Shown piece after piece: positions 1 through 64,000 of a stretch of 64,000 nt of DNA; the stretch's first letter is position 1; the number at the start of each line of letters is the position of its first letter. This DNA is from Dechloromonas sp. ZY10. Its GTDB lineage: Bacteria > Pseudomonadota > Gammaproteobacteria > Burkholderiales > Rhodocyclaceae. The DNA is taken from NCBI RefSeq assembly GCF_041378895.1, contig NZ_CP144212.1, forward strand, positions 1,535,501-1,599,500. The letters run 5' to 3'. Both the position numbers and the translations under genes were made by a program. The notes beneath the pieces were generated by a model. It was not told where the DNA came from, searched no databases, and saw nothing but the letters and a program-made list of their open reading frames with translations.

Positions 1-1094
1 TGCCGGTTGACCGTGAGAATGTCGTCTTCCCGGAAAATATCGAGCGTTGCCAGCGCCGCGCGGCAGGCCAGCGGGTTGCCGGTGTAGCTGTGCGAGTGGA
101 GGAAGGCTCGGGCGACCGAGTCGTCGAGGAAGGCGGCGTAGATTTCGTCGCGGCAGAGGACGATGGACAAGGGCAGGTAGCCGCCGGAAATCCCCTTGGA
201 CAGGCAGAGCAGGTCGGGGCGGATCGGCCGGCCGTCGATCTCGGCCTGTTCGTGCGCGAAGAAGGTGCCGGTGCGGCCGCAGCCGACGGCGATTTCGTCG
301 CAGATCAGGTGTACTTCGTGCTGGTCGCACAGCTGGCGGGCCAGACGTAAATATTCCGGGTCGTACATCGCCATGCCGGCGGCGCCCTGGACCAGCGGTT
401 CGACGATCAGTGCCGCCGTGCGCGGGCCATGCTCGTCCAGCCAGGCGGCGAGCGCGGCGGCGGCGCGGCGGGCCACATCCGCCGGAGTTTCGCCGGGCTC
501 GGCCAGGCGCTGGTCGGGCGCGGGCAGCACGTGCGCGGCGCTGCGCACCAGCGGTGCGTAGGCGTCCTTGAAAATTGCGACATCGGTGACGGCCAGCGCG
601 CCGACGGTTTCGCCGTGGTAGCTGCCGGCCAGGCAGAGAAACTCGGACTTCTCCGGGCGGCCCCGGTTGCGCCAGTAGTGGAAGCTCATCTTCAGCGCGA
701 TTTCGGTCGCCGAAGCGCCGTCGGAGGCGTAGAAGGCGTGGCCGAGCGTGCCGCCGGTCAGCGCCGACAAGCGCTCCGAGAGTTCGACCACCGGCTGGTG
801 GGTGAAGCCGGCGAGCATCACGTGCTCAAGGCTTTCCAGCTGCGCCTTGAGCGCGGCGTTGATGCGCGGATTGGCGTGGCCGAAGAGGTTGGTCCACCAC
901 GAGCTGATGCCGTCGAGAAAACGTCCGCCGTCAAAGTCATACAGCCAGACGCCTGCGCCGCGTGCCACCGGGACCAGTGGCAGGTGCTGCGGCTGGTGCG
1001 GATTGGCGTGGTGCTGCATCTGGGTGCACGGATGCCAGACCGCAGCCTGGCTGCGGGCCAGCCACTCGACGTTGGCGGAAGACGGGGACGACAT
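1..1094 (-). CDS. bioA: Adenosylmethionine-8-amino-7-oxononanoate aminotransferase, C-terminus cut by window edge
   Basis: PLP-dependent class III aminotransferase that makes 7,8-diaminopelargonate in biotin synthesis. Reading the minus strand from the ATG at 1094 gives an N-terminus with the BioA signature WHPCTQM, then DGISSWWTNLFGH, the SYHGET block, the cofactor-contact segment ICDEIAVGCGRTG, and LSKGISGGYLPLS, whose Lys should bind PLP. About 364 residues are present and the final part lies outside the window. It lies 6 bp downstream of the DUF2863 gene on the same strand, so the two may be co-transcribed. The rest of the biotin operon is not visible. Confidence 0.95.
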   Translation of the reverse strand, partial: MSSPSSANVEWLARSQAAVWHPCTQMQHHANPHQPQHLPLVPVARGAGVWLYDFDGGRFLDGISSWWTNLFGHANPRINAALKAQLESLEHVMLAGFTHQPVVELSERLSALTGGTLGHAFYASDGASATEIALKMSFHYWRNRGRPEKSEFLCLAGSYHGETVGALAVTDVAIFKDAYAPLVRSAAHVLPAPDQRLAEPGETPADVARRAAAALAAWLDEHGPRTAALIVEPLVQGAAGMAMYDPEYLRLARQLCDQHEVHLICDEIAVGCGRTGTFFAHEQAEIDGRPIRPDLLCLSKGISGGYLPLSIVLCRDEIYAAFLDDSVARAFLHSHSYTGNPLACRAALATLDIFREDDILTVNR

Positions 1095-1100
1095 CGGAGC

Positions 1101-2279
1101 CTAGTGCAGCAGGGTCGGAGTGGCGTGGCTGGCGGCTTCTTCCGGCATCTGCGCATGCACCAGTTCGCCTTCGGCGTTGGGGAACATCGGGGCGCCGCAG
1201 TCGTCGCAGAATTCCATCGGGAAGCGATGGTCGAGGAAAATCACGTCCTTGACCCCGGCTTCGCGCAGGCGGGTTTCGATTTCGCCGACGGTATCGCTAT
1301 TTTCATCGTCGTTGCCGAGCAGCGGCCAGACGATGCCGTGGTACACCTCTTCACCGTTTTGCGGTCCGAGCCCGACGCGGTATTCCTCCAGGCGACGGTC
1401 GTAGCAGGGGCCGATCACCGCCCGCAATTGTTCCGGCTCAAGGTTCAGCGTGGTCTGCAGGAAAGCCACCGAAGCTTGCAGCGAATAGGGGCGCGACTGG
1501 CGGTCAGCATCGCGGCAGGCAGCGTGATAGGCATTCGGCAATTGCAGTTGCCAGGCGCAACCGGTCAGCAGCGATTCAAGATTGGCACCGCCCTGGCGCT
1601 GCCATTCCTTGAGCGCGGCATCCTTGTTGCCGTCGTTCTCGTTCCAGCGGAACAGCGGCGAGCCAGCGGGCAGCGCAATGGCGCCGATCAGGTAGCGGGC
1701 GTCGGAGAGGAAACGGTTGGTTTCGGCCATGCCGCTGCTATCGATTGCCAGATGCTGGCCGGCCAGCGCGGCGGTAGCGAGTTCCTGGGTAAGTTGGCGG
1801 GTGTCGCAATAGCTGCGCGGCAACTGGTCGGGGCTGAACAGGTAGTTGGCCAGCGCGATCCGCGCCTGACCGGCAAAGACATGCGCTCCGAGTTGTACGC
1901 TCAAGGCCTGCAGCAGCGCGGTCGGCAGGTTGCCCGAAGCAATCGAGAAGCGCGACCAGGCGAGCAACGGTGCGGCAAAGAGCAGGATATCGAAGGGCTG
2001 GCCGGCGGCTTCGACACGGCAGGATTCAGCGCGTGCCTCGATCATGTCGGCGAGTTCGTCGTGCGCCCGCGGATTGCTTTCGAACAGGCGGTCGAGCGCC
2101 GCGTTGAGGTCGTCTTCGCCGCCATTTTTGAGCAGGCTGTCGACGGCTTCGGCGAGCTGATTTTCCCAGTAGCCGTCTTCCAGTTTGCCACCCGATTCCG
2201 ACAGGCCGGTGGCCAGGCGTTGCAGTTCCGCTGCGTCGCGGGAGAGGCGTTCACGGGCGCCGAAGCGGGTACGTTTCAT
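1101..2279 (-). CDS. DUF2863 family protein
   Basis: A 392-aa protein of the DUF2863 family, a betaproteobacterial group without known function. I place the start at the ATG at 2279 (MKRTRFGARERL). The frame stays open upstream, but those residues are basic, unlike the family and run into the divergent yaaA promoter. The C-terminus has a CDDC pair (FCDDCGAPMFPNAEGE) that could bind a metal. The protein is soluble, with no signal or membrane segment. It reads toward bioA with 6 bp between them and diverges from yaaA. Function unknown. Confidence 0.8.
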   Translation of the reverse strand: MKRTRFGARERLSRDAAELQRLATGLSESGGKLEDGYWENQLAEAVDSLLKNGGEDDLNAALDRLFESNPRAHDELADMIEARAESCRVEAAGQPFDILLFAAPLLAWSRFSIASGNLPTALLQALSVQLGAHVFAGQARIALANYLFSPDQLPRSYCDTRQLTQELATAALAGQHLAIDSSGMAETNRFLSDARYLIGAIALPAGSPLFRWNENDGNKDAALKEWQRQGGANLESLLTGCAWQLQLPNAYHAACRDADRQSRPYSLQASVAFLQTTLNLEPEQLRAVIGPCYDRRLEEYRVGLGPQNGEEVYHGIVWPLLGNDDENSDTVGEIETRLREAGVKDVIFLDHRFPMEFCDDCGAPMFPNAEGELVHAQMPEEAASHATPTLLH

Positions 2280-2370
2280 GGGTGTTCCGAAAAAGCAAAA
2301 GCGTAATTTTACCAGCCGGTAGAATGTCCACCTTCCTGTTTTCTCAAATAGCACCATTGCATCGACTGCC

Positions 2371-3144
2371 ATGCTGATCCTGCTCTCTCCCGCCAAGGCT
2401 CTTGACTACCAAACCCCGGCGCATGTCGACCGCCACACCCAGCCGGTCTTTCTTGAGCATGCGGCGACCCTGATCCGCCAGTTGCGCGGCCTGTCGCCGG
2501 CCGACATCGCCGGCTTGATGGACCTGTCCGATCAACTGGCCTTGCTCAATTACCACCGCTACCAGGACTGGTCGCTGCCGTTTACGCCGCAGAACGCCAA
2601 GCCGGCGGTGCTGGCCTTCGATGGCGACGTCTACGACGGCCTGGCGGCAAAAACCCTGAGCGCCGCCGACCTCGATTTCGCGCAGCAGCAGGTGCGCATC
2701 CTCTCCGGTCTCTACGGCCTGCTCAAGCCGCTCGACCTGATGCAGCCCTATCGCCTGGAAATGGGCACCAAGTTCAGGAACGAGGCCGGCAAGGACCTGT
2801 ATGCTTTCTGGGGCCAGACCCTGGTCGAGGCGATCAATGCCGAACTGGCTGAAATGCCGCGTCCCTGCGTGATCAATCTGGCCTCCGAGGAATATTTCAA
2901 GGCCGCCGTCGGCAAGAAGATCGCGGCGCCGGTGATCCAGCCGGTGTTCGAGGATTGGAAGGGTGGCAAATACAAGATCATCAGTTTCTACGCCAAGCGC
3001 GCGCGCGGGCTGATGACCCGGCACGCAATCCTCAATCGTGTGCACGACCCGGAGGCGCTGAAGGCGTTTGCCAGCGAGGGGTATGCCTTTGCCGCCGAGG
3101 CCTCCGACGAGCGGACCTGGGTTTTCCGCCGCCGTCAGGAGTAG
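2371..3144 (+). CDS. yaaA: Peroxide stress protein YaaA
   Basis: A 257-aa member of the YaaA/DUF328 family, which limits intracellular iron and DNA damage during hydrogen peroxide stress and has a DNA-binding fold. It starts with the family hallmark [13 protein letters not shown] and contains the conserved blocks [33 protein letters not shown] and [13 protein letters not shown]. The length is normal for the family. It is a single gene, divergent from the DUF2863 gene, and is followed by a strong bidirectional terminator at 3173-3216. Confidence 0.95.
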
Positions 3145-3172
3145 TTCGCGGATCGCCGCGCCGGCGGTACCG

Positions 3173-3216
3173 AAAAATGCCGCTGTTTACGGTCGACCGT
3201 GAACACCGGCATTTTT
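3173..3216. terminator. Bidirectional intrinsic terminator between yaaA and the RlmN-like gene
   Basis: A long near-perfect inverted repeat is flanked by A5 on one side and T5 on the other. Its centre is the perfect palindrome ACGGTCGACCGT (3189-3200), with outer arms AATGCCG and CGGCATT. It sits between convergent genes and would work in both directions. The same palindromic core occurs at the terminator near 6,800. Confidence 0.85.
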
Positions 3217-3257
3217 CATCTCCCCGTGTGCCTCGGAGGGCGCTGTCGGGGGGGCTT

Positions 3258-4337
3258 TCAACTGGATGAATTCAGGCCGGCCCCTGATCCCTCAGGAGAC
3301 TGGGCAGCTTCTTGTCGGGCGCGGGCGGCGGCATGGCGGTCGATCTTGACCCGCGCTCGCAGCTGGCCGCAGCCGCCATCGATGTCCTGGCCGGCGGAGT
3401 TGCGCAGTTTGGTCAGGATGCGCCGCTCGTGCAGCCAGCGGGCGATGGCGCGGGCCTTTTCCGGGGCCGGGCGGCGGTAGGGCAGGGCGTCGACGCTGTT
3501 GTACGGGATCATGTTCATCAGTGCGTACTTGCCGGAGAGCAGGCGGACGATCCCTGCCAGCTCTTCCTCGCTGTCATTGACCCCGTCGATCAGCGTCCAT
3601 TGGTACTGGATCGGGTAGCCGGTGGCGCGGGCGTAGGCTTCGCCGGCGGCGACCAGCTCTTCCGGCGTCATTCGTGGGGCGCGCGGCAGCAGTTCGGCGC
3701 GCAGGTCGGCGCGGGTGGTATGCAGCGACAGCGCCAGCGCCGGCTTGACCGGCCCCTGGCCCAAGCGCTCGAAGACACGCGGATCGCCGACGGTCGAGAA
3801 AACCAGGTTCTTGTGGCCGATGCCGCCGAGGGTGCCGAGGAAGTCGATCGCCTCAAGCACGTTGTCGAGGTTGTGCGCCGGCTCGCCCATACCCATGAAC
3901 ACCACTTTCTTGACTGGCCGCCGGCGCCGCGCCAGGACGACCTGGGCGACGATCTCGGCGCTGCCGACCTGGCGCAGCAAGCCATCCTTGCCGGTCATGC
4001 AGAAAACGCAGCCGACCGCGCAGCCGACCTGGGTCGAGACGCAGACGCCGTCGCGCGGCAGGAGCACGCTTTCGACCGTCTGGCCATCGGCCAGGCCGAC
4101 CAGCAGCCGGGCCGAGCCGTCTTCGCCGGGGTGTTCGGAGACGACCCGGGCGAGGCCTTCGAGCTGGGCATTGATTTCGGGCAGGGCGCCGCGCAGGCTC
4201 AGCGGCAGGAAGTTCTCGCTGGCGCTGTGGCGGTTGTCGAGCGAGCGGACCTGGCACCAGGCGCGCAGCACGCGCTCTTCGTGGCAGGTCTGGGCGCCGT
4301 GCTGGCGCAGGAGGTCGCGGAGGGTATCGAGTTGCAT
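3258..4337 (-). CDS. RlmN/Cfr-type radical-SAM RNA methyltransferase paralogue
   Basis: A 359-aa radical-SAM enzyme of the RlmN/Cfr family, whose members methylate C2 or C8 of adenosine in rRNA or tRNA. The iron-sulfur motif CxxxCxxC is visible in CAVGCVFCMTGK, followed by GMGEP (SAM binding) and, near the C-terminus, GGCGQL, which should hold the cysteine that resolves the methyl-enzyme intermediate. I use the ATG at 4337 (MQLDTLRDLLRQHG) because the 24 upstream residues are proline-rich and unlike the family. It is probably a paralogue of the housekeeping rlmN, so its RNA target is uncertain. Confidence 0.85.
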   Translation of the reverse strand: MQLDTLRDLLRQHGAQTCHEERVLRAWCQVRSLDNRHSASENFLPLSLRGALPEINAQLEGLARVVSEHPGEDGSARLLVGLADGQTVESVLLPRDGVCVSTQVGCAVGCVFCMTGKDGLLRQVGSAEIVAQVVLARRRRPVKKVVFMGMGEPAHNLDNVLEAIDFLGTLGGIGHKNLVFSTVGDPRVFERLGQGPVKPALALSLHTTRADLRAELLPRAPRMTPEELVAAGEAYARATGYPIQYQWTLIDGVNDSEEELAGIVRLLSGKYALMNMIPYNSVDALPYRRPAPEKARAIARWLHERRILTKLRNSAGQDIDGGCGQLRARVKIDRHAAARARQEAAQSPEGSGAGLNSSS

Positions 4338-4478
4338 CGGGGGCGAATGATACGGGAGGGGGGCGGGAGCGTCGAGTTGAGGGAGTGGAGCACGCTTATG
4401 GTGCGTCATTCGCCTGTTTGTGGTGCATTGGCGGGGCGAGAGGTGTTTGGGTTGCTCGAACTTGGTGCTTGATTCCTA

Positions 4479-4506
4479 TTGACTAGTCATTTTGTATTGG
4501 TCTAAA
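4479..4506 (+). promoter_or_regulatory. Possible sigma-70 promoter for the chemoreceptor gene
   Basis: TTGACT (4479-4484) is followed after 16 bp by TCTAAA (4501-4506), about 100 bp upstream of the chemoreceptor start. The -35 match is good and the -10 match only moderate. The rest of the gap from 4338 to 4607 shows nothing else convincing. Confidence 0.3.
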
Positions 4507-4607
4507 CGCTTGATTTACAGCCTGCCTGGTCTTGGCTATCTGGCAAGGCAGGGAGGCGGGTATGGATATTGCACTGCAGCACAGGTCTGCGTTTGGGAGC
4601 AAATCCG

Positions 4608-6761
4608 ATGTTGAAAAGTGTGAACATGCCGCTGTCGGCCCAGGAAAAGGGCTGGTTGCCCTGGCTCGGACGTACCGGGGCGCTGGCGATGCGCTGGGCA
4701 ACTTTCTGGAACCGCCATCGCTACCCGGCGATTGAACAGACTTTTGATGCCTTTGCCGAAACCCGCGTGCGCATCCTGAACAACTGGTGCAGCCAGCAAT
4801 GGTCGTCGCTCGATGGTCTGGCGCGCGAACTGGCCGGCCGCTGGCCGACGGCCAGCGATCCGGCGGCACTGGCGCTGTTGCAGCAATGCCAGCGGCGCTC
4901 CGGCGATTTTTCCGAGATTTTCCTGGTTGACCGTAGTGGCGTCGTTTTGGCCTCGACCCAGAGCGGTCGGGTCGGCCTGTCGTTGCCGGTGCGGGCGGCG
5001 GTCGATGCCGGCTGGCGCGCTCCCTTCCTGCACGGTCCTTACCGCGATCCGGTGACGGCGGCCTTGCCGCCGTCGAGTTCGCGCTTTCACGATGCGGTGA
5101 CGCTGATGTTCATGCAGCCCCTGCTGGTGAGGGGCGAAACGGTGGCGCTGGTTTGCGGCCGGGTGCCCAACGATGTCCTGGGCGACCTGATCCAGCGCGA
5201 GGCCGGACACATCTTTCACGAGTCGGGCGACAACTACCTGTTCATGGTCCGCTCGCAGTTCGATCCGACCCTGCGGCCGGGCACTGCCTTGTCGCGCTCG
5301 CGCTTCGAGGACCGCACTTTCACTGGCGGCGACAACCTCAAGGACGGCGTGCGCACCCCTTTTGGCACGGTGCAGGTACGCGAACACACCGAGCTCGAAC
5401 TGGTCTTCAACGATCCATCGACCGGACAATTGCATCCTGGTGTGCGCGAGACCATCCGCAACGGCCAAAACCTTTTCGTCACCTATCCCGGCTATTCCGA
5501 TTACCGGCATGTGCCGGTAATCGGCAAGGGCGTCACCTTCCAGCTGCCGGGTTCGCCCGATACCTGGGGGATGATGTGCGAGGCCGATCTGGAGGAGGTT
5601 TATCGCTACCGCGGTCTGCCCTACCGGATTCTCCGCCTGTATCTGCTGTTGGCACTGGCCAGCTGGCTGGGGGCGGCGGCGCTCGGCGATGTGCTGGGGC
5701 ATGGCGGTGCGCTGGTCGCGGCGGTTGGCGCCGGCCTCCAATTGCTGGGCGGCGCGGTGCTTTACCTGCGCGGCGTGGCGCCGGTCAGCGGCCGGATGCG
5801 GGAAGCAACGCGGATGCTGCGCGGCAGCGCCGAAGGCGGCGGCAACCTGTCGCAGCGCTTGCCCCGGGCCAGCGGGGATAGCGACGAAACCACGGTGATG
5901 GCGCAGTGGACCAACAGCTTTATCGATAATCTGGAGCAGATCATCCGGGTGGTGGTCCGCACCACCGGAGAAATCGGCGACAGCAACCGCAGTTTGCAGG
6001 AACGCAGCACGCGGGCGCTGGAAGTGGCCGACGAAATGCAGCAGGCGACGGCCGCGATTCTTGACGCGGTGCGCGGCCAGCTGGGCGAAATCGATGCGGC
6101 CAGCGCCAACACCGAAACCATGCGCGAGGTGGTGCGCCGGGTCAGCCACGAAGCCGCCGGTCAGTTTGCGCTGATCGATAGCAGCAGCCAGCGCATCCGC
6201 GAATCGGTACGGCTTTCGTCGGCAACCATCCGCCAGCTTGAGCAGCGGACGCTGGATATTGGTCGTATCGTGACCCTGATCAAGGAAATCGCCGAGCAGA
6301 CCAACCTGCTGGCGCTCAACGCCGCGATCGAAGCGGCGCGCGCTGGCGAGGCCGGGCGCGGCTTTGCGGTGGTTGCCGACGAAGTGCGCAAGCTGGCCGA
6401 GCGGACCAGCACCGCTACCCGCGACATCGGCAGCATGATCGAAGGGGTACAGGTTCAGGCCGAGGAGGCGGTGCGGACGATGGACAGCGGCATGAGCGAA
6501 ATGGAGCAGGGGCTGCGCCTGGCGACCGAGGCGGCGTCCGACAAGCGCGAGATCGAGGAGGTGGTCGAGCGGTTGTTCGTGACCATCGGCCAGATTGCCA
6601 GTTCGACACACTCCTATGGCGAACGGGTCGAAGGCATTGCCGGCAAGGTTGATGCGGTGCGCGAAGCGATTGCGGCTGCAACCCGCAGTGCCGAAACCAC
6701 CGGCTTCGCCACCGGCAAGCTGGAGCAGACGATGGGGCAGTTCAAGGTATCAGCAGCCTGA
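4608..6761 (+). CDS. Methyl-accepting chemotaxis protein with atypical topology
   Basis: A chemoreceptor of about 717 aa. The signalling tip [19 protein letters not shown] and the following [18 protein letters not shown] lie near residues 557-595, the conserved hairpin that binds CheW and CheA. Residues of about 40-330 look like an extracellular-type Cache sensor ([33 protein letters not shown]). However, there is no hydrophobic helix before it. The only membrane stretch is a helical pair at about 340-390 ([19 protein letters not shown], then a second). I use the ATG at 4608, preceded by GGGAG; a longer TTG start would not add a membrane helix. The gene stands alone and ends at a palindromic terminator. 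Confidence 0.9.
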
Positions 6762-6788
6762 GGCAGCCTGGCGGTAGCAGAAAACACT

Positions 6789-6814
6789 CCTGCGCACGGT
6801 CGACCGTGCGCAGG
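6789..6814. terminator. Perfect 26-bp palindrome between convergent genes
   Basis: The arms CCTGCGCACGGTC and GACCGTGCGCAGG form a perfect palindrome with no spacer. It lies 27 bp after the chemoreceptor stop and 16 bp beyond the end of the diguanylate cyclase gene. A short A/T run follows on the plus strand (GATGAAAAAT). It probably acts as a bidirectional terminator. It shares the 12-bp core ACGGTCGACCGT with the terminator at 3173-3216. Confidence 0.7.
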
Positions 6815-6830
6815 GATGAAAAATCCCGAT

Positions 6831-8345
6831 TCAGGCTGGCTGCTGGCCGCAAACCCGGTTGCGTCCGCCGTCTTTGGCGCGGTACAGCGCCTTGTCCGCC
6901 TGCGACAGCAGTTCTTCGTGGTTGCGCTCCCCTCCGGAGAGCGTGGCAACCCCGACCGAGGTGCTGACCCGCAGCTTGGTTCCAGTGAGCGGCAGGCTCA
7001 GACCGGCAACGCTGGCGCGCAGTTTTTCGCCAACTTCAAGCGCGCCGGCAAGACCGGTTTCCGGCAGGATCACCGCGAACTCCTCACCGCCAATCCGGGC
7101 CAGCAGGTCTTCGCTGCGCAATTGTGCCTGGCAGGCCGTACCCACTGCACGCAGTACGGCATCGCCCACGGCATGACCGTGACTGTCGTTGATCGATTTG
7201 AAATAGTCGAGGTCGAACATCAGTACTGACAGCGGACGTTCGTGGCGCTGGCTGCGCTGGAATTCAGCGGCCAGCATCTGCATGAAACAGGCACGGTTTT
7301 TCAGGCCGGTGAGATCGTCGGTGGTGGCGCGGCGGCGCAATTCGTCGAGGATCGCGTAGTGCCCGAGGACCAGGCTGCTCAGGTCGGCCAGCGACTCGAC
7401 CAGCGCAATGTCGCTGGCCGCCGGCACGGTCGGCTGGCAGTGGTAAACCGCAAAGACACCAAGCAACTGGCCGTCGGCATCCTTGACCGGCTGCGACCAG
7501 CAACTGTGCAGCCCGTGCGATAGCGGAATGTCGCGGAAACTGGCCCAGTAAGCGTGGCTGCCGATGTCTTCGACGATGACCATCTGGCCGCTGTGCGCCG
7601 CCGAGCCGCAGGAACCGACGCCAGGGGCGACCGGGACTCGCTTGAGCAGGGCGGTGTAGGCTTCCGGCAGGCTGGGGGCGGCAACCACGCCAATACTCTG
7701 GCCATCCGGATTGGGGCACATGATGCTGCACAGCATCTGCGGATGCTCGGCTTCTATCCCGAGAATCAGCTGGGTCAGCACTTCCGGTAACGGAGCGTGG
7801 CGGGCTGCCATTTTCAGGATGCGGTTCTGGAATTTCAGCTTGCGTCCGGCACTCTCCAGTTGTGTCAGCGTGTCAAGCCGTTGCAATTCGGCCTCCAGGC
7901 GCAGCGAGAGCAGTCGCAACTGCTCCGCAAGTGCCGCAGAGAGGCCGCCGGCCGCCTTGAAAAACAGTCCGAGGTGGCCGATGCAGCGACCCTCGCCGTC
8001 AAAGAAGGGGAAGCCGAAAAAGCTTTCGCAAGCGCTGTCGCGGGCCAGCAGAAAGCGCTCAGCAACCCCCTGCTCAATGGCTATGCTGCGTCCGCCATAG
8101 ACCAGTTCGCAGGGGCTGCCGGCGAGGTCGAAGGTGTCGAGCCAGCCGGTCCGGCTGCAGGCCAGGACCTCGACGCGGGTCGGCGGGGCATCGAGGGCAC
8201 GGGCCACAAAAACGGTCTGGGCCTGCAGCAGTGCAGCCAGCTGGTCTACCACCGCTGCCAGAAAGCGTTCGCCGACCTCGTGCACGGTATCCCGCAGGAT
8301 ACGGGCGAAGGCTTGTTCCGGCAGGTGACGGGCAGGGATCGGCAT
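6831..8345 (-). CDS. GAF-domain diguanylate cyclase
   Basis: A 504-aa cytoplasmic protein that should make cyclic di-GMP from GTP. The N-terminal ~170 residues are an unassigned, GAF-like sensory region. A clear GAF domain spans about 180-330 (SIMCPNPDGQSIGVV, GSCGSAAHSGQMVIVEDI). The GGDEF domain covers about 335-500 and carries the active-site motif GGEEF near residue 420. The product-inhibition site RSED lies five residues before it, so both catalysis and feedback inhibition should be intact. No transmembrane helix is present. The gene is monocistronic, convergent with the chemoreceptor and next to the DUF2149 gene. Confidence 0.92.
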   Translation of the reverse strand: MPIPARHLPEQAFARILRDTVHEVGERFLAAVVDQLAALLQAQTVFVARALDAPPTRVEVLACSRTGWLDTFDLAGSPCELVYGGRSIAIEQGVAERFLLARDSACESFFGFPFFDGEGRCIGHLGLFFKAAGGLSAALAEQLRLLSLRLEAELQRLDTLTQLESAGRKLKFQNRILKMAARHAPLPEVLTQLILGIEAEHPQMLCSIMCPNPDGQSIGVVAAPSLPEAYTALLKRVPVAPGVGSCGSAAHSGQMVIVEDIGSHAYWASFRDIPLSHGLHSCWSQPVKDADGQLLGVFAVYHCQPTVPAASDIALVESLADLSSLVLGHYAILDELRRRATTDDLTGLKNRACFMQMLAAEFQRSQRHERPLSVLMFDLDYFKSINDSHGHAVGDAVLRAVGTACQAQLRSEDLLARIGGEEFAVILPETGLAGALEVGEKLRASVAGLSLPLTGTKLRVSTSVGVATLSGGERNHEELLSQADKALYRAKDGGRNRVCGQQPA

Positions 8346-8424
8346 GCACAGGGTTCGCTAGGAAACAACTGCCTATTTTACGCCGCCGACTGCTGTTTAG
8401 GGGAGATGGAGCCGACAGGGGCGG

Positions 8425-8775
8425 TTAGTTGACTCCAGATTGCGCGGCGAGAGGTGCATCGCCTTCCGGGACATAGATCATCGAGCCGTCCTTCATTCGG
8501 TAGGCGACCCCGGCTTTTTCGCCGTCGCCACTGCCGATGCTGCCGTTGGCCTTGTATTTCTCGATCTTTTCGCCTTTCTTGATCGTCACTTCCATGTTCG
8601 GCTTGCCGGGGTCGGTAATCACCGTCACGTCCTGCTTGTTGAAGGGGTTGATCAGCGGATTCTGGGCCACGGTGATCAGCAGCGCGGCGATGATCACCAG
8701 GAAGATGTCGATCAGGTTGACCACCGACAGGATCGGGTCTTCGGTTTCCGGTTCGTGCAGCAGTTTCAGGCTCAT
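8425..8775 (-). CDS. DUF2149 ExbD-like membrane protein of the CobN/TonB locus
   Basis: A 116-aa protein with a single N-terminal transmembrane helix (about 17-38, VNLIDIFLVIIAALLITVAQ) and a small periplasmic domain, the layout of ExbD/TolR. Asp23 in the helix fits the proton-conducting aspartate of that family. DUF2149 proteins typically accompany CobN-like chelatases and TonB receptors. Its start overlaps the stop of the ExbB-like gene by 4 bp, so translation is probably coupled. It is the last gene of the five-gene locus. It probably energises transport or dechelation with the ExbB-like partner. Confidence 0.75.
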   Translation of the reverse strand: MSLKLLHEPETEDPILSVVNLIDIFLVIIAALLITVAQNPLINPFNKQDVTVITDPGKPNMEVTIKKGEKIEKYKANGSIGSGDGEKAGVAYRMKDGSMIYVPEGDAPLAAQSGVN

Positions 8776-9251
8776 GCGGCGCTCCGTTGCAGTTCGATCG
8801 CGACCAGTTCTTCCGCCAGCCAGCGGCGGCGGACATTGACCACCCAGTAGGTGATCGACGCCGCGATCAGCGCCAGGATGACCGCCGAGAAGGCAATCGT
8901 CAGGTTGTTCGAGACTTCGGCCAGGTTGCCGTCGGACAGCGACTTGAGTGCCGGTCCCATCGGGATCATCGTCGCCACCAGCCCGAGCATCGGCGTGACC
9001 CGGCTGGCGATGCGCGGGTTCTCCAGCACCTTGTGCGCCAGGACGTCGAGTTCATCCACGGTCAACGCCGAATTGCGGCGAAATTCGGCGAGCAGCGGCT
9101 GGCCCTTGCCTTGGCGGCGATACCAGGCGAGCAGCAGGAATTCGCCGAGCACCCAGAAGGCGTAGAGAAACAGCGCGGCGATCAGGATCAGCGTCGGTAG
9201 CAGGAAGAGCTGCGAGAGCTGGTACATCGAGAGTTCAACGAAATGCGACAT
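8772..9251 (-). CDS. MotA/TolQ/ExbB-like proton channel protein
   Basis: A 159-aa inner-membrane protein. One helix lies near residues 12-38 (LFLLPTLILIAALFLYAFWVLGEF by composition) and two lie in the C-terminal half, with the family pattern RVTPMLGLVATMIPMGPALKSL followed by AFSAVILALIAASITYWV. The ATG at 9251 is preceded by a good ribosome-binding site (GAGGAG). An upstream extension of the frame is arginine-rich and is rejected. It should pair with the DUF2149 protein as an ExbB-ExbD-like motor serving the TonB-dependent receptors or the CobN-like protein. Confidence 0.8.
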   Translation of the reverse strand: MSHFVELSMYQLSQLFLLPTLILIAALFLYAFWVLGEFLLLAWYRRQGKGQPLLAEFRRNSALTVDELDVLAHKVLENPRIASRVTPMLGLVATMIPMGPALKSLSDGNLAEVSNNLTIAFSAVILALIAASITYWVVNVRRRWLAEELVAIELQRSAA

Positions 9252-9331
9252 GGCGTCTCCTCGGGAAAAGAAAAAAATGAACGGGAAGCGGGGAAAAAAT
9301 GGGGGAATAACGGAGGAAGAATCGGCTGGAC

Positions 9332-11467
9332 TCACCACTTGCCTTCGAGCGACAGGAAAAAGCCGCGCTGGCCGCGTTCGCGCCCGCTCAGCGACCAGTC
9401 GTCGCCGCCCTGCCAGGCACGCGCCAGGCGGCGGGTGTCGGCGGCCAGCACGTTCTGCGCTTCGAAGCGCAGGTTGAGCTGCGGCGTCAGGCGGTGAGTG
9501 AGATAAAGATCGAGCAGGCGGCGCGCCTTCTGTTCGCTCGCGCTCTCGCCGGGGATCGCGCTGCGGGTCGCGCCGTAGAGGTTGAACTGGAAACCGGCGC
9601 TGGCCTGCCACCACGGCAGCGCCTGGTCGATGCCCAGGCTCCATTGGTAGCGCGGCAGGTCGCGGGCGTCGCGGACGATGCCCAGACGTTGGTCGGCGAC
9701 GCGGGCCTGGGGGAGCGTCAGATAGCTGCGCAAGGCGGCGCCTTTCCAGCCGAAGGCCTCGCCCTTGAGCTTGGCGTCGAGCTCCAGGCCCCAGTGCCGG
9801 GCTGTGCCTTCGTTATAGGGGCGGTCGACCCAGCGCGTGCCTTCGAGCGTGCTCCGGCGTTCGATGAAATCCTCGGTACGGCGAAGGTAGACATTGGCGC
9901 CGAGGGTGCCGGCGCCGTTCGGCAGATGCCGGTCGAGCGCCAGTTCCCAGTTCAGGTTGCGCTCGGCCCGCAGTTCGGGATTGCCGCCACGGTCGGCTTC
10001 GAGCGGGCTGTTGTTGCCGCCGCCGCGCACGGTCAACGGGGAAATTTCTTCCAGTTTCGGAGTTTTCAGGCCGGCGCCGAGCGATGAGCGCAGGATCAGG
10101 TCGGGCGTCAGTTCGAAACGTCCGGCCAGGGACGGCGCCAGTTGCCCGGCGCGGCGCTCGCGTTCGCCGACGGCGAGGCTCAGGTGCTCGCCGCGCACCC
10201 CGTAGGTCAGCGTCAGCGCCGGCGCCAGCGGCTGTTCGTGCTGCGCCCAGGCGGTCCATTGGCGGGCCTCGGCCTGGTATGTGCCGTGGCCGGCAAAAAT
10301 GCCGCTGGCCTGCTGGCGTTCCTCGCGTCGATGCCAGCTCTGTTCCAGCCCGAACGAGAGCAGGCCGCTGCCGGCCGGGCGGTCAAGGCGCAGCGCCGAG
10401 GCGAATTCGCGCTCGTCGCGGTCGATCGCCTCGCGGCCGTGGCTGGCGTTGCCGGCGGCGTCGAGCCAGCGGCGCTCGGTGTCCTGTTCGCGCCGCGCGG
10501 CCATCGCCGCGACCCGCCCGGACAGCTTGCCGAGTGCGCTTTTCTGTTCGCCTTCGAGGCGCAGCCGGGCGATGGTCAGCTGGCTTTCCTCGCGTTCGCG
10601 GCGGCTGCCGTCGGCGCGCAGTTCGCCGGCCGTACCGTCGCTGGGGGTTGTCGCGGCGCTGCGGCTGAAGGCGCCGTGCCGTTCGCCGCGGTTGTGGTAC
10701 AGGCTGGGCCACAGCGACAGGCTGCCGTCGCCGCCGCGCCAGGTCAGGCGGGGCGAAACAATCAATTCGTCGAGCCGGTAGGGGCTGCTTTCGCGTTCCT
10801 CCTGGTACGCAGCCGGGCCGGCCACGGTCGACTGCCGGCGCCGGGTGTTTTTCTCCAGCGGCATCGCGTGGTGGTTCAGCGTCAGCGGCAGAATCCACGA
10901 AAAGCCGGCGCTGCCGCCGCCCTGGCTGAGCGTGAATTGCCCGTTGGCGGACTCGCCGCGGCTGCCGAGCGCGGCTTTCAGGGCCGTGCTGCCTTGCGGC
11001 CGGGCCTTGCGCATGACCAGGTTGACCGTGACCGGGGCGCTGCCGCCGTGTTCGGCCGAGGCGCCACGCAGGATTTCGACCCGCTCCAGTTCGCCCGCCG
11101 GCAGGCGGCCGACCGTGGTCAGCGCGTAGCGGGCGTTGGCGCTCGGACGTTCGCCGTCGACCAGGAACTGCACCGCGTCGCGCCCCATGCCGCGCGCGTT
11201 GGCGCTCGGGCCGCCGTCGCCGCCGTGGGCGCCGGCCTCGATCCCGGGCAGCTTGCGGATCACCTCATTCACGGTCAACCCGCCCAAAGCCTCGATTTCC
11301 TGGCGGTCGATCACGGTTTTCTGGGTCACCGCCGCCTGCCTTTCGGCCTCCGCCTCGCTGCTGGCGGTTACCGTCACCGCTTCGAGCACGGTCGGCTCCG
11401 CCGCCAGGCCGGGGGCCGCGCAGGCGCTGGCGAGAAGCGCCGCGAGCGCTGACCGGCGGGGCTTCAT
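9332..11467 (-). CDS. TonB-dependent outer-membrane receptor (second of the locus)
   Basis: A 711-aa receptor with a signal peptide (cleavage near AAPGLAAEP), a TonB-box-like region (TVLEAVTVTASS) and a plug domain (VNEVIRKLPGIEAG, FLVDGERPS, ERVEILRGASAEHGG). A beta-barrel follows, ending in the aromatic-rich tail GFFLSLEGKW. Its start overlaps the end of the CobN-like gene by 4 bp, so the two are translationally coupled. The substrate cannot be read from sequence; its place in the locus suggests a metal-tetrapyrrole or a related chelate. Confidence 0.9.
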   Translation of the reverse strand: MKPRRSALAALLASACAAPGLAAEPTVLEAVTVTASSEAEAERQAAVTQKTVIDRQEIEALGGLTVNEVIRKLPGIEAGAHGGDGGPSANARGMGRDAVQFLVDGERPSANARYALTTVGRLPAGELERVEILRGASAEHGGSAPVTVNLVMRKARPQGSTALKAALGSRGESANGQFTLSQGGGSAGFSWILPLTLNHHAMPLEKNTRRRQSTVAGPAAYQEERESSPYRLDELIVSPRLTWRGGDGSLSLWPSLYHNRGERHGAFSRSAATTPSDGTAGELRADGSRREREESQLTIARLRLEGEQKSALGKLSGRVAAMAARREQDTERRWLDAAGNASHGREAIDRDEREFASALRLDRPAGSGLLSFGLEQSWHRREERQQASGIFAGHGTYQAEARQWTAWAQHEQPLAPALTLTYGVRGEHLSLAVGERERRAGQLAPSLAGRFELTPDLILRSSLGAGLKTPKLEEISPLTVRGGGNNSPLEADRGGNPELRAERNLNWELALDRHLPNGAGTLGANVYLRRTEDFIERRSTLEGTRWVDRPYNEGTARHWGLELDAKLKGEAFGWKGAALRSYLTLPQARVADQRLGIVRDARDLPRYQWSLGIDQALPWWQASAGFQFNLYGATRSAIPGESASEQKARRLLDLYLTHRLTPQLNLRFEAQNVLAADTRRLARAWQGGDDWSLSGRERGQRGFFLSLEGKW

Positions 11468-14400
11468 GCGGCCCTCCGCTGGCGGCGGACGGTGGTCAGG
11501 GCACCGCCCAGCGTTGCCAGGAGCAGCAGGCCGCCGCCGGCCAGCGCCAGGGGCGGCGGTTCGGGCAGGCGCTCGACGACTTTTTCCAGCTTGATCCCGC
11601 TGATCTGCGGTGCCGGCGCTGCGGCCGGCGGCGGGACCAGGTCGGCGGCGCGCTGCGGCCGGGCCGGCGCCGGGGCCGGCAGCGGCGCGACCAGGCCGAA
11701 GCCGGCGGCAGCGAATTGCTCGAAGGCGGCGTTGTCGCTCTTCACGTCATGGCGCCGGGCCAGCTCGCGGTAGCGCTGCTTGAGTTCGGCGACGGTTTGC
11801 GCATCGGCCTGCCAGTAGCCGTGACGGGCCATTTCCAGCATCTTCTCGATGCTTTGCGCCAGCGCGTGCGGGTTGTTCTTCTCGAACCAGTCCTTCAAGC
11901 CGAGCCGGTGCTTGTCGCGGACGTAGACCTCGACGAACTCCTGCCACTGGTCGTCGCGGACGATTTCGCGCGAAACGGTGGTCCAGCCGGTGAAGTTATT
12001 GATCCCGTCGAGCACTTGCAAGGTGCCGGCGTAGCCTTCGGCCATCAGGCCCTGGATGTAGCCGGGGTGGAAGTTCCGGGTGGCCAGTTCCTTGGCCAGG
12101 AACTGGTCGGCGCCTTCGATCTTGCCGCCGCTTTTGCCGCCGGTACCGTCGCCGCCGCTGTTGCGCAGGTTGGCGATGTACAGTTCGGGCGCCTTGCCGT
12201 CGAGCGCGCGCACTGCGGCGCCGATGCCGCCGAGGTACTGGAAGGGATCGTCGGTGGTCAGCATGCCGTAGAGGTTCGAGCTGCGCGACAGGATCGCGCC
12301 TTCGGTGCCCTTCAGGTGTTCGGCGTAGAGGTTGATGGCGGCAGCCGCGCCATTGCCGGCCGCGTCGGCGCCGGCAATCCCCTTGCTGCCCCAGGTCGCT
12401 TCGTCGCTGCCGTAGGCGTGCTGCATCCGCGACAGGTAAAGATTGGCCAGCTTCTTATCGGCTTCGCCCTTGCTTTTCCAGGTATCGGTGGCGAGCGCGG
12501 CGTCGTCGAGCCCGGTGCCGTAGCGGCCGGATTCGTTGGAGAAGATGCGGGTTTCGGCGGCCCGTTGCGCGGCTTTTTCCGGTACGCCCTGCTTGACCAG
12601 GCGGGCGGCGAGGGCGCGGCTGTTGGCGAAGACCGGGTTGTCGGCTTCGTCGGCGCGGGCCGCCAGCTCGACCGCCTTGGCCAGTTGCTTGATCGCGTTC
12701 GGGAAATGGTCGCGATAGAGACCGGTGGCCGAGAGCACGACGTCGATGCGCGGCCGCTTGAGTTGTTCGCGCGGCACCAGCTTGACGTCGACGACCCGGC
12801 CGCCGGCGTCCCATACCGGTTCGACGCCCAGCGTCCACAGCGCCTGGGCTTCGAGGATGCCCTGGTGGCGCATGGTTTCGACCGACCACAGCGAGAAGGC
12901 GAGCTTCTGCGGCGGCCGGCCGGCTTTCGCGGTGTGCGCCGCGATCAAGGCCTCGGCTGCTTCCTTGCCGGCTTCCCAGGCGGCTTTGGTCGGCACCCGC
13001 GAAGGATCGAAGCCGTACAGGTTGCGGCCGGTCGGCAGCGCGTCCGGGTTCTTGATCGGGTCGCCGCCGTAGGAGGTCGGGCGGTGCTGGCCGGACAGCG
13101 CGGCAAGCAGGCCGGCGATCTCGCCTTCGGCACCGAGCTCGGCGTACCAGCGGCGGCCTTGTTCGAGTTTTTCGGCGAGTGCCTTGTCGCCTGGCGGCGG
13201 CGTCTTCCCGGCGAGCGCCTCGCTGAGCATGCGGAAGGGCGGAGTGTTGGTCAGCTTGGTGTAGTCGCCGACGAAGATTTCGTCGAGATCGTCTTCCTTG
13301 ACCCCCATGATCCGCGCCGCGGTTTCGTGGAAGCCCTTGCCCAGCATCAGCAGCACGGTGCCGAGCCGGTGCTTGTCCTGCGGCGCCGTGCCGAAGCTGT
13401 GCAGGCCGAGCGGTTGTGCGGTCTGCGCCAGTTCGTGCAGGTGGTTGTGCAACTCGTCGATGAAGGTGCGGAAGTCCCGGTCGATGCGGGCTTCGCTCCA
13501 GCCCATGTCCTTGTCGATGCGTTCCTTTTTGACCCGCTTTTTCAGGTCGACCGCAATTTTTTCCTTCACCGCGCCGTCGTCCTGCGCCAGCCACTGATGT
13601 AGCAGGTCGTGGATCTGGGTCAGCGCGTCGTGTAGCCCGGCCGGAGCGAAGGGCGGCGTCTGGTGGCTGACGATCACCGCCCGGCCGCGCCGCTTGGCCT
13701 GCAGGGCTTCGCCGATGTTATCGACGATGTAGGGGTAGATCACCGGCACGTCGCCGACCGCGAGCAGCGGGTAGTCGGTCACCGGCAGGCCGCGTTCCTT
13801 GCCCGGCAGCCATTCCTGCGAGCCGTGGGTGCCGTAGTGCACCAGCGCGTCGGCCTTGAACTGCTCGCGCAGCCACAGGTAGTGGGCTAGGTAGAAGTGC
13901 GAAGGGGCAGCCTTCGACGAGTGATAGAGGGCTTTTTCCTTTTCTTCCCAGCGTTCGCCGCGCGGCGCTTGCGGGCTGAAGACGAGTTTGCCGACGGCCA
14001 GACGCGGGATCACGAAAAAGGCTTCGCCACGGTCGACCAGCACCATCGCCGATTTTTCCGGCGCACCCCAGCGCGCGTGGATTTCGTCCTGGATTGCCTG
14101 CGGCTGGCGCTGCAGCCAGGCTGTGTAGGTGGCGACCGGGAATTTTTCGGCCAGGCCGTCGCGGAGCAGGGCGGCGAGTTGGCCATCGCGGTAGAAGGGC
14201 GCGAGCAGGCGTTGCAGGGTGCCGATCAGGGTCATTTCGCTTTCGCCACGGGTATCGTAGCCGGCGGCTTGCAGCGCCTTGAGCGTGGCTTCGAAGCTCT
14301 TCGGCACGTTCATGAACGAGGCCGAGAGATTTTTTTCGCCCGGCGGGTAGTTCCAGAACAGCACCGCAACCTTCTTCTCGCCGTTGGGCAGGCGTTGCAG

Positions 14401-15465
14401 GCGGATCAGCCGCAGCGCTTTGTTGACCACCGCAGCGGCCTGCGCGGGCAGCACCGTGGTCTCGCCGCTGGCCTTGTCCACGGTGTGGGCGACGATGGCG
14501 TCGACGATCCCGGCGTATTCGCCCTGGGCCAGGTAGAAAGGCACGTCGGTCAGCGGCACGCCTTGCGGGTCGGCACGCCAGGCGGCCTCGTCGCCCTTGC
14601 GGTAGCTCAAGGCGTGGACCACCGGAATGCCGAGTGCGGCCAGTTCCTTGCGCCGGCCTTCGGGGTCAAGCACGATCTGGGTGTTGATCACCGCGTCGGC
14701 GACGACCCGGTCGCCGACGGTCAGCATCTTTTGATGGGTGCCGAGGACGCTGGCGTAGTAGGGCAGGGCGATGGCGCCGGCGGCTTCGATGCGGGCGACC
14801 AGATCGTCGATGAAGCCGGTCTGCTCGGCGCCGATATAAATCTGGTGCATGGCGATGGCGACGGTCGGCGGCCGTTGGTCGGGAGCGATGCCGCGCCACT
14901 TGAAATACTCGGCGGGGTTGGCGAAAACCCGTTGCGGCGCGCGCGGATGGTAGATCGCCTCGTCCGGAAAGACGAAGGGCGGGGCCACCGCCGGCAGCGG
15001 CCGGCCGTGCAGGTGGGCGGCGAGCAGCGCAAAAAAGGCGTCGTAGTTCTGTCGCCCGCCGTTCAGGTAGTAGGCGTGCAGCGTGGCGGCAAGGGCCGGC
15101 GGCAGGCCGCTGGCGGTGGGGCCGCTGTCCTTGATCCAGAGTTGCGGCATTTTGAGCTGGCCGAGGGCGGCGCCGAGTTTGTTGCGGACTGCTTCCTGCA
15201 TGTGGCTGCGGGCCGCGTCGAACACCACCAGCCGGCGCTGGTCGAGTATTTTGCCCGCTGTTTCGCCGCCCAGCCGCTCGGCAAAGTGCGTTTCCACGGT
15301 CAACCCGTATTTGGCGCCGATTTCGCCGAGCACCTTGAATTTGCCCGGCGGCACCGGCGCGGTGGCGATGAACAGGATCGAGGCCGGCGCGGTGGCGGCA
15401 GCCGGTGTGGCGTGGCCGAGCAGCAGCGCGGTCAGGAACAGGAGCAGGGAGCGGAAGCGGGGCAT
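11464..15465 (-). CDS. Exported CobN-like chelatase (HmuS type)
   Basis: A 1333-aa protein homologous to CobN/ChlH, the large metal-chelatase subunit. The hallmark HYGTHGSQEWLPGK lies near residues 543-556, followed by IYPYIVDNIGEALQAKRRG. Unlike cytosolic CobN it has an N-terminal signal peptide (LLLFLTALLLGHATPAAA) and a C-terminal anchor helix (PPLALAGGGLLLLATLGG) with a basic tail, so it should sit in the periplasm. No CobS/CobT or ATPase partner is nearby. Its neighbours are TonB receptors, an ExbB-like and a DUF2149 protein, as in Bacteroides hmu loci, where HmuS is a CobN-like protein implicated in removing iron from haem. Dechelation is therefore likelier than cobalt insertion; this is inference. 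Confidence 0.85.
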   Translation of the reverse strand: MPRFRSLLLFLTALLLGHATPAAATAPASILFIATAPVPPGKFKVLGEIGAKYGLTVETHFAERLGGETAGKILDQRRLVVFDAARSHMQEAVRNKLGAALGQLKMPQLWIKDSGPTASGLPPALAATLHAYYLNGGRQNYDAFFALLAAHLHGRPLPAVAPPFVFPDEAIYHPRAPQRVFANPAEYFKWRGIAPDQRPPTVAIAMHQIYIGAEQTGFIDDLVARIEAAGAIALPYYASVLGTHQKMLTVGDRVVADAVINTQIVLDPEGRRKELAALGIPVVHALSYRKGDEAAWRADPQGVPLTDVPFYLAQGEYAGIVDAIVAHTVDKASGETTVLPAQAAAVVNKALRLIRLQRLPNGEKKVAVLFWNYPPGEKNLSASFMNVPKSFEATLKALQAAGYDTRGESEMTLIGTLQRLLAPFYRDGQLAALLRDGLAEKFPVATYTAWLQRQPQAIQDEIHARWGAPEKSAMVLVDRGEAFFVIPRLAVGKLVFSPQAPRGERWEEKEKALYHSSKAAPSHFYLAHYLWLREQFKADALVHYGTHGSQEWLPGKERGLPVTDYPLLAVGDVPVIYPYIVDNIGEALQAKRRGRAVIVSHQTPPFAPAGLHDALTQIHDLLHQWLAQDDGAVKEKIAVDLKKRVKKERIDKDMGWSEARIDRDFRTFIDELHNHLHELAQTAQPLGLHSFGTAPQDKHRLGTVLLMLGKGFHETAARIMGVKEDDLDEIFVGDYTKLTNTPPFRMLSEALAGKTPPPGDKALAEKLEQGRRWYAELGAEGEIAGLLAALSGQHRPTSYGGDPIKNPDALPTGRNLYGFDPSRVPTKAAWEAGKEAAEALIAAHTAKAGRPPQKLAFSLWSVETMRHQGILEAQALWTLGVEPVWDAGGRVVDVKLVPREQLKRPRIDVVLSATGLYRDHFPNAIKQLAKAVELAARADEADNPVFANSRALAARLVKQGVPEKAAQRAAETRIFSNESGRYGTGLDDAALATDTWKSKGEADKKLANLYLSRMQHAYGSDEATWGSKGIAGADAAGNGAAAAINLYAEHLKGTEGAILSRSSNLYGMLTTDDPFQYLGGIGAAVRALDGKAPELYIANLRNSGGDGTGGKSGGKIEGADQFLAKELATRNFHPGYIQGLMAEGYAGTLQVLDGINNFTGWTTVSREIVRDDQWQEFVEVYVRDKHRLGLKDWFEKNNPHALAQSIEKMLEMARHGYWQADAQTVAELKQRYRELARRHDVKSDNAAFEQFAAAGFGLVAPLPAPAPARPQRAADLVPPPAAAPAPQISGIKLEKVVERLPEPPPLALAGGGLLLLATLGGALTTVRRQRRAA

Positions 15466-15558
15466 GGGCGGAACATCGGCAGGAAGATGAAAACCGGCCG
15501 TAGCCGGCGTTGACCGTGGCGCCAGACGGCGGCCGGGGCCGCCGCCTGGCGTGCGGAC

Positions 15559-17481
15559 TCAGAAGTCGCTACGCAGCGTGACGAAGAGGTTGCGCCCCAT
15601 CTCGGCGTAGCCGAAGTTGGGCGACTTCTCGGCGAGACGGACGTCGGTCAGGTTGTTGATTCCGGCGCGCAGGCTCAGCTGCTTGCCGATCTTCTTGCCG
15701 ACGCTGGCGTTCCAGACGGCGTAAGCCGGCAGCCGGACGCCGGTCGAGTCGAGCTGGCGACCGTAGTATTCGACCGCGCCGCGGGTGCTCCAGCCATCGG
15801 CCAGGCGCCAGTCGAGCTGCGAAGCCAGCGTCAGTTCGGGACGATTGGCCAAGTCCCGGCCGCTGCTGCTGTCCTTGGCGTTGAGCGCGGTGAGGTTGGC
15901 GCTCCATTGCAATGCCGGGCTGATTTCCCAGCTGAAGCCGGTTTCCAGGCCGCTGATCCGGGCCTTGTCGACGTTGTCGTAGAGATAGGTGCGGCGGATG
16001 CCGGAGACGCTGAGCAGCTTGTAGGTGATCAGGTCTTCGACGCGCGAGTGGAACAGCGTTGCGCGCAGGTTGAGCGGGCCGCGCTTCCAGTCGGCACCGA
16101 TTTCCAGCGAATCGGCGCTTTCGGGCTTGATCCGGGCGTTGCCGAGGAAGGTGTGGGGGCCTTCGGCGCCGACATAGCTGGGAGAAATCTGCTTCAGCGT
16201 CGGCGCCTTGAAGGCGTGGCCGTAGCCGCCCTTGATCACCAGTTCCGGGCTGGCTTCCCAGACCAGGTAGGCACGCGGGCTGGTTTCGTTGCCGAAGATT
16301 TCGTGGTGGTCGTTGCGGATGCCGGCGGTCAGCATCAGGTTCTTGCCGAGCGCGATTTCGTCCTGGATGAACAGCGCCTTGTGCGTCGCATCGTCCTTGC
16401 CGCCGATCAGGCCGCTGTTTTTCAGCGTTTCGGTCCGCTGCTCGCCGCCGACGGTCAGGATGTGGCTGCCCAGCTTGAGCGCCGCGAAGCCATCGACGAC
16501 CTGGTCGCGCATGTTCTGCGGCCGGGTTGCCGCGACGCCGTTGCTGCGCCGGTTGGTGATGTCGATTTCGCTGTCGTAGACGCGTGCCTGCGCCCGCCAG
16601 TTGCCGAACTCGCCCTTCCAGGTCAGGCTGCGCTGGCTGCGGTCGATGTCGTACAGATTCTGATAGGCGACGTTGCCGCTGACGTCGTCGTAGCGCCGGG
16701 TTTCGTTGCCGCCGTTCCATTGCAGGTCGAGGCTCTGGTTTTCGCTCAGGCGAATGCTGCTGCCCAGACCGTAGCTTTGCTGCCGGCGGCCTTCGAGTTC
16801 CGAGTAGCGGCGGTCTTCCTTTTTCGCGACCGGGTCGCGTTCCTGGGTTTCGGCATTGACCCGCAGCACCACTCGCTCGCCCAGCGGGCCGGCGGCAAAC
16901 AGCGAGGCCTGGTGGCCGTCGCCGCCTTTGCCGTCGCTCAGGGTGCTGCCCGACAGTTGCAGCGAGCCGATCCAGCGGTCCTTGGGCTGGCGGGTAATCA
17001 GGTTGACCACGCCGCCCAGCGCCTCCGAGCCGTAGAGCGTGGACATCGGCCCGCGGATGATTTCGACCCGTTCGATCGCCGATACCGGCAGCCAGCCGTA
17101 CTGGTAGTCCGAATGCCCGACGATGTCGTCGGACGGGGAGATCCGCCGGCCGTCGACCAGGGTCAGCGTATGTTTGCCTTCCAGGCCGCGCAGTGCCAGG
17201 GTCTTGCGGCCGCCGACCTGGCGCGGGGTGAGCGTCACGCCGGGGGTGCCGCGGACGACGTCGAGCAGGTCGGCGGCGTTGCGCTCCTCGATCTGTTCGC
17301 GGCTGATCACGGTGACCGAGGCCGGCGCGGTGCGCGTATCGTGTTCGGACATCGTGGCGGTGACCACGGTGTCCTTCAGTTGCTTGTCGCCGGCCTGGGC
17401 GGAGTGAATGAAGACGCCGAGCAGCGCCAGCGGGATCGCGCGCAGCACGAAACGAGGGGAAAAGCAGGTCGAGCAATGCAT
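15559..17481 (-). CDS. TonB-dependent haem/vitamin B12-type receptor
   Basis: A 640-aa receptor with a signal peptide ending near AQAGDKQ, a plug domain with the TonB-box-like DTVVTATM, and the motifs TLTLVDGRRIS and ERVEIIRGPMSTLYGSEA. Its barrel carries GYGHAFKAPTLKQ followed by GNARIKPESADSLEIG, the FRAP-type segment common in haem and B12 receptors. I use the ATG at 17481, which has a strong ribosome-binding site (GGAGG). It is the first gene of the five-gene cluster, 93 bp before the CobN-like gene. A Fur-box-like site lies upstream. Confidence 0.9.
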   Translation of the reverse strand: MHCSTCFSPRFVLRAIPLALLGVFIHSAQAGDKQLKDTVVTATMSEHDTRTAPASVTVISREQIEERNAADLLDVVRGTPGVTLTPRQVGGRKTLALRGLEGKHTLTLVDGRRISPSDDIVGHSDYQYGWLPVSAIERVEIIRGPMSTLYGSEALGGVVNLITRQPKDRWIGSLQLSGSTLSDGKGGDGHQASLFAAGPLGERVVLRVNAETQERDPVAKKEDRRYSELEGRRQQSYGLGSSIRLSENQSLDLQWNGGNETRRYDDVSGNVAYQNLYDIDRSQRSLTWKGEFGNWRAQARVYDSEIDITNRRSNGVAATRPQNMRDQVVDGFAALKLGSHILTVGGEQRTETLKNSGLIGGKDDATHKALFIQDEIALGKNLMLTAGIRNDHHEIFGNETSPRAYLVWEASPELVIKGGYGHAFKAPTLKQISPSYVGAEGPHTFLGNARIKPESADSLEIGADWKRGPLNLRATLFHSRVEDLITYKLLSVSGIRRTYLYDNVDKARISGLETGFSWEISPALQWSANLTALNAKDSSSGRDLANRPELTLASQLDWRLADGWSTRGAVEYYGRQLDSTGVRLPAYAVWNASVGKKIGKQLSLRAGINNLTDVRLAEKSPNFGYAEMGRNLFVTLRSDF

Positions 17482-17551
17482 GGGAACCTCCAAAGCGAGT
17501 TGGTCTCGTCTGGCTGGCTACCGGGCGTCGGCTGGGTGGCTGGCTTGGTCT

Positions 17552-17573
17552 AATTGAGAATCGTTATTATTCC
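17552..17573 (-). promoter_or_regulatory. Fur-box-like operator upstream of the TonB/CobN locus
   Basis: Read on the minus strand, GGAATAATAACGATTCTCAA matches the Fur consensus pattern (repeated AAT/ATT triplets around a centre, ending ATTCTCA). It lies about 70-90 bp before the receptor start, where repression would be expected. It suggests iron-repressed expression of the whole cluster. No cobalamin riboswitch is visible in the short leader. Confidence 0.6.
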
Positions 17574-17604
17574 ATCTTGGGTATCGAATGGGAAGGGTGG
17601 AAAT

Positions 17605-17631
17605 GAAAAAAGCCACGAAAACGTGGCTTTT
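17605..17631. terminator. Bidirectional terminator downstream of deaD
   Basis: AAAAAGCCACG and CGTGGCTTTT flank a 4-nt AAAA loop, giving a 7-bp GC-rich stem with A/T runs on both sides. It lies 30 bp past the deaD stop codon and would end deaD transcripts. Confidence 0.85.
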
Positions 17632-17660
17632 GTCGCTGATTTTGATCTGAATCAGGTGAG

Positions 17661-19475
17661 TTACTGGTCGTTGCCCGGCTTTTTGCGGAACTTGCGTTCG
17701 CCGTCGCCGCGCGGAGCGAAACCGCCGCCGGGGCGACCTTCGTCGATGCGCAGGTTGATCGGCACGCCGCGGATGCGGGTGCGCTTCAGGGCGTTGGCGG
17801 CTTCATGCGGCATGCCGGCCGGCAGTTCGACAGTGCTCGATTCCTCGTAGAGACCGATGCGGCCGATGAAGCGGCTTTCGATGCCGGCTTCGTTGGCGAT
17901 CGCGCCGACGATGTCGCGCACTTCGACGCCATGTTCCCGACCCACGTCAATCCGGTAGCGGACCATATCGCCGGCCGGTGCCGGACGGGCCGGGCGGTCT
18001 TCGCGCCGCGGACGTTCGCCCCGGTCTTCGAAACGCGGACGTTCGCCGTCGCGTTCGAAGCGCGGCTTGCGCTCGCCGCGGTCGCCGAAGCTGGCCGGAC
18101 GGCGGTCGTTGCTGCGGTCGTTGCGGTCGAAGGCGCGCGGCGGCGGGGGGTCTTCGCCGGCGACCTGCAGCGGCTTGCCTTCCTGCGCCATCATCGCCAG
18201 TGCCGCAGCGACTTCCTCGGCCCCGACGTTATGTTCTTCGCAAATCTGGGCGACGATGTTGCTGAAGAAGTCGAGACCTTCCGCATTCATCACTTCGGCA
18301 ATCTTTTCCTTGAAGGCAGTAACCCGTTTGTTGGTGACGTCGGCGCGCGACGGCAGGGTCAGCGGAGCGATCGGCTGGCGGGTGGCGCGCTCGATGGTGC
18401 GCAGCATGCGGATTTCGCGCGGCGCGACGAACAGGATCGCGTTGCCGTTGCGGCCGGCACGGCCGGTGCGGCCGATACGGTGCACGTAGGCTTCGGTGTC
18501 GTAGGGAATGTCGTAGTTCACGACGTGGCTGACACGCGGCACGTCGATGCCACGGGCGGCGACGTCGGTGGCGATGACGATGTCGAGAGCGCCGGACTTC
18601 AGCTGCTCGATCACGCGCTCGCGCATCTGTTGGTTGAGGTCGCCATTCAGCGCAGCGGCGGCATAGCCACGGGCGTTGAGCTTGTCGGCGAGTTCGACGG
18701 TGGCGGTTTTGGTACGGACGAAGATGATCGCTGCGTCGAAATCGTCCTCGACTTCGAGAATGCGGGTCAGCGCGTCGAGCTTGTGCATGCCGGAGACCTG
18801 CCAGTAAACCTGGCGGATCGCGGCGACGGTGGTGGTGGCAGCCTTGATCTTGATTTCGCGCGGTTCGACCAGGTATTTCTGGGCCACGCGGCGAATTTGT
18901 TCCGGCATGGTCGCCGAGAACAGCGCGGTCTGGTGCTCGTCAGGGGTGTGTTCGAGAATCCACTCGACATCGTCGATGAAGCCCATGCGCAGCATTTCGT
19001 CGGCTTCGTCGAGGACCAGGGTCTTCAGGCTGTCGAGGTTGAGCGTCTTGCGCTCAAGGTGATCCATGACCCGGCCCGGCGTACCGACGATGACGTGGGC
19101 GCCGCGTGCCAGCTGCTTCAACTGGATGGTGTAGCTCTGGCCGCCGTAGATCGGCAGCACGTGGAAGCCGGGCAGGTTCTTGGCATAGCTCTGGAGGGCT
19201 TCGGCGACCTGGATCGCGAGTTCGCGGGTCGGGGTCAGGATCAGTGCCTGCGGTTTGTTGACCTTGATGTCGATGGTTTCCATCAGCGGCAGCGCGAAGG
19301 CGGCGGTCTTGCCGGTGCCGGTCTGCGCCATGCCGAGGATGTCGTGACCGTCAAGCAGGATGGGGATGCATTGTGCCTGGATCGGCGAGGGAGTTTCGTA
19401 ACCGATTTCGGAGAGGGTTTTCAGCAGCGATTCGCTGAGGCCGAGATCGGCAAAGCTTTCGACGGGAGTCGTCAT
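17661..19475 (-). CDS. deaD: DEAD-box RNA helicase DeaD/CsdA
   Basis: A 604-aa ATP-dependent RNA helicase for ribosome assembly and mRNA unwinding at low temperature. It has the Q motif (GYETPSPIQAQCIP), motif I AQTGTGKT, motif Ia PTRELAIQV, motif II DEAD, motif III SAT and motif VI HRIGRTGRAGR. A DeaD-type C-terminal RNA-binding domain follows (about 485-570, RYRIDVGREHGVEVRDIVGA). It is split from the core by an Arg/Asp/Glu-rich low-complexity linker. The roughly 235-bp upstream gap (19476-19711) has a hairpin (GCCCGC-TCAA-GCGGGC, near 19545-19560) and could hold a long regulated leader, as known for this gene family; I see no gene there. Confidence 0.96.
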   Translation of the reverse strand: MTTPVESFADLGLSESLLKTLSEIGYETPSPIQAQCIPILLDGHDILGMAQTGTGKTAAFALPLMETIDIKVNKPQALILTPTRELAIQVAEALQSYAKNLPGFHVLPIYGGQSYTIQLKQLARGAHVIVGTPGRVMDHLERKTLNLDSLKTLVLDEADEMLRMGFIDDVEWILEHTPDEHQTALFSATMPEQIRRVAQKYLVEPREIKIKAATTTVAAIRQVYWQVSGMHKLDALTRILEVEDDFDAAIIFVRTKTATVELADKLNARGYAAAALNGDLNQQMRERVIEQLKSGALDIVIATDVAARGIDVPRVSHVVNYDIPYDTEAYVHRIGRTGRAGRNGNAILFVAPREIRMLRTIERATRQPIAPLTLPSRADVTNKRVTAFKEKIAEVMNAEGLDFFSNIVAQICEEHNVGAEEVAAALAMMAQEGKPLQVAGEDPPPPRAFDRNDRSNDRRPASFGDRGERKPRFERDGERPRFEDRGERPRREDRPARPAPAGDMVRYRIDVGREHGVEVRDIVGAIANEAGIESRFIGRIGLYEESSTVELPAGMPHEAANALKRTRIRGVPINLRIDEGRPGGGFAPRGDGERKFRKKPGNDQ

Positions 19476-19711
19476 CTGTGTTTCCTTTCAGCACGACGAC
19501 GACCACGGCCCGCTTCGATGAAGGGCGGTGGTCGGTGCGCACAAGGCCCGCTCAAGCGGGCGTCCTGGGTGACCCCGACGCAGCCATGCCGGGGAGCGAA
19601 TAATCATTACTTCAATGGGTAAATGCGGGTAGAACCTGCTCAAAAACCTGTGATACCGGCGGCTGCGCGGAATGACTGCGGGCGAAACATCAACGCATTG
19701 AACTGATTATT

Positions 19712-20257
19712 CTACATTTTTTTTGCCAGCGCGGCTAGCTCTGCGGCAGAAAACCCGGCTTGCAGGCGGGCCGCGTCATTCATCGGCGCTTGTGGCCACG
19801 GGGCGCGGTAGTGCAGCAGCAGTTGGCGGTAATGCGCTTCCGGTTCCAGCCCGGCGGTGGCGCACAGGTGGCGGAACCAGCGGTCGCCGAGGCCGACGTG
19901 GCCGATTTCGTCGCGCAGGATGATGTCGAGGGCGAGGGCGCTGGCCTCGTCGCCAGCCTCTTCCAGGCGTTGCTGGATCGGCGGCGTCGCGTCAAGGCCG
20001 CGTGCTTCGAGCAGACGGGGAATCAGCGCCATCCGGGTGAGTGGATCGTGCGCAGTCTTTTCGGCCATCTCCCACAGCCCGGCGTGTGCCGGAAAATCGC
20101 CGTAGTCGTGATTCAGCGACTGCAGACGGGTGCGCAGCAGTTCGAAGTGCATGGCCTCTTCGGCGGCGACTTCGATCCAGTCGGCGTAGTACTCGCGTGG
20201 CAATTGCGGGAAGGTGCCGGCCGGAAAGCGGACGATGTGGTCGAGCGCCAGGTTGAT
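19712..20257 (-). pseudogene. Host DUF455 ferritin-like gene, 3' fragment cut by the island
   Basis: The C-terminal ~180 codons of a DUF455 (ferritin-like fold) gene. In frame from the attachment core it reads INLALDHIVRFPAG and then contains EEAMHF and RDEIGHVGLG, likely metal ligands. It lacks the N-terminus and a start codon: just inside the island the frame hits TAA. The missing 5' part lies 28.9 kb away at 49168-49433. Joining the two at TTGAT restores an uninterrupted frame (HIEFTAI-NLALDHI). It cannot make a full di-metal site on its own and is presumably dead. Confidence 0.92.
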
Positions 20258-20273
20258 AGTTTATAATGAATGT
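20246..20273. other. attL: left attachment site of the integrated element
   Basis: Composite site made of the host half (CGCCAGGT) and the element half (TGATAGTTTATAATGAATGT). The 5-bp core TTGAT (20253-20257) is shared with attR. The element half carries the 10-bp arm TAATGAATGT (20264-20273), which is the inverted copy of the arm in attR. Confidence 0.85.
20262..20267 (+). promoter_or_regulatory. Consensus -10 box for the recombinase, inside the attachment arm
   Basis: A perfect TATAAT lies 29 bp upstream of the recombinase ATG and overlaps the attP arm. No good -35 hexamer is seen at 17 bp in either the integrated or the circular arrangement. Integration would still change everything upstream of this box, so expression could differ between the integrated and excised states. 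Confidence 0.45.
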
Positions 20274-20296
20274 CACTTAAATGCTAAGTCTATGAA

Positions 20297-21832
20297 ATGA
20301 CGCAAGCTTTTAGCTACATTCGGTTTTCCAGCCCACAGCAGGAGATGGGGGACTCGGTTCGGCGTCAGGAAAAAAAGGCTGTTGAGTACGCTGCGCAGCA
20401 TAACTTGACTCTCGATACACGTAGCTACAGAGATCTTGGTCTCTCCGCCTGGGATAAAACAAATGTCACCAAGGGAAACTTTGGAAAGTTTCTCCTTGCG
20501 GTTGAACAGGGGAAAATTCCGAAAGGCTCTTATCTTCTCGTCGAAAGCCTTGATCGGATATCTCGTGCTGACGTTGATGATGCACTTGAGCTGCTTCTAT
20601 CTATCGTTAGAAAAGGAATTATTGTCGTTACCCTAGACGACAGGCAGGAGTATTCCAAGCAGCGAATTAAGCAAGACCACGGTATTTCTTTGATTATCTC
20701 GATTGCTCGTATGAGTCGAGCCAACGAGGAAAGCGCCAGAAAATCAGATCGGGTTCACGAGGCATGGGAAGGGCGACGTGCCGCTGGCGTGATACTGACT
20801 GGAGTGGGGCCAGCTTGGCTAAAACTCTCCGAAGACCGCAAACGCTGGATCATCCTCGAAAATAAAGCAGAGGTTGTGCGAGAAATTTTCCGATTGGCTT
20901 TGGCGGGTAACGGCTCTCCGTCCATTGCGAGAATGCTCAATAGTCGAGGGGTTCCGACGATGTTGCGCGCGGCACATTGGACTTTTGCCACCGTTGCTGC
21001 ATTGCTCAAAAATCAATCCGTATTTGGTCTCTACACTCCCAAAAAAGCCCTAAGTGCTGCGCCTATCCCAGATTATTACCCTGCAATCGTGACAGAAACG
21101 GAATTCCGCTTGGTGCAGGAAAGTATGTCTAAACGCAAATGGATCGGTGGCCGAAGTAGCCATTACGTTAATAATCTGTTCGCTGGTATCTCCTATTGTC
21201 ATGTGTGCGGCGCAAAAATGCGTGCAGTTGGCAATTCTGGTCGTCATTTGTACCTGCGTTGCCTGAACGCATACTCCAACAATGGTTGTCGCGAAGGGCG
21301 TTTCCCTTATCTGGCTGCGGAGACAGCAATCCTTCGTTTCTTGGCGGATGACCTTTCGAGGATCATGGCAACCGATAACGAGCAGGTTGATCCAGTAGTT
21401 GCTCTAGAGGCGGAAAGAACAGACCTTATCAAAAAACTGGAACGGCTTGTGACCGCCCTAGAGGAGACGGATGACTCTACTTTCGTGGCGGCACGGATAA
21501 ATGCTTTGGAAAGACAGTTACGTTCTGTCGAACAATCGATTCGCACTGCACAACCGGCCAACTATCGCCTCGATCCCGAGGAAATGAATTCGCTTTTCGA
21601 CAAACTAAAAGGGGTGGATGGCCCTATTGAGAGAGAGCTTCGTTTGCGGGTTCAGGAAACGCTTCGACGGGTGATTGAGCGCGTCGAATTTTGGTGCGAT
21701 GCCGAACACGATCGTCCGTCCGTTTCTCTTCAGTTCTACGAAGAGTACGGTGGTTACTTCGAAGCACTTGACGTTTCGCGGTATCGAGAGCAACGGGGCG
21801 GTGCCCGCATCAAAAAACGAGTTGGTAGTTAA
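20297..21832 (+). CDS. Large serine recombinase (site-specific integrase)
   Basis: A 511-aa serine integrase that should catalyse attP x attB recombination. The catalytic domain starts YIRFSSPQQ with nucleophile Ser11; LVESLDRISR (about 81-90) holds the conserved arginines. A recombinase domain follows (about 165-275). Then comes a zinc ribbon with C301, C304, C322 and C331 (CHVC ... RC ... GC) and a coiled coil at about 374-420, the element that controls direction in this family. The gene abuts attL, and the XRE regulator gene overlaps its 3' end by 4 bp on the other strand. No separate directionality factor is recognised. Confidence 0.95.
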   Translation: MTQAFSYIRFSSPQQEMGDSVRRQEKKAVEYAAQHNLTLDTRSYRDLGLSAWDKTNVTKGNFGKFLLAVEQGKIPKGSYLLVESLDRISRADVDDALELLLSIVRKGIIVVTLDDRQEYSKQRIKQDHGISLIISIARMSRANEESARKSDRVHEAWEGRRAAGVILTGVGPAWLKLSEDRKRWIILENKAEVVREIFRLALAGNGSPSIARMLNSRGVPTMLRAAHWTFATVAALLKNQSVFGLYTPKKALSAAPIPDYYPAIVTETEFRLVQESMSKRKWIGGRSSHYVNNLFAGISYCHVCGAKMRAVGNSGRHLYLRCLNAYSNNGCREGRFPYLAAETAILRFLADDLSRIMATDNEQVDPVVALEAERTDLIKKLERLVTALEETDDSTFVAARINALERQLRSVEQSIRTAQPANYRLDPEEMNSLFDKLKGVDGPIERELRLRVQETLRRVIERVEFWCDAEHDRPSVSLQFYEEYGGYFEALDVSRYREQRGGARIKKRVGS

Positions 21833-22074
21833 GGCTGCTGATTACCTTCTGCGCGGAGCAAATCGACGACAGAAACGCCCAACGCAATCGCAACCTTATG
21901 CAGTACCAACAAGGACGGATTGATTACTGACCGTTCGATCTGGCTGACATAGGTGCGATCAATCTCTGCATCGAAGGCTAACTGCTCCTGAGACACCTTC
22001 CGTGCACGCCTAACCCTACGGACATTAGCCGCAAGGGTCTGGCATAGCTGGTCGAATTCGGGTGTCTGTCTCAC
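21829..22074 (-). CDS. XRE/Cro-CI-type HTH regulator
   Basis: An 81-aa single-domain DNA-binding protein. The helix-turn-helix is clear: LAANVRRVRRARKVSQEQLA, then TYVSQIERS and LVLHKVAIALGVSV. It starts at a GTG (22074). Its 3' end overlaps that of the recombinase by 4 bp in convergent orientation. It is a good candidate for controlling the recombinase or the divergent secreted-protein genes that start 70 bp away. Confidence 0.88.
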   Translation of the reverse strand: MRQTPEFDQLCQTLAANVRRVRRARKVSQEQLAFDAEIDRTYVSQIERSVINPSLLVLHKVAIALGVSVVDLLRAEGNQQP

Positions 22075-22144
22075 CAGCCGAGAATGGCTGTATTGAGATT
22101 ATCAATCCACGGAATATTTTCTACAAAATTGCTTTAGGGGTACT

Positions 22145-23020
22145 ATGAAACCCTCATGTCATGGAGGGTTTCAAGTGGTACGTCGTGAGCCGATTCTTGC
22201 GTTGATCGCAGTAGCAACAGGTATTTTCTTTCCCACTTCCAGTTATTCGACCCCCGCAGTTGTGCAGCCTGATCAGGCCTATGCATGCACCTCGTTAACG
22301 CGACAACCTGACAGCCTCAACTATGTTGAACGTCTCTTTGCCAAGGATGGGACGTACCTCTTTGCATGGAGCCGGACTGAAGGTGTCAAGAACGCTATTA
22401 CCCAGCGGCGTGGAGAGCATGGCGAGTGGGTCTCTTTTGGCCGGTGGAAGGTAATACCCAAGGCAGATGGTGGCTCAACACTCGAAGTGTCGGAGGATGT
22501 CCGCTATCGCTATTCGGATCGCTCTTGGCACCTTCCGCAGGACTCCACCCAACCTGATCGCGCATTTGTTACGGAAACTGTGTCCTTGAATGCCGGCGGA
22601 AACGGATTCGATTCAAAAGTTGGCGGTCGAGACTACTTCACCTGCGCCAAGCGCCCTGACCTGACTGCGGATAAATTGGAGTTGTGGCGGAACGTCATGC
22701 CTCAGGCAATCGAGGCAAAAAATAGCTTGGGGCAACGGGTATCCAATCAACGGCAAGTAGCTGCTGCACGTGATACGGCGCAGCGAGATCGCTATCCCGG
22801 TATGAATCCTCAACATGTCGCCGAGCAGGAACTCATGCAGTTGCAGCGACGGATTGTCGAGAACGAGGCTCAAGGACTTCCTCCCAAGTGCCAAGCGCAT
22901 TACTCATCACTCAAGCATTTTTATACGAGTTCTCAGCAGTACATTTCCGTGGGCAACTATAGGGATGCAGCGAATATCGCCAGAGTGGGGATAGATCGGC
23001 AAGCTCAGGGTTGCCCCTAA
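22145..23020 (+). CDS. Exported hypothetical protein
   Basis: A 291-aa protein of unknown family. A hydrophobic segment near residues 17-34 (ILALIAVATGIFFPTSS) preceded by Arg suggests a signal peptide; the mature part has few cysteines (CTS, FTC, PPKC, GCP) that could form disulfides. It looks like a periplasmic or surface protein. It is the first of three or four closely spaced genes (gap 12 bp, then overlaps) ending in a serine hydrolase, so a shared envelope role is plausible. I do not recognise a function. Confidence 0.7.
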   Translation: MKPSCHGGFQVVRREPILALIAVATGIFFPTSSYSTPAVVQPDQAYACTSLTRQPDSLNYVERLFAKDGTYLFAWSRTEGVKNAITQRRGEHGEWVSFGRWKVIPKADGGSTLEVSEDVRYRYSDRSWHLPQDSTQPDRAFVTETVSLNAGGNGFDSKVGGRDYFTCAKRPDLTADKLELWRNVMPQAIEAKNSLGQRVSNQRQVAAARDTAQRDRYPGMNPQHVAEQELMQLQRRIVENEAQGLPPKCQAHYSSLKHFYTSSQQYISVGNYRDAANIARVGIDRQAQGCP

Positions 23021-23032
23021 GGCGTTTCGCAC

Positions 23033-23296
23033 ATGGGCATCTTTACCTACTTTATAGCCATTGCGATTGGCATCTTTGCGCAGAAGGTGCGGGGGCGAAA
23101 TGGATTGGCTTGGGGGGCTGGAACTTTGATGGCCATAAGCCTCGGCCACATCTACATTCAATTGGCTGGCGGCAGCGAATGGGTTTGGACGATTGTCGTA
23201 TCTACAGCGGTAGTTTTGCTGTTGGTCGGCTTGAACCACGGAAAGCGGGGCGCAACGGAAACTGCTGCCTGTCGTATCAGCACTAATGAAAAATAG
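23033..23296 (+). CDS. Small inner-membrane protein
   Basis: An 87-aa protein with three hydrophobic stretches: about 2-17 (GIFTYFIAIAIGIFAQ), 26-43 (AWGAGTLMAISLGHIYI) and 50-66 (VWTIVVSTAVVLLLVGL). It starts 12 bp after the preceding gene and its end overlaps the start of the serine hydrolase gene by 11 bp, so it belongs to the same transcription unit. No family is recognised. Confidence 0.6.
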   Translation: MGIFTYFIAIAIGIFAQKVRGRNGLAWGAGTLMAISLGHIYIQLAGGSEWVWTIVVSTAVVLLLVGLNHGKRGATETAACRISTNEK

Positions 23297-24341
23297 CCCT
23301 ATCAAATCGCTGGCGCTGTGGCTTCTTCTCGTCGCAGCCAATCAAGCTGCTGCTGACACTTGCCCAGGCAAACAATGGGAAGTTACGCCGCCTTCATCGT
23401 CGGGCTGGTCGGAACAGCAACTGGGCGAGTTGGAAAAGGTCCTCAAGTCACTCGATACCACGGCGTTGGTCGTTGCCCACAAAGGCAAAATTGTTTTCGA
23501 GTACGGGCGTGTCAGTTCGTCGATGAACATCCATTCTGCACGGAAAAGCATGATGAGCATCCTGTACGGCATTGCCTCGGATAAGGGGCAAGCCAAGCTG
23601 GAGGCTACGGTCGGTGAATTGGGGATTGACGACAGGCAAGGGCTGACGGAAGTCGAGAAAACGGCGACGGTCAAGAACCTGCTGGAAGCGCGTTCCTGTA
23701 TCTACCATGAGGCGGAATATGAAACTGATGGGATGAAGGCCAAGCGGCCAGTCCGCCATTCCTGCAAGCCCGGTGAGCAGTGGTACTACAACAACTGGGA
23801 TTTCAACGCGCTGGGTACTGCCTATCAGAAACAGACCGGCAAAACGGTATTTGACGGCTTTAACGATGAGCTGGCAAAGCCCTTGGGGTTCGAGAACTTC
23901 AATCCGTTTTTCGACACGAAGTTTGTCGGCGGGGCAACGTCACGTCATCCGGCCTACACCATCAAATTATCGGCCCATGACTTTGCGCGGGTCGGTCTGC
24001 TGATGAGCCGTAACGGCAATTGGTGCGGCAAGCAGCTTGTATCACCATCATGGGTGGCTGATAGCACGACGACCATTTCGGCAACGGATCGCGGGGCATC
24101 GGTCGGCTATGGCTACCTTTGGTGGACCAGCACCAACAACACGCAATTCAATTACAAGTTTCCCAGCAAGGTATTCAGTGCTCGCGGCCATCTTGGACAG
24201 TTTTTGCTGGTGGAGCCGGATGCTGACTTGGTGATTGCTCACCTGACGGATGGCGACTTGAAGCTGAAACGCCAGGTGTCGAGTACGGAATTTGGCAGGA
24301 TCGTGAAGGCTACTATGGCGGCTATGCCGCAGAGCAAATGA
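23286..24341 (+). CDS. Exported beta-lactamase-fold serine hydrolase
   Basis: A 351-aa protein with a signal peptide (cleavage near QAAADTCPG). It belongs to the class C beta-lactamase/EstB-like serine hydrolases. The catalytic set is visible: S84-A-R-K87 (SxxK), Y168-N-N170 (YxN) and H302-L-G304 in the position of KTG. Extra cysteines (C26, C138, C160, C247) may form disulfides in the periplasm. The substrate may be a peptide, an ester or a polymer; beta-lactam hydrolysis cannot be assumed. It closes the small secreted-protein cluster. Confidence 0.88.
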   Translation: MKNSPIKSLALWLLLVAANQAAADTCPGKQWEVTPPSSSGWSEQQLGELEKVLKSLDTTALVVAHKGKIVFEYGRVSSSMNIHSARKSMMSILYGIASDKGQAKLEATVGELGIDDRQGLTEVEKTATVKNLLEARSCIYHEAEYETDGMKAKRPVRHSCKPGEQWYYNNWDFNALGTAYQKQTGKTVFDGFNDELAKPLGFENFNPFFDTKFVGGATSRHPAYTIKLSAHDFARVGLLMSRNGNWCGKQLVSPSWVADSTTTISATDRGASVGYGYLWWTSTNNTQFNYKFPSKVFSARGHLGQFLLVEPDADLVIAHLTDGDLKLKRQVSSTEFGRIVKATMAAMPQSK

Positions 24342-24502
24342 CTCTCAACATAGTATCCATCGGGCCTTCGCAAGTTTTCGATTCCTTGGCGAATCTAGCC
24401 TACTTGGTGAGTGACCGGATCGATCTCTCGGCCACTGGCAGTTCGTCGGCCAAAGCCGCCATTCAAAGTTTTTGCACTATTCGGCTGATTTCGTTCTCAT
24501 AG
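24338..24502 (+). CDS. Possible 54-aa coupled small ORF
   Basis: An ATG overlaps the stop of the serine hydrolase gene (ATGA) and opens a 54-codon frame, MTLNIVSIGPSQVF and onward, ending at 24502. The overlap and the lack of any other feature in this gap suggest a translationally coupled gene, but it has no recognised family and could be chance. Confidence 0.25.
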   Translation: MTLNIVSIGPSQVFDSLANLAYLVSDRIDLSATGSSSAKAAIQSFCTIRLISFS

Positions 24503-24541
24503 AAGACGCTCAAAATTGCCTACCGATTTAGGGGCGATTCA

Positions 24542-26179
24542 CTACTGAGTCCGAATGATATTGAAGCTTTTAGCCCGGAATAGGGTGTTGGCTGAAGAAG
24601 ATACCAGGAGCCCAGCCAAGACAGCATCTGAATGTTTCAAGATTTTGCCGAAACCTAAGGAAGACCTATGCTGTTGCAGCACGGAATCCAGCACAGCTTT
24701 CGACAAATGGAGGTCGTCCGCTAATACAGGAATGATCTTCTCCGTCGCCTCCCCAAGAACGTCCACAATGTTGTAGGGGCGTAAGCCATGCTCTCTGGAA
24801 TGCGTCCAAACCTCTTGCAAGGTATGAGCGTCGGTCGACGAAATCAGATGTTCAATATGGGCAATTGCATCCACAATCTTAGGGAGAATTGGTTTTAACA
24901 GAGCGTTAGTTTCTAATGACCGGCGCAATGTAAGATCGAGAGGCAATGAGTGAATGTTCTTTGAGTCACCAAAGTAAAACTTGATGCTCCAGGAAGGCGT
25001 GCCCTCCTCTATGTGGTTCGCCAATTCAAACCTGACCCCACTCTTGAACCGCAGGTGAGGGATGGCAGCCCTAAATCTCCGGTTTACAGGATATGAACCT
25101 CCGACACTGTCAGGGCGGCTATATGGCGGTGGCTCAAACGGAGGGCAAAACGCTTGTATGCCTTCCTCTGGAGTAAGCACCGATTCGGCCGTAATGCCTC
25201 GCATTGCTTGTGCCACGTAATAAGTGAAAAGCGGCGGAATCGCATTGCCAATCATCTTGAGCTTTTGCGGATAGGTGTCACCATAGAACTGATAGGTGAT
25301 AGGAAATCCCTGTAGACACCCTCTTTCCCTGACAGTAAGGCGCCGAAAACGTCCCTTTTTCTCTGGCGCCTCTATGACAATACTTTCGCGGGACACTCGT
25401 GTGCACGTGGCGGTGATAGTCCTCGCCGTCTTATCGAGCGGGTCAGGGAAGGCCATGTTGTTATATACGGGGTGAAAAATCTTCATATCCCGATTCATGC
25501 GCTCCTCTTCCTCCGACAGAAACTCCTCAATCGAATGGTCAAGAACCTTGAGCGCCGGAAGGCTTATCCCGTAGATAGGGTCATGAACGACACCTGACGA
25601 CATTGATCTAATCACATCACCTAACGTTCGGGCCTTGGTGTGGGCTCTGTAGGCATATAAAAGGTCGAAATCAAAATTGCCGGCAATGCAGCGCCGCCGT
25701 CGTTGAGGGAGTCCCCATTCGCACATATCGACAACCTTGATGGTGGGTGTGAGGTGCGCAAATTTCTCCAATCGCCCCCCGGGCTGCAACTCATGCGCGA
25801 TGATGGATGCCACGCGAGGGACGTTTTCCATTCCCCACCACTTAGGCTTTACGTGGTCCACAATGCTCAAGAATTTTTCAATGTCCTTAAGACCGTCCTC
25901 AATATCACCGTTTCCCCCTCGGTTGGAGTAGGAGAATTGAGTGCAGGGCGGGCTACCGACCACGATGTCCACATCATTAGGCAAGCTGTCGAGATTCAAC
26001 TGTCGAATGTCCAGCTCTGCCGCCAAATGGAGGTTGTTCTTGTGATTTGTACGGTTAGCCTTGTCCCACCATTCATAAGAGGCAATCACCTCAATCCCTG
26101 ACATTTTTAGCCCAAGCGACCACCCGCCAATTCCGGAGTAGAAATCGATCGCCCGCAACTTGCTCTTTTTGCTAACCAT
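24542..26179 (-). CDS. DNA C5-cytosine methyltransferase with C-terminal extension (DruM-like)
   Basis: A C5-methyltransferase. Motif I is DFYSGIGGW (about 12-20), motif IV is GSPPCTQFS with catalytic C79, motif VI is ENV (118-120), motif VIII is LPQRRRRCIAG, and motifs IX-X include RERGCLQGFP and IGNAIPP. I prefer the ATG at 26179, which puts motif I near the N-terminus as usual; an in-frame TTG at 26269 and an ATG at 26242 are alternatives. About 230 further residues follow motif X (RRFRAAIPHLRFKSGVRFEL and onward) and match nothing I know. It is the last gene of the five-gene operon and probably marks self DNA. Confidence 0.9.
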   Translation of the reverse strand: MVSKKSKLRAIDFYSGIGGWSLGLKMSGIEVIASYEWWDKANRTNHKNNLHLAAELDIRQLNLDSLPNDVDIVVGSPPCTQFSYSNRGGNGDIEDGLKDIEKFLSIVDHVKPKWWGMENVPRVASIIAHELQPGGRLEKFAHLTPTIKVVDMCEWGLPQRRRRCIAGNFDFDLLYAYRAHTKARTLGDVIRSMSSGVVHDPIYGISLPALKVLDHSIEEFLSEEEERMNRDMKIFHPVYNNMAFPDPLDKTARTITATCTRVSRESIVIEAPEKKGRFRRLTVRERGCLQGFPITYQFYGDTYPQKLKMIGNAIPPLFTYYVAQAMRGITAESVLTPEEGIQAFCPPFEPPPYSRPDSVGGSYPVNRRFRAAIPHLRFKSGVRFELANHIEEGTPSWSIKFYFGDSKNIHSLPLDLTLRRSLETNALLKPILPKIVDAIAHIEHLISSTDAHTLQEVWTHSREHGLRPYNIVDVLGEATEKIIPVLADDLHLSKAVLDSVLQQHRSSLGFGKILKHSDAVLAGLLVSSSANTLFRAKSFNIIRTQ

Positions 26180-26377
26180 GAATGTTTTTATGAAGTTTCC
26201 AGTAAGCCCGCCCTCAGAGAGGTTTAAAACCCCGTACCACATAGGCAAGTTTAGTTTGGAGAACAACAACTTGCTTTCTGCCGATTCCCCTTCCCTACCG
26301 ATCTGTGGCGGATGCGAGGATACACCCTCCTGGTGCTCATCTGAGGTTACTAGCCACCAAACACTCCTTTGCTCGAA

Positions 26378-27517
26378 TCAGCGGCATACCGTCAGGAATT
26401 GGAAAGCCGATCCGGAAACATCTGAAGGGTGCGTTACAAAGAAATTGCTTATTGACCGACCTCGAGGTTTTACTTCCGCTGACCGAAGGCCAAACACTGA
26501 CAATGGACGCTTCCCTGAAAGATCATCGACGAGTTGGATCGGCACCCCAGTGACCTGCGCCGTCCGATTAGGAGCAAGCAAATGGAGAGTCGAAAGCCCT
26601 TGGGGCTCTTGATACACCCGGACTTCTCCATGGAAATCCCCTTTGGCCAACGCCTCAGTGCTCTCATTCCTCTCTCCTGATGCCAGAAGTGACATATAAC
26701 TTGGGCAGCCCGGGCGTACCTGGCATCGGGCACAATGCTCGCCCATCACGGCGAGCGTCTCAGCCTGCCGCGACACGCCCAACGGCAGGGCCTCATTTGC
26801 CCGACGCAACAACTCCATGACTTCCTCCTCCATCGAGGACGACAAAATTCTCTCCCACAGTCCGTCTGCACCAGATACCATCAGGCGGACTTGGCGTACT
26901 CCGAATGTGCGTTTAGCAAGAACGCCATAAGCCAATATTTGAGCCCTGTATACAGGCCGCAACTCCGCCTCTCCGATCGAAATCGGTCCGGTCTTGTATT
27001 CGTGAACGCAGACTTCCCCGTCGCTGTAGCTACATACAGCATCCAACCGTCCGGACATCCCTAACTCCTCGTCGGATAAGGGACGTTCCACACCAAATCC
27101 CCCGCTCATGATGCTACGACCACTGGAGCGCGGACTTGCCCCCTCGACCTCGTAAGAGGTTGCTAGGCGCCACCGCTGCTTGATCCGTCGGCATTGCTCG
27201 TTCAGCAGTGCAGGCCCTAGTACCCTGCACTGTGGGCGGTGCATAACCAGCCACCCCAGCAAGCTACGATGCTCACGCCGGGCTAGCCATTCGAACTGGG
27301 AAAGGATTGATGCCCGAAGTTCGGGAGTCCCAAGGGAACCCAACCGGCTGCACTCCGCCGCGATACTGTGCGCAATGATGCCCAAGAGCGTCGCTGGCCC
27401 TACCGGCAATCGGGGCACCTCTAACCGCTCCGTTTCAAGGAGATAACGCAAGGGGCAATCGGCAACCAGACCCAGCTTAGAGGGCTGCCAAGCTTGCGTT
27501 CTGGAGACCAGGATCAC
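26378..27517 (-). CDS. PD-(D/E)XK nuclease of Cas4/AddB type with Fe-S cysteines
   Basis: A 379-aa RecB-family nuclease. The active site is visible as H50, D159 (GRLDAV), E173-Y-K175 (VHEYKTG) and the QxxxY motif Q193/Y197. Four cysteines, C21 near the N-terminus and C262, C265 and C271 after the nuclease core, match the split 4Fe-4S cluster of Cas4 and AddB. The C-terminal ~90 residues are unassigned. It starts at a GTG that overlaps the helicase stop by 4 bp, so the two are translationally coupled, and it may act on ends made by the helicase. Confidence 0.85.
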   Translation of the reverse strand: MILVSRTQAWQPSKLGLVADCPLRYLLETERLEVPRLPVGPATLLGIIAHSIAAECSRLGSLGTPELRASILSQFEWLARREHRSLLGWLVMHRPQCRVLGPALLNEQCRRIKQRWRLATSYEVEGASPRSSGRSIMSGGFGVERPLSDEELGMSGRLDAVCSYSDGEVCVHEYKTGPISIGEAELRPVYRAQILAYGVLAKRTFGVRQVRLMVSGADGLWERILSSSMEEEVMELLRRANEALPLGVSRQAETLAVMGEHCARCQVRPGCPSYMSLLASGERNESTEALAKGDFHGEVRVYQEPQGLSTLHLLAPNRTAQVTGVPIQLVDDLSGKRPLSVFGLRSAEVKPRGRSISNFFVTHPSDVSGSAFQFLTVCR

Positions 27518-30500
27518 TTGCCAAGGCTCATCGGGTCGCCTAATCCAGCAGATAAATCCGATCCCGAGCGTAACATTGGGATCAGTTCCCCCATCCGACG
27601 AACCAGGTCGAAGGTGCTAAGCATCTCGAGAGGAGCATCGAGGTCTGTCTCGAAGTCGGCTAGCAGGGGGCGGAACGACATCAGTCCGTCCCTAGACCAG
27701 AAGGGATGAACGACAACCCCCCAGCGGCGCGGGGCCAACTCAATCAGAGGTAGCCCATCAACGTGCTCGACCCGCGTGTTGAACAAGGTTGCCGCCTCGA
27801 CGGCCAAACGCTCAGCCATTGGCAGCCAGTCACGTAACCCAGGGGCGCTGTAGTCCTTATCAAGTCCAGAAAGGAATGCGTCATCCAAGAGTGCCTGCAA
27901 GGTATCTAGTCCGAGTCGCCAGTCCAACAGGCCGTGATACTGCTGATTCCCATAGCGGTGGATGCAACGATAGCAACCTGAGAAGCACTTACTCGCGTGA
28001 GGCTCAGACAAAATATCGACCAGAAAATCTGGCTGGATAACTGGATTCAGCAAGGCGCGGACGGCGTCGACAACCAAGCGACGGCCTTGATTGTCCGGCT
28101 GTGCCAGTTGATTGCAAAAACCCGAGCCATTCACAAGCTGATCCGCAAGCTGCAAGACCAATGTGTCACCAGTGGAGGAGTTTCGAATCTTTGGAGCCAA
28201 AATCTCGAACTCCCCAGGGTCTACGTCAAAGTAGTTTTTTGACACAAAGTCAACCAACAACACACAGGCTGAAATCGCTCCAGCACGAACTCCCGGGCTC
28301 AACGCATCCTCTCCCGCCAATGCTGCACGCCGCAGCTGCAGGTTCGGATTGGGGCGCGCCATCTCCAGGACGAGGGAGCTTGTCCGCTTTTCCGCTGCGA
28401 GATAGAAGCCTTGTTCTTTCACGGGAACTCCTCGGAACCGTGACTGAATTTGTGTGCTCCCTGTATCCATGTCGATAACCTGTGGAGAAATCCATAAGTC
28501 CTCGACGGTTACGCGTCTTGCGTACCCCTGGTCATCGACATAGGTTGTCAGGTTGCCCTTCTGCGCGGAGAACCCTTGCCAATGGCCGTCGATATACTCA
28601 CCCCTGTTCAGTCTTACAAGGTTTACGCCTTCGCTGAAGCCGACCCGCACATTGGTGTGATAAACGTACTCGACCGGAATCGCTTCCGCAAATGCAATGG
28701 AAACACGACTCGCCCGCGTGAGGACTTCGTCAATCCGGTCATCGTATGGACGAGGCAGGAGGGTCGTCACAAACTCGTCAGGGACATAAGCGGTGAAGAC
28801 ACGAGCGCCGTCCATGCTGGCTTGGCAGAATCGGCAGGTCGGCGCCAGCGGTACCCCACCGCTAGCCGGATTCAACAGCAGACAGACAGAACACTCGGCC
28901 AGCTCCTTGGGTTCGCCCAGCCGGCTATCAAGCGCCTTGACCTCCCCTCTAGGTGAAACCGCCACGCGCCCCCCCGCGAAGCCCGCGGTCAAGTAGGTGC
29001 GCTTATCCTTTACCAGTTGTCGTCCGGGCGCGAATTCCTGTATGGCTATATCGATGTCGCGGTCCATTGTCACGGCCTCGATCTTCCCTCGTTTATTCAT
29101 GGCCAGCTTCGTGACCAGGTTGCGCACGCGCGTTGGCATTCCATACATCGGAAACAGCCCTGATTCCGCAAGCCCCTCCGCCAGACCGAGCCCCTGAAGG
29201 GCAGGGTTGCGCGCGACAGACTTGATCTCATCTATTACCTGCTGAACCGTCAGATGCTGGCTGATCTCCTGCAGAAGATTCTGTGAGTACCCTACGCATT
29301 CTTCTATCATCGCATCTCGTAGGGGGAGAAGCGCAGTCAAGGCCTCAGCCAACCGTTCGAACCATGGAGCAGGAGGCTGTGGAATGTCGGCTACCCTGAT
29401 GAATTCTCCATGATTGTCGGGGGAGCTCCTGAGCGCATCCCCTGGCCACTGACCAATCCATTGACGACGCATTATTCGGAAAGCCTCCACGCACCAATGC
29501 TTCCGTATTACTCGCTCGGGAATCTGCCGGAGCCCGGTACTCAGGAAGGGGGGCGGCGGCGCATCCCCTGTGATTGACTCCGGATGCCGGAAATAGTGGA
29601 GGTCATGGCTCTTGTTGCGGCACACGGTAAGCACGAAGGAATATGCCTGCCCACGTCGTCCGGCCCGACCCACGCGCTGTTGGTAATTGAAGCGCTGGGG
29701 CGGCATGTTAGCTTCGAAAACAGCACGGAGATCGCCAATATCAACCCCGACCTCCATTGTTGTGGTCACGGACAGCACATCGACCAAACGTGCGTCGCGG
29801 TCAAGCTCCCTATCGACTTCCAGCATAGGGTTGGCCTGTGGCAGGATGTCATCGTCATCATTGATGAGGATGCCCTTGAAGCGGCGGAGCCGTGCCGCAG
29901 GATTTGACGTGATCCCAGTCAATTCCTCCGCACGCAGGCGATAGAGCCCCGCTGAATCCAAGATGCGGCGGCTCAGGTAGTTGCTCTGGCGCAACGCCTG
30001 CACGGTGCCGCTGGCATCGGCTGGCAGAGGATCGGCACAGCGCGTGCAATATCCGGTGCCCCTGTGCAGATGCACTCGACCACACTGTGCGCAACGCCAA
30101 TAGGCATCGTCGGCGCCAACATGCCGGAAGTGGAGTTCGCGAACTTTAAGGAAGCCATGGGGGTGTCCAGCGTTCGTCAAAAGGCCAAGGAGCTCGGCCA
30201 AAATATCCCTCCATGTTGAAGGGAACACCTTCTCCACATATCTTTTTAGGCGACCTCGAACATCCCCGGGCGCCCCCCAGGGGCGCTCGGGGGTGTAGGC
30301 ATTGGGAACAACCCGGTAGTCATCACTGATGATGCGCATCAACGCATCGAACTTTTCTAGCTCGACACGTTTTTTCCCTCCCGCAAGAGGAAGGCAAGGG
30401 TAGCCCCATCCCGCTTCCTCGAGAGAGAAATAAGTTGGGTTGAACACGGTTTCCCCAACCAGCCTTTCCAGCTTTTCCGACAGCTGCTGTGCCGCAAGCT

Positions 30501-33500
30501 GAATTGTAGAATCCATCCCCTGCCGCTGCGCCCATGACCATCCGTAGCTCGATCGTTGGAAAAGTTGCTGCCAGGCGAATTGGTCATTGATCTGCAGTCC
30601 TGGAACACGTTCCGGAAAAGGCGCAATGCCGACGCGGTCCGTCGGGTGAATACCTAGCCGGATAAAGGCCTCCAACAACTCCCCCACCGGCTGCCCGGGT
30701 TGAGGCTGGATATTCGGAAGCACCTTCGAAAGCGGGACAGAGTCGCATAAGGCTTGGCTACGCTGGGCAGATAAGGCACTCTGCTCCTCAATTGCTACCA
30801 TCCTTGCTCTGCGAATCTCTTCTGGGTCGGATGCAGTCTTGAGTTTTGCGGTCAGCTCTAGAATTAGGTCGTCATAGGCCGCAATCCGGGCATCTAATTC
30901 TTGGATTGAGGTCGCACTGCCATCAACCCGCCCGATCGTACGGACCAGCACCTCCCGGCGGATATCGTCATGGTGGCCGCCCTCAAGGTCCAGCGCCGTC
31001 CTGGCGGCGTCCTGACGGCTGTCTGAGAAGGCCACAAACCGGTCAGCAGCCGAGGGGGAGTCCTCTTTTAGCTGGCCCATCAGCGATGATGAGAGCAACT
31101 GGGACATCTTAGAGAAACCGGTCCTGAAGCCCCGAATAGGGGAGTTCCGATAAATCTTGTTTCGGTAAGAGATTCCGCAGGCCGGGCACTGGAAAGGCAA
31201 TGCTGTTCCCGGGTCCGCAGGGCTCCGCTGATCTCGCGTGCCATTAAACGACGCTGGGTTCGTGTAGTAGTAATAGCCCGGAACCTGGTAGTCGCAGTTG
31301 GCCGACGCTGGCGTAAGGCAAAGAGTCGCGGTCCGCATGTCGAGGAGCGCTGGACTCCATGCCCCTTGCGCGTCCTCCGCGGAGATTCGCTCGTCGCCAA
31401 ACGGCGGGAACCGCGACACAACAGGCATGAACAGTGCGTAGTCCTCGGCGGAACGGTCATTCACCAATTGTCCCTTCACGCGCTCCGGCAAAAGATCAGT
31501 GTCAGGGTCGTTGGGGGATAACTCGATATGGTCATGGGACTCGCGGCCTTTCTTCCCCCCGTAGAAGAGGGTTCCACAGCACTCGCAGTAGAGCAGCTCC
31601 ACACGCCGCATGCCCTTAGCCCCGTTCGACTGTTTGCCGTAGCGTTCGCCAGATTCGATGCTCAGATCGCTGAACAGGGCACGGGAACGCTCCGCTCCAT
31701 GAATTGACGGGCAAACCGGGGAAGGGGCAACAAACAACCCCTCCAGGGCTCTGATAAATGCATGCACACGGAACCGAGGAACGCTCCTCGTATCAGGGAA
31801 CGGCATGGAGAACAATGTCCGCCAATCGTCCGTGCAGCCCCGGAGCCATACCAGGAGCCCCACAGCCTTCGGCCCTAGGGAGGCTTCCCCGAATAACCGA
31901 AGCGCAATGTCCGAGATCGAGGTCGCGCGGACGCTACGCTCATCCTTCCCGCAGCCCCATTGGAGCAATATCCCAGCCTGCGTTACCGCCTCCTCGGCAA
32001 TCCGGAAGAGAGGTGAACTGCCATCTACCGGCAGACCTAACGCATGGCACGCGTTCGTCCACACCGGTCGCATGTTCTCATCTACGGCTCGGTCGGAAAG
32101 TGACGCCCGCAGCGTCTCAAGGGCCTCACAAACCGCTAACGGGTCGGCGGCATTGGCGGGCGGGACCGGGGAAATCTCCCTGCCCTGAACGATGGCTGAT
32201 TTCCAATCGGGCATTTGACCATCGCGGGCGAGGCCTGCACTGCGGAAGAATCCCCAGAGGTATTCAAGACTCTTGGATGCATTAAGGTCGTCCAGCGGAA
32301 GCGAAGCGCTGGAACAAAGAACCCGGAGCTTATGCCGGTGGGCAGGCCTGTGAAGGCCGAGCCGTATCAAGAGCATACGGATCAGGTTGGCGACCTCGGT
32401 CCCAGGAGATCCCCGTTGCAGATGCAGTTCGTCGATCACCAGATAGAAGTACGCGTCCGCCGAGGACTCAAGCCAAGCCTTCGTTTGCTCAAAGATTGGC
32501 TCGTCGATTTCCCGGACAAGCATGGTCGAAAGCATGCTTGTGTTGGAGATTAGGATGTCTGGAGGATTGCGCTGCATCGACCAGCGGTCAACCATCTCAT
32601 TCCCTGTTGGACTCGCAAAGTTATAGCGAAGGTCATTTACGGTGGATTTGCTCTCGCCTCCGGCTTCAGCGGCCATGCGCTCAATCTCGTCTTGTGTAGC
32701 CGCCAAGTCACGTAGGTATGCGCGTAATGCTTTGACCCGTTCCCGGCTGCTGTTGGCTTCAGCACGGTTATGTACGCGAGGATGCCGATGCCAACCGGTG
32801 ACCGGGGTTGCGCTAGTGTAACGACCGAAGTAGATGCGGTTGTTTCCAAAATGGCGGGCCATCGCCGCACTTGCCTCTGGCGAATCAAAGGCACGTCTCA
32901 GGCGCACCATCTGGTCCTCGACCAAGGCGTTCATCGGGTACAAGATCAGAGCACGGATGCCCTTGGGGCGGGCGTTCGCCTCAAACGGAGCATCCCGTCT
33001 GTAGCGAGGCTCCCCTTCGTCCAGAGCCCACCAATGAGGTTCGTCGTTCGGTGCGCCTTGCGGCCAAGTCACGGCCTCCCTCGCAAGAGCGGCCAAAATC
33101 GGGAGCAGGAAGGATTCGGTCTTTCCAGAGCCAGTGCCCGAGGTCACGATTCCAGGAGTGCCCCGAGAAACCCCTTTGCGCAGCATCTCCAACTGGTGAG
33201 AGTAAAGGTTGAACTTGGCCCTGCCGGGTTCTCCCGGCAAGGCCGGCAGCAATCCGCAGAGCGCAAGGTCCACGAACGCTTGCCGCTGCGCCAAGGAGAA
33301 ATTCGGCAGCCACTTCTTTCCCAACGCCTCGTCGAGAAGGTCGTCCAATCGGACCCCACTGTTCTCGTAATTGGGCAACGGCTCGAGCATGGGCTCTGCG
33401 CAAAGGGTTCCGGACTGCTCAAGCAACTCTCGACGCATTGCTTGAATCTCGTCGTCACCGATACGGAACGCCGTCTCCAAATAGGTTATGAAGAACTCTC

Positions 33501-33534
33501 GGATTTTGTGGAAAGCTTCGATGGGATTTTTCAT
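27514..33534 (-). CDS. Giant DEAD/DEAH helicase with DUF1998 domain (DruE-like)
   Basis: A 2006-aa superfamily 2 helicase. Walker A is TSGTGSGKT (131-139), motif Ia ILYPMNALVEDQMVRL (about 197-212), motif II DELH (368-371) and motif VI QQRVGRAGRRGQ (about 1285-1295). Zinc-ribbon-like CxxC pairs occur at CECCG, CPACG and CAQCG...CTRC. The DUF1998 region near the C-terminus has CFSGCYRCIHRYGNQQYH (about 1845-1865). Size and layout match DruE of Druantia defence systems. It follows the 920-aa gene by 14 bp and is coupled to the nuclease gene. Confidence 0.9.
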   Translation of the reverse strand: MKNPIEAFHKIREFFITYLETAFRIGDDEIQAMRRELLEQSGTLCAEPMLEPLPNYENSGVRLDDLLDEALGKKWLPNFSLAQRQAFVDLALCGLLPALPGEPGRAKFNLYSHQLEMLRKGVSRGTPGIVTSGTGSGKTESFLLPILAALAREAVTWPQGAPNDEPHWWALDEGEPRYRRDAPFEANARPKGIRALILYPMNALVEDQMVRLRRAFDSPEASAAMARHFGNNRIYFGRYTSATPVTGWHRHPRVHNRAEANSSRERVKALRAYLRDLAATQDEIERMAAEAGGESKSTVNDLRYNFASPTGNEMVDRWSMQRNPPDILISNTSMLSTMLVREIDEPIFEQTKAWLESSADAYFYLVIDELHLQRGSPGTEVANLIRMLLIRLGLHRPAHRHKLRVLCSSASLPLDDLNASKSLEYLWGFFRSAGLARDGQMPDWKSAIVQGREISPVPPANAADPLAVCEALETLRASLSDRAVDENMRPVWTNACHALGLPVDGSSPLFRIAEEAVTQAGILLQWGCGKDERSVRATSISDIALRLFGEASLGPKAVGLLVWLRGCTDDWRTLFSMPFPDTRSVPRFRVHAFIRALEGLFVAPSPVCPSIHGAERSRALFSDLSIESGERYGKQSNGAKGMRRVELLYCECCGTLFYGGKKGRESHDHIELSPNDPDTDLLPERVKGQLVNDRSAEDYALFMPVVSRFPPFGDERISAEDAQGAWSPALLDMRTATLCLTPASANCDYQVPGYYYYTNPASFNGTRDQRSPADPGTALPFQCPACGISYRNKIYRNSPIRGFRTGFSKMSQLLSSSLMGQLKEDSPSAADRFVAFSDSRQDAARTALDLEGGHHDDIRREVLVRTIGRVDGSATSIQELDARIAAYDDLILELTAKLKTASDPEEIRRARMVAIEEQSALSAQRSQALCDSVPLSKVLPNIQPQPGQPVGELLEAFIRLGIHPTDRVGIAPFPERVPGLQINDQFAWQQLFQRSSYGWSWAQRQGMDSTIQLAAQQLSEKLERLVGETVFNPTYFSLEEAGWGYPCLPLAGGKKRVELEKFDALMRIISDDYRVVPNAYTPERPWGAPGDVRGRLKRYVEKVFPSTWRDILAELLGLLTNAGHPHGFLKVRELHFRHVGADDAYWRCAQCGRVHLHRGTGYCTRCADPLPADASGTVQALRQSNYLSRRILDSAGLYRLRAEELTGITSNPAARLRRFKGILINDDDDILPQANPMLEVDRELDRDARLVDVLSVTTTMEVGVDIGDLRAVFEANMPPQRFNYQQRVGRAGRRGQAYSFVLTVCRNKSHDLHYFRHPESITGDAPPPPFLSTGLRQIPERVIRKHWCVEAFRIMRRQWIGQWPGDALRSSPDNHGEFIRVADIPQPPAPWFERLAEALTALLPLRDAMIEECVGYSQNLLQEISQHLTVQQVIDEIKSVARNPALQGLGLAEGLAESGLFPMYGMPTRVRNLVTKLAMNKRGKIEAVTMDRDIDIAIQEFAPGRQLVKDKRTYLTAGFAGGRVAVSPRGEVKALDSRLGEPKELAECSVCLLLNPASGGVPLAPTCRFCQASMDGARVFTAYVPDEFVTTLLPRPYDDRIDEVLTRASRVSIAFAEAIPVEYVYHTNVRVGFSEGVNLVRLNRGEYIDGHWQGFSAQKGNLTTYVDDQGYARRVTVEDLWISPQVIDMDTGSTQIQSRFRGVPVKEQGFYLAAEKRTSSLVLEMARPNPNLQLRRAALAGEDALSPGVRAGAISACVLLVDFVSKNYFDVDPGEFEILAPKIRNSSTGDTLVLQLADQLVNGSGFCNQLAQPDNQGRRLVVDAVRALLNPVIQPDFLVDILSEPHASKCFSGCYRCIHRYGNQQYHGLLDWRLGLDTLQALLDDAFLSGLDKDYSAPGLRDWLPMAERLAVEAATLFNTRVEHVDGLPLIELAPRRWGVVVHPFWSRDGLMSFRPLLADFETDLDAPLEMLSTFDLVRRMGELIPMLRSGSDLSAGLGDPMSLGK

Positions 33535-33548
33535 GCTTTGAACCTTTA

Positions 33549-36311
33549 TTACTTAACGGCCGGGAGCACTTCCGTCTCATAGCAAGCCCCGATATACCGA
33601 ACAACTCTCGCCCGCAAAGAGGGCGCCTCCCTACTGACGGCTTCCTCAAGGGCTTGTCGCTCCACTCTCCCCAGCAGGAACGCGCACCGCGTCAGCTCAG
33701 CCAACTCATCCAAGGGGACATTGAGGGACTCCATCAGTCGCTTTGTCCGCTCGACGATGCTGGAGCATTCTGCATGGTGCGCTTGCGGGTCATTTTCCCC
33801 TGAAATGTGGGAAGCATGGTCGGCAACCCAATAGTGCAGAGGCCTCTCGATATCGTGACGAACATTGCTGTCATCCCACGGATGGTCTGCATTGAACCAG
33901 GCCAGGATCGAAGCATAAGGTTTAGGAATCGGGAACGTCGTCTGACCTGCGATCAAATCCAAAGTGAAGAAAATTGGTGCCACGATCCGCAGCGCACGCG
34001 GTACGCCACCTTCACCACACCAGGCCACTACCCGGCCGACCCCGCGACGACCGGCCGCCTCCAACAACTCCGGCAAGATGGATTCTGGGGGAACTCGGTT
34101 AAAACCGCGAAGCACCACATGACAGGGGATGCTCTCCGCCTGGCATTGTTCAAGGAATGCACCGAGCGTGCTCGGGGCAAGTTGGGTGCGACAAAGTGCG
34201 ATTGGGGCGTTAAGGAGATCGGCCCAGCCAAACATGTCGCCTGAGACAGAGACCTCCACGGAGTTCCCTCCCGCCAGGGTATCGCTGACCAGTCCCTGAA
34301 GCACGCCCGCCTGAGATCCCGAGATGCTGACGAAGCCTGCCGCCAACATTGTGCTGATCACCGCCTTGCAATAGTTGGAAGAGACACCGGAGTAGAGCGA
34401 GTACAGCTTAGTCGCTACAACCAGTCCCTCCGCATCCGAGATTGGGGAGCCGTCAACGGTCGGCACCGGCAGGGCCGACACAGTAGGCGTGGCATTGTGG
34501 ACGGCGGGAGCCATGCCAGCATTAGGTGCCAGAAAAGGTAGCAAGGTTGCCACCTCTGCCAATTTGGCGAATCCATTTTGTGTGGTGCGTTCGAAGGCGC
34601 GTTGGAGTTCCTTGGTGAGGGCTGCCGCAGTCGACTCGTTTTGAGCACGTATCCTCTTGAGGGTTTCCTCCTGGGTAGCCCGTACGGCCTTCAACTCCTC
34701 AATCTCTTCACGTATCCTGTCGGCCTCCTTGCGATACGTGCTAACCAGTTCCGCCTTCCGGTCCTCGATGGCTTGTTGGATATCGGGACGCTGCAGAACG
34801 CGCTCCACCACCTGTTCCGCCAAATCGCGGCCCAATTCCACAGAGGAGACGAGTTCAATGGCACGCATCGCCGACCGCCGAATGCCGAGCCCCATGAACT
34901 CGGCGGAGACCGACTCTTGCAGTCTGCCGATTTGCCCCTTGGTTAGCCTCGGCACATCTTCCAAATCCTTTTGCTGCTTGAGCAGCCTACCGATCAATAC
35001 CTCCGGCGGAGCCCAATCGTAATTTTCTGCCGCTGCTGGCAGCGCGGATAGGATCAACGATTTGCCTGCAACCTGATGGACGACGATCGAGCGATAAGCT
35101 GCGACGCTGTTTTCGAGGGGCTGGACACTGGAGCGGGGAAGCAAGGCAAGACCATCCTGGAGCAGAAACAAGGTTGATCCGGCTCCACGGTGGATGTGGG
35201 TTTGCACCCAGTTACGAACCTGATCGGGATGGTCAGAACGATGGGGTACTTCAAAAACGGTCAGCGCGCGTCCGACCACCTGCTGGACAACATACTGGGT
35301 CTTTTCTGAAGGATTTTCACGTGCAATGTCCAGCACCCAGTCGGTCTGATCGTGATTGACCATTGCACCAGCCCGGGCAGGAAACAGGATGGCCGAACCG
35401 GTCCCAGGAAATGCGATTAGGGCATCCTTGGGCGTGACCTCAAGCCATTCGCCATCACGAAAAACCCCGAAAATCGAAAAAAAACGTGTCCCTTGCGCCG
35501 TCTGATTTGTGAAATGCCCGAGGACGCGGACACTTCCATCAGAATCAATCGGACTAGACACTGTGGCACGGCGGCAAGACACCACCTGGACATCACTTTG
35601 GGGACTTGAGTCGGATCGACTCACCTCAATATTGCCAAATCCGGCTAAGCGCTCCAACAATGCTGAGGGCACATCATCACTGGTATCCAGCAGTTTGCCC
35701 AAGAGAGCCTGGTCGTTTCTGCCGGCGGCGAATGCAACTGCGATACTGAGTGACACCAGCTTGGTAGGGTGCCCAGGTGAAGATGTACCCCTTACCAATC
35801 CGAGCGCATTGTCGATATCCGCTGCCTCTATGCCTTCGCCCTGGAACGACACAGGAGTCAATCTGGTGTTCTCATTCTCCCTCGTGGGCGAGAGGAAGGC
35901 CAAGATTTCCGGAGCATCCGAAAGATCGGCGAGCCCTGCGATGAGAGCCAGCCAGAGAGGTCTTGTGGCTTCATCTGCCCATTGGTCAGGCGGCATGTCC
36001 GCCAGGGACTTCAGCGCTTCTGGGAGTGAAGCGGCATCAGTAAGCATGCCGTGCCGAGTCAACCATTTCAGGAGAATCCCTATCCATTCGCGAGGATGAA
36101 CGGAGAAGAGTTTTTCAAAGCACTTCTGCGGATCGGACGGCGGGTTCGAGGCCTGAGGGACCCGTGCGGGAATCAGGGCCGCCTTCGACTCCTGCATGAA
36201 TTTGAAGACCAGATGGTCGGGAATCACAGCCTTCACCATGGCTTCCCAACGAAGCAACCCTGCCGAGACGCGGCTTCTCATCTTATTTGTCATAGCTGTG
36301 TTCTTGTGCAT
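33549..36311 (-). CDS. 920-aa defence-operon protein, coiled coil plus possible degenerate AAA region
   Basis: Function not recognised. Residues of about 505-580 form a strongly charged coiled coil (ESTAAALTKELQRAFERT at its end). The C-terminal third resembles the order of an McrB-like AAA module: a VSISGSQ strand-loop where a P-loop would sit, then VVLRGFNRVPPESILPELLEA. The lysine and Ser/Thr of a working Walker A are absent. The gene starts 19 bp after the 949-aa gene and ends 14 bp before the helicase. By position and size it fits one of the unassigned druF/druG slots of type II Druantia. An alternative start is Met7. Confidence 0.75.
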   Translation of the reverse strand: MHKNTAMTNKMRSRVSAGLLRWEAMVKAVIPDHLVFKFMQESKAALIPARVPQASNPPSDPQKCFEKLFSVHPREWIGILLKWLTRHGMLTDAASLPEALKSLADMPPDQWADEATRPLWLALIAGLADLSDAPEILAFLSPTRENENTRLTPVSFQGEGIEAADIDNALGLVRGTSSPGHPTKLVSLSIAVAFAAGRNDQALLGKLLDTSDDVPSALLERLAGFGNIEVSRSDSSPQSDVQVVSCRRATVSSPIDSDGSVRVLGHFTNQTAQGTRFFSIFGVFRDGEWLEVTPKDALIAFPGTGSAILFPARAGAMVNHDQTDWVLDIARENPSEKTQYVVQQVVGRALTVFEVPHRSDHPDQVRNWVQTHIHRGAGSTLFLLQDGLALLPRSSVQPLENSVAAYRSIVVHQVAGKSLILSALPAAAENYDWAPPEVLIGRLLKQQKDLEDVPRLTKGQIGRLQESVSAEFMGLGIRRSAMRAIELVSSVELGRDLAEQVVERVLQRPDIQQAIEDRKAELVSTYRKEADRIREEIEELKAVRATQEETLKRIRAQNESTAAALTKELQRAFERTTQNGFAKLAEVATLLPFLAPNAGMAPAVHNATPTVSALPVPTVDGSPISDAEGLVVATKLYSLYSGVSSNYCKAVISTMLAAGFVSISGSQAGVLQGLVSDTLAGGNSVEVSVSGDMFGWADLLNAPIALCRTQLAPSTLGAFLEQCQAESIPCHVVLRGFNRVPPESILPELLEAAGRRGVGRVVAWCGEGGVPRALRIVAPIFFTLDLIAGQTTFPIPKPYASILAWFNADHPWDDSNVRHDIERPLHYWVADHASHISGENDPQAHHAECSSIVERTKRLMESLNVPLDELAELTRCAFLLGRVERQALEEAVSREAPSLRARVVRYIGACYETEVLPAVK

Positions 36312-36330
36312 ATTCTTGCGTGCTCAAATG

Positions 36331-39180
36331 TCATATCTGATTGCGCCGAAGCCATGCGGGCTTACCCAGCTTCCGTAAGTCACGGGCAAGCCAATGGCGC
36401 GAAAGTGCCGTATCTTTCTCTTCGAGAGTGACGCTCTGCGCCTCCATGGGCAGCCACGCCGACAACGAAGCCCACATTTGGTAGCCTTTCCCCCCGAGGA
36501 ATAGCAGCCTACCAGTTTGGTCAATAGCGACTCTCCCCCCGCCCCATAAGAGCCACCATTTGGTGAAGGCCGGCGGGGGTGAAGAAACCTTGCGTGCGAA
36601 GCGGAGGTTGCCGTGGCGATCAAGTTCAGCGAACGCCTGTCCTTGGGAATGGAGGGATATCGTGTGGGCCCACCATTCACTTCGGGTCCGCCAAAAGCCA
36701 GGTCCGGCCAACTTGACCCAATAGACGCACGATCGGCGATCAGAGCTGCGGAAGATATCTCCCATGCTGGGCTGCTCAACGTTACTAACAGCCTCCCAGC
36801 GATATGACCTTGTTTTCCATTGCTCGTAAGACGAGTTACGAAGTGGGGGCAGCGTAGAATCGAACTGAATTCTTATATCGCGGGGGTTCGCCAGGCAAGC
36901 ATCCGCGCAATCAGTCTCGATCCGCCCCACGCCCAAGAGTTGAGCAAGGGCAGCCACTCTCGGAACGTCGGAAAGGTGGAATTCAATTGCCCCGATCGAT
37001 GCGCTATAGCCGGGGGACACGAGCTCCTGAACACGTTCGCCATCCAGGAGAAACTGGCTTATAAGGTGGTGCTCGTGCTTTGTGACAAGTCCAATGAGGC
37101 GCGCCCGCACACCGTCACGCAGGCCCCGGACCGCCAGCACACGCCCCCCCAGGGCAAAGGCAGCTTGGCGATATGCTGCCCCACTTAGCCGGGTAACCCA
37201 ATGCCCTGCGCAAAGCAGCGTAAGGAGGGGCCAAACGGATCTCGCGTTTATCGTTGTCACTGGCGACACGTGCTCCAGTAGCCCCCTCGTGGACAAATTC
37301 CGCGCATTGGCATACCTGCAGCTGAGGACGTCATTAAGCCAGCCGAGGACCTCGCCCCAATCCGCTTTACAGGACTCTTCCGCGGAAGGTGCAATCTCGT
37401 CAGGACAGAAACCTAAGCGCAAGGCTGACCATAGGGCAGACGACGATTTCCATTCGCGGCTGGCAGTCCCCATGGTCGGAGCCGCATCCCGCGCAACTGT
37501 CCCGTGCCATGGAACGAGGTCGCCATCCGGCCCGTCGACCGCCCATTGGTCATGCCCATCCGACGGGACTTCGAACCGCACCGGGGCATGACTGATGCAG
37601 TTGAGGGTCTTTTCCACAGCCAACCCATCGTCCCGCATGAGGCGCACTCGAAGCCTATCCGACATCGGCGGTAGATGGGATTGGTCCGCCGGAATGTACC
37701 AGTCGTTATCATCAGATTCAGCCAGTGCTCCTGAGAAAACCTCGTTGCCTTCCATATTGAGAAAGCTGAACTCACCCGTCTGGATCGCATCCCCCGAAAA
37801 CCGAATACCAGTAGCGGGGTTCAGGACCAACGAAGAGCCCCACCAAGCGCCCCCTCGAACATGCACGCTGTAGGATCGAGCCAACGACTCAAAAAGGGCA
37901 AACACCCGGTCTCTAGTGGCGCGGTACAGGGATGGAATGGCTTTCCGGTCAAGCCGAGGGAATTCCACAACTGCCCAGCCTTCCCAACTGACTACATCCG
38001 GGGTAAGGCGTACAGCCAGCTTGCACTCTCTGGCCGCTTGCGAAATCCGTATTGCCCGCCCCCGGTTCACTAGGATGCAGACCCGCGCACCGTCAAAATA
38101 GGTGGGCTTGGTCTGCAAACGCCCATAGTCATCTGTGACGAATAGCAGGAACCCTTCGGAAAGGCTGCGCCCTTCTGCAGAGCGGCGAAAGCCATCCGCA
38201 CCTGCACATACCTGCAGGAGAAGGGTGGGCGTTACAGGGTTGCGGTCACGGGGAAGCTGCTGACAGAAGCCATCAATTTCCTGCCCGGGCGAAGCACAAA
38301 ACCAGCGTGCCAATCGCTGCGCCCCAACCGTGTCTGAATAAAGCGCCAATTTGGGTTCGAGCAAATCGGAGATATCAAGGCTGATGTTGTAACGCCCTTG
38401 ACGCCTGCACTCACGCTCTTCGTGTTCCCAAGTTAAGTCCTGGATAGCCCCCCAGAACGGTGAGTCAGCCGCATCTTCGTAACGCCCCTGATAATAGAGA
38501 TCGCGGAATGCCTGGAACTCCTCGAGAAATGACCCGGTGAAGTCGGCTCGGTGTCGTTCGATCTCGGCGATCACGTCCCCAAAAGAACGTCGTTGGCCAG
38601 CCTCCTGGAGGAGATTAGCCAACCTGCTTTCGTCCCTATAGCCGGGAAAGGCTAGGCGCTTAGAGTAACCGATGATGGTCTCACGCCCGGGGTCCGGGAG
38701 AAGGAGCCGACGGCAATCCTGGAGTTTTTCGGCTCGATGATCAGCCCACCGCTTTAGTTGCCGCCACATCACGGGGAGATTGCCGAAATTGGGGCGCGGA
38801 GCATTGCTCACATGCGCGAATAGGATCGCGAAGCGCTCGCGAAAATTCCCTTCGTGAACTGTAAGCTCATCTGCCGTTCCCGCGAGCAAGGTTGCGTAGA
38901 GGCTGGCGAAGAAGCTTGGCAGCTGCATCACATCCAATGCCCCCCTTCCGGCGATTCCGTCAAACCACTGAGGGCTGGAATGCGGGCCGTTCCCAAAGCA
39001 TTGCAGAAATGCCGTTTTGACGGCACGACTCTCCTCGTGCGATGCATGGGCAAGCATTACCAGCATCCGCTCAGAAGCGGTGATGCGCTTGATCGGTAGA
39101 TTGCGCTTGGCTGGGTTCAGGAAAATCGCGTTAACTAGCGCGACATTCCAGTCTTGGTACTTCCACTCCTTCCAGCTCAA
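36331..39180 (-). CDS. 949-aa defence-operon protein of unknown function
   Basis: First gene of the five-gene operon. No catalytic motif is seen. The N-terminal part is helical and Trp/Arg-rich (SWKEWKYQDWNVALVNAIF, FAHVSNAPRPNF); the middle and C-terminal parts look beta-rich with many tryptophans (WWGSSLVLNPATG, WKTRSYRWEAVS). The start is a TTG at 39180 preceded by GGGAG at good spacing; an in-frame TGA sits just upstream, so no earlier start is possible. It probably fills the other druF/druG-type slot. That assignment is by context only. Confidence 0.72.
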   Translation of the reverse strand: MSWKEWKYQDWNVALVNAIFLNPAKRNLPIKRITASERMLVMLAHASHEESRAVKTAFLQCFGNGPHSSPQWFDGIAGRGALDVMQLPSFFASLYATLLAGTADELTVHEGNFRERFAILFAHVSNAPRPNFGNLPVMWRQLKRWADHRAEKLQDCRRLLLPDPGRETIIGYSKRLAFPGYRDESRLANLLQEAGQRRSFGDVIAEIERHRADFTGSFLEEFQAFRDLYYQGRYEDAADSPFWGAIQDLTWEHEERECRRQGRYNISLDISDLLEPKLALYSDTVGAQRLARWFCASPGQEIDGFCQQLPRDRNPVTPTLLLQVCAGADGFRRSAEGRSLSEGFLLFVTDDYGRLQTKPTYFDGARVCILVNRGRAIRISQAARECKLAVRLTPDVVSWEGWAVVEFPRLDRKAIPSLYRATRDRVFALFESLARSYSVHVRGGAWWGSSLVLNPATGIRFSGDAIQTGEFSFLNMEGNEVFSGALAESDDNDWYIPADQSHLPPMSDRLRVRLMRDDGLAVEKTLNCISHAPVRFEVPSDGHDQWAVDGPDGDLVPWHGTVARDAAPTMGTASREWKSSSALWSALRLGFCPDEIAPSAEESCKADWGEVLGWLNDVLSCRYANARNLSTRGLLEHVSPVTTINARSVWPLLTLLCAGHWVTRLSGAAYRQAAFALGGRVLAVRGLRDGVRARLIGLVTKHEHHLISQFLLDGERVQELVSPGYSASIGAIEFHLSDVPRVAALAQLLGVGRIETDCADACLANPRDIRIQFDSTLPPLRNSSYEQWKTRSYRWEAVSNVEQPSMGDIFRSSDRRSCVYWVKLAGPGFWRTRSEWWAHTISLHSQGQAFAELDRHGNLRFARKVSSPPPAFTKWWLLWGGGRVAIDQTGRLLFLGGKGYQMWASLSAWLPMEAQSVTLEEKDTALSRHWLARDLRKLGKPAWLRRNQI

Positions 39181-39456
39181 CCGTCACTCCCTGCGTTGCT
39201 CTAATATTCTGTATTTCTTGTACCTTATGTATGCGGCTAGGACGAAATACTAAATTTAATTCGTTAAAGAATAACGATAGCATATTAGAAGAAGTTGCCG
39301 CATTTCTCTCTGGACTAGTTCTCCTCACCTGCTAAAACAAAACTGCATCGCTCCGATTTTTCCGGACGCGAAGCAAGTCCGCTTTCAATCATCGAGCAGA
39401 CTATTCTTTGAGTGGAGCCAAACAACTCCAAAGGCCGAGTACCTGCCTGTGAGTGA
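39181..39456 (-). promoter_or_regulatory. AT-rich leader/promoter region of the defence operon
   Basis: This 276-bp gap between the three-gene small operon and the defence operon holds no credible gene. The part next to the operon (about 39190-39300) is strikingly AT-rich compared with both sides. It contains an inverted GTATTTC/GAAATAC pair on the minus strand, suited to a regulator. I cannot assign exact promoter boxes. Confidence 0.4.
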
Positions 39457-39948
39457 TCATTCCGGCACAACAAAATCCACCATGACCAGCTCCAGCCCAC
39501 CACAGAGCCGGAACACCTGCTCATGGCTGACCACGTAGCGGCGTAGCTCTTCCGACAAGTCGGTTTGTGGGTTCACGGCTTCCTCCCACAGCTTGCAGGC
39601 AATTTCTGCGGATGCCAACACGTAGCGGCAACGTGCTTGCTCAATCTTCTCCCCCAGGCTGTTTTTGGCAACCTGTCCCCGGCAATAGACGGCATACCAA
39701 GGGCCAGCGGATTGACCCACTGGCCCTTGCAGCATGCCAGACCGGCGTAGGTCATCCAATGGGCTGTCTGCACCATCGTCGGCGGCTAGATGCCAATGTC
39801 GGCGGATGTATTCATATAGCTGTTTGGCTATTTCGTGGGAGAGTACCCAGTCATAGGGCTTGTCCTGGAAGGCAACGGCATAGCGGATGGCCGGATAGTC
39901 GTTGTCAGGGCAAAGGGCACGGAGCAGGTTCAGGCGGGCATTGAGCAT
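39457..39948 (-). CDS. Hypothetical island protein (163 aa)
   Basis: Unknown family. A soluble mixed alpha/beta protein without signal or membrane segment; notable pieces are WVLSHEIAKQLYEYIRRHWH and LRRYVVSHEQVFRLCG. Its start overlaps the end of the 157-aa gene by 19 bp, so it is co-translated with the two upstream genes. The three form a compact operon. Confidence 0.6.
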   Translation of the reverse strand: MLNARLNLLRALCPDNDYPAIRYAVAFQDKPYDWVLSHEIAKQLYEYIRRHWHLAADDGADSPLDDLRRSGMLQGPVGQSAGPWYAVYCRGQVAKNSLGEKIEQARCRYVLASAEIACKLWEEAVNPQTDLSEELRRYVVSHEQVFRLCGGLELVMVDFVVPE

Positions 39949-40403
39949 GGTGAAGTCGGATTGATCGGAGCCGTCGAGCCTGATTGCTCAGACGGCCAGC
40001 AAGTTACTGTCAGGTGAAGACCTGAGCAGGCTGCAAGCTGCTCGCGGTACTGCATGGCAAAGCTGCGGCAACCAGCAAACATTGGTGCGTCGGGGTCATC
40101 AGCAACGGCAAGTAGCTGGCTCACGACAGCCGGTGAGGTCAGCAGGTGGGAGACATGCACCGGATTCGATTCGCCATAAACGGCAGGAATGCAGACGATG
40201 CGCGGTTCAGTTTCCAGCCGGAGCATCAATGCGGCATCCTCCGGTGTCCATGGCTGATTAACAATCTCGGTGCCTACCCAACGGCAGAACTTGGACAGGC
40301 CAAAGGCTTCCTCGTCGGAAATGCTCAACTGGAAGGGGTTAAGGTTCAGTTCAGAGGTGGTGGGATACAGGCCACGTACCCAGTTGCGGCGGTTCATGGT
40401 CAT
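39930..40403 (-). CDS. Hypothetical island protein (157 aa)
   Basis: Unknown family. Starts MTMNRRNWVRGLYP; no signal or membrane helix. Its ATG overlaps the stop of the ribbon-helix-helix gene by 4 bp and its 3' end overlaps the 163-aa gene, which indicates translational coupling. A link to DNA handling is possible from its neighbour but is not shown by the sequence. Confidence 0.6.
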   Translation of the reverse strand: MTMNRRNWVRGLYPTTSELNLNPFQLSISDEEAFGLSKFCRWVGTEIVNQPWTPEDAALMLRLETEPRIVCIPAVYGESNPVHVSHLLTSPAVVSQLLAVADDPDAPMFAGCRSFAMQYREQLAACSGLHLTVTCWPSEQSGSTAPINPTSPCSMPA

Positions 40404-40603
40404 GTCAGCAGCCCCTGTTGTTGAGCACTGCTTAGGTGGTCATTACAAAGTCTGGCGATGTACTCGCTGATGCTCATTTTTCGGGCGGCGGCGAGCTGGG
40501 CAATGGCGGCTTTCATCTCACGGCTGACACGAGCACAGAGCATCACGCGGCGAGCAAACTGGGCTGGTAATCGGCGGGCATAGGGGCGGTGGCTTTTCTT
40601 CAT
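40400..40603 (-). CDS. Small ribbon-helix-helix/MobC-like protein
   Basis: A 67-aa basic protein. The central pattern RVSREMKAAIAQLAAARKM followed by SISEYIARLCNDHL is that of ribbon-helix-helix DNA-binding proteins such as MobC-type relaxosome accessories or antitoxin-like repressors. A 9-bp inverted repeat sits 25 bp upstream of its start and could be its binding site. It is the first gene of the three-gene operon. No relaxase is next to it. Confidence 0.6.
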   Translation of the reverse strand: MKKSHRPYARRLPAQFARRVMLCARVSREMKAAIAQLAAARKMSISEYIARLCNDHLSSAQQQGLLT

Positions 40604-40627
40604 CTACGGATTCCTTGGGATCAGGCA

Positions 40628-40651
40628 GCCAACCTTACGGCGAAGGTTGGC
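40628..40651. repeat. 9-bp inverted repeat upstream of the ribbon-helix-helix gene
   Basis: GCCAACCTT and AAGGTTGGC flank ACGGCG, a perfect 9-bp stem. It may be an operator for the ribbon-helix-helix protein, an oriT-type inverted repeat, or simply an RNA hairpin in the leader. There is no T-run that would make it a terminator. Confidence 0.5.
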
Positions 40652-40768
40652 GCGTTTGTTCTATGTATTGCTGGCGGCGATGAAGAAGAATTCATTTCGA
40701 TGTCATTGATCTCAACGGAACTGGATAGGTAATATTCCCGGTTACGTACCTACTACTCCGGTTCTCGA

Positions 40769-42202
40769 ATGCAAATAAGGCACCCATCCCGTTTGGCACA
40801 GCAGATTGCTGTCTTGTCCTTGGCTGTCGGCATGTCTTGGCAGGTTGCGGCTTCGAGCACCGAATTCGGTGGCGAGTGGAAAGGCACCTTCGAATGCGGT
40901 CCCATGCTGGTCGGGACGGCTGGTGCTGGCTTGTCGCAGTCCATGACCATGACGGTCAGGCAGGGCGGGGTGCAGACCAATCGAGCTACGGACAAATATC
41001 GAGAGGAACTGCGTGGCAGGATCGGTGCTGACAAATCAATCCAGCTTGAAGGTGAGGGACACTACACGGCGGACAGCTTCCCCCCTTGGCAAACCAAGCT
41101 GGCCGGTTCGTTCTCCGGCAATCGGCTCATGGCAAGTGGCGCGGTGTTCGGGCTGGATGGCACCAAGCGGCGTGACTGCAAAGCTGACCTGACACGAGTT
41201 GCTGGCACCAGTGAGCAGGTTCAGGTTCATGCTGCGGCTCCACAAGTATCAAGCTTTTACTCCAACAGCTACGAGCTGGTGAAGTCACTGGAGGATGGCC
41301 GTTCCGGCAAAATCGCGTACAAATCGGTGAGCCGGAACACGACAGTAGGTGATCTCAAGTCAGGCAGGGTCTTCCTGAACGACACGGTTCATGCGGTGCT
41401 GTCACTTCCCTCTACCGGCAAGGCACCTTACCCGGTCATGGTGATTGCACATAGCTCGGCAGGTGTACAGAACAAGGATCGGGATTGGGCGAGGTGGTTT
41501 AATGAGCAGGGCATTGCAACCTTGCTGGTGGATACCTTCACACCTCGTGGCATTACCCAGTCGGCAACAGATCAGTCTGTCCTGTATTACGGGGCAACCA
41601 TCGGTGAGTACCTGGTGGCACTCAAGCTGCTGGCAACTCACCCGGCAATCGACATCAAGCGAGCAGGGATCATCGGCTTCTCCAGAGGCGGTGTAGCGGC
41701 AATGGCTACCGGCATCGAGTCAATCCGGCGAGGGACCATAGGCGGTGACTTGAAGTACGCCGTGCATTTCCCGGTCTATGGCGGCTGCACCTATCGAGCA
41801 GATCGGTGGACAGGTGCTCCCATGCACCAGTTTGTCGGCAGTGAAGATTCCTACGAGGACATTGAAATCTGCCGTGGCTGGCAGGAACAGGCAAAGGCCA
41901 AAGGTGTCGATGCAAACTTGACGGTATTTCCCGGTGTTCATCACGGCTTTGATAACTCGGATCAGATGGCATTGCGGCAATTCCCCAATGCCGAGTACTG
42001 GAAGGACTGCAAGGTCGAGTGGAACGTCGATGCAGGCCAGTTCAGAAGTGCACGTCACCCCTATTGGCACAGTGACAACTCGATGGTCGAGGAAACTGCG
42101 GCATGCAAAAACAGAGGGGTGACGGTCAAGTATGACGAGAAGGCAACGGCTGACTTGAAAGCGGCAGTCAGAGAGAAGCTCAAGCAAGTCGGATTTATTT
42201 GA
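40769..42202 (+). CDS. Exported alpha/beta hydrolase (dienelactone-hydrolase-like)
   Basis: A 477-aa protein with a signal peptide (LSLAVGMSWQVAAS) and an N-terminal domain of about 130 residues of unknown type (EFGGEWKGTFECG). An alpha/beta-hydrolase domain follows. The nucleophile elbow is GFSRGG, with a later acid candidate (GSEDSYED) and the catalytic histidine in VHHGFD, as in dienelactone hydrolases. It is a second secreted hydrolase on the island besides the beta-lactamase-fold one. It runs convergent to the Rep-like gene with an 8-bp 3' overlap. Confidence 0.85.
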   Translation: MQIRHPSRLAQQIAVLSLAVGMSWQVAASSTEFGGEWKGTFECGPMLVGTAGAGLSQSMTMTVRQGGVQTNRATDKYREELRGRIGADKSIQLEGEGHYTADSFPPWQTKLAGSFSGNRLMASGAVFGLDGTKRRDCKADLTRVAGTSEQVQVHAAAPQVSSFYSNSYELVKSLEDGRSGKIAYKSVSRNTTVGDLKSGRVFLNDTVHAVLSLPSTGKAPYPVMVIAHSSAGVQNKDRDWARWFNEQGIATLLVDTFTPRGITQSATDQSVLYYGATIGEYLVALKLLATHPAIDIKRAGIIGFSRGGVAAMATGIESIRRGTIGGDLKYAVHFPVYGGCTYRADRWTGAPMHQFVGSEDSYEDIEICRGWQEQAKAKGVDANLTVFPGVHHGFDNSDQMALRQFPNAEYWKDCKVEWNVDAGQFRSARHPYWHSDNSMVEETAACKNRGVTVKYDEKATADLKAAVREKLKQVGFI

Positions 42203-42710
42203 CCGGCTTGATCGGTCCTCCTGTTGCTGGCAGGTCGAGCATATTGCTGGTGATGAAGTTTTCATAGGAGAACGGACGGCTGACGTGCTTCGTTGCATAG
42301 ATGGCAACCCAGTTCAGGTCATCGGCTCCCTGCTTGATAGGCTGGATGTCGGCAGTACCGGTGGGAACGATCTTTTTCCATATCGGAGTTGCAACCTTGG
42401 CAAACCAGTCATGGCGGCTCTCATGTACCCACATGGGCAGGTGGTAATGCAGATGGCCTGTCTTCGTGTGCTCAGGGAATGCAATGAAGCGGAAGAGCTG
42501 ATCGAGCTTCAAGGCAGAGAAGGTCTTGCTGTGGAAGACACGGCGGATCACATCGAGTGACCACATACGCAGGCGTTTCTGCCCACGATGCAGGTCGTAG
42601 TCGTTGTGGAAATTCAGCGTTACCCAATGAGTGTGGGTAGTGCTGGTGATCATGTTGATGAAAGCGGGGCGGAGTTGCAGACCACTTTCGGTGACTCGGT
42701 AATGGTTCAA
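42195..42710 (-). CDS. HUH-type Rep/rolling-circle initiator-like protein
   Basis: A 171-aa protein with the three ordered motifs of one-tyrosine HUH endonucleases: motif I THWVTLNFH (27-35), motif II GHLHYHLPMWV with the metal-binding H86-L-H88 or H88-Y-H90, and motif III Y138-A-T-K141 (YxxK), where Tyr138 would be the nicking residue. The frame opens at a TTG (42710) and lacks extra N-terminal sequence, so it may be 5'-truncated or frameshifted. It could nick and replicate an excised circle or be a remnant of a plasmid or phage. No helicase domain is attached. Confidence 0.75.
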   Translation of the reverse strand: MNHYRVTESGLQLRPAFINMITSTTHTHWVTLNFHNDYDLHRGQKRLRMWSLDVIRRVFHSKTFSALKLDQLFRFIAFPEHTKTGHLHYHLPMWVHESRHDWFAKVATPIWKKIVPTGTADIQPIKQGADDLNWVAIYATKHVSRPFSYENFITSNMLDLPATGGPIKPVK

Positions 42711-42925
42711 TTCGTTTTACGGGTTCAATCGGTCGATGCAAGGCGATGCAATCGAACGGGCACGGAAGCTGGTTGGTATTGATCTTCCTGTGCTTCTGGT
42801 AAAGGCTCTTCTTGAACAACAGACAAGTAATATGAATGCCACTGTCTTTAAACGGTGACTTGCCTGTGTTGAAGAGCCTGCGACGTTGGCAGCATTTGCA
42901 CAACGGCTCTGGTGAAAGCTACTAG

Positions 42926-43144
42926 GTGCAGCAACGATCATTGAGGGTATTTACCCCTGATGATCGAAATGAATACAAAAACAGGGTCGTTAACAAATTG
43001 GACAAGTATTACGACGTTCGTACTGGTCGTACTTTGCCAACGGCCTTGCCGGTGATGCCCACGCAGGATGTTAAAAAAGTGAATCCTGCATGGGCAAAGT
43101 TAATGACGCTGGTGGTGAGGCCAGCGCCATTCTTCCGGTTGTGA
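42926..43144 (+). CDS. Doubtful 72-aa ORF in the gap before the Rep-like gene
   Basis: A GTG-started frame (MQQRSLRVFTPDDRNEYKNR at the start) ending just beside the oppositely oriented 144-aa gene. No family is recognised. It overlaps a strong inverted repeat at 43057-43095. The stretch 42711-42925 has no confident gene on either strand, although the minus strand has an open frame rich in Cys and Lys that could be the lost N-terminus of the Rep-like protein. Confidence 0.25.
   Translation: MQQRSLRVFTPDDRNEYKNRVVNKLDKYYDVRTGRTLPTALPVMPTQDVKKVNPAWAKLMTLVVRPAPFFRL
43057..43095. repeat. 13-bp inverted repeat with A-rich loop
   Basis: GCCCACGCAGGAT and ATCCTGCATGGGC pair with one mismatch around a 13-nt loop containing A6. 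It lies 50 bp beyond the stop of the 144-aa gene, about 350 bp before the Rep-like start. No T-run follows the stem on either strand, so a simple terminator is doubtful; a replication-origin hairpin is possible. Confidence 0.5.
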
Positions 43145-43579
43145 TTACGCCAACGTCAGCACTGCGGCGAACGGGGTTTCTTCGTCGTAGGATGCTTTGA
43201 CAAAGTTCTGCAGCGCCGTGACGGCTTCAACCTGCGGCACCGTCAGTGACAGGGTGGCTTCGTTATCTTCCACAAGTTCTCCAAGGCGGAACATCACCCC
43301 TTGGTGGAGGTGCAGGCCTTTGCCTGCCAGTGAAGCGATCCCGCCATCCGCTAGGGTCGGTTGAGTGATGCCAGGCAATGCACCTTCGGACATGTTGGTA
43401 ATTTCGTCAGTGGTCAGCAGTGCCGTGTACTCGTTACCGTCCCACTGGGCTTTGAACAGACGGAAGTTGTCAGTACCCAGAACTTCCAGCAGATCGCGTG
43501 CTTGCTCTGGCGCAGAAGCCATCGAATGCTGAGCAATGAAGGCGTTGATGTTCAAGGTGGTTTGCAGATTGGTAAACAT
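43145..43579 (-). CDS. Hypothetical protein behind a tandem tRNA-like leader (144 aa)
   Basis: Unknown family. I use the ATG at 43579 (MFTNLQTTLNINAFIAQ) because a good ribosome-binding site (AAAGGAA) precedes it; the 16 codons upstream run into the leader. The protein is acidic and soluble, with a hydrophobic, Gly-rich middle (GGIASLAGKGLHLHQG). It is the last of four minus-strand genes that each follow a tRNA-like leader; here the leader has two tRNA-like folds in tandem. Confidence 0.65.
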   Translation of the reverse strand: MFTNLQTTLNINAFIAQHSMASAPEQARDLLEVLGTDNFRLFKAQWDGNEYTALLTTDEITNMSEGALPGITQPTLADGGIASLAGKGLHLHQGVMFRLGELVEDNEATLSLTVPQVEAVTALQNFVKASYDEETPFAAVLTLA

Positions 43580-43647
43580 AATGAGTTCCTTTGAATAAAG
43601 TAGCCCTCGCGGGCGGAGTGCCCACAAGTTGCCGCGGGTGCGGATGT

Positions 43648-43720
43648 GCCGAATAAGCTCGGTGGCTGGTGCCTTTCAAGGGAGTCGAACCCAAGAATCC
43701 CTACCGCCTAGGGAAAGGCA
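43648..43720 (-). ncRNA. tRNA-like leader element 4b, with CCA end and GC hairpin
   Basis: On the minus strand GCCTTTC pairs perfectly with GAAAGGC, followed by discriminator A and CCA, as in a tRNA acceptor stem. Inside are a D-arm-like hairpin (CCTA-GGCGG-TAGG) and a T-arm with the canonical loop TTCGACT between GGG and CCC. There is no anticodon arm. A hairpin with CCGA/TCGG follows at once (43648-43666). The element ends 69 nt before the start codon of the 144-aa gene. Confidence 0.6.
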
Positions 43721-43722
43721 AT

Positions 43723-43774
43723 TGGTGCGCATTCAGGGAATCGACCCTTAGGAAAGGAACCCACCAGGAAGCGC
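43723..43774 (-). ncRNA. tRNA-like leader element 4a, with CCA end
   Basis: On the minus strand GCGCTTC pairs with GAA-T-GCGC (one bulge), followed by ACCA. The inside has a D-loop-like TGGTG between CC and GG and a T-arm AGGG-TCGATT-CCCT. It sits directly before element 4b with 2-3 nt between them, like a pair of tandem tRNAs without anticodon arms. Confidence 0.6.
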
Positions 43775-43787
43775 AAGGAGTTTGGCC

Positions 43788-43816
43788 GTGCCCGCGCATC
43801 TGCATTGCGCGAGCAC
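43788..43816 (-). repeat. Hairpin between the 296-aa gene and the tandem tRNA-like leader
   Basis: GTGCTCGCGC and GCGCGGGCAC (minus strand) pair over 10 positions with one G-U pair and a 9-nt loop. It lies 10 nt past the stop of the 296-aa gene. No T-run follows, so it may be a transcript-stabilising or processing hairpin rather than a terminator. Confidence 0.55.
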
Positions 43817-43825
43817 TGAGCGGTA

Positions 43826-44716
43826 TCAAAAAAGCTGATTGGTGATTAACACGCCCCCCGACTTGCGCAGGAAGCGTTTTTGCCCCCAGATCAGATTCCG
43901 AATGCGGTCACTCATCTCTGTGGCCCCCTCGTCGGAGTCGGCTTGTTCCACCAGCCAATCACACAGGGGCTGGGTCAGGAACACCCCAAAGCGTGGCACG
44001 TCTGCATGGGGTAGGAAGTCTTTCCAGTCCATGTCATCGGTGCCATCGCCAGCGCTGCCGTTGGCGTGCATCGACAGCACGCTGTTCCATTTCCAGAGCA
44101 GCCGTGCTTCGGGGGATGTGTCGAAGTCTTCCTCGATGTTCAGCCGGGATGCGGTCATGGCCTGATCCAACAAATCAGCAAGCTCCTTCAACTGGCTGGA
44201 ACTGAGTGTGGTCAAGCCCACGGTGCCTTTGCGCAGCTTACGGAAAAGGCTGGCATGCAATTGGATCATCCACGCCGGTACAGCCTCATCGCCCAAACGG
44301 CACTCGATCAATGCCCACCACTGGGCAACATCGCCATGACACAGCGGCCATGCTGTTTCAGCAATGGTGGCTAGGTGGGGCGCGTTTGCTACTTGAGTCT
44401 CCTGATCGAACAGGCAGGTAATGACCAGCGGAGTCTTCAAGTTAGCATTTGCCGCTGCTGCAAGTTCTTGTGTGCCAAACGTTTCAGCAGAGCAGCCTGT
44501 GACATACAACGGAGGCTGGTCTGGGTTGTGCTGCTGGCACAGATGTAAAAGCTCCTGCATGCAATCGGGAGATGGAATGTGTGGGAAGCTGGGCCGGGTG
44601 AGTTCAGCCCACATTGGGCTTGGCAGTGAGTTAATCCAAGTGGCGGGGACTACCGCAATGGGATTGGTGTCATCTCGGGCCGTGATTTCAAAGGCACGGC
44701 AGAATTTTTCAGGCAT
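43826..44716 (-). CDS. Hypothetical protein behind a tRNA-like leader (296 aa)
   Basis: Unknown family; start at the ATG at 44716 (MPEKFCRAFEITARDD). Trp-rich and mostly helical in the second half (WWALIECRLGDEAVPAWMIQ, LTTLSSSQLKELADLLDQAM). No signal, membrane helix or catalytic motif is evident. It is third in the four-gene array and starts 54 nt after its tRNA-like leader. Confidence 0.65.
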   Translation of the reverse strand: MPEKFCRAFEITARDDTNPIAVVPATWINSLPSPMWAELTRPSFPHIPSPDCMQELLHLCQQHNPDQPPLYVTGCSAETFGTQELAAAANANLKTPLVITCLFDQETQVANAPHLATIAETAWPLCHGDVAQWWALIECRLGDEAVPAWMIQLHASLFRKLRKGTVGLTTLSSSQLKELADLLDQAMTASRLNIEEDFDTSPEARLLWKWNSVLSMHANGSAGDGTDDMDWKDFLPHADVPRFGVFLTQPLCDWLVEQADSDEGATEMSDRIRNLIWGQKRFLRKSGGVLITNQLF

Positions 44717-44769
44717 GGTTCAACTCCGTTTTGGGGTGCAACTCATGGCTTAAAACCACAAGCTGAGCT

Positions 44770-44837
44770 GCCGGAACATCCGGCTACCGGTACGTCTTCA
44801 GGGGAATCGAACCCCAACATGCTCACCAGAGAGACGT
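44770..44837 (-). ncRNA. tRNA-like leader element 2, before the 296-aa gene
   Basis: On the minus strand ACGTCT pairs with AGACGT; inside are CTC-TGGT-GAG (D-like) and a textbook T-arm GGGG-TTCGATT-CCCC (44801-44815). The end reads ACCG instead of ACCA. A perfect GCCGG-ATGTT-CCGGC hairpin follows (44770-44784). Upstream the transcript carries GGCATTTTTCTTCCCGT, which is also found before element 1, so the leaders are homologous over more than the fold. Confidence 0.65.
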
Positions 44838-44902
44838 AAAAAACGGACGGGAAGAAAAATGCCACGCCCAAAAATGTATACAACCATTGAAAGGAATCTT
44901 TA

Positions 44903-44930
44903 GCTCACCGTGGCAGTTGCTACGGTGAGC
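44903..44930 (-). repeat. Perfect 9-bp hairpin after the 157-aa gene
   Basis: GCTCACCGT and ACGGTGAGC flank a 10-nt loop, directly downstream of the 157-aa gene stop (44945). On the minus strand it is followed by TAAAGATTCCTTT rather than a clean T-run, so it may be a weak terminator or a 3'-end stabiliser. It matches the position of the hairpin after the 296-aa gene. Confidence 0.6.
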
Positions 44931-44944
44931 CATTCATCAGCGGC

Positions 44945-45418
44945 TTAACCCCAGTGCACGACTGCGCAGTAAGAGCTGTCAACGATTTGATTGCCATTCA
45001 GGAAGCTCTGAAACTCAAGGATATTTTCCGGAATGTTCACCTTGGTCTCGATGCCGTATTCATCGCGGAAAAGATCGTAGGCATCGAACCAAAACTTGAT
45101 TGTTTCTTCCAGGCGATTAATGACTGAGTTGTGGATATACAGCCCATGCTTCTCGCAATGGGCGAGATCGCAGTCAATCGAACGGGGCATGGAATCCCCA
45201 TCCAAGACACCATTGGTATGCGCATGCAAGGTCTTGCGATCAAACAGTACCGAGCGATATTCATCGGCGGATTCTTCGTCATCGGATTGGGCGATGAGGC
45301 AGAAATCCGGGCCTAGCAAGAATTGCAGCAAATTGCGTGCGCTAGCTCCGTTGAAGAACTCATTCTTGGATTGGTCCAGCGAAGAGACGCGAACAGGGAA
45401 AACGATTTTCTTTGACAT
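44945..45418 (-). CDS. Hypothetical protein, paralogue of its upstream neighbour (157 aa)
   Basis: Unknown family. The start is the ATG at 45418 (MSKKIVFPVRVSSLDQ) with GAGAG upstream. It is a clear paralogue of the 154-aa protein at 45582-46046: both begin MSKKI and share GA-ARNLLQ, GP-FCL, DR--L---T-GV-G, LYIHNSVI/LHIHHSVI and DEYG. Together with their matching leaders they look like a tandem duplication of a leader-plus-gene unit. Confidence 0.68.
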   Translation of the reverse strand: MSKKIVFPVRVSSLDQSKNEFFNGASARNLLQFLLGPDFCLIAQSDDEESADEYRSVLFDRKTLHAHTNGVLDGDSMPRSIDCDLAHCEKHGLYIHNSVINRLEETIKFWFDAYDLFRDEYGIETKVNIPENILEFQSFLNGNQIVDSSYCAVVHWG

Positions 45419-45467
45419 AAGAATTTCTCTCAAAAATTTCCACGAAATGCGATTGCACATCGGGGAC

Positions 45468-45535
45468 GCCGAAAATCTCGGCAGTCGGTACGTCTTCGGG
45501 GAATCGAACCCCGGCAAAACCACCAAGGAGACGTC
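45468..45535 (-). ncRNA. tRNA-like leader element 3, before the 157-aa gene
   Basis: On the minus strand ACGTCTCC pairs with GAAGACGT (7 of 8), enclosing a D-like CC-TTGGT-GG, a linker TTTTGCC and the T-arm GGGG-TTCGATT-CCCC (45498-45512). The end is ACCG. A hairpin GCCGA-GATTT-TCGGC follows (45468-45482), then GTCCCCGATGTGCA, which is also found after element 1. It ends 50 nt before the start codon. Confidence 0.65.
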
Positions 45536-45581
45536 ATTTCGGGCGTATTGGTTGTTGCTTATTGGCCCGAATGGAGAGGGA

Positions 45582-46046
45582 TCAGCTCCAAGTGGCTACA
45601 CCAGCGAAGGCATGATCATTGGAGTCATGGGTCCAGGCGAAGTGCAGCAACTGATTTATCTCGTTCAGCTGCGGGGAGGGGGCACCAAAACCGTATTCGT
45701 CTTGGAAGAGTTCATTGGTGTTCTTCCAGCGCTCCCGGCTTTCGTCTAGGCGGTCAATCACCGAGTGGTGGATGTGTAGGCCACCGTTGGCTGAAATTGC
45801 GCTTGGGCTGAAACGAATTGTCTCGGGAAGAAATGCACCAATGACGCCGGCGCTGGTCATGAGTGTCAACGCTTGCCGGTCGTACAGCTCGTAGCTCGGG
45901 TTATCTCCATCGGCAGATAGTTGGAGGCAAAACTCGGGGCCGTAGAGCGCTTGCAGCAAATTGCGTGCGGCGGCGCCAGTAAAGACAATGCTGTCAGATT
46001 TGTCGGCAGCGGTGAAGCAGAGGGAAAAATGGATTTTCTTGGACAT
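45582..46046 (-). CDS. Hypothetical protein, first gene of the tRNA-like-leader array (154 aa)
   Basis: Unknown family; start at the ATG at 46046 (MSKKIHFSLCFTAADK) after GAAGG. Paralogue of the 157-aa protein downstream, with the same order of conserved blocks. Soluble; contains conserved histidines in LHIHHSVIDRL. The intergenic region above it (46167-46325) probably carries the promoter of the array, but no consensus boxes stand out. Confidence 0.68.
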   Translation of the reverse strand: MSKKIHFSLCFTAADKSDSIVFTGAAARNLLQALYGPEFCLQLSADGDNPSYELYDRQALTLMTSAGVIGAFLPETIRFSPSAISANGGLHIHHSVIDRLDESRERWKNTNELFQDEYGFGAPSPQLNEINQLLHFAWTHDSNDHAFAGVATWS

Positions 46047-46097
46047 GACAATACCTTCGATCAAAATTTCCGCAACGTGCAGCTGCACATCGGGGAC

Positions 46098-46166
46098 GCC
46101 GGAAGCCGGCTGTCGGTACGTCGTCAGGGAATTGAACCCTAGCAGTTAAGCCCACCGAGGAGACGT
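46098..46166 (-). ncRNA. tRNA-like leader element 1, before the 154-aa gene
   Basis: On the minus strand ACGTC pairs with GACGT, enclosing a D-like CC-TCGGT-GG, an 11-nt linker and the T-arm AGGG-TTCAATT-CCCT (46126-46140). It ends ACCG. The hairpin GCCGG-CTT-CCGGC follows (46098-46110), then GTCCCCGATGTGCA and a GTGCAGCTGCAC palindrome. It ends 52 nt before the start codon. Confidence 0.63.
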
Positions 46167-46325
46167 ATGATCGAACGGGAAGAAAAATGCCACGTCCTAA
46201 CTTTGCGCTATCAACTACCCACAGCGAAAGTTCTGACATACTGACATGAAATAATGTTCGTGTCAACAACTGGATGAAAATGTCAACCCGGCTTGTTACT
46301 TTTTTGCCACGGTCCAAATACTATC

Positions 46326-46347
46326 AATCCGGCTTAACAACCGGATT
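46326..46347. repeat. 7-bp inverted repeat before the tyrosine recombinase gene
   Basis: AATCCGG and CCGGATT flank CTTAACAA, ending 6 bp before the recombinase GTG. It could be an operator, a recombination-site arm or a leader hairpin. No second copy was noticed elsewhere in the window. Confidence 0.45.
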
Positions 46348-46353
46348 CGTAAC

Positions 46354-46950
46354 GTGGCTGAGTTTGGACAAGCAAGGGTTCCCACTGAAGAGGAAATGAA
46401 GCGCCTGTACCGGGTAGCCAAGGGCGGCATGTACCCGGCCAGGAACACGGCAATCCTGATGGTCAGCTATAAGCTGGGCCTTCGTGCCAAGGAAATTGCA
46501 GCACTGCGTATCTGCGATGTGCTGGATGACAGGGGCAAGCTGAAGGAGGAAATCCACCTTACCGGCAAGATGACCAAGGGCAACAAGCAACGGGTGGCTT
46601 ACCTCACCAATCCGGCACTGCGAGCAGCCCTGACGACCTTCCTCGGAGAGCGGCAAGAGCAGGAGACTTGCCTGTTCAATGTTCTGGCACCACTGTTCAA
46701 GTCGCAGAAGGGTTCTGCGTTTTCACCCAACACCATGAGCCAGTTGCTGACCGGGCTTCATGAGCAGGCTGGCGTGATCGGTGGACGATCCCATAGCGGC
46801 AGACGTTGGTTTGCAACCGAGTTGATCGGCAAGGGCGTTGACCTCAAATCCGTGAGCGTGCTGATGGGCCATGCCTCCGTGTCTATGACTGCCAAGTATG
46901 CGGAGGCCAACCCCCAGAAGCTGCGCCGGATCACTGCGGAGCTGGTCTGA
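46354..46950 (+). CDS. Short tyrosine recombinase (catalytic domain only)
   Basis: A 198-aa phage-integrase-family protein. The catalytic set is visible: Arg in GLRAKEIA, Lys in TGKMTKGNK, the HxxR of RSHSGRRWFAT, His in LMGHASVSMT and the nucleophile Tyr in AKYAEANP. The N-terminal core-binding domain is missing; the frame starts at a GTG right before the catalytic domain. Such short forms occur on plasmids and integrated elements, where they may resolve multimers. It overlaps the next gene by 1 bp (TGATG). Confidence 0.88.
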   Translation: MAEFGQARVPTEEEMKRLYRVAKGGMYPARNTAILMVSYKLGLRAKEIAALRICDVLDDRGKLKEEIHLTGKMTKGNKQRVAYLTNPALRAALTTFLGERQEQETCLFNVLAPLFKSQKGSAFSPNTMSQLLTGLHEQAGVIGGRSHSGRRWFATELIGKGVDLKSVSVLMGHASVSMTAKYAEANPQKLRRITAELV

Positions 46951-47390
46951 TGGGTGTTGATGTCAAGCAGACCTACCGTCTGTATCAGGCACTGATGCGG
47001 GTCACGCCAGAGCTTGCGAGCGTGGATCGAACCTGCACCGTGAGGCTGGCAGGGGGATTGCCGCTACGCTGTGATGTGCTGGAAGTTGGCAACGACTTCA
47101 GGCGGATTGCTCTCGGGCACTACTGGATGCTTGCCACTGGTGATCAGGTGCCGGATGTGATTTTCGAGATTTGTGTCTTCTTCGACTGGGAGCTTGCCGA
47201 AGCGGTGTCGTACCACTTTGGTGGGCGCGTTGAGGATGCTTACCCGGTTGATGGTGGGCCTCCGGTGCTTTCGATCCATCGGCGGATCAATCGGCTTCTG
47301 GAGCGTTGGCTGCTATTGCTGGCGCAACAGGGGTACTGCATGGGCACTGAAGCAGGCAGCAATGTGCTGCCTGTGCTCGGTAGCCCCTGA
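46950..47390 (+). CDS. DUF1249-like protein
   Basis: A 146-aa protein whose C-terminal half (LAEAVSYHFGGRVEDAYP, then HRRINRLLERWLLLLAQQG) follows the pattern of the DUF1249/YqiB family (VLSYQ, R-Y-YPN, LNRFL-EWL). Its start overlaps the stop of the tyrosine recombinase, so the two are co-translated. The role is unknown. The family assignment is from pattern recall and is moderate. Confidence 0.6.
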   Translation: MGVDVKQTYRLYQALMRVTPELASVDRTCTVRLAGGLPLRCDVLEVGNDFRRIALGHYWMLATGDQVPDVIFEICVFFDWELAEAVSYHFGGRVEDAYPVDGGPPVLSIHRRINRLLERWLLLLAQQGYCMGTEAGSNVLPVLGSP

Positions 47391-47400
47391 CTCGCACCAT

Positions 47401-47874
47401 TCAACGGCGGCGGTTGGGGCGGGGGCGAGATTTCTTCGTCGGGCTTGATTTGGCTGCCACATTGGATTCCTCAGGCGTTTCATCCACGTTGTCAGTGGTG
47501 GCCTCTGCTCCCTCGGATTCAGTCTCTGTGTCAGATTGCTGATTGGTCGGCTGTTCCTCTTGGGGAGGTTGATTGACCAACTCGATGGCGGTGGCAATCT
47601 CGACCTTATCTTCGTCGGTCAGGGATTCAAAAGGCTGCGATTCGATCTTGGCACGTTTGGTCAGCAGGGCTTCAGCCAGGACGATGCTTTCCACTTGACC
47701 TTGACCATTCACGCGGATGAACTTGGTCAATCCTTCAATGCGGATTTTCTTGAGGTCACGCAGGCGGAAATGGTATTCAAAATAATCGCTATGCCTACTG
47801 AGGCCGATGATCTTGCCTCCTACGACGCAGGCAAACTTTTCTAGGAAGGGAACGGTGATGGCAAGCATGTTCAA
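47401..47874 (-). CDS. Hypothetical protein with acidic low-complexity tail (157 aa)
   Basis: Unknown family. The first ~90 residues look folded (MNMLAITVPFLEKFACVVGG); the rest is a Glu/Thr/Gln/Ser-rich tail ending in a basic KKSRPRPNRRR. The start codon overlaps the upstream 116-aa gene by 4 bp. It is convergent with the DUF1249-like gene. Confidence 0.55.
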   Translation of the reverse strand: MNMLAITVPFLEKFACVVGGKIIGLSRHSDYFEYHFRLRDLKKIRIEGLTKFIRVNGQGQVESIVLAEALLTKRAKIESQPFESLTDEDKVEIATAIELVNQPPQEEQPTNQQSDTETESEGAEATTDNVDETPEESNVAAKSSPTKKSRPRPNRRR

Positions 47875-48221
47875 TACTCTGAGGGCAAAAGGAAAGTGGT
47901 TGCGGAACGGTCAGCCTCGGTGATCAGCCAGACCTTGCTGGTTGGCGTGATGTCGTAGGCGCTGAAGATGCGCGTGCCATCCTTGATGGCGAGGTCGTTG
48001 AGTTGCTTGTCGTGCTTGTCGAGGTTGCCCCAATCACCTCTTAGGTGGCGGTGAAGCAAAGCCAGCGGCGAGATGTTTGCTGCCTGCATGGCTTCAAGTG
48101 CGCCGGGTGTGCTGACTACTTCGCCAAGCGGGAAGAGTGGGGTAACGGGAAGGGCAACGACCGTTTGGTTTTGATCGTCACTAGCAACCAGAAAGGCCGG
48201 TTGGCTGGGGTGTTCTGTCAT
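47871..48221 (-). CDS. Plasmid/ICE-type conserved hypothetical protein (116 aa)
   Basis: A small protein of a family common on plasmids, ICEs and genomic islands: GEVVSTPGALEAM, SPLALLHRHLRGDWGNLD and WLITEADRSATTFLLPSEY are its hallmarks. It is often annotated as plasmid-related or, without support, as a restriction subunit. Its function is unknown. It is the first of two coupled genes and supports a mobile origin of this region. Confidence 0.75.
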   Translation of the reverse strand: MTEHPSQPAFLVASDDQNQTVVALPVTPLFPLGEVVSTPGALEAMQAANISPLALLHRHLRGDWGNLDKHDKQLNDLAIKDGTRIFSAYDITPTSKVWLITEADRSATTFLLPSEY

Positions 48222-48342
48222 GTTGTTTCATCAGGGAAGTCCTTGATGAACCTAGACAGTAAAAGGAATCGACAGAAGGTGAAACCGGCTTTGATCGTTT
48301 AAGTCGTGGCAAACTTAAAAATTCTGTACGGGGCTTCAAAAC

Positions 48343-49122
48343 ATGCTCAGATCAAACGCTTTGGAGGCAATTTCCCTGACAACATATTCAGGGAAGCTCT
48401 CTGCTACGGACTCTATCAACATTAATGACGTGATTGATAGTCAGGCCGTGTTAAATCCACTCGCCAATATTCCGGGGAGGGAAGATGCCCCGGAGCTGGT
48501 GCCTCATACACAACTTCGCAGACGTTCAATGGCTACCGTCGAGGGGCGAGCCACATTGATTCATGCATTGGCGCACATTGAACTGAATGCCATTGATCTT
48601 GGCTTGGATATCGTTTGGCGGTTTTCGGGAATGCCTGACCAGTTTTACCGTGACTGGATCAGAATCGCGAAGGAAGAGGCCTATCACTTTCGGCTGCTAA
48701 GCGAGCACCTTAAAGAGTTAGGGTATAGCTACGGTGATTTTCCTGCTCACAATGGCCTCTGGGAGATGGCAGAGAAAACCCGAGATGATCTATTGGCACG
48801 ACTGGCATTGGTTCCTCGGACTTTGGAGGCACGGGGGCTAGATGCCTCAGTGCCAATCCGAGACAAACTCAAACGGGTTGGTGATGCTAAAGCTGCGGCC
48901 ATTCTCGACATCATTTTGCGGGATGAAATCGGGCATGTGGCCGTTGGGAATCATTGGTTCAAATATCTCTGCTCGCAACGTGGCCTAGACCCGGTATCGA
49001 CGTATGCCATGTTGGCGGAGCAATACGGTGCCCCCAAATTACGTGGCCCGTTTAATCTTGAAGCACGCAGAGCCGCAGGGTTTGACGAAGCTGAACTCGC
49101 TGCATTGCAGATGCCGGGCTAA
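48343..49122 (+). CDS. Complete DUF455 ferritin-like protein carried by the island
   Basis: A 259-aa DUF455 protein with all likely metal ligands: HIE in ALAHIELNAIDLGLD, EEAYHF and RDEIGHVAVG, giving the four-helix ferritin-like arrangement. It aligns over its whole length to the host gene the island interrupts (PELVP--QL, DFPAH-GLWEMAEKT, LEARGLDA) but differs at many residues, so it is not a simple duplication. It has its own upstream region (48222-48342) and runs opposite to the broken host gene, ending 46 bp before attR. It probably restores the lost activity. The reaction is unknown. Confidence 0.92.
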   Translation: MLRSNALEAISLTTYSGKLSATDSININDVIDSQAVLNPLANIPGREDAPELVPHTQLRRRSMATVEGRATLIHALAHIELNAIDLGLDIVWRFSGMPDQFYRDWIRIAKEEAYHFRLLSEHLKELGYSYGDFPAHNGLWEMAEKTRDDLLARLALVPRTLEARGLDASVPIRDKLKRVGDAKAAAILDIILRDEIGHVAVGNHWFKYLCSQRGLDPVSTYAMLAEQYGAPKLRGPFNLEARRAAGFDEAELAALQMPG

Positions 49123-49433
49123 ACCGCGAAAGTAAAAAATTTATCCTTACATTCATTAAATCCGAACTTGATGGCGGTGAACTCGATGTGCACGATGGCG
49201 TGCAGCAGTCGCGCCCGTCCTTCCGGGCTACGCGCATTGCGTTGTAGCAGTTGCTTGGGCGGCACCAGTTCCGGGCGTTCCGGGCAGCCGCAGCCGGGGT
49301 GGGCGGCTGCTGCGCCTTGCCAGTCGAGCCGTCCGGCCTGCCAGTCGGCGTGCAGTTTCACGGTCAACGCCAGTTTTTGCCCGATTTCCGGGGTGGCGAG
49401 TGCGGCCGCCGCCGCTGCATAAAGCGATTCCAC
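49119..49433 (-). pseudogene. Host DUF455 gene, 5' fragment fused to island codons
   Basis: The N-terminal part of the interrupted gene, starting at a GTG (49433) 10 bp after tas. It runs to HIEFTAI, the first ligand motif, at the TTGAT core (49168-49172). Island sequence then adds 16 codons (KFGFNECKDKFFTFAV) and a stop. It has only one of the expected metal-binding motifs, so it should be inactive. The rest of the gene is at 19712-20257. Confidence 0.9.
49149..49176. other. attR: right attachment site of the integrated element
   Basis: Composite site: the element half ACATTCATTAAATCCGAACT joined to the host half TGATGGCG. The core TTGAT is at 49168-49172. The arm ACATTCATTA (49149-49158) is the inverted copy of the arm in attL. 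The host arm TGGCG (49172-49176) is the inverted copy of CGCCA at 20246-20250. Confidence 0.85.
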
Positions 49434-49443
49434 TGTCTGCCTC

Positions 49444-50490
49444 TCAGGGTGCCGGGTTGGTGTAGCGCAGGTGGATGGCTTCGATCCCAGCGATCACCTC
49501 GGGTGTCAGAGGTACTTGGAAGGCGGCGATGTTTTCCTTGAGCTGCGCCAGGTTGGAGGCGCCGATGATGGTGCTGGCGACGAACCAGCGCGAGCGGACG
49601 AAGGCCAGCGCCAGTTGCGTCAGGGTCAGGCCGTGCGCCTGTGCGAGCGCAGCATAGGCTTCGACCGCCGGGCGGACGTTGGGCTTGGCGTAACGTTGGC
49701 CGAAAAACTCCCAGATCGTCAGTCGACCGTGGGCGCTGGCATCGTTCAGGTATTTGCCGCTCAGATGGCCAAAAGCCAGCGGCGAATAGGCGAGCAGGCC
49801 GACATTCTCGCGGTGGCAGGTCTCGGCCAGGCCGTATTCATAGACCCGGTTGAGCAGGCTGTAGGCATTTTGCGTCGAAACGATGGTTGGCAGGCCGTGT
49901 CCGCGGGCAAGACGGGTGAATTCGCTGATTCCCCACGGGTGCTCGTTGGATACGCCGATCTGGCGAATCTTGCCTTCGCGTACCAGCTCTCCGAGTGCCT
50001 CCAGTTGTTCCAAAATCGGTGTCGCGCCGCGTTCCTTGTCCGGGTCGTACTGCCATTGGCCGAACATCGGCTGGTTGCGCTCTGGCCAGTGCAGTTGGTA
50101 AAGATCGATGTAATCGGTTTGCAGGCGCTGCAAAGAGCCGTCAATCGCTGCGCGGATATTGGCGCGGTCGAGTGCCAGCGGGCCGCCACGGATCCAGTCG
50201 AGGCTGCGTGCCGGGCCGGCGACCTTGGTTGCCAGGATGATCCGGTCGCGTTGCTGGCGTTTGAGCCAGTTGCCGACGATACGCTCGGTGGCGCCATAGG
50301 TTTCGGCGCGGCTGGGGACGGCGTACATCTCGGCGGTGTCGATGAAATTGACGCCCTGCGCCAGCGCGTAGTCGAGTTGCGCATGGGCGTCGGCTTCGCT
50401 GGTCTGTTCGCCGAAGGTCATGGTGCCGAGGCAGAGGTCTGGCACTGGCAGGGGGCTGTTGCCCAGCGGGCGGATGCGGAAGGCGGTCAT
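49444..50490 (-). CDS. tas: NADP-dependent aldo/keto reductase Tas
   Basis: A 348-aa aldo/keto reductase very close in sequence to E. coli Tas (LGTMTFGEQTSEADAHAQLDY-type start, DTAEMYAVP, YSLLNR, TQLALAFVRS). The catalytic tetrad is D51, Y56, K89 and H134. It reduces carbonyl compounds with NADPH; the physiological substrate is not known. It is the middle gene of a small operon: hypothetical 110-aa gene, tas, then DUF455, which the island has split. Confidence 0.93.
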   Translation of the reverse strand: MTAFRIRPLGNSPLPVPDLCLGTMTFGEQTSEADAHAQLDYALAQGVNFIDTAEMYAVPSRAETYGATERIVGNWLKRQQRDRIILATKVAGPARSLDWIRGGPLALDRANIRAAIDGSLQRLQTDYIDLYQLHWPERNQPMFGQWQYDPDKERGATPILEQLEALGELVREGKIRQIGVSNEHPWGISEFTRLARGHGLPTIVSTQNAYSLLNRVYEYGLAETCHRENVGLLAYSPLAFGHLSGKYLNDASAHGRLTIWEFFGQRYAKPNVRPAVEAYAALAQAHGLTLTQLALAFVRSRWFVASTIIGASNLAQLKENIAAFQVPLTPEVIAGIEAIHLRYTNPAP

Positions 50491-50521
50491 CGGGTCTCCT
50501 TGGTGATGGTCGGTGCGGAGT

Positions 50522-50854
50522 TCAGGGTTCGCTCCGGATTACTCCGTAAATCAGGATCGGACGTTGCAGCAGGGGGTCGTAGCCGAGCGGCACGATCGCC
50601 AGGTCGTGGGTATCGGCCGCCGTGCCGTTGCGCTGCAGGTAGCGGCTGGCGGCGACATGAGCCGCAGCGAAACTGCCGAAAACTGCTTGCAATTGCGGGT
50701 GACGTACCGGCAGCAGGGTGCCGCTGTCACCGTCGAGCAGGCAGTCGCTGTCCAGGCGTTGCACCCCATAGCCGACGGCCGGGCGTGGCAGGGGCAGGAC
50801 GTCAATGTCAAACGGGTCGCCGAAGGTGTCGGCCGGCAAGTCGAGCAAATTCAT
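50522..50854 (-). CDS. Conserved hypothetical protein upstream of tas (110 aa)
   Basis: A small soluble protein starting at the ATG at 50854 (MNLLDLPADTFGDPFDIDVL). No known domain. The gap to tas is 31 bp, so it is likely co-transcribed. The frame is open further upstream, but the basic extension overlaps the promoter of the divergent DUF47 gene and is rejected. Confidence 0.55.
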   Translation of the reverse strand: MNLLDLPADTFGDPFDIDVLPLPRPAVGYGVQRLDSDCLLDGDSGTLLPVRHPQLQAVFGSFAAAHVAASRYLQRNGTAADTHDLAIVPLGYDPLLQRPILIYGVIRSEP

Positions 50855-50952
50855 AAGTCGGCCATTGTAGCGTTTGCCCTGCGCTTGGCGATGTTGCGGC
50901 AAGGGCCGCGTGCTAAAATCCCCGGCTGTCACAATTACATAACGGAACTGTC

Positions 50953-51591
50953 ATGTTCGGTCGCCTGATGCCCAAAGAGGGCAAGTACTTCGATCTTTTC
51001 AATGCGCATGCTGACCTGATCGCCGAAGGGGGCAAGGAGTTGTCGGCCTTGATCGGCGCCTTGGTAGGGGCACCCGAGAAGGCCGCGGCGCACGCGGACC
51101 GGATCGACCGCCTTGAGCGCGACGCCGACAAGATCACCCACGATACCCTCGGGCAACTGCACACTTCGTTCATCACTCCGTTTGACCGCGACGAGATTCA
51201 CCAACTGATCAGCGATATGGACAATATCCTCGACGTGATCCAGGACGTTGCCGAGTCGATGTCGCTATACGACATCAAGCAAGTGCCGCACGAAGCCACC
51301 CGTCTGGCCGAAGTCAGCGACCAGTGCTGTGTCAGCGTCCAGGCCGTGGTCAAGTTGCTGCACAGCATGGACAATGCCCCGACCATCCTGCGCAAGTGCA
51401 ATGAAATCGACGAACTTGAATCTGACGCCGACCGCATTTTGCGTGAAGCCATGTCGCGCTTGTTCCGCGAAGAGTCGGATGTGCGCCAGCTGATCAAGCT
51501 GAAGGAAATCTACGAACTGCTCGAAAGCGTCACCGACCGCTGCAAGGACGTTGCCGGCACCATCGAAGCCATCGTTCTCGAAAACTCCTGA
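50953..51591 (+). CDS. DUF47/PhoU-like phosphate transport regulator
   Basis: A 212-aa all-helical protein of the DUF47 (TIGR00153-type) family related to PhoU. Family features include FGRLMPKEGKYFDLFN at the start, DRLERDADKITH and ITPFDRDEIHQLISDMDN; the E/D-rich repeats bind metal clusters in PhoU-like folds. It lies 13 bp before the phosphate permease gene, the usual pairing, and probably controls the activity of that transporter. Confidence 0.93.
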   Translation: MFGRLMPKEGKYFDLFNAHADLIAEGGKELSALIGALVGAPEKAAAHADRIDRLERDADKITHDTLGQLHTSFITPFDRDEIHQLISDMDNILDVIQDVAESMSLYDIKQVPHEATRLAEVSDQCCVSVQAVVKLLHSMDNAPTILRKCNEIDELESDADRILREAMSRLFREESDVRQLIKLKEIYELLESVTDRCKDVAGTIEAIVLENS

Positions 51592-51604
51592 GCCGGAGGC
51601 CGCA

Positions 51605-52612
51605 ATGGACTCCTTGCAAATCAGTCTCTGGGTGGTTGTCACCCTGGTTGCCGTCGCGCTGCTGTTCGATTTCATGAACGGTTTCCACGACGCTGCCAAT
51701 TCGATTGCGACCATCGTCTCGACCCGCGTGCTCAAACCGCATCAGGCGGTCATCTGGGCTGCCGCCTTCAATTTTCTGGCCTATTTCCTGTTCCAGCTGA
51801 AGGTTGCCGCCACCATCGGGAAAGGCACCATCGACCCGGCGATCGTCGACCATTACATCATCTTCGGTGCCTTGGTCGGGGCCATCATCTGGAACATCAT
51901 CACCTGGTACTACGGGATTCCCTCGTCCTCGTCGCATGCGCTGGTTGGCGGCCTGGTCGGAGCGGCTGTGGCCAAGGCCGGATTTTCTGGCCTGATTACC
52001 TCCGGGGTGCTCAAGATCATCGCTTTCATTTTCATCGCGCCATTGTTCGGCTTCGTGATCGGCGGCACCTTGATGGTGATTGTTTCCTGGCTCTGCCGCA
52101 ACATGGCAGCGCGCAAGGTGGATAAGCACTTCCGTCGTTTTCAGCTGATTTCTGCGGCAGCCTACAGTCTTGGGCATGGCGGTAATGATGCGCAGAAAAC
52201 GGTCGGCATTATCTGGATGCTGCTGATCGCAGCAGGAATTTCCCAGAGCACCGATCCGGTGCCCGGCTGGGTGGTTTTCTCCTGCTACGCGGCGATGGGT
52301 CTGGGGACGATGTTCGGGGGATGGCGCATCGTCAAAACCATGGGCAATCGCATTACCAAGCTTAATCAGGCGCGCGGTTTCTGTGCCAACAGTGGCGGTG
52401 CTGCAACCTTGTTCATGGCCAGCGCCTTCGGGATTCCGGTTTCGACCACTCACACCATTACCGGTGCGATTGCCGGGGTTGGCTCGACCCGGGGGGCCAG
52501 GCGAGTGCGCTGGGGGGTAGCCGGTGGTATCGTCTGGGCTTGGATTCTGACTGTACCGTGCAGTGCGCTGATGGCGGCAATTGCGTGGTATCTGGGAACC
52601 TTGGTCCTGTAG
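51605..52612 (+). CDS. pit: Low-affinity inorganic phosphate transporter (PiT family)
   Basis: A 335-aa membrane protein with about ten helices. The PiT signature GFHDAANSIATIVSTR-type block is near the N-terminus and its inverted-repeat partner YSLGHGGNDAQKTVGIIWM is in the second half. The start is the ATG at 51605 after GGAGG. It imports metal-phosphate by proton symport. It forms an operon with the DUF47 gene and is followed by a strong terminator. Confidence 0.94.
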   Translation: MDSLQISLWVVVTLVAVALLFDFMNGFHDAANSIATIVSTRVLKPHQAVIWAAAFNFLAYFLFQLKVAATIGKGTIDPAIVDHYIIFGALVGAIIWNIITWYYGIPSSSSHALVGGLVGAAVAKAGFSGLITSGVLKIIAFIFIAPLFGFVIGGTLMVIVSWLCRNMAARKVDKHFRRFQLISAAAYSLGHGGNDAQKTVGIIWMLLIAAGISQSTDPVPGWVVFSCYAAMGLGTMFGGWRIVKTMGNRITKLNQARGFCANSGGAATLFMASAFGIPVSTTHTITGAIAGVGSTRGARRVRWGVAGGIVWAWILTVPCSALMAAIAWYLGTLVL

Positions 52613-52637
52613 ACCGTAGGGAACATCGAAGGTCTTG

Positions 52638-52670
52638 CAAGCCCGGCCTGGCGCCGGGCTTGTCGTTTTT
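52638..52670 (+). terminator. Intrinsic terminator after pit
   Basis: CAAGCCCGGC and GCCGGGCTTG form a perfect 10-bp stem with a 5-nt loop, followed by TCGTTTTT. It lies 25 bp after the pit stop. It also faces the convergent YdcH-like gene. Confidence 0.9.
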
Positions 52671-52695
52671 GTGCAGACAAAACGATCGTGTGGTC

Positions 52696-52917
52696 TCAGG
52701 CTGGAATGTCGGGAATCAGCATTTCCTCCAGCAGGCGGATTCTGTCCTTTAGCGCCAGCTTGCGTTTCTTGATCCGGCGTACCAGCAATTCATCGCAAGA
52801 AGGATTGTTTTGCAGGTGCTCGATGACCTGATCGAGGTCGCGGTGCTCCAGTTGCAATTCCTGTAGCTGACCACGGATTTGTTGTATTTCCTCTTCGCAG
52901 AGGGGGTGCAGCGCCAT
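52696..52917 (-). CDS. YdcH/DUF465 family small coiled-coil protein
   Basis: A 73-aa protein with the DUF465 pattern: EEIQQIRGQLQELQLEHRDLD followed by an IEHLQNNP segment and LLVRRIKKRKLALKDRIRLLEEML. It is helical and charged, without membrane segments. The function of the family is unknown. It diverges from the 102-aa gene and greB. Confidence 0.85.
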   Translation of the reverse strand: MALHPLCEEEIQQIRGQLQELQLEHRDLDQVIEHLQNNPSCDELLVRRIKKRKLALKDRIRLLEEMLIPDIPA

Positions 52918-52990
52918 GAGCGACTCCTGACAGCAAACGATGTTTTGCTAGAATAAACCCGCAATCTAATCAATAACGGAGGAGAACACC

Positions 52991-53299
52991 ATGCAGCATC
53001 ACGTGATCGTTGCTTTTGGCAAGGATAGCGAATTCGAATTCAAGTTTGCTTCTGGCGCCGCAGTCGAGGAGGCGCGTCAGTGGTTCGAGCGCGAGTTTGT
53101 CTCGCTCGAATGCGATGTGGCAACCCCGACCGGCAAAATTCTGGCGGTGGATCGTATTCTGTGTGTAGCGAAGTATGCCGGTGAGGCCCGTTTTCGCGAA
53201 CAGCAGACCTGGGCCGAACAATTTGCCCGCAATACCGCCGCAATCCTCGGACGCGAACTGATTCGGGTAGATGTCGGGAATTACAGCATCGGTTATTGA
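52991..53299 (+). CDS. Conserved hypothetical protein upstream of greB (102 aa)
   Basis: A small alpha/beta protein starting MQHHVIVAFGKDSEFEFKF after a very strong ribosome-binding site (GGAGGAG). No domain is recognised. Its stop overlaps the greB start (TGATG), so the two are translationally coupled. A role linked to transcription is possible only by association. Confidence 0.65.
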   Translation: MQHHVIVAFGKDSEFEFKFASGAAVEEARQWFEREFVSLECDVATPTGKILAVDRILCVAKYAGEARFREQQTWAEQFARNTAAILGRELIRVDVGNYSIGY

Positions 53300-53853
53300 T
53301 GAGCAAGGCTTTTGTCCGTGAAAGCGATGGCGATGAGGAAGAACTCGAGCCATCGCTGAAACTCCCTGCCGGGGTTCGTAACTACATCACGCCAGCCGGG
53401 CATGCTCGCCTTAAAAATGAACTCGAACATCTGGTCAAGCGTGAGCGACCGCAGGTGGTTGAAGTCGTCGCTTGGGCAGCTTCCAATGGCGATCGCTCAG
53501 AAAATGGCGATTACATCTACGGCAAGCGGCGCTTGCGTGAAATCGACCGCCGCATCCGTTTCCTGACCAAGCGGCTGGATATTGCCGAAGTCGTTGATCC
53601 TTTACGCCAAGGCAACAATGATCAGGTATTTTTCGGCGCCCGGGTGACCGTTGCCGATGGCGATGGAAGCGAAAACACTTACACCATTGTCGGTGTCGAT
53701 GAGGCGGATGCCTCACGAGGCAGAATCAGTTGGGTGTCGCCGCTGGCTCGTGCGCTGATCAAGGCCCGTGAGGGCGACACCATCCGCTTCCAGAGTCCGG
53801 TCGGGATTCGAGAACTCGACATCGTCGAGGTCGCCTATCTGCCGGTCGACTGA
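53299..53853 (+). CDS. greB: Transcription elongation factor GreB
   Basis: A 184-aa Gre factor that stimulates cleavage of backtracked transcripts in RNA polymerase. The N-terminal coiled coil (about 35-90) has the conserved acidic tip in NGDRSENGDYIYGKRRLREID; the C-terminal FKBP-like domain includes YTIVGVDEAD and ISWVSPLARAL, typical of GreB. The start is the ATG at 53299, coupled to the preceding gene. The N-terminal ~20 residues are an acidic extension. Confidence 0.94.
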   Translation: MSKAFVRESDGDEEELEPSLKLPAGVRNYITPAGHARLKNELEHLVKRERPQVVEVVAWAASNGDRSENGDYIYGKRRLREIDRRIRFLTKRLDIAEVVDPLRQGNNDQVFFGARVTVADGDGSENTYTIVGVDEADASRGRISWVSPLARALIKAREGDTIRFQSPVGIRELDIVEVAYLPVD

Positions 53854-53918
53854 AAGCCAGGGATAGCAGAAGCGTCCTGTCGGACAATTGCGAAAGCCGC
53901 AGTTTTCGCTGGTGTTAT

Positions 53919-53943
53919 TGCCTTTAGCGCAAAAGCATTTTTT
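53919..53943 (+). terminator. Probable intrinsic terminator after greB
   Basis: TGCCTTT and AAAAGCA flank AGCGC (one mismatch) and are followed by a T7 run. A second weak stem (GCGAAA/TTTCGC) lies just upstream near 53890-53909. The position fits the end of the greB transcript. Confidence 0.55.
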
Positions 53944-53997
53944 TCTGGATTTTGCCTGGTATTGACCGTAACATGACCAAGGTTTTTCACCGGGCCG

Positions 53998-56871
53998 ATG
54001 CCGACCATGGCGGAGCAAAATTCCCTTCCTGTTTCTTTCGATGCACTACGCTGTTTCCAGCAGACCTTCGGGGGCAGCGCCGATCCGGTGTGGCTGATTC
54101 GTGACCGGCGATTTGTCGATTGCAATCAGGCTGCGGTGCTGGCGCTGGGCTATCGGAGCCGAGAAGAGCTGCTGAATGTGCATCCCGCCCGTTTGTCTCC
54201 GGCGGTGCAGGAGGATGGCCAGAGTTCATTGCTCAAAGCCGAGCGGATGATGCACCAGGCCGAGGAACAGGGTGTCCTCTGTTTTGAATGGATTCATCAG
54301 CGTGCCGATGGGCAGCGTTTTCTGGCTGAAGTCAGCCTGTTCCGGGTCGAGCAAATGGGGGAGCGGACCCTGCTGTGTACTTGGCGGGATTTATCGGCAT
54401 CGCGGCTGCGCGATCAACAATTACAGACCCTGCTTGAAGAGCAGCGCCTGATTTTTGATAGTGCCCATGTCGGTATCCTGATGTTGCGTCATCGCCGCAT
54501 TCTCCGCTGTAACCATCGCTTTGCCGAAATGTTCGGCTATGCCATGCCGGAGGAGTTGGTCGGTTTCTCGACTAGCCGTTTTTACCCTTCTGCCGAGGCG
54601 TTTGCCCGGATTGGCGCCGAGGGTTATGCCAGCTTGGCGGAAAATGGGAGCACCAGCTTCGAGTGCGAAATGACGCGCGCAGACGGCGAGTCGATCTGGG
54701 TGATCCAGTCCGGCCGGGCTCTCGCCCCCGAGGATGTGCTGGGTGGCATCTCTGTCTGGGTCTATACCGATGTCACCCGGTTCAAGCAGGTGGACCGGCA
54801 GGCTCGCCGGCTGGAGGAAAAGTTTACCCGTGCCTTTGACTGCTGCCCGCTGGCCGCTGCCATTTCAAATATCAGTGATGGCCGCTTTCTTGAGGTTAAT
54901 AGCAGTTATGAGCGGAATTTCGGATGGACGCGCGCCGATCTGATCGGCAGGACTTCGCTGGAAGTTGGCTTCTGGCCCGACAGTGCGACGCGTGATGCGT
55001 GGCTGCAGGCGATTTACCGGGCTGGCCGGCTGGTCAATTACGAGACGATCTGGATTCATAAATCCGGTGAGCGTCGGCATGTCAGCCTGTCTTGCGAGAT
55101 CATCGAACTCGATGGCGAGTCATGGATCCTGACCTACATGACCGATATTACGGCGCGCAAGCTATGGGAGGCCGACCTGCGGATAGCGGCTACGGCCTTC
55201 GAGTCTCAGGAGCCGACTCTGGTTACCGATGCCAATGGAGTGATCCTGCGGGTCAATCAGGCATATATCGACAATACCGGCTACAGCGCAGCCGAACTGG
55301 TCGGAAAAACGCCGGCGGTGTTGCGTTCGGGGCGGCATGAGCCGGCGTTTTATGCGGCTATGTGGCGGCAGATCATGCGCGACGGCAGCTGGCGAGGCGA
55401 GGTTTGGGACCGTCGCAAGAATGGCGAGATTTATCCCAAGTGGCTAACCATTTCGGCGGTCAAGGACGAGCAGGGAACGGTGACTCATTATGTCGGCGTG
55501 CATCACGACATCACCGAGCGCAAGGCAGCGGAAGAGCGTATCAACGCATTGGCTTTTTATGACCAGTTGACCGGCTTGCCCAATCGTACCCTGCTGCGCG
55601 ACCGGCTGCAGCAGGCGATGGCCGGCAGTGAGCGGGATGCCTCTTATGGGGCCTTGCTCTTCATCGATCTGGACAATTTTAAAACCCTCAACGATACCCA
55701 GGGGCATGAACAGGGCGATCAGTTGCTCAAAATCGTTGCCGGACGGTTGCGCGAGGTGATCCGCGAGACCGATACCGCAGCCCGGCAAGGGGGGGATGAG
55801 TTCGTTGTCGTGATTTCCGGTCTGGGCGACGAAACGGTGGCCGCGTTGGCCGCAGAGCACGTCGCAGAAAAGCTGCTCGCAGTGCTGGCCCAGCCTTATG
55901 TGCTTGGGACGCTGGTGCACCGGAGTTCGGCGAGCATCGGGGTAACCCTGTTTTTGGGCCCGTGCTTCAGCAGCGACGAATTGATGAAGCAGGCCGATCT
56001 GGCGATGTACAAGGCCAAAGCGGCAGGGCGGAATGTGGTCCGTTTCTTCGATCCAGCGATGGAGGCTGCCGTGCATGTCCGGGCGAATCTTGAACGGGAT
56101 TTGCGGACAGCCCTTGATGAGGGGCAGTTTTTGCTGCATTTCCAGCCCCAGGTCAGGAGCGATGCTTCGATCAGCGGTGCCGAAATTCTGCTGCGCTGGC
56201 AGCATCCCTCGCGTGGCATGGTGTCCCCCGCAGATTTCATTCCTCTGGCCGAGGAAACGGATTTGATTGTACCGATTGGCTACTGGGTGATCGAATCAGC
56301 TTGTTGTCTGCTGGTCGAGTGGGCCGCGAACTCCGCCTGGCAGCATCTGACCCTGGCGGTTAACGTCAGTGCCCGTCAGTTTGACCAACCTGACTTTGTC
56401 GAGCGCGTACTTGGCATCATTGAGCGCAGCGGAGCCCCGGCTCGTCGCCTGAAGTTGGAGTTGACCGAAAGCATCATGGCCGGGGATGTCGATGCGATCA
56501 TCGGCAAGATGCGCCGCCTGGGGGCGGTTGGTGTCGGTTTCTCGCTGGATGACTTTGGTACCGGGTATTCGTCACTGTCTTACCTCAAGCTATTGCCGCT
56601 GGATCAGCTGAAAATCGATCAGTCCTTTGTCCGCGATGTGCTGACTGACGCCAACGATGCGGCAATTGCCCGTACCGTCGTGGCGCTGGCCGGCAGCCTC
56701 GGGCTTGAGGTGATTGCCGAGGGGGTTGAAACTGCCGAACAGCGAGATTTTCTCGCCGCCAGCGGGTGTTACAACTATCAGGGGTATTTTTTCTCCCGTC
56801 CTTTGCCGCTGGCGGCCTTTCGCGATTTTCTGCCATCCCGGCTGGCAGTGGCCGAGGCGGTTGGAGTTTAA
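53998..56871 (+). CDS. PAS-GGDEF-EAL cyclic di-GMP signalling protein
   Basis: A 957-aa soluble sensor-regulator. About four PAS domains come first (20-130, 145-270, 280-400, 405-510; for example VTDANGVILRVNQAYIDNTG), then GGDEF (about 520-690, motif GGDEFV near 598) and EAL (about 705-950). The EAL signature reads AEILLRW, with Leu-Arg kept and Ile for Ala; DDFGTGYSSLSYL and the downstream residues are intact, so phosphodiesterase activity is plausible. Both halves may be active. It has no membrane segment. Its 3' end overlaps the HDOD gene by 4 bp in convergent orientation. Confidence 0.93.
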   Translation: MPTMAEQNSLPVSFDALRCFQQTFGGSADPVWLIRDRRFVDCNQAAVLALGYRSREELLNVHPARLSPAVQEDGQSSLLKAERMMHQAEEQGVLCFEWIHQRADGQRFLAEVSLFRVEQMGERTLLCTWRDLSASRLRDQQLQTLLEEQRLIFDSAHVGILMLRHRRILRCNHRFAEMFGYAMPEELVGFSTSRFYPSAEAFARIGAEGYASLAENGSTSFECEMTRADGESIWVIQSGRALAPEDVLGGISVWVYTDVTRFKQVDRQARRLEEKFTRAFDCCPLAAAISNISDGRFLEVNSSYERNFGWTRADLIGRTSLEVGFWPDSATRDAWLQAIYRAGRLVNYETIWIHKSGERRHVSLSCEIIELDGESWILTYMTDITARKLWEADLRIAATAFESQEPTLVTDANGVILRVNQAYIDNTGYSAAELVGKTPAVLRSGRHEPAFYAAMWRQIMRDGSWRGEVWDRRKNGEIYPKWLTISAVKDEQGTVTHYVGVHHDITERKAAEERINALAFYDQLTGLPNRTLLRDRLQQAMAGSERDASYGALLFIDLDNFKTLNDTQGHEQGDQLLKIVAGRLREVIRETDTAARQGGDEFVVVISGLGDETVAALAAEHVAEKLLAVLAQPYVLGTLVHRSSASIGVTLFLGPCFSSDELMKQADLAMYKAKAAGRNVVRFFDPAMEAAVHVRANLERDLRTALDEGQFLLHFQPQVRSDASISGAEILLRWQHPSRGMVSPADFIPLAEETDLIVPIGYWVIESACCLLVEWAANSAWQHLTLAVNVSARQFDQPDFVERVLGIIERSGAPARRLKLELTESIMAGDVDAIIGKMRRLGAVGVGFSLDDFGTGYSSLSYLKLLPLDQLKIDQSFVRDVLTDANDAAIARTVVALAGSLGLEVIAEGVETAEQRDFLAASGCYNYQGYFFSRPLPLAAFRDFLPSRLAVAEAVGV

Positions 56872-57758
56872 TTGCCGACTTCCGCCTCGCGGCTGAGTCG
56901 CACCAGTTCTCCGATGTTCTCCGCCGGCAGGTCGAGTACTGCCAGGCAGGTTGGTCCGAGCTTTTTCCATTCACAAGTCATCGCCAGACCGGTACGAATC
57001 TGAAAAATGTACTCGGCCAACTGGGTTAGAGCGATCAGTTGCCGGATCGGGGTGGGTAGGGGTTCGGGCGAAGTACCCTGAATCGCCGCTGGCTCATGGT
57101 GATGGGCAATCGCCACGGCGATTTTTTCCGGGAGCAGCCATTCATTGGCCAGTCGGGCGCCGATCTGGGCGTGGTCGATCCCGATTTCATCCTGCTCGAC
57201 GGCAGTGAAGCTGCGCTCGGCCTCGGTATTGGCGATTGCGAGCTGTGCCCGGTAGTCGTCAATATGAATGATCAGCGAGGGAATGCCGGCATCGCGGAAC
57301 AGGGCAAAGGTATGCACATCTTCCGGTAGCAGTTCGCCCCGGGGCTGCAGGTGACTGCATAACCAGGCGGAAATTTCGGCAATCCGGGCCGAACTGTCCC
57401 AGAAGCGTTCCATATCGGGCAAGTGACTGAATACCTGGCGTAACGACAGGCCGGCAATCACCTGGACTACGTAGCGCAAGCCCAGCAACAGCATTGCCTC
57501 ACGCGGAGAAGACACTTTCTTGCTGAGGCCCAGCATCGGGGAGTTGGCGGTCTTGATCAGTCCGGCGGCAAGGGCGACGTCCGAACGCAGCAGTTGTCCC
57601 AGCCGGTTGAGATCCGGCTCTTCCCTCGCCATTTCCTGCTCGATCGCTTCAAGGATGGTCGGGCGCGGCGGGATGCCGATTTCGCGCAGGGAAATATTCA
57701 TCCGCTTGCGAACGGAGTCCTGGTCGCTGGTAGGGGTTTGGCTGGCGAGAGAAGTCAT
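56868..57758 (-). CDS. HDOD domain signalling protein
   Basis: A 296-aa HDOD protein, a relative of HD phosphohydrolases that generally lacks the metal site and serves as a regulatory scaffold. Family segments are RPTILEAIEQEM, LLRSDVALAAGLIKTANSP and SSPREAMLLLGLRYV; the later IGARLANEWLLPEKIAVAIAHHHEP is HD-like. It is convergent with the PAS-GGDEF-EAL gene, and a shared role in cyclic di-GMP signalling is plausible by context. Confidence 0.88.
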   Translation of the reverse strand: MTSLASQTPTSDQDSVRKRMNISLREIGIPPRPTILEAIEQEMAREEPDLNRLGQLLRSDVALAAGLIKTANSPMLGLSKKVSSPREAMLLLGLRYVVQVIAGLSLRQVFSHLPDMERFWDSSARIAEISAWLCSHLQPRGELLPEDVHTFALFRDAGIPSLIIHIDDYRAQLAIANTEAERSFTAVEQDEIGIDHAQIGARLANEWLLPEKIAVAIAHHHEPAAIQGTSPEPLPTPIRQLIALTQLAEYIFQIRTGLAMTCEWKKLGPTCLAVLDLPAENIGELVRLSREAEVGN

Positions 57759-57822
57759 GGTTGGATCCGGATCAATGCAGCATTGATTCTAAAACAGGTG
57801 GCAGTAATTTCCTCGGCCAGAC

Positions 57823-58902
57823 TCAGGCCAGCAGCGCAACTGCCTTGATTTGCGCCCTGACAGGCTGTCCCGGATGCAACTCCAGTGCGTTGGCCGAGCG
57901 TCGGGTGATGCGGGCGAGCAGTGTTTCACCGCCGCTGTCGAGGCGGACCAGTACGTGGCCGGGAGTTTGAGTCTCGGCCAGTTCGCAGACGGTAGCAGCA
58001 ACGCAGTTAATAATGCTGCTCCGGGTTTGCGGGACCAGGGCCAGGCTTACGTCGCGGGCATGGATACGGCAGCGCAAGGCAGTTCCCGGTGGCTCGCTCC
58101 GTTGCGATACATGAATCTCGCCGCCGGCAAAGTGCAGCCGGGTCAGCCCGTCGGCGGCGTGTTCGGCGACGGTGGCGTCGATCACGACGGCGGCGTCGTC
58201 AGCCAGCGCGCCGGGCAGGTCGAGGCGGCCGAGAACGCGCTTGAGCGGGCCGCTGGCGACACAGCGTCCGCTTTCGAGGACGACCAGATGGTCGGCGAGG
58301 CGGGCGACTTCGTCGGGCGAGTGGCTGACATACAGCATCGGCAAGGCCAATTCGCGGTGCAGGCGTTCGAGGTAGGGCAGGATTTCTGCCTTGCGCTGCG
58401 GGTCGAGTGCGGCCAGCGGCTCGTCGAGCAGCAGCAGGCGTGGCGCCGTGAGCAGGGCGCGGGCGATGGCAACGCGCTGGCGTTCCCCGCCCGACAGCGA
58501 CAGCGGCGAACGGGCGAGCAGGTGGCCGATGCCGAGCAATTCACAAACTTCGTCGAGGCGGAAACGGCGCGCGGCAACGGGCACCCGCCGGGCGCCGAAT
58601 TCGATATTGCCGCGCACATCGAGATGAGCAAACAGGCTGCTTTCTTGGAAAACCACGCCGATTGCCCGGCGGTGCGGTGGCACGAACAGCCGTTTTGCGT
58701 CGTCCTGCCAGATTTCGCCGTTGACCGCACAATAGCCGCCGGATGGGCGTTCCAGACCGGCCAGCACGCGCAGGCAGGTGGTCTTGCCGGAGCCGGAATG
58801 GCCGAACAGGGCGGTGATGCCGGAGCCGGGCAGGCTCAGGTCGAGGTCGAGGGCGAAATTGTCACGGTCGACGCGAAAACGGGCCACAATTCCTGGCGCC
58901 AT
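57823..58902 (-). CDS. modC: Molybdate ABC transporter ATPase ModC
   Basis: A 359-aa ABC ATPase. Walker A is GHSGSGKTT (34-42), the signature is LSGGERQRVAIARALL, and Walker B is LLLLDEP. The C-terminal ~65 residues form a TOBE/Mop domain (INCVAATVCELAETQTPGHV), typical of ModC, which binds molybdate or tungstate. It follows modB by 9 bp. It powers molybdate import for molybdenum cofactor enzymes. Confidence 0.93.
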   Translation of the reverse strand: MAPGIVARFRVDRDNFALDLDLSLPGSGITALFGHSGSGKTTCLRVLAGLERPSGGYCAVNGEIWQDDAKRLFVPPHRRAIGVVFQESSLFAHLDVRGNIEFGARRVPVAARRFRLDEVCELLGIGHLLARSPLSLSGGERQRVAIARALLTAPRLLLLDEPLAALDPQRKAEILPYLERLHRELALPMLYVSHSPDEVARLADHLVVLESGRCVASGPLKRVLGRLDLPGALADDAAVVIDATVAEHAADGLTRLHFAGGEIHVSQRSEPPGTALRCRIHARDVSLALVPQTRSSIINCVAATVCELAETQTPGHVLVRLDSGGETLLARITRRSANALELHPGQPVRAQIKAVALLA

Positions 58903-58911
58903 CGTCCCTCC

Positions 58912-59586
58912 TCAGGCCAGCGGCCGGCGTTGCCGGTTGAGCGTGTACAAGGCCAGCAGCACGACAAAGCTGAAGACCAGCATGCCGGCGGCCAGCCAGT
59001 GCGCTTGTGTGTATTCCAGTGCCTCGACATGGTCGTAAATCTGCACCGAGACCAGCCGGGTCTGCTGCGGAATGTTGCCACCGATCATCAGCACGATGCC
59101 GAATTCGCCGACGGTATGGGCAAAGCCGAGCACGGCGCCGGCAAACAGGCCGGGCCGGGCGAGCGGCAGGGCGACCGACCAGAACGTATCCCAGGGGCTG
59201 GCGCGCAGCGTGGCGGCGACTTCCAGCGGGCGCTCGCCGATGGCTTCGAAGGCGTTCTGGATCGGCTGGACGACGAAGGGTAGCGAATAAAAGACCGAAG
59301 CCACGACCAGGCCGCCGAAGGTGAAGGGAAGCAGTCCCAGTCCCAAGCTTTGCGTCAGTTGCCCGAGCCAGCCTTGGGGGCCCATCGCCAACAGCAGGTA
59401 GAAGCCGATGACGGTGGGTGGCAGCACCAGCGGCAGGGCTACCACTGCGCCGATGACCGGTTTGAGCCGTGAACGGGTCCGCGCCAGCCACCAGGCCAAG
59501 GGGGTGCCGATCAGCAGCAGCAACAGGGTGACGACCGTAGCCAACTTCAGAGTCAGCCAGATCGTGGCAAGGTCTTCCGGGGTCAT
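58912..59586 (-). CDS. modB: Molybdate ABC transporter permease ModB
   Basis: A 224-aa inner-membrane permease with five or so helices; starts [19 protein letters not shown] at 59586. The ATPase-coupling EAA loop is [20 protein letters not shown], and the ModB signature [18 protein letters not shown] is present. The start at 59586 is set by this N-terminus; the longer upstream frame is arginine-rich and antisense to the chemoreceptor, so it is rejected. It pairs with modC. The usual modA is not found upstream: a chemoreceptor gene occupies that position. Confidence 0.92.
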
Positions 59587-59678
59587 GGGCAATCGATGCC
59601 GGTGGAAAAAACGGCAGTTTACACAGCCGTTCCGCAGGCGCGAAATCTTTTCCCCGGCTGCACGGGCCGGGGTGGGTT

Positions 59679-61697
59679 TCAGGCGCGGAAGCGGCCGACC
59701 GCCTGCAATAATTGTTCGGCGAGGGTTTCCAGTCCGCGTGCCGAGTCGGCGGCACGGCGGACTGCGGCATTGTTGCGGCTCGCCATCTGGGCAATTTCCT
59801 CGACGTTGTCGCTGATCCGGTGGCTGAAGCCGGTCTGGGCATTGACTGCTTCGCCAATCGCCGCGATGCCGTCGGTCGTACTTTGTACCGAAGCGCCGGC
59901 CTCCTGCAGCGCTGTCTTCACCGAGCGGGCCTGCTGCGCGCTTTCGTGCAGGGCGTGGGTGCCGCGCTGGATAGCTTCCTCGACACTGTCGGTCCGGTTG
60001 CGCACATTCTGGGTCAGGGCATCGATACTGCTTGCTGACTGCGCCGATTTTTCGGCCAGCTTGCGCACTTCGTCGGCGACCACCGCAAAGCCGCGCCCGG
60101 CTTCGCCGGCACGGGCTGCCTCGATGGCAGCATTGAGCGCGAGCAGATTGGTCTGTTCGGCAATGTCGCGTACCTGTGCCGTCATCTGGCAAATTTCGAG
60201 TGTCGTCGCCACGAAGGCTTGTACAGTGGTGGCAATATCCTGTACCGCATGCTCGACGATGTCGATATCGCGCACCATGGTTTCCAGGTTGTCCTGGCCG
60301 AGGGCGGTTTTCTCTCGGCTGTGGCGGGCAATCGCATCGACCTCACCGGCCCGTTGCGAGACGTCGTCAATGCTGTGGGAAATCGAGGTTACGGCATCGC
60401 TGGCCTGGCGGGCCAGCGTTTCCTGGGTGGCTGAACTGCTCGATATTTCGTTGGTGCTGTCGGCCAGTGCATGAGCGGCATGACCGAGGCTGCCGGCACT
60501 GTGTTGCAGCGACTGGATCACTTCCTGGAAGGAGGCGGCCATCCGGTTGAAACTGTCGGCGATGTCGGCGTATTCGTCGTTTGAATGGATCGCCACCTTG
60601 TACTGCAGGTCGCCGTCAGCCAACGCGCGTCCGCCCTGGATCAGGCGTTCGCTGCCGCGGGCCAGCGACAGGTAGGAGCCCATCGACAGATAGCCGGCGA
60701 GGCCGAGCCCGATGGCCGCCAGCAGCAGATATAAATTGCGCTGGCTTTGCAGGCGTGTCTCGCGGGCGGCCAGCGACTCCGCCAGTTGTTTTTCGACGCT
60801 GACGGCCAACTGACTGACGCTGCTTAGTGGAGCGCTGGTGCTGCTTAACACTGCAGTTGGCGTGGCGTCGATGTCGGTCTTGAAAATCAGTTGGTCTTCG
60901 ACAAAGCGGCGCAGGCCCTGAATGTCCTTGTCGAGCTTGCCCAGTGCCGCCTCAATTGCCGGTGGCGTACCGCCAGCGGCGAGCGCGCGGGCCAGGCTTT
61001 CGCGAACCCGCGCCTGCTGCAGCAAGGCATCGCCCACCAGCTTGTCGAGACGGCCTTTATCGCCGGCATCGATCATCTGCACTTCCGCGATGTAGGCAGC
61101 TTTCAGCCGGGTTTGCGATAAGGTTGCGGCGAGTTGCGGCAGGTGGGCGATCAGGACATCGTTGAGATAGTAGGTTTCCACCTCGCCGTCGAGTGTCAGT
61201 TGCGTGCGGTCGGCAACGTTGCGGGCATGCGATGCCAGCGCAGCTTCCATCTGTTCGGCGATCTGGCGGATTTCCGGCGTCGAGGAGGCAGGGAGCACGC
61301 TCTTTGCGGTTTGCCAGTCCTTGGCCAGTTTTTCCCAGCTGGCGGCGAGTTGCCAGCGCGGGTCATCGCCGGCCTGGCCTTGCTTGAGCAACTCGTCGAA
61401 GCGCTGGGCGGCAGCCTGGGCGCGCGCGGCGATTTCCTTGTCGCTGGCGCCGGCCGAGAGCAAGGTCAGCGCTGTGGCCTGCTCCTGCAGGGCTTCGGTC
61501 AGGCTGCGGATGGGCACGATCATGCGGGCGCCGGCAATTTCGTTGCGGGTGGCGCTCAGCTGGCTGCCGACGCTGCCGAGAAATTGCCAGAGCAGGCCGG
61601 CGATCAGCAGGCCGCCCGCAGCACCGATCAGCACAAAGCGCGAGGCAAAGCGCAGTCGATTCATCAACTGTACTGCCGGTTCAAAAATGAACAGCAT
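59679..61697 (-). CDS. Methyl-accepting chemotaxis protein
   Basis: A 672-aa chemoreceptor of classical layout. TM1 lies near residues 20-40 ([18 protein letters not shown]) and is followed by a helical periplasmic sensor of about 270 residues rich in Ala, Leu and Gln. TM2 is near 318-340 ([19 protein letters not shown]), then HAMP-like sequence and the signalling tip [19 protein letters not shown] with [20 protein letters not shown]. It lies 92 bp upstream of modB on the same strand. The ligand cannot be read; a link to molybdate is only a positional idea. Confidence 0.93.
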
Positions 61698-61938
61698 GGT
61701 TTTTACTCCAGGTGTGGATATGCGACTCCCGGCCTGCCTCTGTCAGTGCCGGGTATCGTTTTTGTTATCTTTTTATTCTGCCGTGACGCCCCTGGTGCGC
61801 CCATTGTGGACAGCACGTAGTTGCGCATTGATGAACAGCTTATGCTTGCGGTGACGAGGTGGGTGTCAGCTGGGCGACAATTTTTGTTTTTTTGCCATTT
61901 TTCAGGTCGACCGTAGCTGCCTTGGCTGGCCCGGTGCT

Positions 61939-62367
61939 TCAGCCGAAAATTGTGCTCAGGCGGGGGGCGAGGCGGACTGGGGCGACGATTTCGAAGGCCA
62001 GCTTGCTGCGCCCGCGCAATTTGAGCAACGCCTTGTCTTTGCTGACCAGGATGTCGGCACCGCTGCGGGCGGCGAGTTCGAGGAATTTCTGGTCGTCCTT
62101 GTCCTTGCAGCGCGGTAGTGGCGGTGCCTCGCCATCGCCGACGACGGTGACGCGGGCGGTGTAGCGGGCCCAGCGTTCGGCGATCATTTCCGGGGTCAGC
62201 TTGAGCTGCGGATAAGTCAGCACCCGTTGCAATTCGTCGAGGGTGCGGGCATCGGCCAGGCATTCGATCTGTCCGGCTTCGAGCGCGGCCATGATCGGCA
62301 CGGCATCGGTATTGGCCCAGTGGAAAAGATCGAGGACGACGTTGGTGTCGAGAACAAGACGCAGCAT
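61939..62367 (-). CDS. PIN-domain putative toxin-type ribonuclease
   Basis: A 142-aa PIN-domain protein (COG1569-like). The acidic metal site is visible: D7 in LVLDTNVVLDLF, E45 in ARTLDELQRV, D91/D92 in CKDKDDQKFL and D111 in LVSKDK. Family members are RNases, often toxins. No antitoxin-like gene adjoins it; the upstream gap to dusC and the 240-bp gap 61698-61938 on the other side hold no credible gene. The start is the ATG at 62367. Confidence 0.85.
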   Translation of the reverse strand: MLRLVLDTNVVLDLFHWANTDAVPIMAALEAGQIECLADARTLDELQRVLTYPQLKLTPEMIAERWARYTARVTVVGDGEAPPLPRCKDKDDQKFLELAARSGADILVSKDKALLKLRGRSKLAFEIVAPVRLAPRLSTIFG

Positions 62368-62493
62368 GGCGAGGATTATAATGCGTCCCCTGTTTTTGCG
62401 TGGCTCGGGTGGACTTCCCCGGTTGGCTGCCCGTTGTGGTTGCTGACCCGTCCTTGCTCCGTTCCGCCCGACCTGCTGCCTGAGTCCTGCTCG

Positions 62494-63480
62494 ATGTCCC
62501 GTATTCTTCTCGCCCCGATGGAGGGGCTCGCCGATCCCCTGATGCGCCAGATCCTGACCGCCGTTGGCGGCTACGACTGGGGAATCTGCGAATTCGTCCG
62601 CGTCACCGAGAGTGTGTTGCCGAACCGCACCTTTCTCCGCACCTGCCCGGAACTGACGCAGGGCAGCCGTACCGACGCCGGCACGCCGATCCGCGTCCAG
62701 CTGCTCGGCTCCGATCCGCACTACCTGGCGGCCAATGCCCGGCGCCTGGTCAAGCACCGTCCGGCCGGGGTCGATATCAATTTCGGTTGTCCGGCGCCGA
62801 CGGTCTTTCGCCATCGCGGCGGCTCGGCGCTGCTTGGCGAACCGGAACTGCTGCACGCCATCGTCAGCGCGATCCGCGCCGAGGTGCCGCGCGAGATTCC
62901 GTTTACCGCCAAGATGCGGCTGGGGATCAAGGACCACTCACTGGCCATCGACTGCGCGCGGGCGATTGAAGCCGGCGGCGCTGACGAGTTGATCGTGCAT
63001 GGCCGGACCAAGGTCGACGGCTACAAGCCGCCGGCGCGCTGGCACTTGATCGACGAAGTGCGGCGGGCGGTGCAGCTGCCGTTGATTGCCAACGGCGAGG
63101 TGTGGACCGTGGACGATTTCCGCAACTGCCAGCAGCAATCGGGTTGTGCCGACGTTATGCTCGGGCGCGGCGCGCTCGCTGACCCGCTCCTGCCGCGCCG
63201 GATTCGCGGCGAACTGCCGCCCGAAAGCGCCGCCAACGAGAGCTTGTGGCCCATGCTAGTGCCGGCGCTGGCCGAATTCTGGCTGGGCGTGCGCCTGCGG
63301 GTGCGGCCAGTGCATGCCGGCGGCCGGATCAAGCAGTGGCTGATGCTGTTGCGCCGTCACTACCGGGTGGCCGAAGAACTCTATACCTTGCTGCGTCCGG
63401 TCAAGGAGGCGGAAGCCATCGACCGCTTGTTGCTCGAACGCGGCATCCTGCCGCATTTGCCGAATGAGGTGCATCCATGA
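62494..63480 (+). CDS. dusC: tRNA-dihydrouridine(16) synthase DusC
   Basis: A 328-aa flavoenzyme that reduces uridine in tRNA to dihydrouridine using NADPH. It starts ILLAPMEGLADPLMRQ. The catalytic cysteine is C99 in NFGCPAPTV, the position seen in DusC, and the FMN-phosphate region is IANGEVWTVDDF with MLGRGALADP. The start at 62494 puts the family N-terminus MSRILLAPMEG at residue 1. Its stop overlaps the next start (ATGA), so the two are translationally coupled. Confidence 0.93.
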   Translation: MSRILLAPMEGLADPLMRQILTAVGGYDWGICEFVRVTESVLPNRTFLRTCPELTQGSRTDAGTPIRVQLLGSDPHYLAANARRLVKHRPAGVDINFGCPAPTVFRHRGGSALLGEPELLHAIVSAIRAEVPREIPFTAKMRLGIKDHSLAIDCARAIEAGGADELIVHGRTKVDGYKPPARWHLIDEVRRAVQLPLIANGEVWTVDDFRNCQQQSGCADVMLGRGALADPLLPRRIRGELPPESAANESLWPMLVPALAEFWLGVRLRVRPVHAGGRIKQWLMLLRRHYRVAEELYTLLRPVKEAEAIDRLLLERGILPHLPNEVHP

Positions 63481-64000
63481 GTTATCGCACCGGCTTGTCT
63501 GCCGGCCAGGCCCCCGCGTCCGAACCTGCGGATGCGGAGGATGCTGCCGGCGAGGGCAACTCCCGTTTCATCGTCAGCGCTCAGGACGGGCCGCACCGCG
63601 ACCTGCCGGCCTTGCTCGAACGCCACCTCGCGCATCCTTTCCGCAAGCCGGTGCTCGACTACAACCGGGCGGCGCTGGCGACGGCACTGGCGGCGTGGCG
63701 GGACTGGAATCCGGCGGCGCCGCTGATTCTCGATGCCGGTTGCGGCGTCGGCTGGAGCACGCTGGCGATTGCCGCGCAGTACCCCGATCATTTCGTGCTT
63801 GGCGTCGATCAGTCGCTCGAGCGCCTGCAGCGCGGCAAGCCTTTGCCGCTGCCGGAGAACGCCTTGCTGCTGCGTGCCGACCTGGTCGATTTCTGGCGCC
63901 TGCTGGCCGGCGAGGGCATCCGCCTGGCCCGGCATTACAACCTTTATCCCAATCCCTGGCCCAAGATCGGCCACCTGGCACGGCGCTGGCACGGGCATGC
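63477..64000 (+). CDS. TrmB-like SAM-dependent methyltransferase, cut by window end
   Basis: The N-terminal 174 residues of a Rossmann-fold methyltransferase resembling tRNA (guanine-N7)-methyltransferases. It has FIVSAQDGP, the SAM-binding motif ILDAGCGVGWSTLAIAAQYP, GVDQSLERLQRG, and YNLYPNPWPKIGHLARRWHG, which corresponds to the TrmB YPDPWPK-H-KRR block. It is coupled to dusC by a 4-bp overlap, and both act on tRNA. The housekeeping trmB may be elsewhere, so this could be a paralogue. Confidence 0.82.
   Translation, partial: MSYRTGLSAGQAPASEPADAEDAAGEGNSRFIVSAQDGPHRDLPALLERHLAHPFRKPVLDYNRAALATALAAWRDWNPAAPLILDAGCGVGWSTLAIAAQYPDHFVLGVDQSLERLQRGKPLPLPENALLLRADLVDFWRLLAGEGIRLARHYNLYPNPWPKIGHLARRWHGH

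Follow-up and report, generated by a model that had tools for sequence, protein, structure and literature searches.

Anticodon-less tRNA-like structures between genes of bacterial viruses and of one bacterial island, a candidate processing signal

What are the tRNA-like folds that stand before each gene of a four-gene array in Dechloromonas sp. ZY10? We analysed a 64-kb stretch of its DNA, here called the window. Five folds without an anticodon arm lie in four minus-strand leaders, all where a first-pass annotation had placed them (Table 1). We use TLS for every copy: a tRNA-like structure without an anticodon arm, mimicking the top half of a tRNA. In all five, the acceptor arms are 7 nt long, a D-like region of 14–18 nt contains GGT, and the end reads ACC(G/A), so that all carry ACC and the ACCA or ACCG termini first read from the sequence are present. 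The T arm adjoins the 3′ acceptor arm in each copy, with one extra base in T3. The canonical T loop ascribed to every fold occurs in four (TTCRAYT) and is replaced by GTCGATT in T4a; the T stems of T3, T4a and T4b are imperfect. The acceptor of T4b, initially given as 3 bp (GCC/GGC), has 7 bp (GCCTTTC/GAAAGGC). A GC hairpin, noted at first in every leader, directly follows T1, T2 and T3, and T4b has a weaker one. The start codon lies 70–88 nt from the TLS, farther than the 50–70 nt estimated at first. T1 is preceded by a divergent integrase rather than a stop codon, and what follows T4a is T4b. This integrase is an XerC/D-like tyrosine recombinase whose scores fall below the cut-offs.

Table 1. 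TLS copies, hairpins and genes of the window, and TLS-like matches in two cultured phages. R2 is the covariance model built from phage TLS.
Feature	Sequence	Position	Strand	Context	Score
TLS T1	window	46113..46166	-	upstream of gene 1	R2 38.1 bits
GC hairpin, one bulged base	window	46095..46114	-	3′ of T1	segment -11.3 kcal/mol
Gene 1, 154 aa	window	45582..46046	-	paralogue of gene 2, 36% identity	
TLS T2	window	45486..45534	-	upstream of gene 2	R2 57.5 bits
GC hairpin	window	45465..45486	-	3′ of T2	segment -10.6 kcal/mol
Gene 2, 157 aa	window	44945..45418	-	paralogue of gene 1	
TLS T3	window	44787..44837	-	upstream of gene 3	R2 46.4 bits
GC hairpin	window	44766..44788	-	3′ of T3	segment -11.4 kcal/mol
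Gene 3, 296 aa	window	43826..44716	-		
TLS T4a	window	43723..43774	-	first of tandem pair, gene 4	R2 24.0 bits, lowest of five
TLS T4b	window	43667..43719	-	second of tandem pair, gene 4; 7-bp acceptor, ACCA	R2 37.3 bits
Weak hairpin	window	43649..43662	-	3′ of T4b	
Gene 4, 145 aa	window	43145..43582	-		
Tyrosine recombinase, catalytic domain only	window	46354..46950	+	divergent from array	PF00589 2e-26
TLS-like match	TripleJ	44980-45036		3′ of last gene	R2 19.5 bits
TLS-like match	Kukla	46090-46146		between genes 83 and 84	R2 19.5 bits

Within the window, pairing is retained while sequence changes. Over the five copies, 86.4% of 59 cells are paired, compared with 79.2 +/- 2.1% after shuffling, and 0/500 shuffles reach the observed value. 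Four of the seven acceptor pairs have changed on both sides, which bears out the original observation that acceptor sequence varies with pairing kept. Single-sequence energies are unremarkable (z of +0.51, -1.12, -0.23, -1.43 and -0.67 for T1, T2, T3, T4a and T4b), and the whole TLS is visible in the minimum-free-energy structure of T3 only. The tandem T4a and T4b stretch reaches a z of -2.90, yet its minimum-energy structure pairs the two copies with each other. Minimum-energy folding thus fails to single out the tRNA-like fold.

Known RNA families do not account for the copies. ARAGORN, run for tRNA and tmRNA, makes zero calls in the 64-kb window, and zero Rfam families reach their gathering score there, which rules out tRNA genes (RF00005). 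We likewise rule out tmRNA (RF00023), with no ARAGORN or Rfam call in the window and just a 10.7-bit cyano_tmRNA fragment at T2, and mascRNA-menRNA (RF01684), which at T2 scores 18.3 bits (E 2.6) against a gathering score of 42.5.

Relatives are found in phages. A covariance model from the five window copies alone (R1), the model that the first-pass annotation had proposed, matches TLS in IMG/VR phage contigs at up to 50.4 bits. A second model (R2) was built with the window excluded, from 25 phage TLS at 20 hand-chosen loci, the 25 rows including some shifted or partial matches. Searched against the 64-kb window, R2 recovers 5/5 copies at 24.0–57.5 bits and nothing else at E <= 5. The homologues with compensatory changes on which the earlier claim had been staked are thus at hand: many phage contigs match and covary strongly, and ten matches lie in a single 60.5-kb record. 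In the 25 phage TLS, 94.8% of cells are paired versus 62.4 +/- 2.1% in shuffles, the covariation score is 0.664 versus 0.137, and 90 cells show two-sided change. Even the 2-bp D mini-stem covaries (T-A 28 and C-G 19 versus T-G 3 and C-A 1), in a count of 74 sites that retains duplicates and possible tRNAs.

Part of this likeness is built into how the viral loci were found. They were picked by patterns combining a T-loop box with a GGTG D loop, and in a second pattern scan loci were taken among the matches listed; because the patterns contain them, the T-loop and GGTG letters cannot count as independent support. Three features outside the patterns can: acceptor pairing, genomic place and the 3′ hairpin. 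In a swap control on 60 pattern matches, de-duplicated and with tRNAs removed, an acceptor helix of at least 6 Watson-Crick pairs occurs in 15/60 sites against 2.0 expected (2/15 at other spacing). A looser version finds 6 or 7 of 7 positions paired in 35/66 sites against 14.6. One viral locus, L265, holds nine copies, most of which fall outside the D-loop search pattern yet keep the T-loop, GGT and 7+5-bp geometry. Computation on these sequences establishes both the class and its covariation, and as an RNA element the class is well supported.

Cultured phages were checked in ten records with R2 at E <= 0.01. TripleJ and Kukla have one TLS-like match each, in both cases outside the annotated genes; phi80, TM4, SPO1, PaBG, LuckyBarnes and Montesquieu have no match at this threshold. 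The EPS7 match and one JustBecause match are tRNAs, and the other JustBecause match lacks a TLS.

Both models also match real tRNAs, R1 at 25–31 bits and R2 at up to 38.2 bits, and weak matches therefore need a tRNA check. Score alone separates only T2 and T3 from tRNAs; the membership of T1, T4b and T4a, likewise computed, rests also on the absent anticodon arm and the common layout. The check matters in bacterial genomes. Across 250 genomes of the order, R1 matches the genome of origin and eight others, and all eight matches are ARAGORN tRNAs. In a sample of the same size and kind, R2 matches 46/250 at E <= 1e-3; 29 of the 45 matching genomes other than the genome of origin were examined, giving 28 tRNAs and, by eye, one tRNA-Leu 3′ fragment. 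A pattern for the T1–T3 acceptor finds two sites in genome contigs: one is a tRNA-Lys, and the other was read by eye as a tRNA-Glu-like fragment.

The first framing, as a feature of bacteria, calls for revision. In 388 sampled genomes of the phylum, searched at E <= 1e-5 under strict filters with 15 candidates scored per genome shown, only the genome of origin matches, and the TLS therefore looks like a feature of viruses or mobile elements rather than of chromosomes. Homologues of the array were sought as well. The gene 1 protein was found in its own genome only among 300 genomes of the order; the alignment of the two paralogues, searched in viral and genome contigs with two short peptide patterns each, gave none; genes 1 and 3 gave no match in plasmids; and the array DNA yields only 34–39-base matches at E 0.2 or worse in plasmids and phages. 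A small-gene array on a Legionella fallonii plasmid, met among relatives of the integrase, contains no TLS.

In phages the TLS occupies a defined place. On the coding strand, 38 of 56 phage sites have an upstream stop codon, 35 an RBS-ATG downstream and 28 both; the opposite strand of the same sites gives 5, 1 and 0, and random places 7.8, 6.4 and 1.3. Many of the sites come from the same phages and are not independent. The underlying set was 61 rows picked by hand: those scoring at least 27.6 bits, with duplicate contigs and both partial matches (L174, L205) left out, together with lower-scoring ones from L265, L266 and L268. Distances were taken on 56 rows, after removal of five overlapping ARAGORN calls. 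The place counts, also on 56, restore L101:1936 (tRNA-Arg by ARAGORN, hence ambiguous) and L121:1324 (called tRNA-???), drop the near-duplicates L157 and L199, and keep the identical L105/L124 and the near-identical L123/L198 and L162/L193. A further measure, the strand of the longest ORF, is weak (upstream 32 same and 17 opposite; downstream 33 and 20); spurious ORFs, given the high GC content, may explain this. The 35 nt 3′ of the TLS have a mean z of -1.58 against mononucleotide shuffles and fall below -1 in 37/56 sites. Further copies upstream of genes, predicted at 50–70 nt, do exist in phages, at a shorter median distance of 42 nt (35/56 sites with a start found). At L265, promoter-like hexamers seen by eye lie between TLS and start codon, and the TLS there would therefore lie at the 3′ end of the upstream gene. 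The window copies follow the phage layout (intercistronic, on the coding strand, hairpin and start codon 3′), with deviations at T1, T4a and T4b and a greater distance to the start codon than in phages. The strand-specific, intercistronic place is a computed property of the class.

What might an element with this place do? We judge it an even chance that the class, absent from Rfam, set from stop to start and usually followed by a hairpin, is a processing signal for RNase P or RNase Z. We infer that host tRNA-maturation enzymes do the reading: the TLS would present an acceptor, T-arm and elbow module that they take for the end of a pre-tRNA. RNase P might cut 5′ of the acceptor stem, RNase Z 3′ of it, or both. 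A polycistronic message would thereby be split into monocistronic units, with the TLS or its 3′ hairpin shielding the ends created. Acceptor-stem/T-stem/T-loop models are among the RNase P substrates described in two papers, with pre-tmRNA, phage RNAs and some mRNAs (PMC11143913, PMC10731613), and the TLS anatomy may fit in part. The 3′ tail fits less well, since phage tails deviate from RCCA. The RCC of a substrate pairs with L15 of P RNA, according to one of these papers (PMC10731613), and each of the five window copies has an ACC. Among 22/25 aligned phage copies reaching that far, C74 occurs in 17, U75 in 12, C75 in 5 and A76 in 10, and a hand-framed set of 38 tails gives C74 22, U75 23 and A76 19; because phage TLS mostly lack RCC, this contact is weakened. 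Of the roles first suggested, punctuation and translation control both suit the stop-to-start position, so the initial interpretation is supported in part. The fuller proposal, that many bacterial viruses punctuate messages through RNase P and RNase Z cutting at anticodon-less mimics and that an island beside a defence system adopted the device, has in our estimate a little less than an even chance.

The constant stop-to-start place and the 3′ hairpin would equally suit an element that is never cut and instead stabilises mRNA ends, blocks ribosome or RNase, or binds the ribosome or EF-Tu-like factors. Phage tails that are mostly not RCCA favour such an insulator, as does the capsid-gene junction of L080: none of four relatives has a TLS there. 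Inspection by eye shows an inverted repeat of another kind in three of them, and the remaining one has a gap of 18 nt. A plain stem, however, would find the T loop, GGT loop and 7+5-bp tRNA geometry superfluous, and this geometry, though partly built into the patterns, is also kept by copies that the D-loop pattern does not cover, such as most of those at L265. We regard an uncut element as somewhat unlikely.

Both remaining explanations start from real tRNA genes. Integrases commonly target these, and the copies could be tRNA-derived attachment sites of the short, divergent recombinase that adjoins the array, the four genes forming an integron-like cassette array. Flank similarity does switch at the TLS: in the 36 nt upstream, T1 and T3 are 76% identical (at most 60% in 200 shuffles) and T1 and T2 42%, while identity in the downstream leaders is 72% for T1 with T2 and 53% for T1 with T3. 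Such a DNA recombination boundary is less likely than a processing signal and, in our estimate, improbable, for phage copies are tied to the coding strand and gene starts, changes preserve RNA pairing and not a fixed core sequence, and no TLS occurs around the integrase relatives scanned (L034-L044, L098). The recombinase scores 33.0 bits against the integron integrase model TIGR02249, whose cut-off is 265. Phages also carry many tRNA genes, and the copies might be decayed ones that lost their anticodon arms and are now functionless; the tRNA-like T-loop box, the imperfect T stems in 3/5 window copies and ARAGORN calls overlapping two phage copies are what decay might leave. Decay would preserve neither acceptor pairing through two-sided changes nor a position between stop and RBS-ATG at successive genes, and we give it very little credence.

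The TLS appears to be a widespread structured-RNA family of bacterial viruses. It is missing from Rfam 15 and was not found by text search of open-access papers, among the matches listed. Were the elements cut, phages would be shaping their messages with essential host machinery for tRNA maturation, much as mitochondria do with genuine tRNAs. The elements would then offer natural mRNA substrates for the question of what RNase P does in mRNA processing, as well as small, portable tags for processing. Should they prove uncut, a tRNA elbow kept 5′ of successive genes requires another explanation.

Several known systems resemble the TLS in part. In mitochondrial tRNA punctuation, tRNAs between the genes of a polycistronic transcript mark the cutting sites; the arrangement is alike, but those are real tRNAs with proven cutting, whereas the TLS, found in phages and one bacterial island, is an anticodon-less mimic and its cutting is putative. 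Integron cassette arrays likewise have repeated, foldable attC sites, each accompanying a gene, with a tyrosine recombinase nearby; unlike these sites, the TLS is tRNA-shaped, lies upstream of genes and is common to phage regions chosen without regard to an integrase. MascRNA-menRNA is a tRNA-like domain, processed by RNase P, on the 3′ ends of animal lncRNAs, and so again part of a longer RNA, with T2 far under its gathering score. The tRNA-like domain of tmRNA has an acceptor and T arm without an anticodon arm, and Rfam tmRNA models match 17-nt T-arm segments at two phage copies, besides the fragment at T2; the TLS differs in that no message or tag was found. Pre-tmRNA is an RNase P substrate (PMC10731613). 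The tRNA-like sequences of phage 0305phi8-36 (PMC2147016) are a close known system. Phage RNAs and mRNAs cleaved by RNase P include M3 RNA, C4 RNA, T4 gene 32 and a polycistronic mRNA (PMC11143913, PMC10731613); those papers name them as single cases, whereas the TLS is a repeated, covarying family.

The four minus-strand leaders in the window contain five anticodon-less tRNA-like structures (TLS), as the first-pass annotation had claimed. T1, T2 and T3 precede genes 1, 2 and 3 of the array, and gene 4 is preceded by a tandem pair, T4a and T4b, with 3 nt between them. In tRNA numbering, each TLS comprises a 5′ acceptor arm (1–7), a short GGT region, a T arm (49–65) adjoining the 3′ acceptor arm (66–72; one extra base intervenes in T3), and A73-C-C-G/A; an anticodon arm is absent from all five. 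The 5′ arms read ACGTCTC (T1–T3), GCGCTTC (T4a) and GCCTTTC (T4b), with matching 3′ arms. The proposal that the acceptor varies while pairing is kept held up: 86.4% of cells are paired across the copies vs 79.2 ± 2.1 in shuffles, with 0/500 shuffles as high. The GC hairpin said to follow the fold in each leader stands for T1, T2 and T3, with a bulged or mismatched base, and is weaker 3′ of T4b. ARAGORN and Rfam at gathering scores gave no match at the window TLS, and folding energy by itself gave no support. The joint T4a+T4b stretch has a lower folding energy than its shuffles (z −2.90), with the two copies paired to each other. Genes 1–4 encode unknown proteins, genes 1 and 2 being paralogues (36%).

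No relatives of the array proteins were found in the order (own genome only) or among plasmids, viral and genome contigs, nor any via the exact window acceptor sequence. Patterns that combined a GGTG loop with a T-loop box, spaced too closely to leave room for an anticodon arm, returned IMG/VR contigs whose acceptor arms often pair; 15 of 60 de-duplicated non-tRNA sites had an acceptor helix of at least 6 Watson-Crick pairs vs 2.0 expected from a partner-swap control. The homologue search proposed earlier, with a covariance model of the five window copies (R1), bore fruit: in 20 chosen phage loci it yielded 25 matches with E ≤ 0.3, the highest at 50.4 bits. Each of the 25 reads as a TLS (two are partial or short matches); ARAGORN calls overlap two, L121:1324 (tRNA-???) and L101:1936, the latter ambiguous because it is called tRNA-Arg. 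When the 25 are aligned, 94.8% of cells are paired vs 62.4 ± 2.1 in shuffles and the covariation score is 0.664 vs 0.137, figures that lean towards the model since the alignment was fitted to it. Reciprocally, a model of these 25 with the window left out (R2) matched each of the five window copies, with no further match in the window at E ≤ 5; it also scores real tRNAs at up to 38.2 bits, above T1 (38.1), T4b (37.3) and T4a (24.0), which limits the R2 evidence. This reciprocity is our main result: the window TLS score as members of a class, not as a curiosity.

At least two R2 matches (E ≤ 0.05) occur in 13 of 27 chosen whole viral records, the weak ones checked against tRNAs in part: the 60.5-kb record of locus L133 has ten, that of L115 six and that of L185 five. 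L265, which belongs to the L133 record, matches the window array in anatomy, with nine TLS between consecutive small genes, some overlapping a stop codon. An upstream stop lies within −16 to +30 nt at 38/56 phage sites (opposite strand 5, random places 7.8), an RBS-ATG 10–80 nt downstream at 35/56 (1 and 6.4), and both together at 28/56 (0 and 1.3). Where found, the stop is a median 11 nt before the TLS (48 sites) and the start 42 nt after it (35 sites). The 35 nt 3′ of phage TLS are more stably folded than shuffled sequences (mean z −1.58; 37/56 below −1), and, by eye, L062 and L085 have an upstream hairpin in common as well as downstream hairpins with compensated changes. Four of nine proteins encoded after phage TLS lack a PHROG match; an anti-restriction protein, ATPases and a polymerase processivity factor are among the others. 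At E ≤ 1e-5 with strict filters, R2 matched a single one of 388 genomes of the phylum, the one from which the window comes. Among ten cultured phage records, TripleJ and Kukla each carry a TLS-like match of 19.5 bits outside annotated genes; the other eight gave no match, tRNAs, or one weak match without a TLS.

Several further features were observed. By eye, L265 shows repeated promoter-like hexamers between TLS and start codons, and a −10-like box sometimes a few nt before the ATG suggests possible leaderless messages. Anticodon-less TLS also lie among real tRNAs in the phage tRNA arrays of L061, L090, L092 and L094, the last with an inverted repeat 3′ of the TLS (by eye). A recurrent variant (L107, L108, L110, L125, L149, L155, L163, L165 and similar) reads AAGTAAT or AAGTGAT, CTGGTGAC, and later CTTACTT or CTCACTT; a single spare base separates its T stem from the acceptor, and the downstream sequence is similar from locus to locus. 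By eye, the site behind the capsid gene that carries a TLS in L080 is occupied in its relatives TripleJ and Kukla by a long GC inverted repeat.

Coordinates of features in the window and in compared loci
Feature	Location	Strand	Remark
T1	46113-46166	-	before gene 1
T2	45486-45534	-	before gene 2
T3	44787-44837	-	before gene 3
T4a, T4b	43723-43774, 43667-43719	-	tandem (43667-43774)
T1 upstream flank	46167-46202	-	36 nt
T3 upstream flank	44838-44873	-	36 nt
Tyrosine recombinase, catalytic domain	46354-46950	+	divergent from array
The same short tyrosine recombinase plus overlapping DUF1249-like gene 3′ of it	46354-47390	+	DUF1249 below Pfam cut-off
Rep, filamentous-phage G2P/ORF2 type	42195-42710	-	PF23343, 2.5e-07; TTG start
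DruG-like and DruF-like, side by side	33549-39180	-	1.7e-70 and 1.4e-146; Druantia-type defence system near array
RF04354 match	45488-45534	+
RF04354 matches	L115 2759-2802, L115 6696-6740	-
RF04354 matches	L133 7151-7194, L099 6645-6690	+
Promoter-like hexamers	L265 1800-7000
GC inverted repeat, TripleJ	L272 6983-7069
GC inverted repeat, Kukla	L275 3068-3155

Divergent from the tyrosine recombinase and close to the Rep gene and the DruF/DruG pair, the array probably lies in a mobile or defence island. In two Legionella plasmids the gene behind a related recombinase likewise overlaps it and is annotated WGR, and the PF23343 Rep gene is possibly a remnant. Similarity of flanks switches at the window TLS: the upstream flanks of T1 and T3 are 76% identical, with GGCATTTTTCTTCCCGT in common, although the genes behind differ, and T2 and T4 lack it. 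Recombination or conversion therefore probably took place at these TLS. The same switch keeps alive the reading of the TLS as a recombination site, which we consider very unlikely; strand-bound, intercistronic placement together with covariation argues that the TLS acts as RNA.

The conserved part of the TLS is the acceptor/T-arm stack with the D-loop/T-loop elbow. According to passages of PMC11143913 and PMC10731613, hairpin models built from the acceptor stem, T stem and T loop are substrates that bacterial RNase P cuts at the canonical site; its P RNA contacts the T loop, and the 3′ RCC pairs with L15. Because RNase P reads this module, our leading model is a predicted RNase P cut at TLS position 1, after which the downstream message would begin with a stable fold. 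Phage tails are often C74-U75-A76, which would be awkward for RNase P and would suit RNase Z cutting after position 73. RNase Z prefers U just after the discriminator. It acts before CCA addition (a passage of PMC7479834), and in this alternative the predicted cut after position 73 would leave the following hairpin to cap the new 5′ end. For RNase P cleavage, the window copies, with ACC, would fit better than most phage copies.

Below threshold, Rfam gave a match to mascRNA-menRNA (18.3 bits). The Plastid-ycf2 5′UTR family (RF04354) gave weak but repeated matches on the strand opposite the TLS (22.3–26 bits, cut-off 65.7). Among the matches listed for open-access PMC papers, none was an earlier description of the element, and as an RNA family and phage device the TLS appears to have no counterpart in our comparison. 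The tRNA-like sequences of phage 0305phi8-36 (PMC2147016) may be the same element. Proof of cutting would make the mechanism a novel form of tRNA punctuation.
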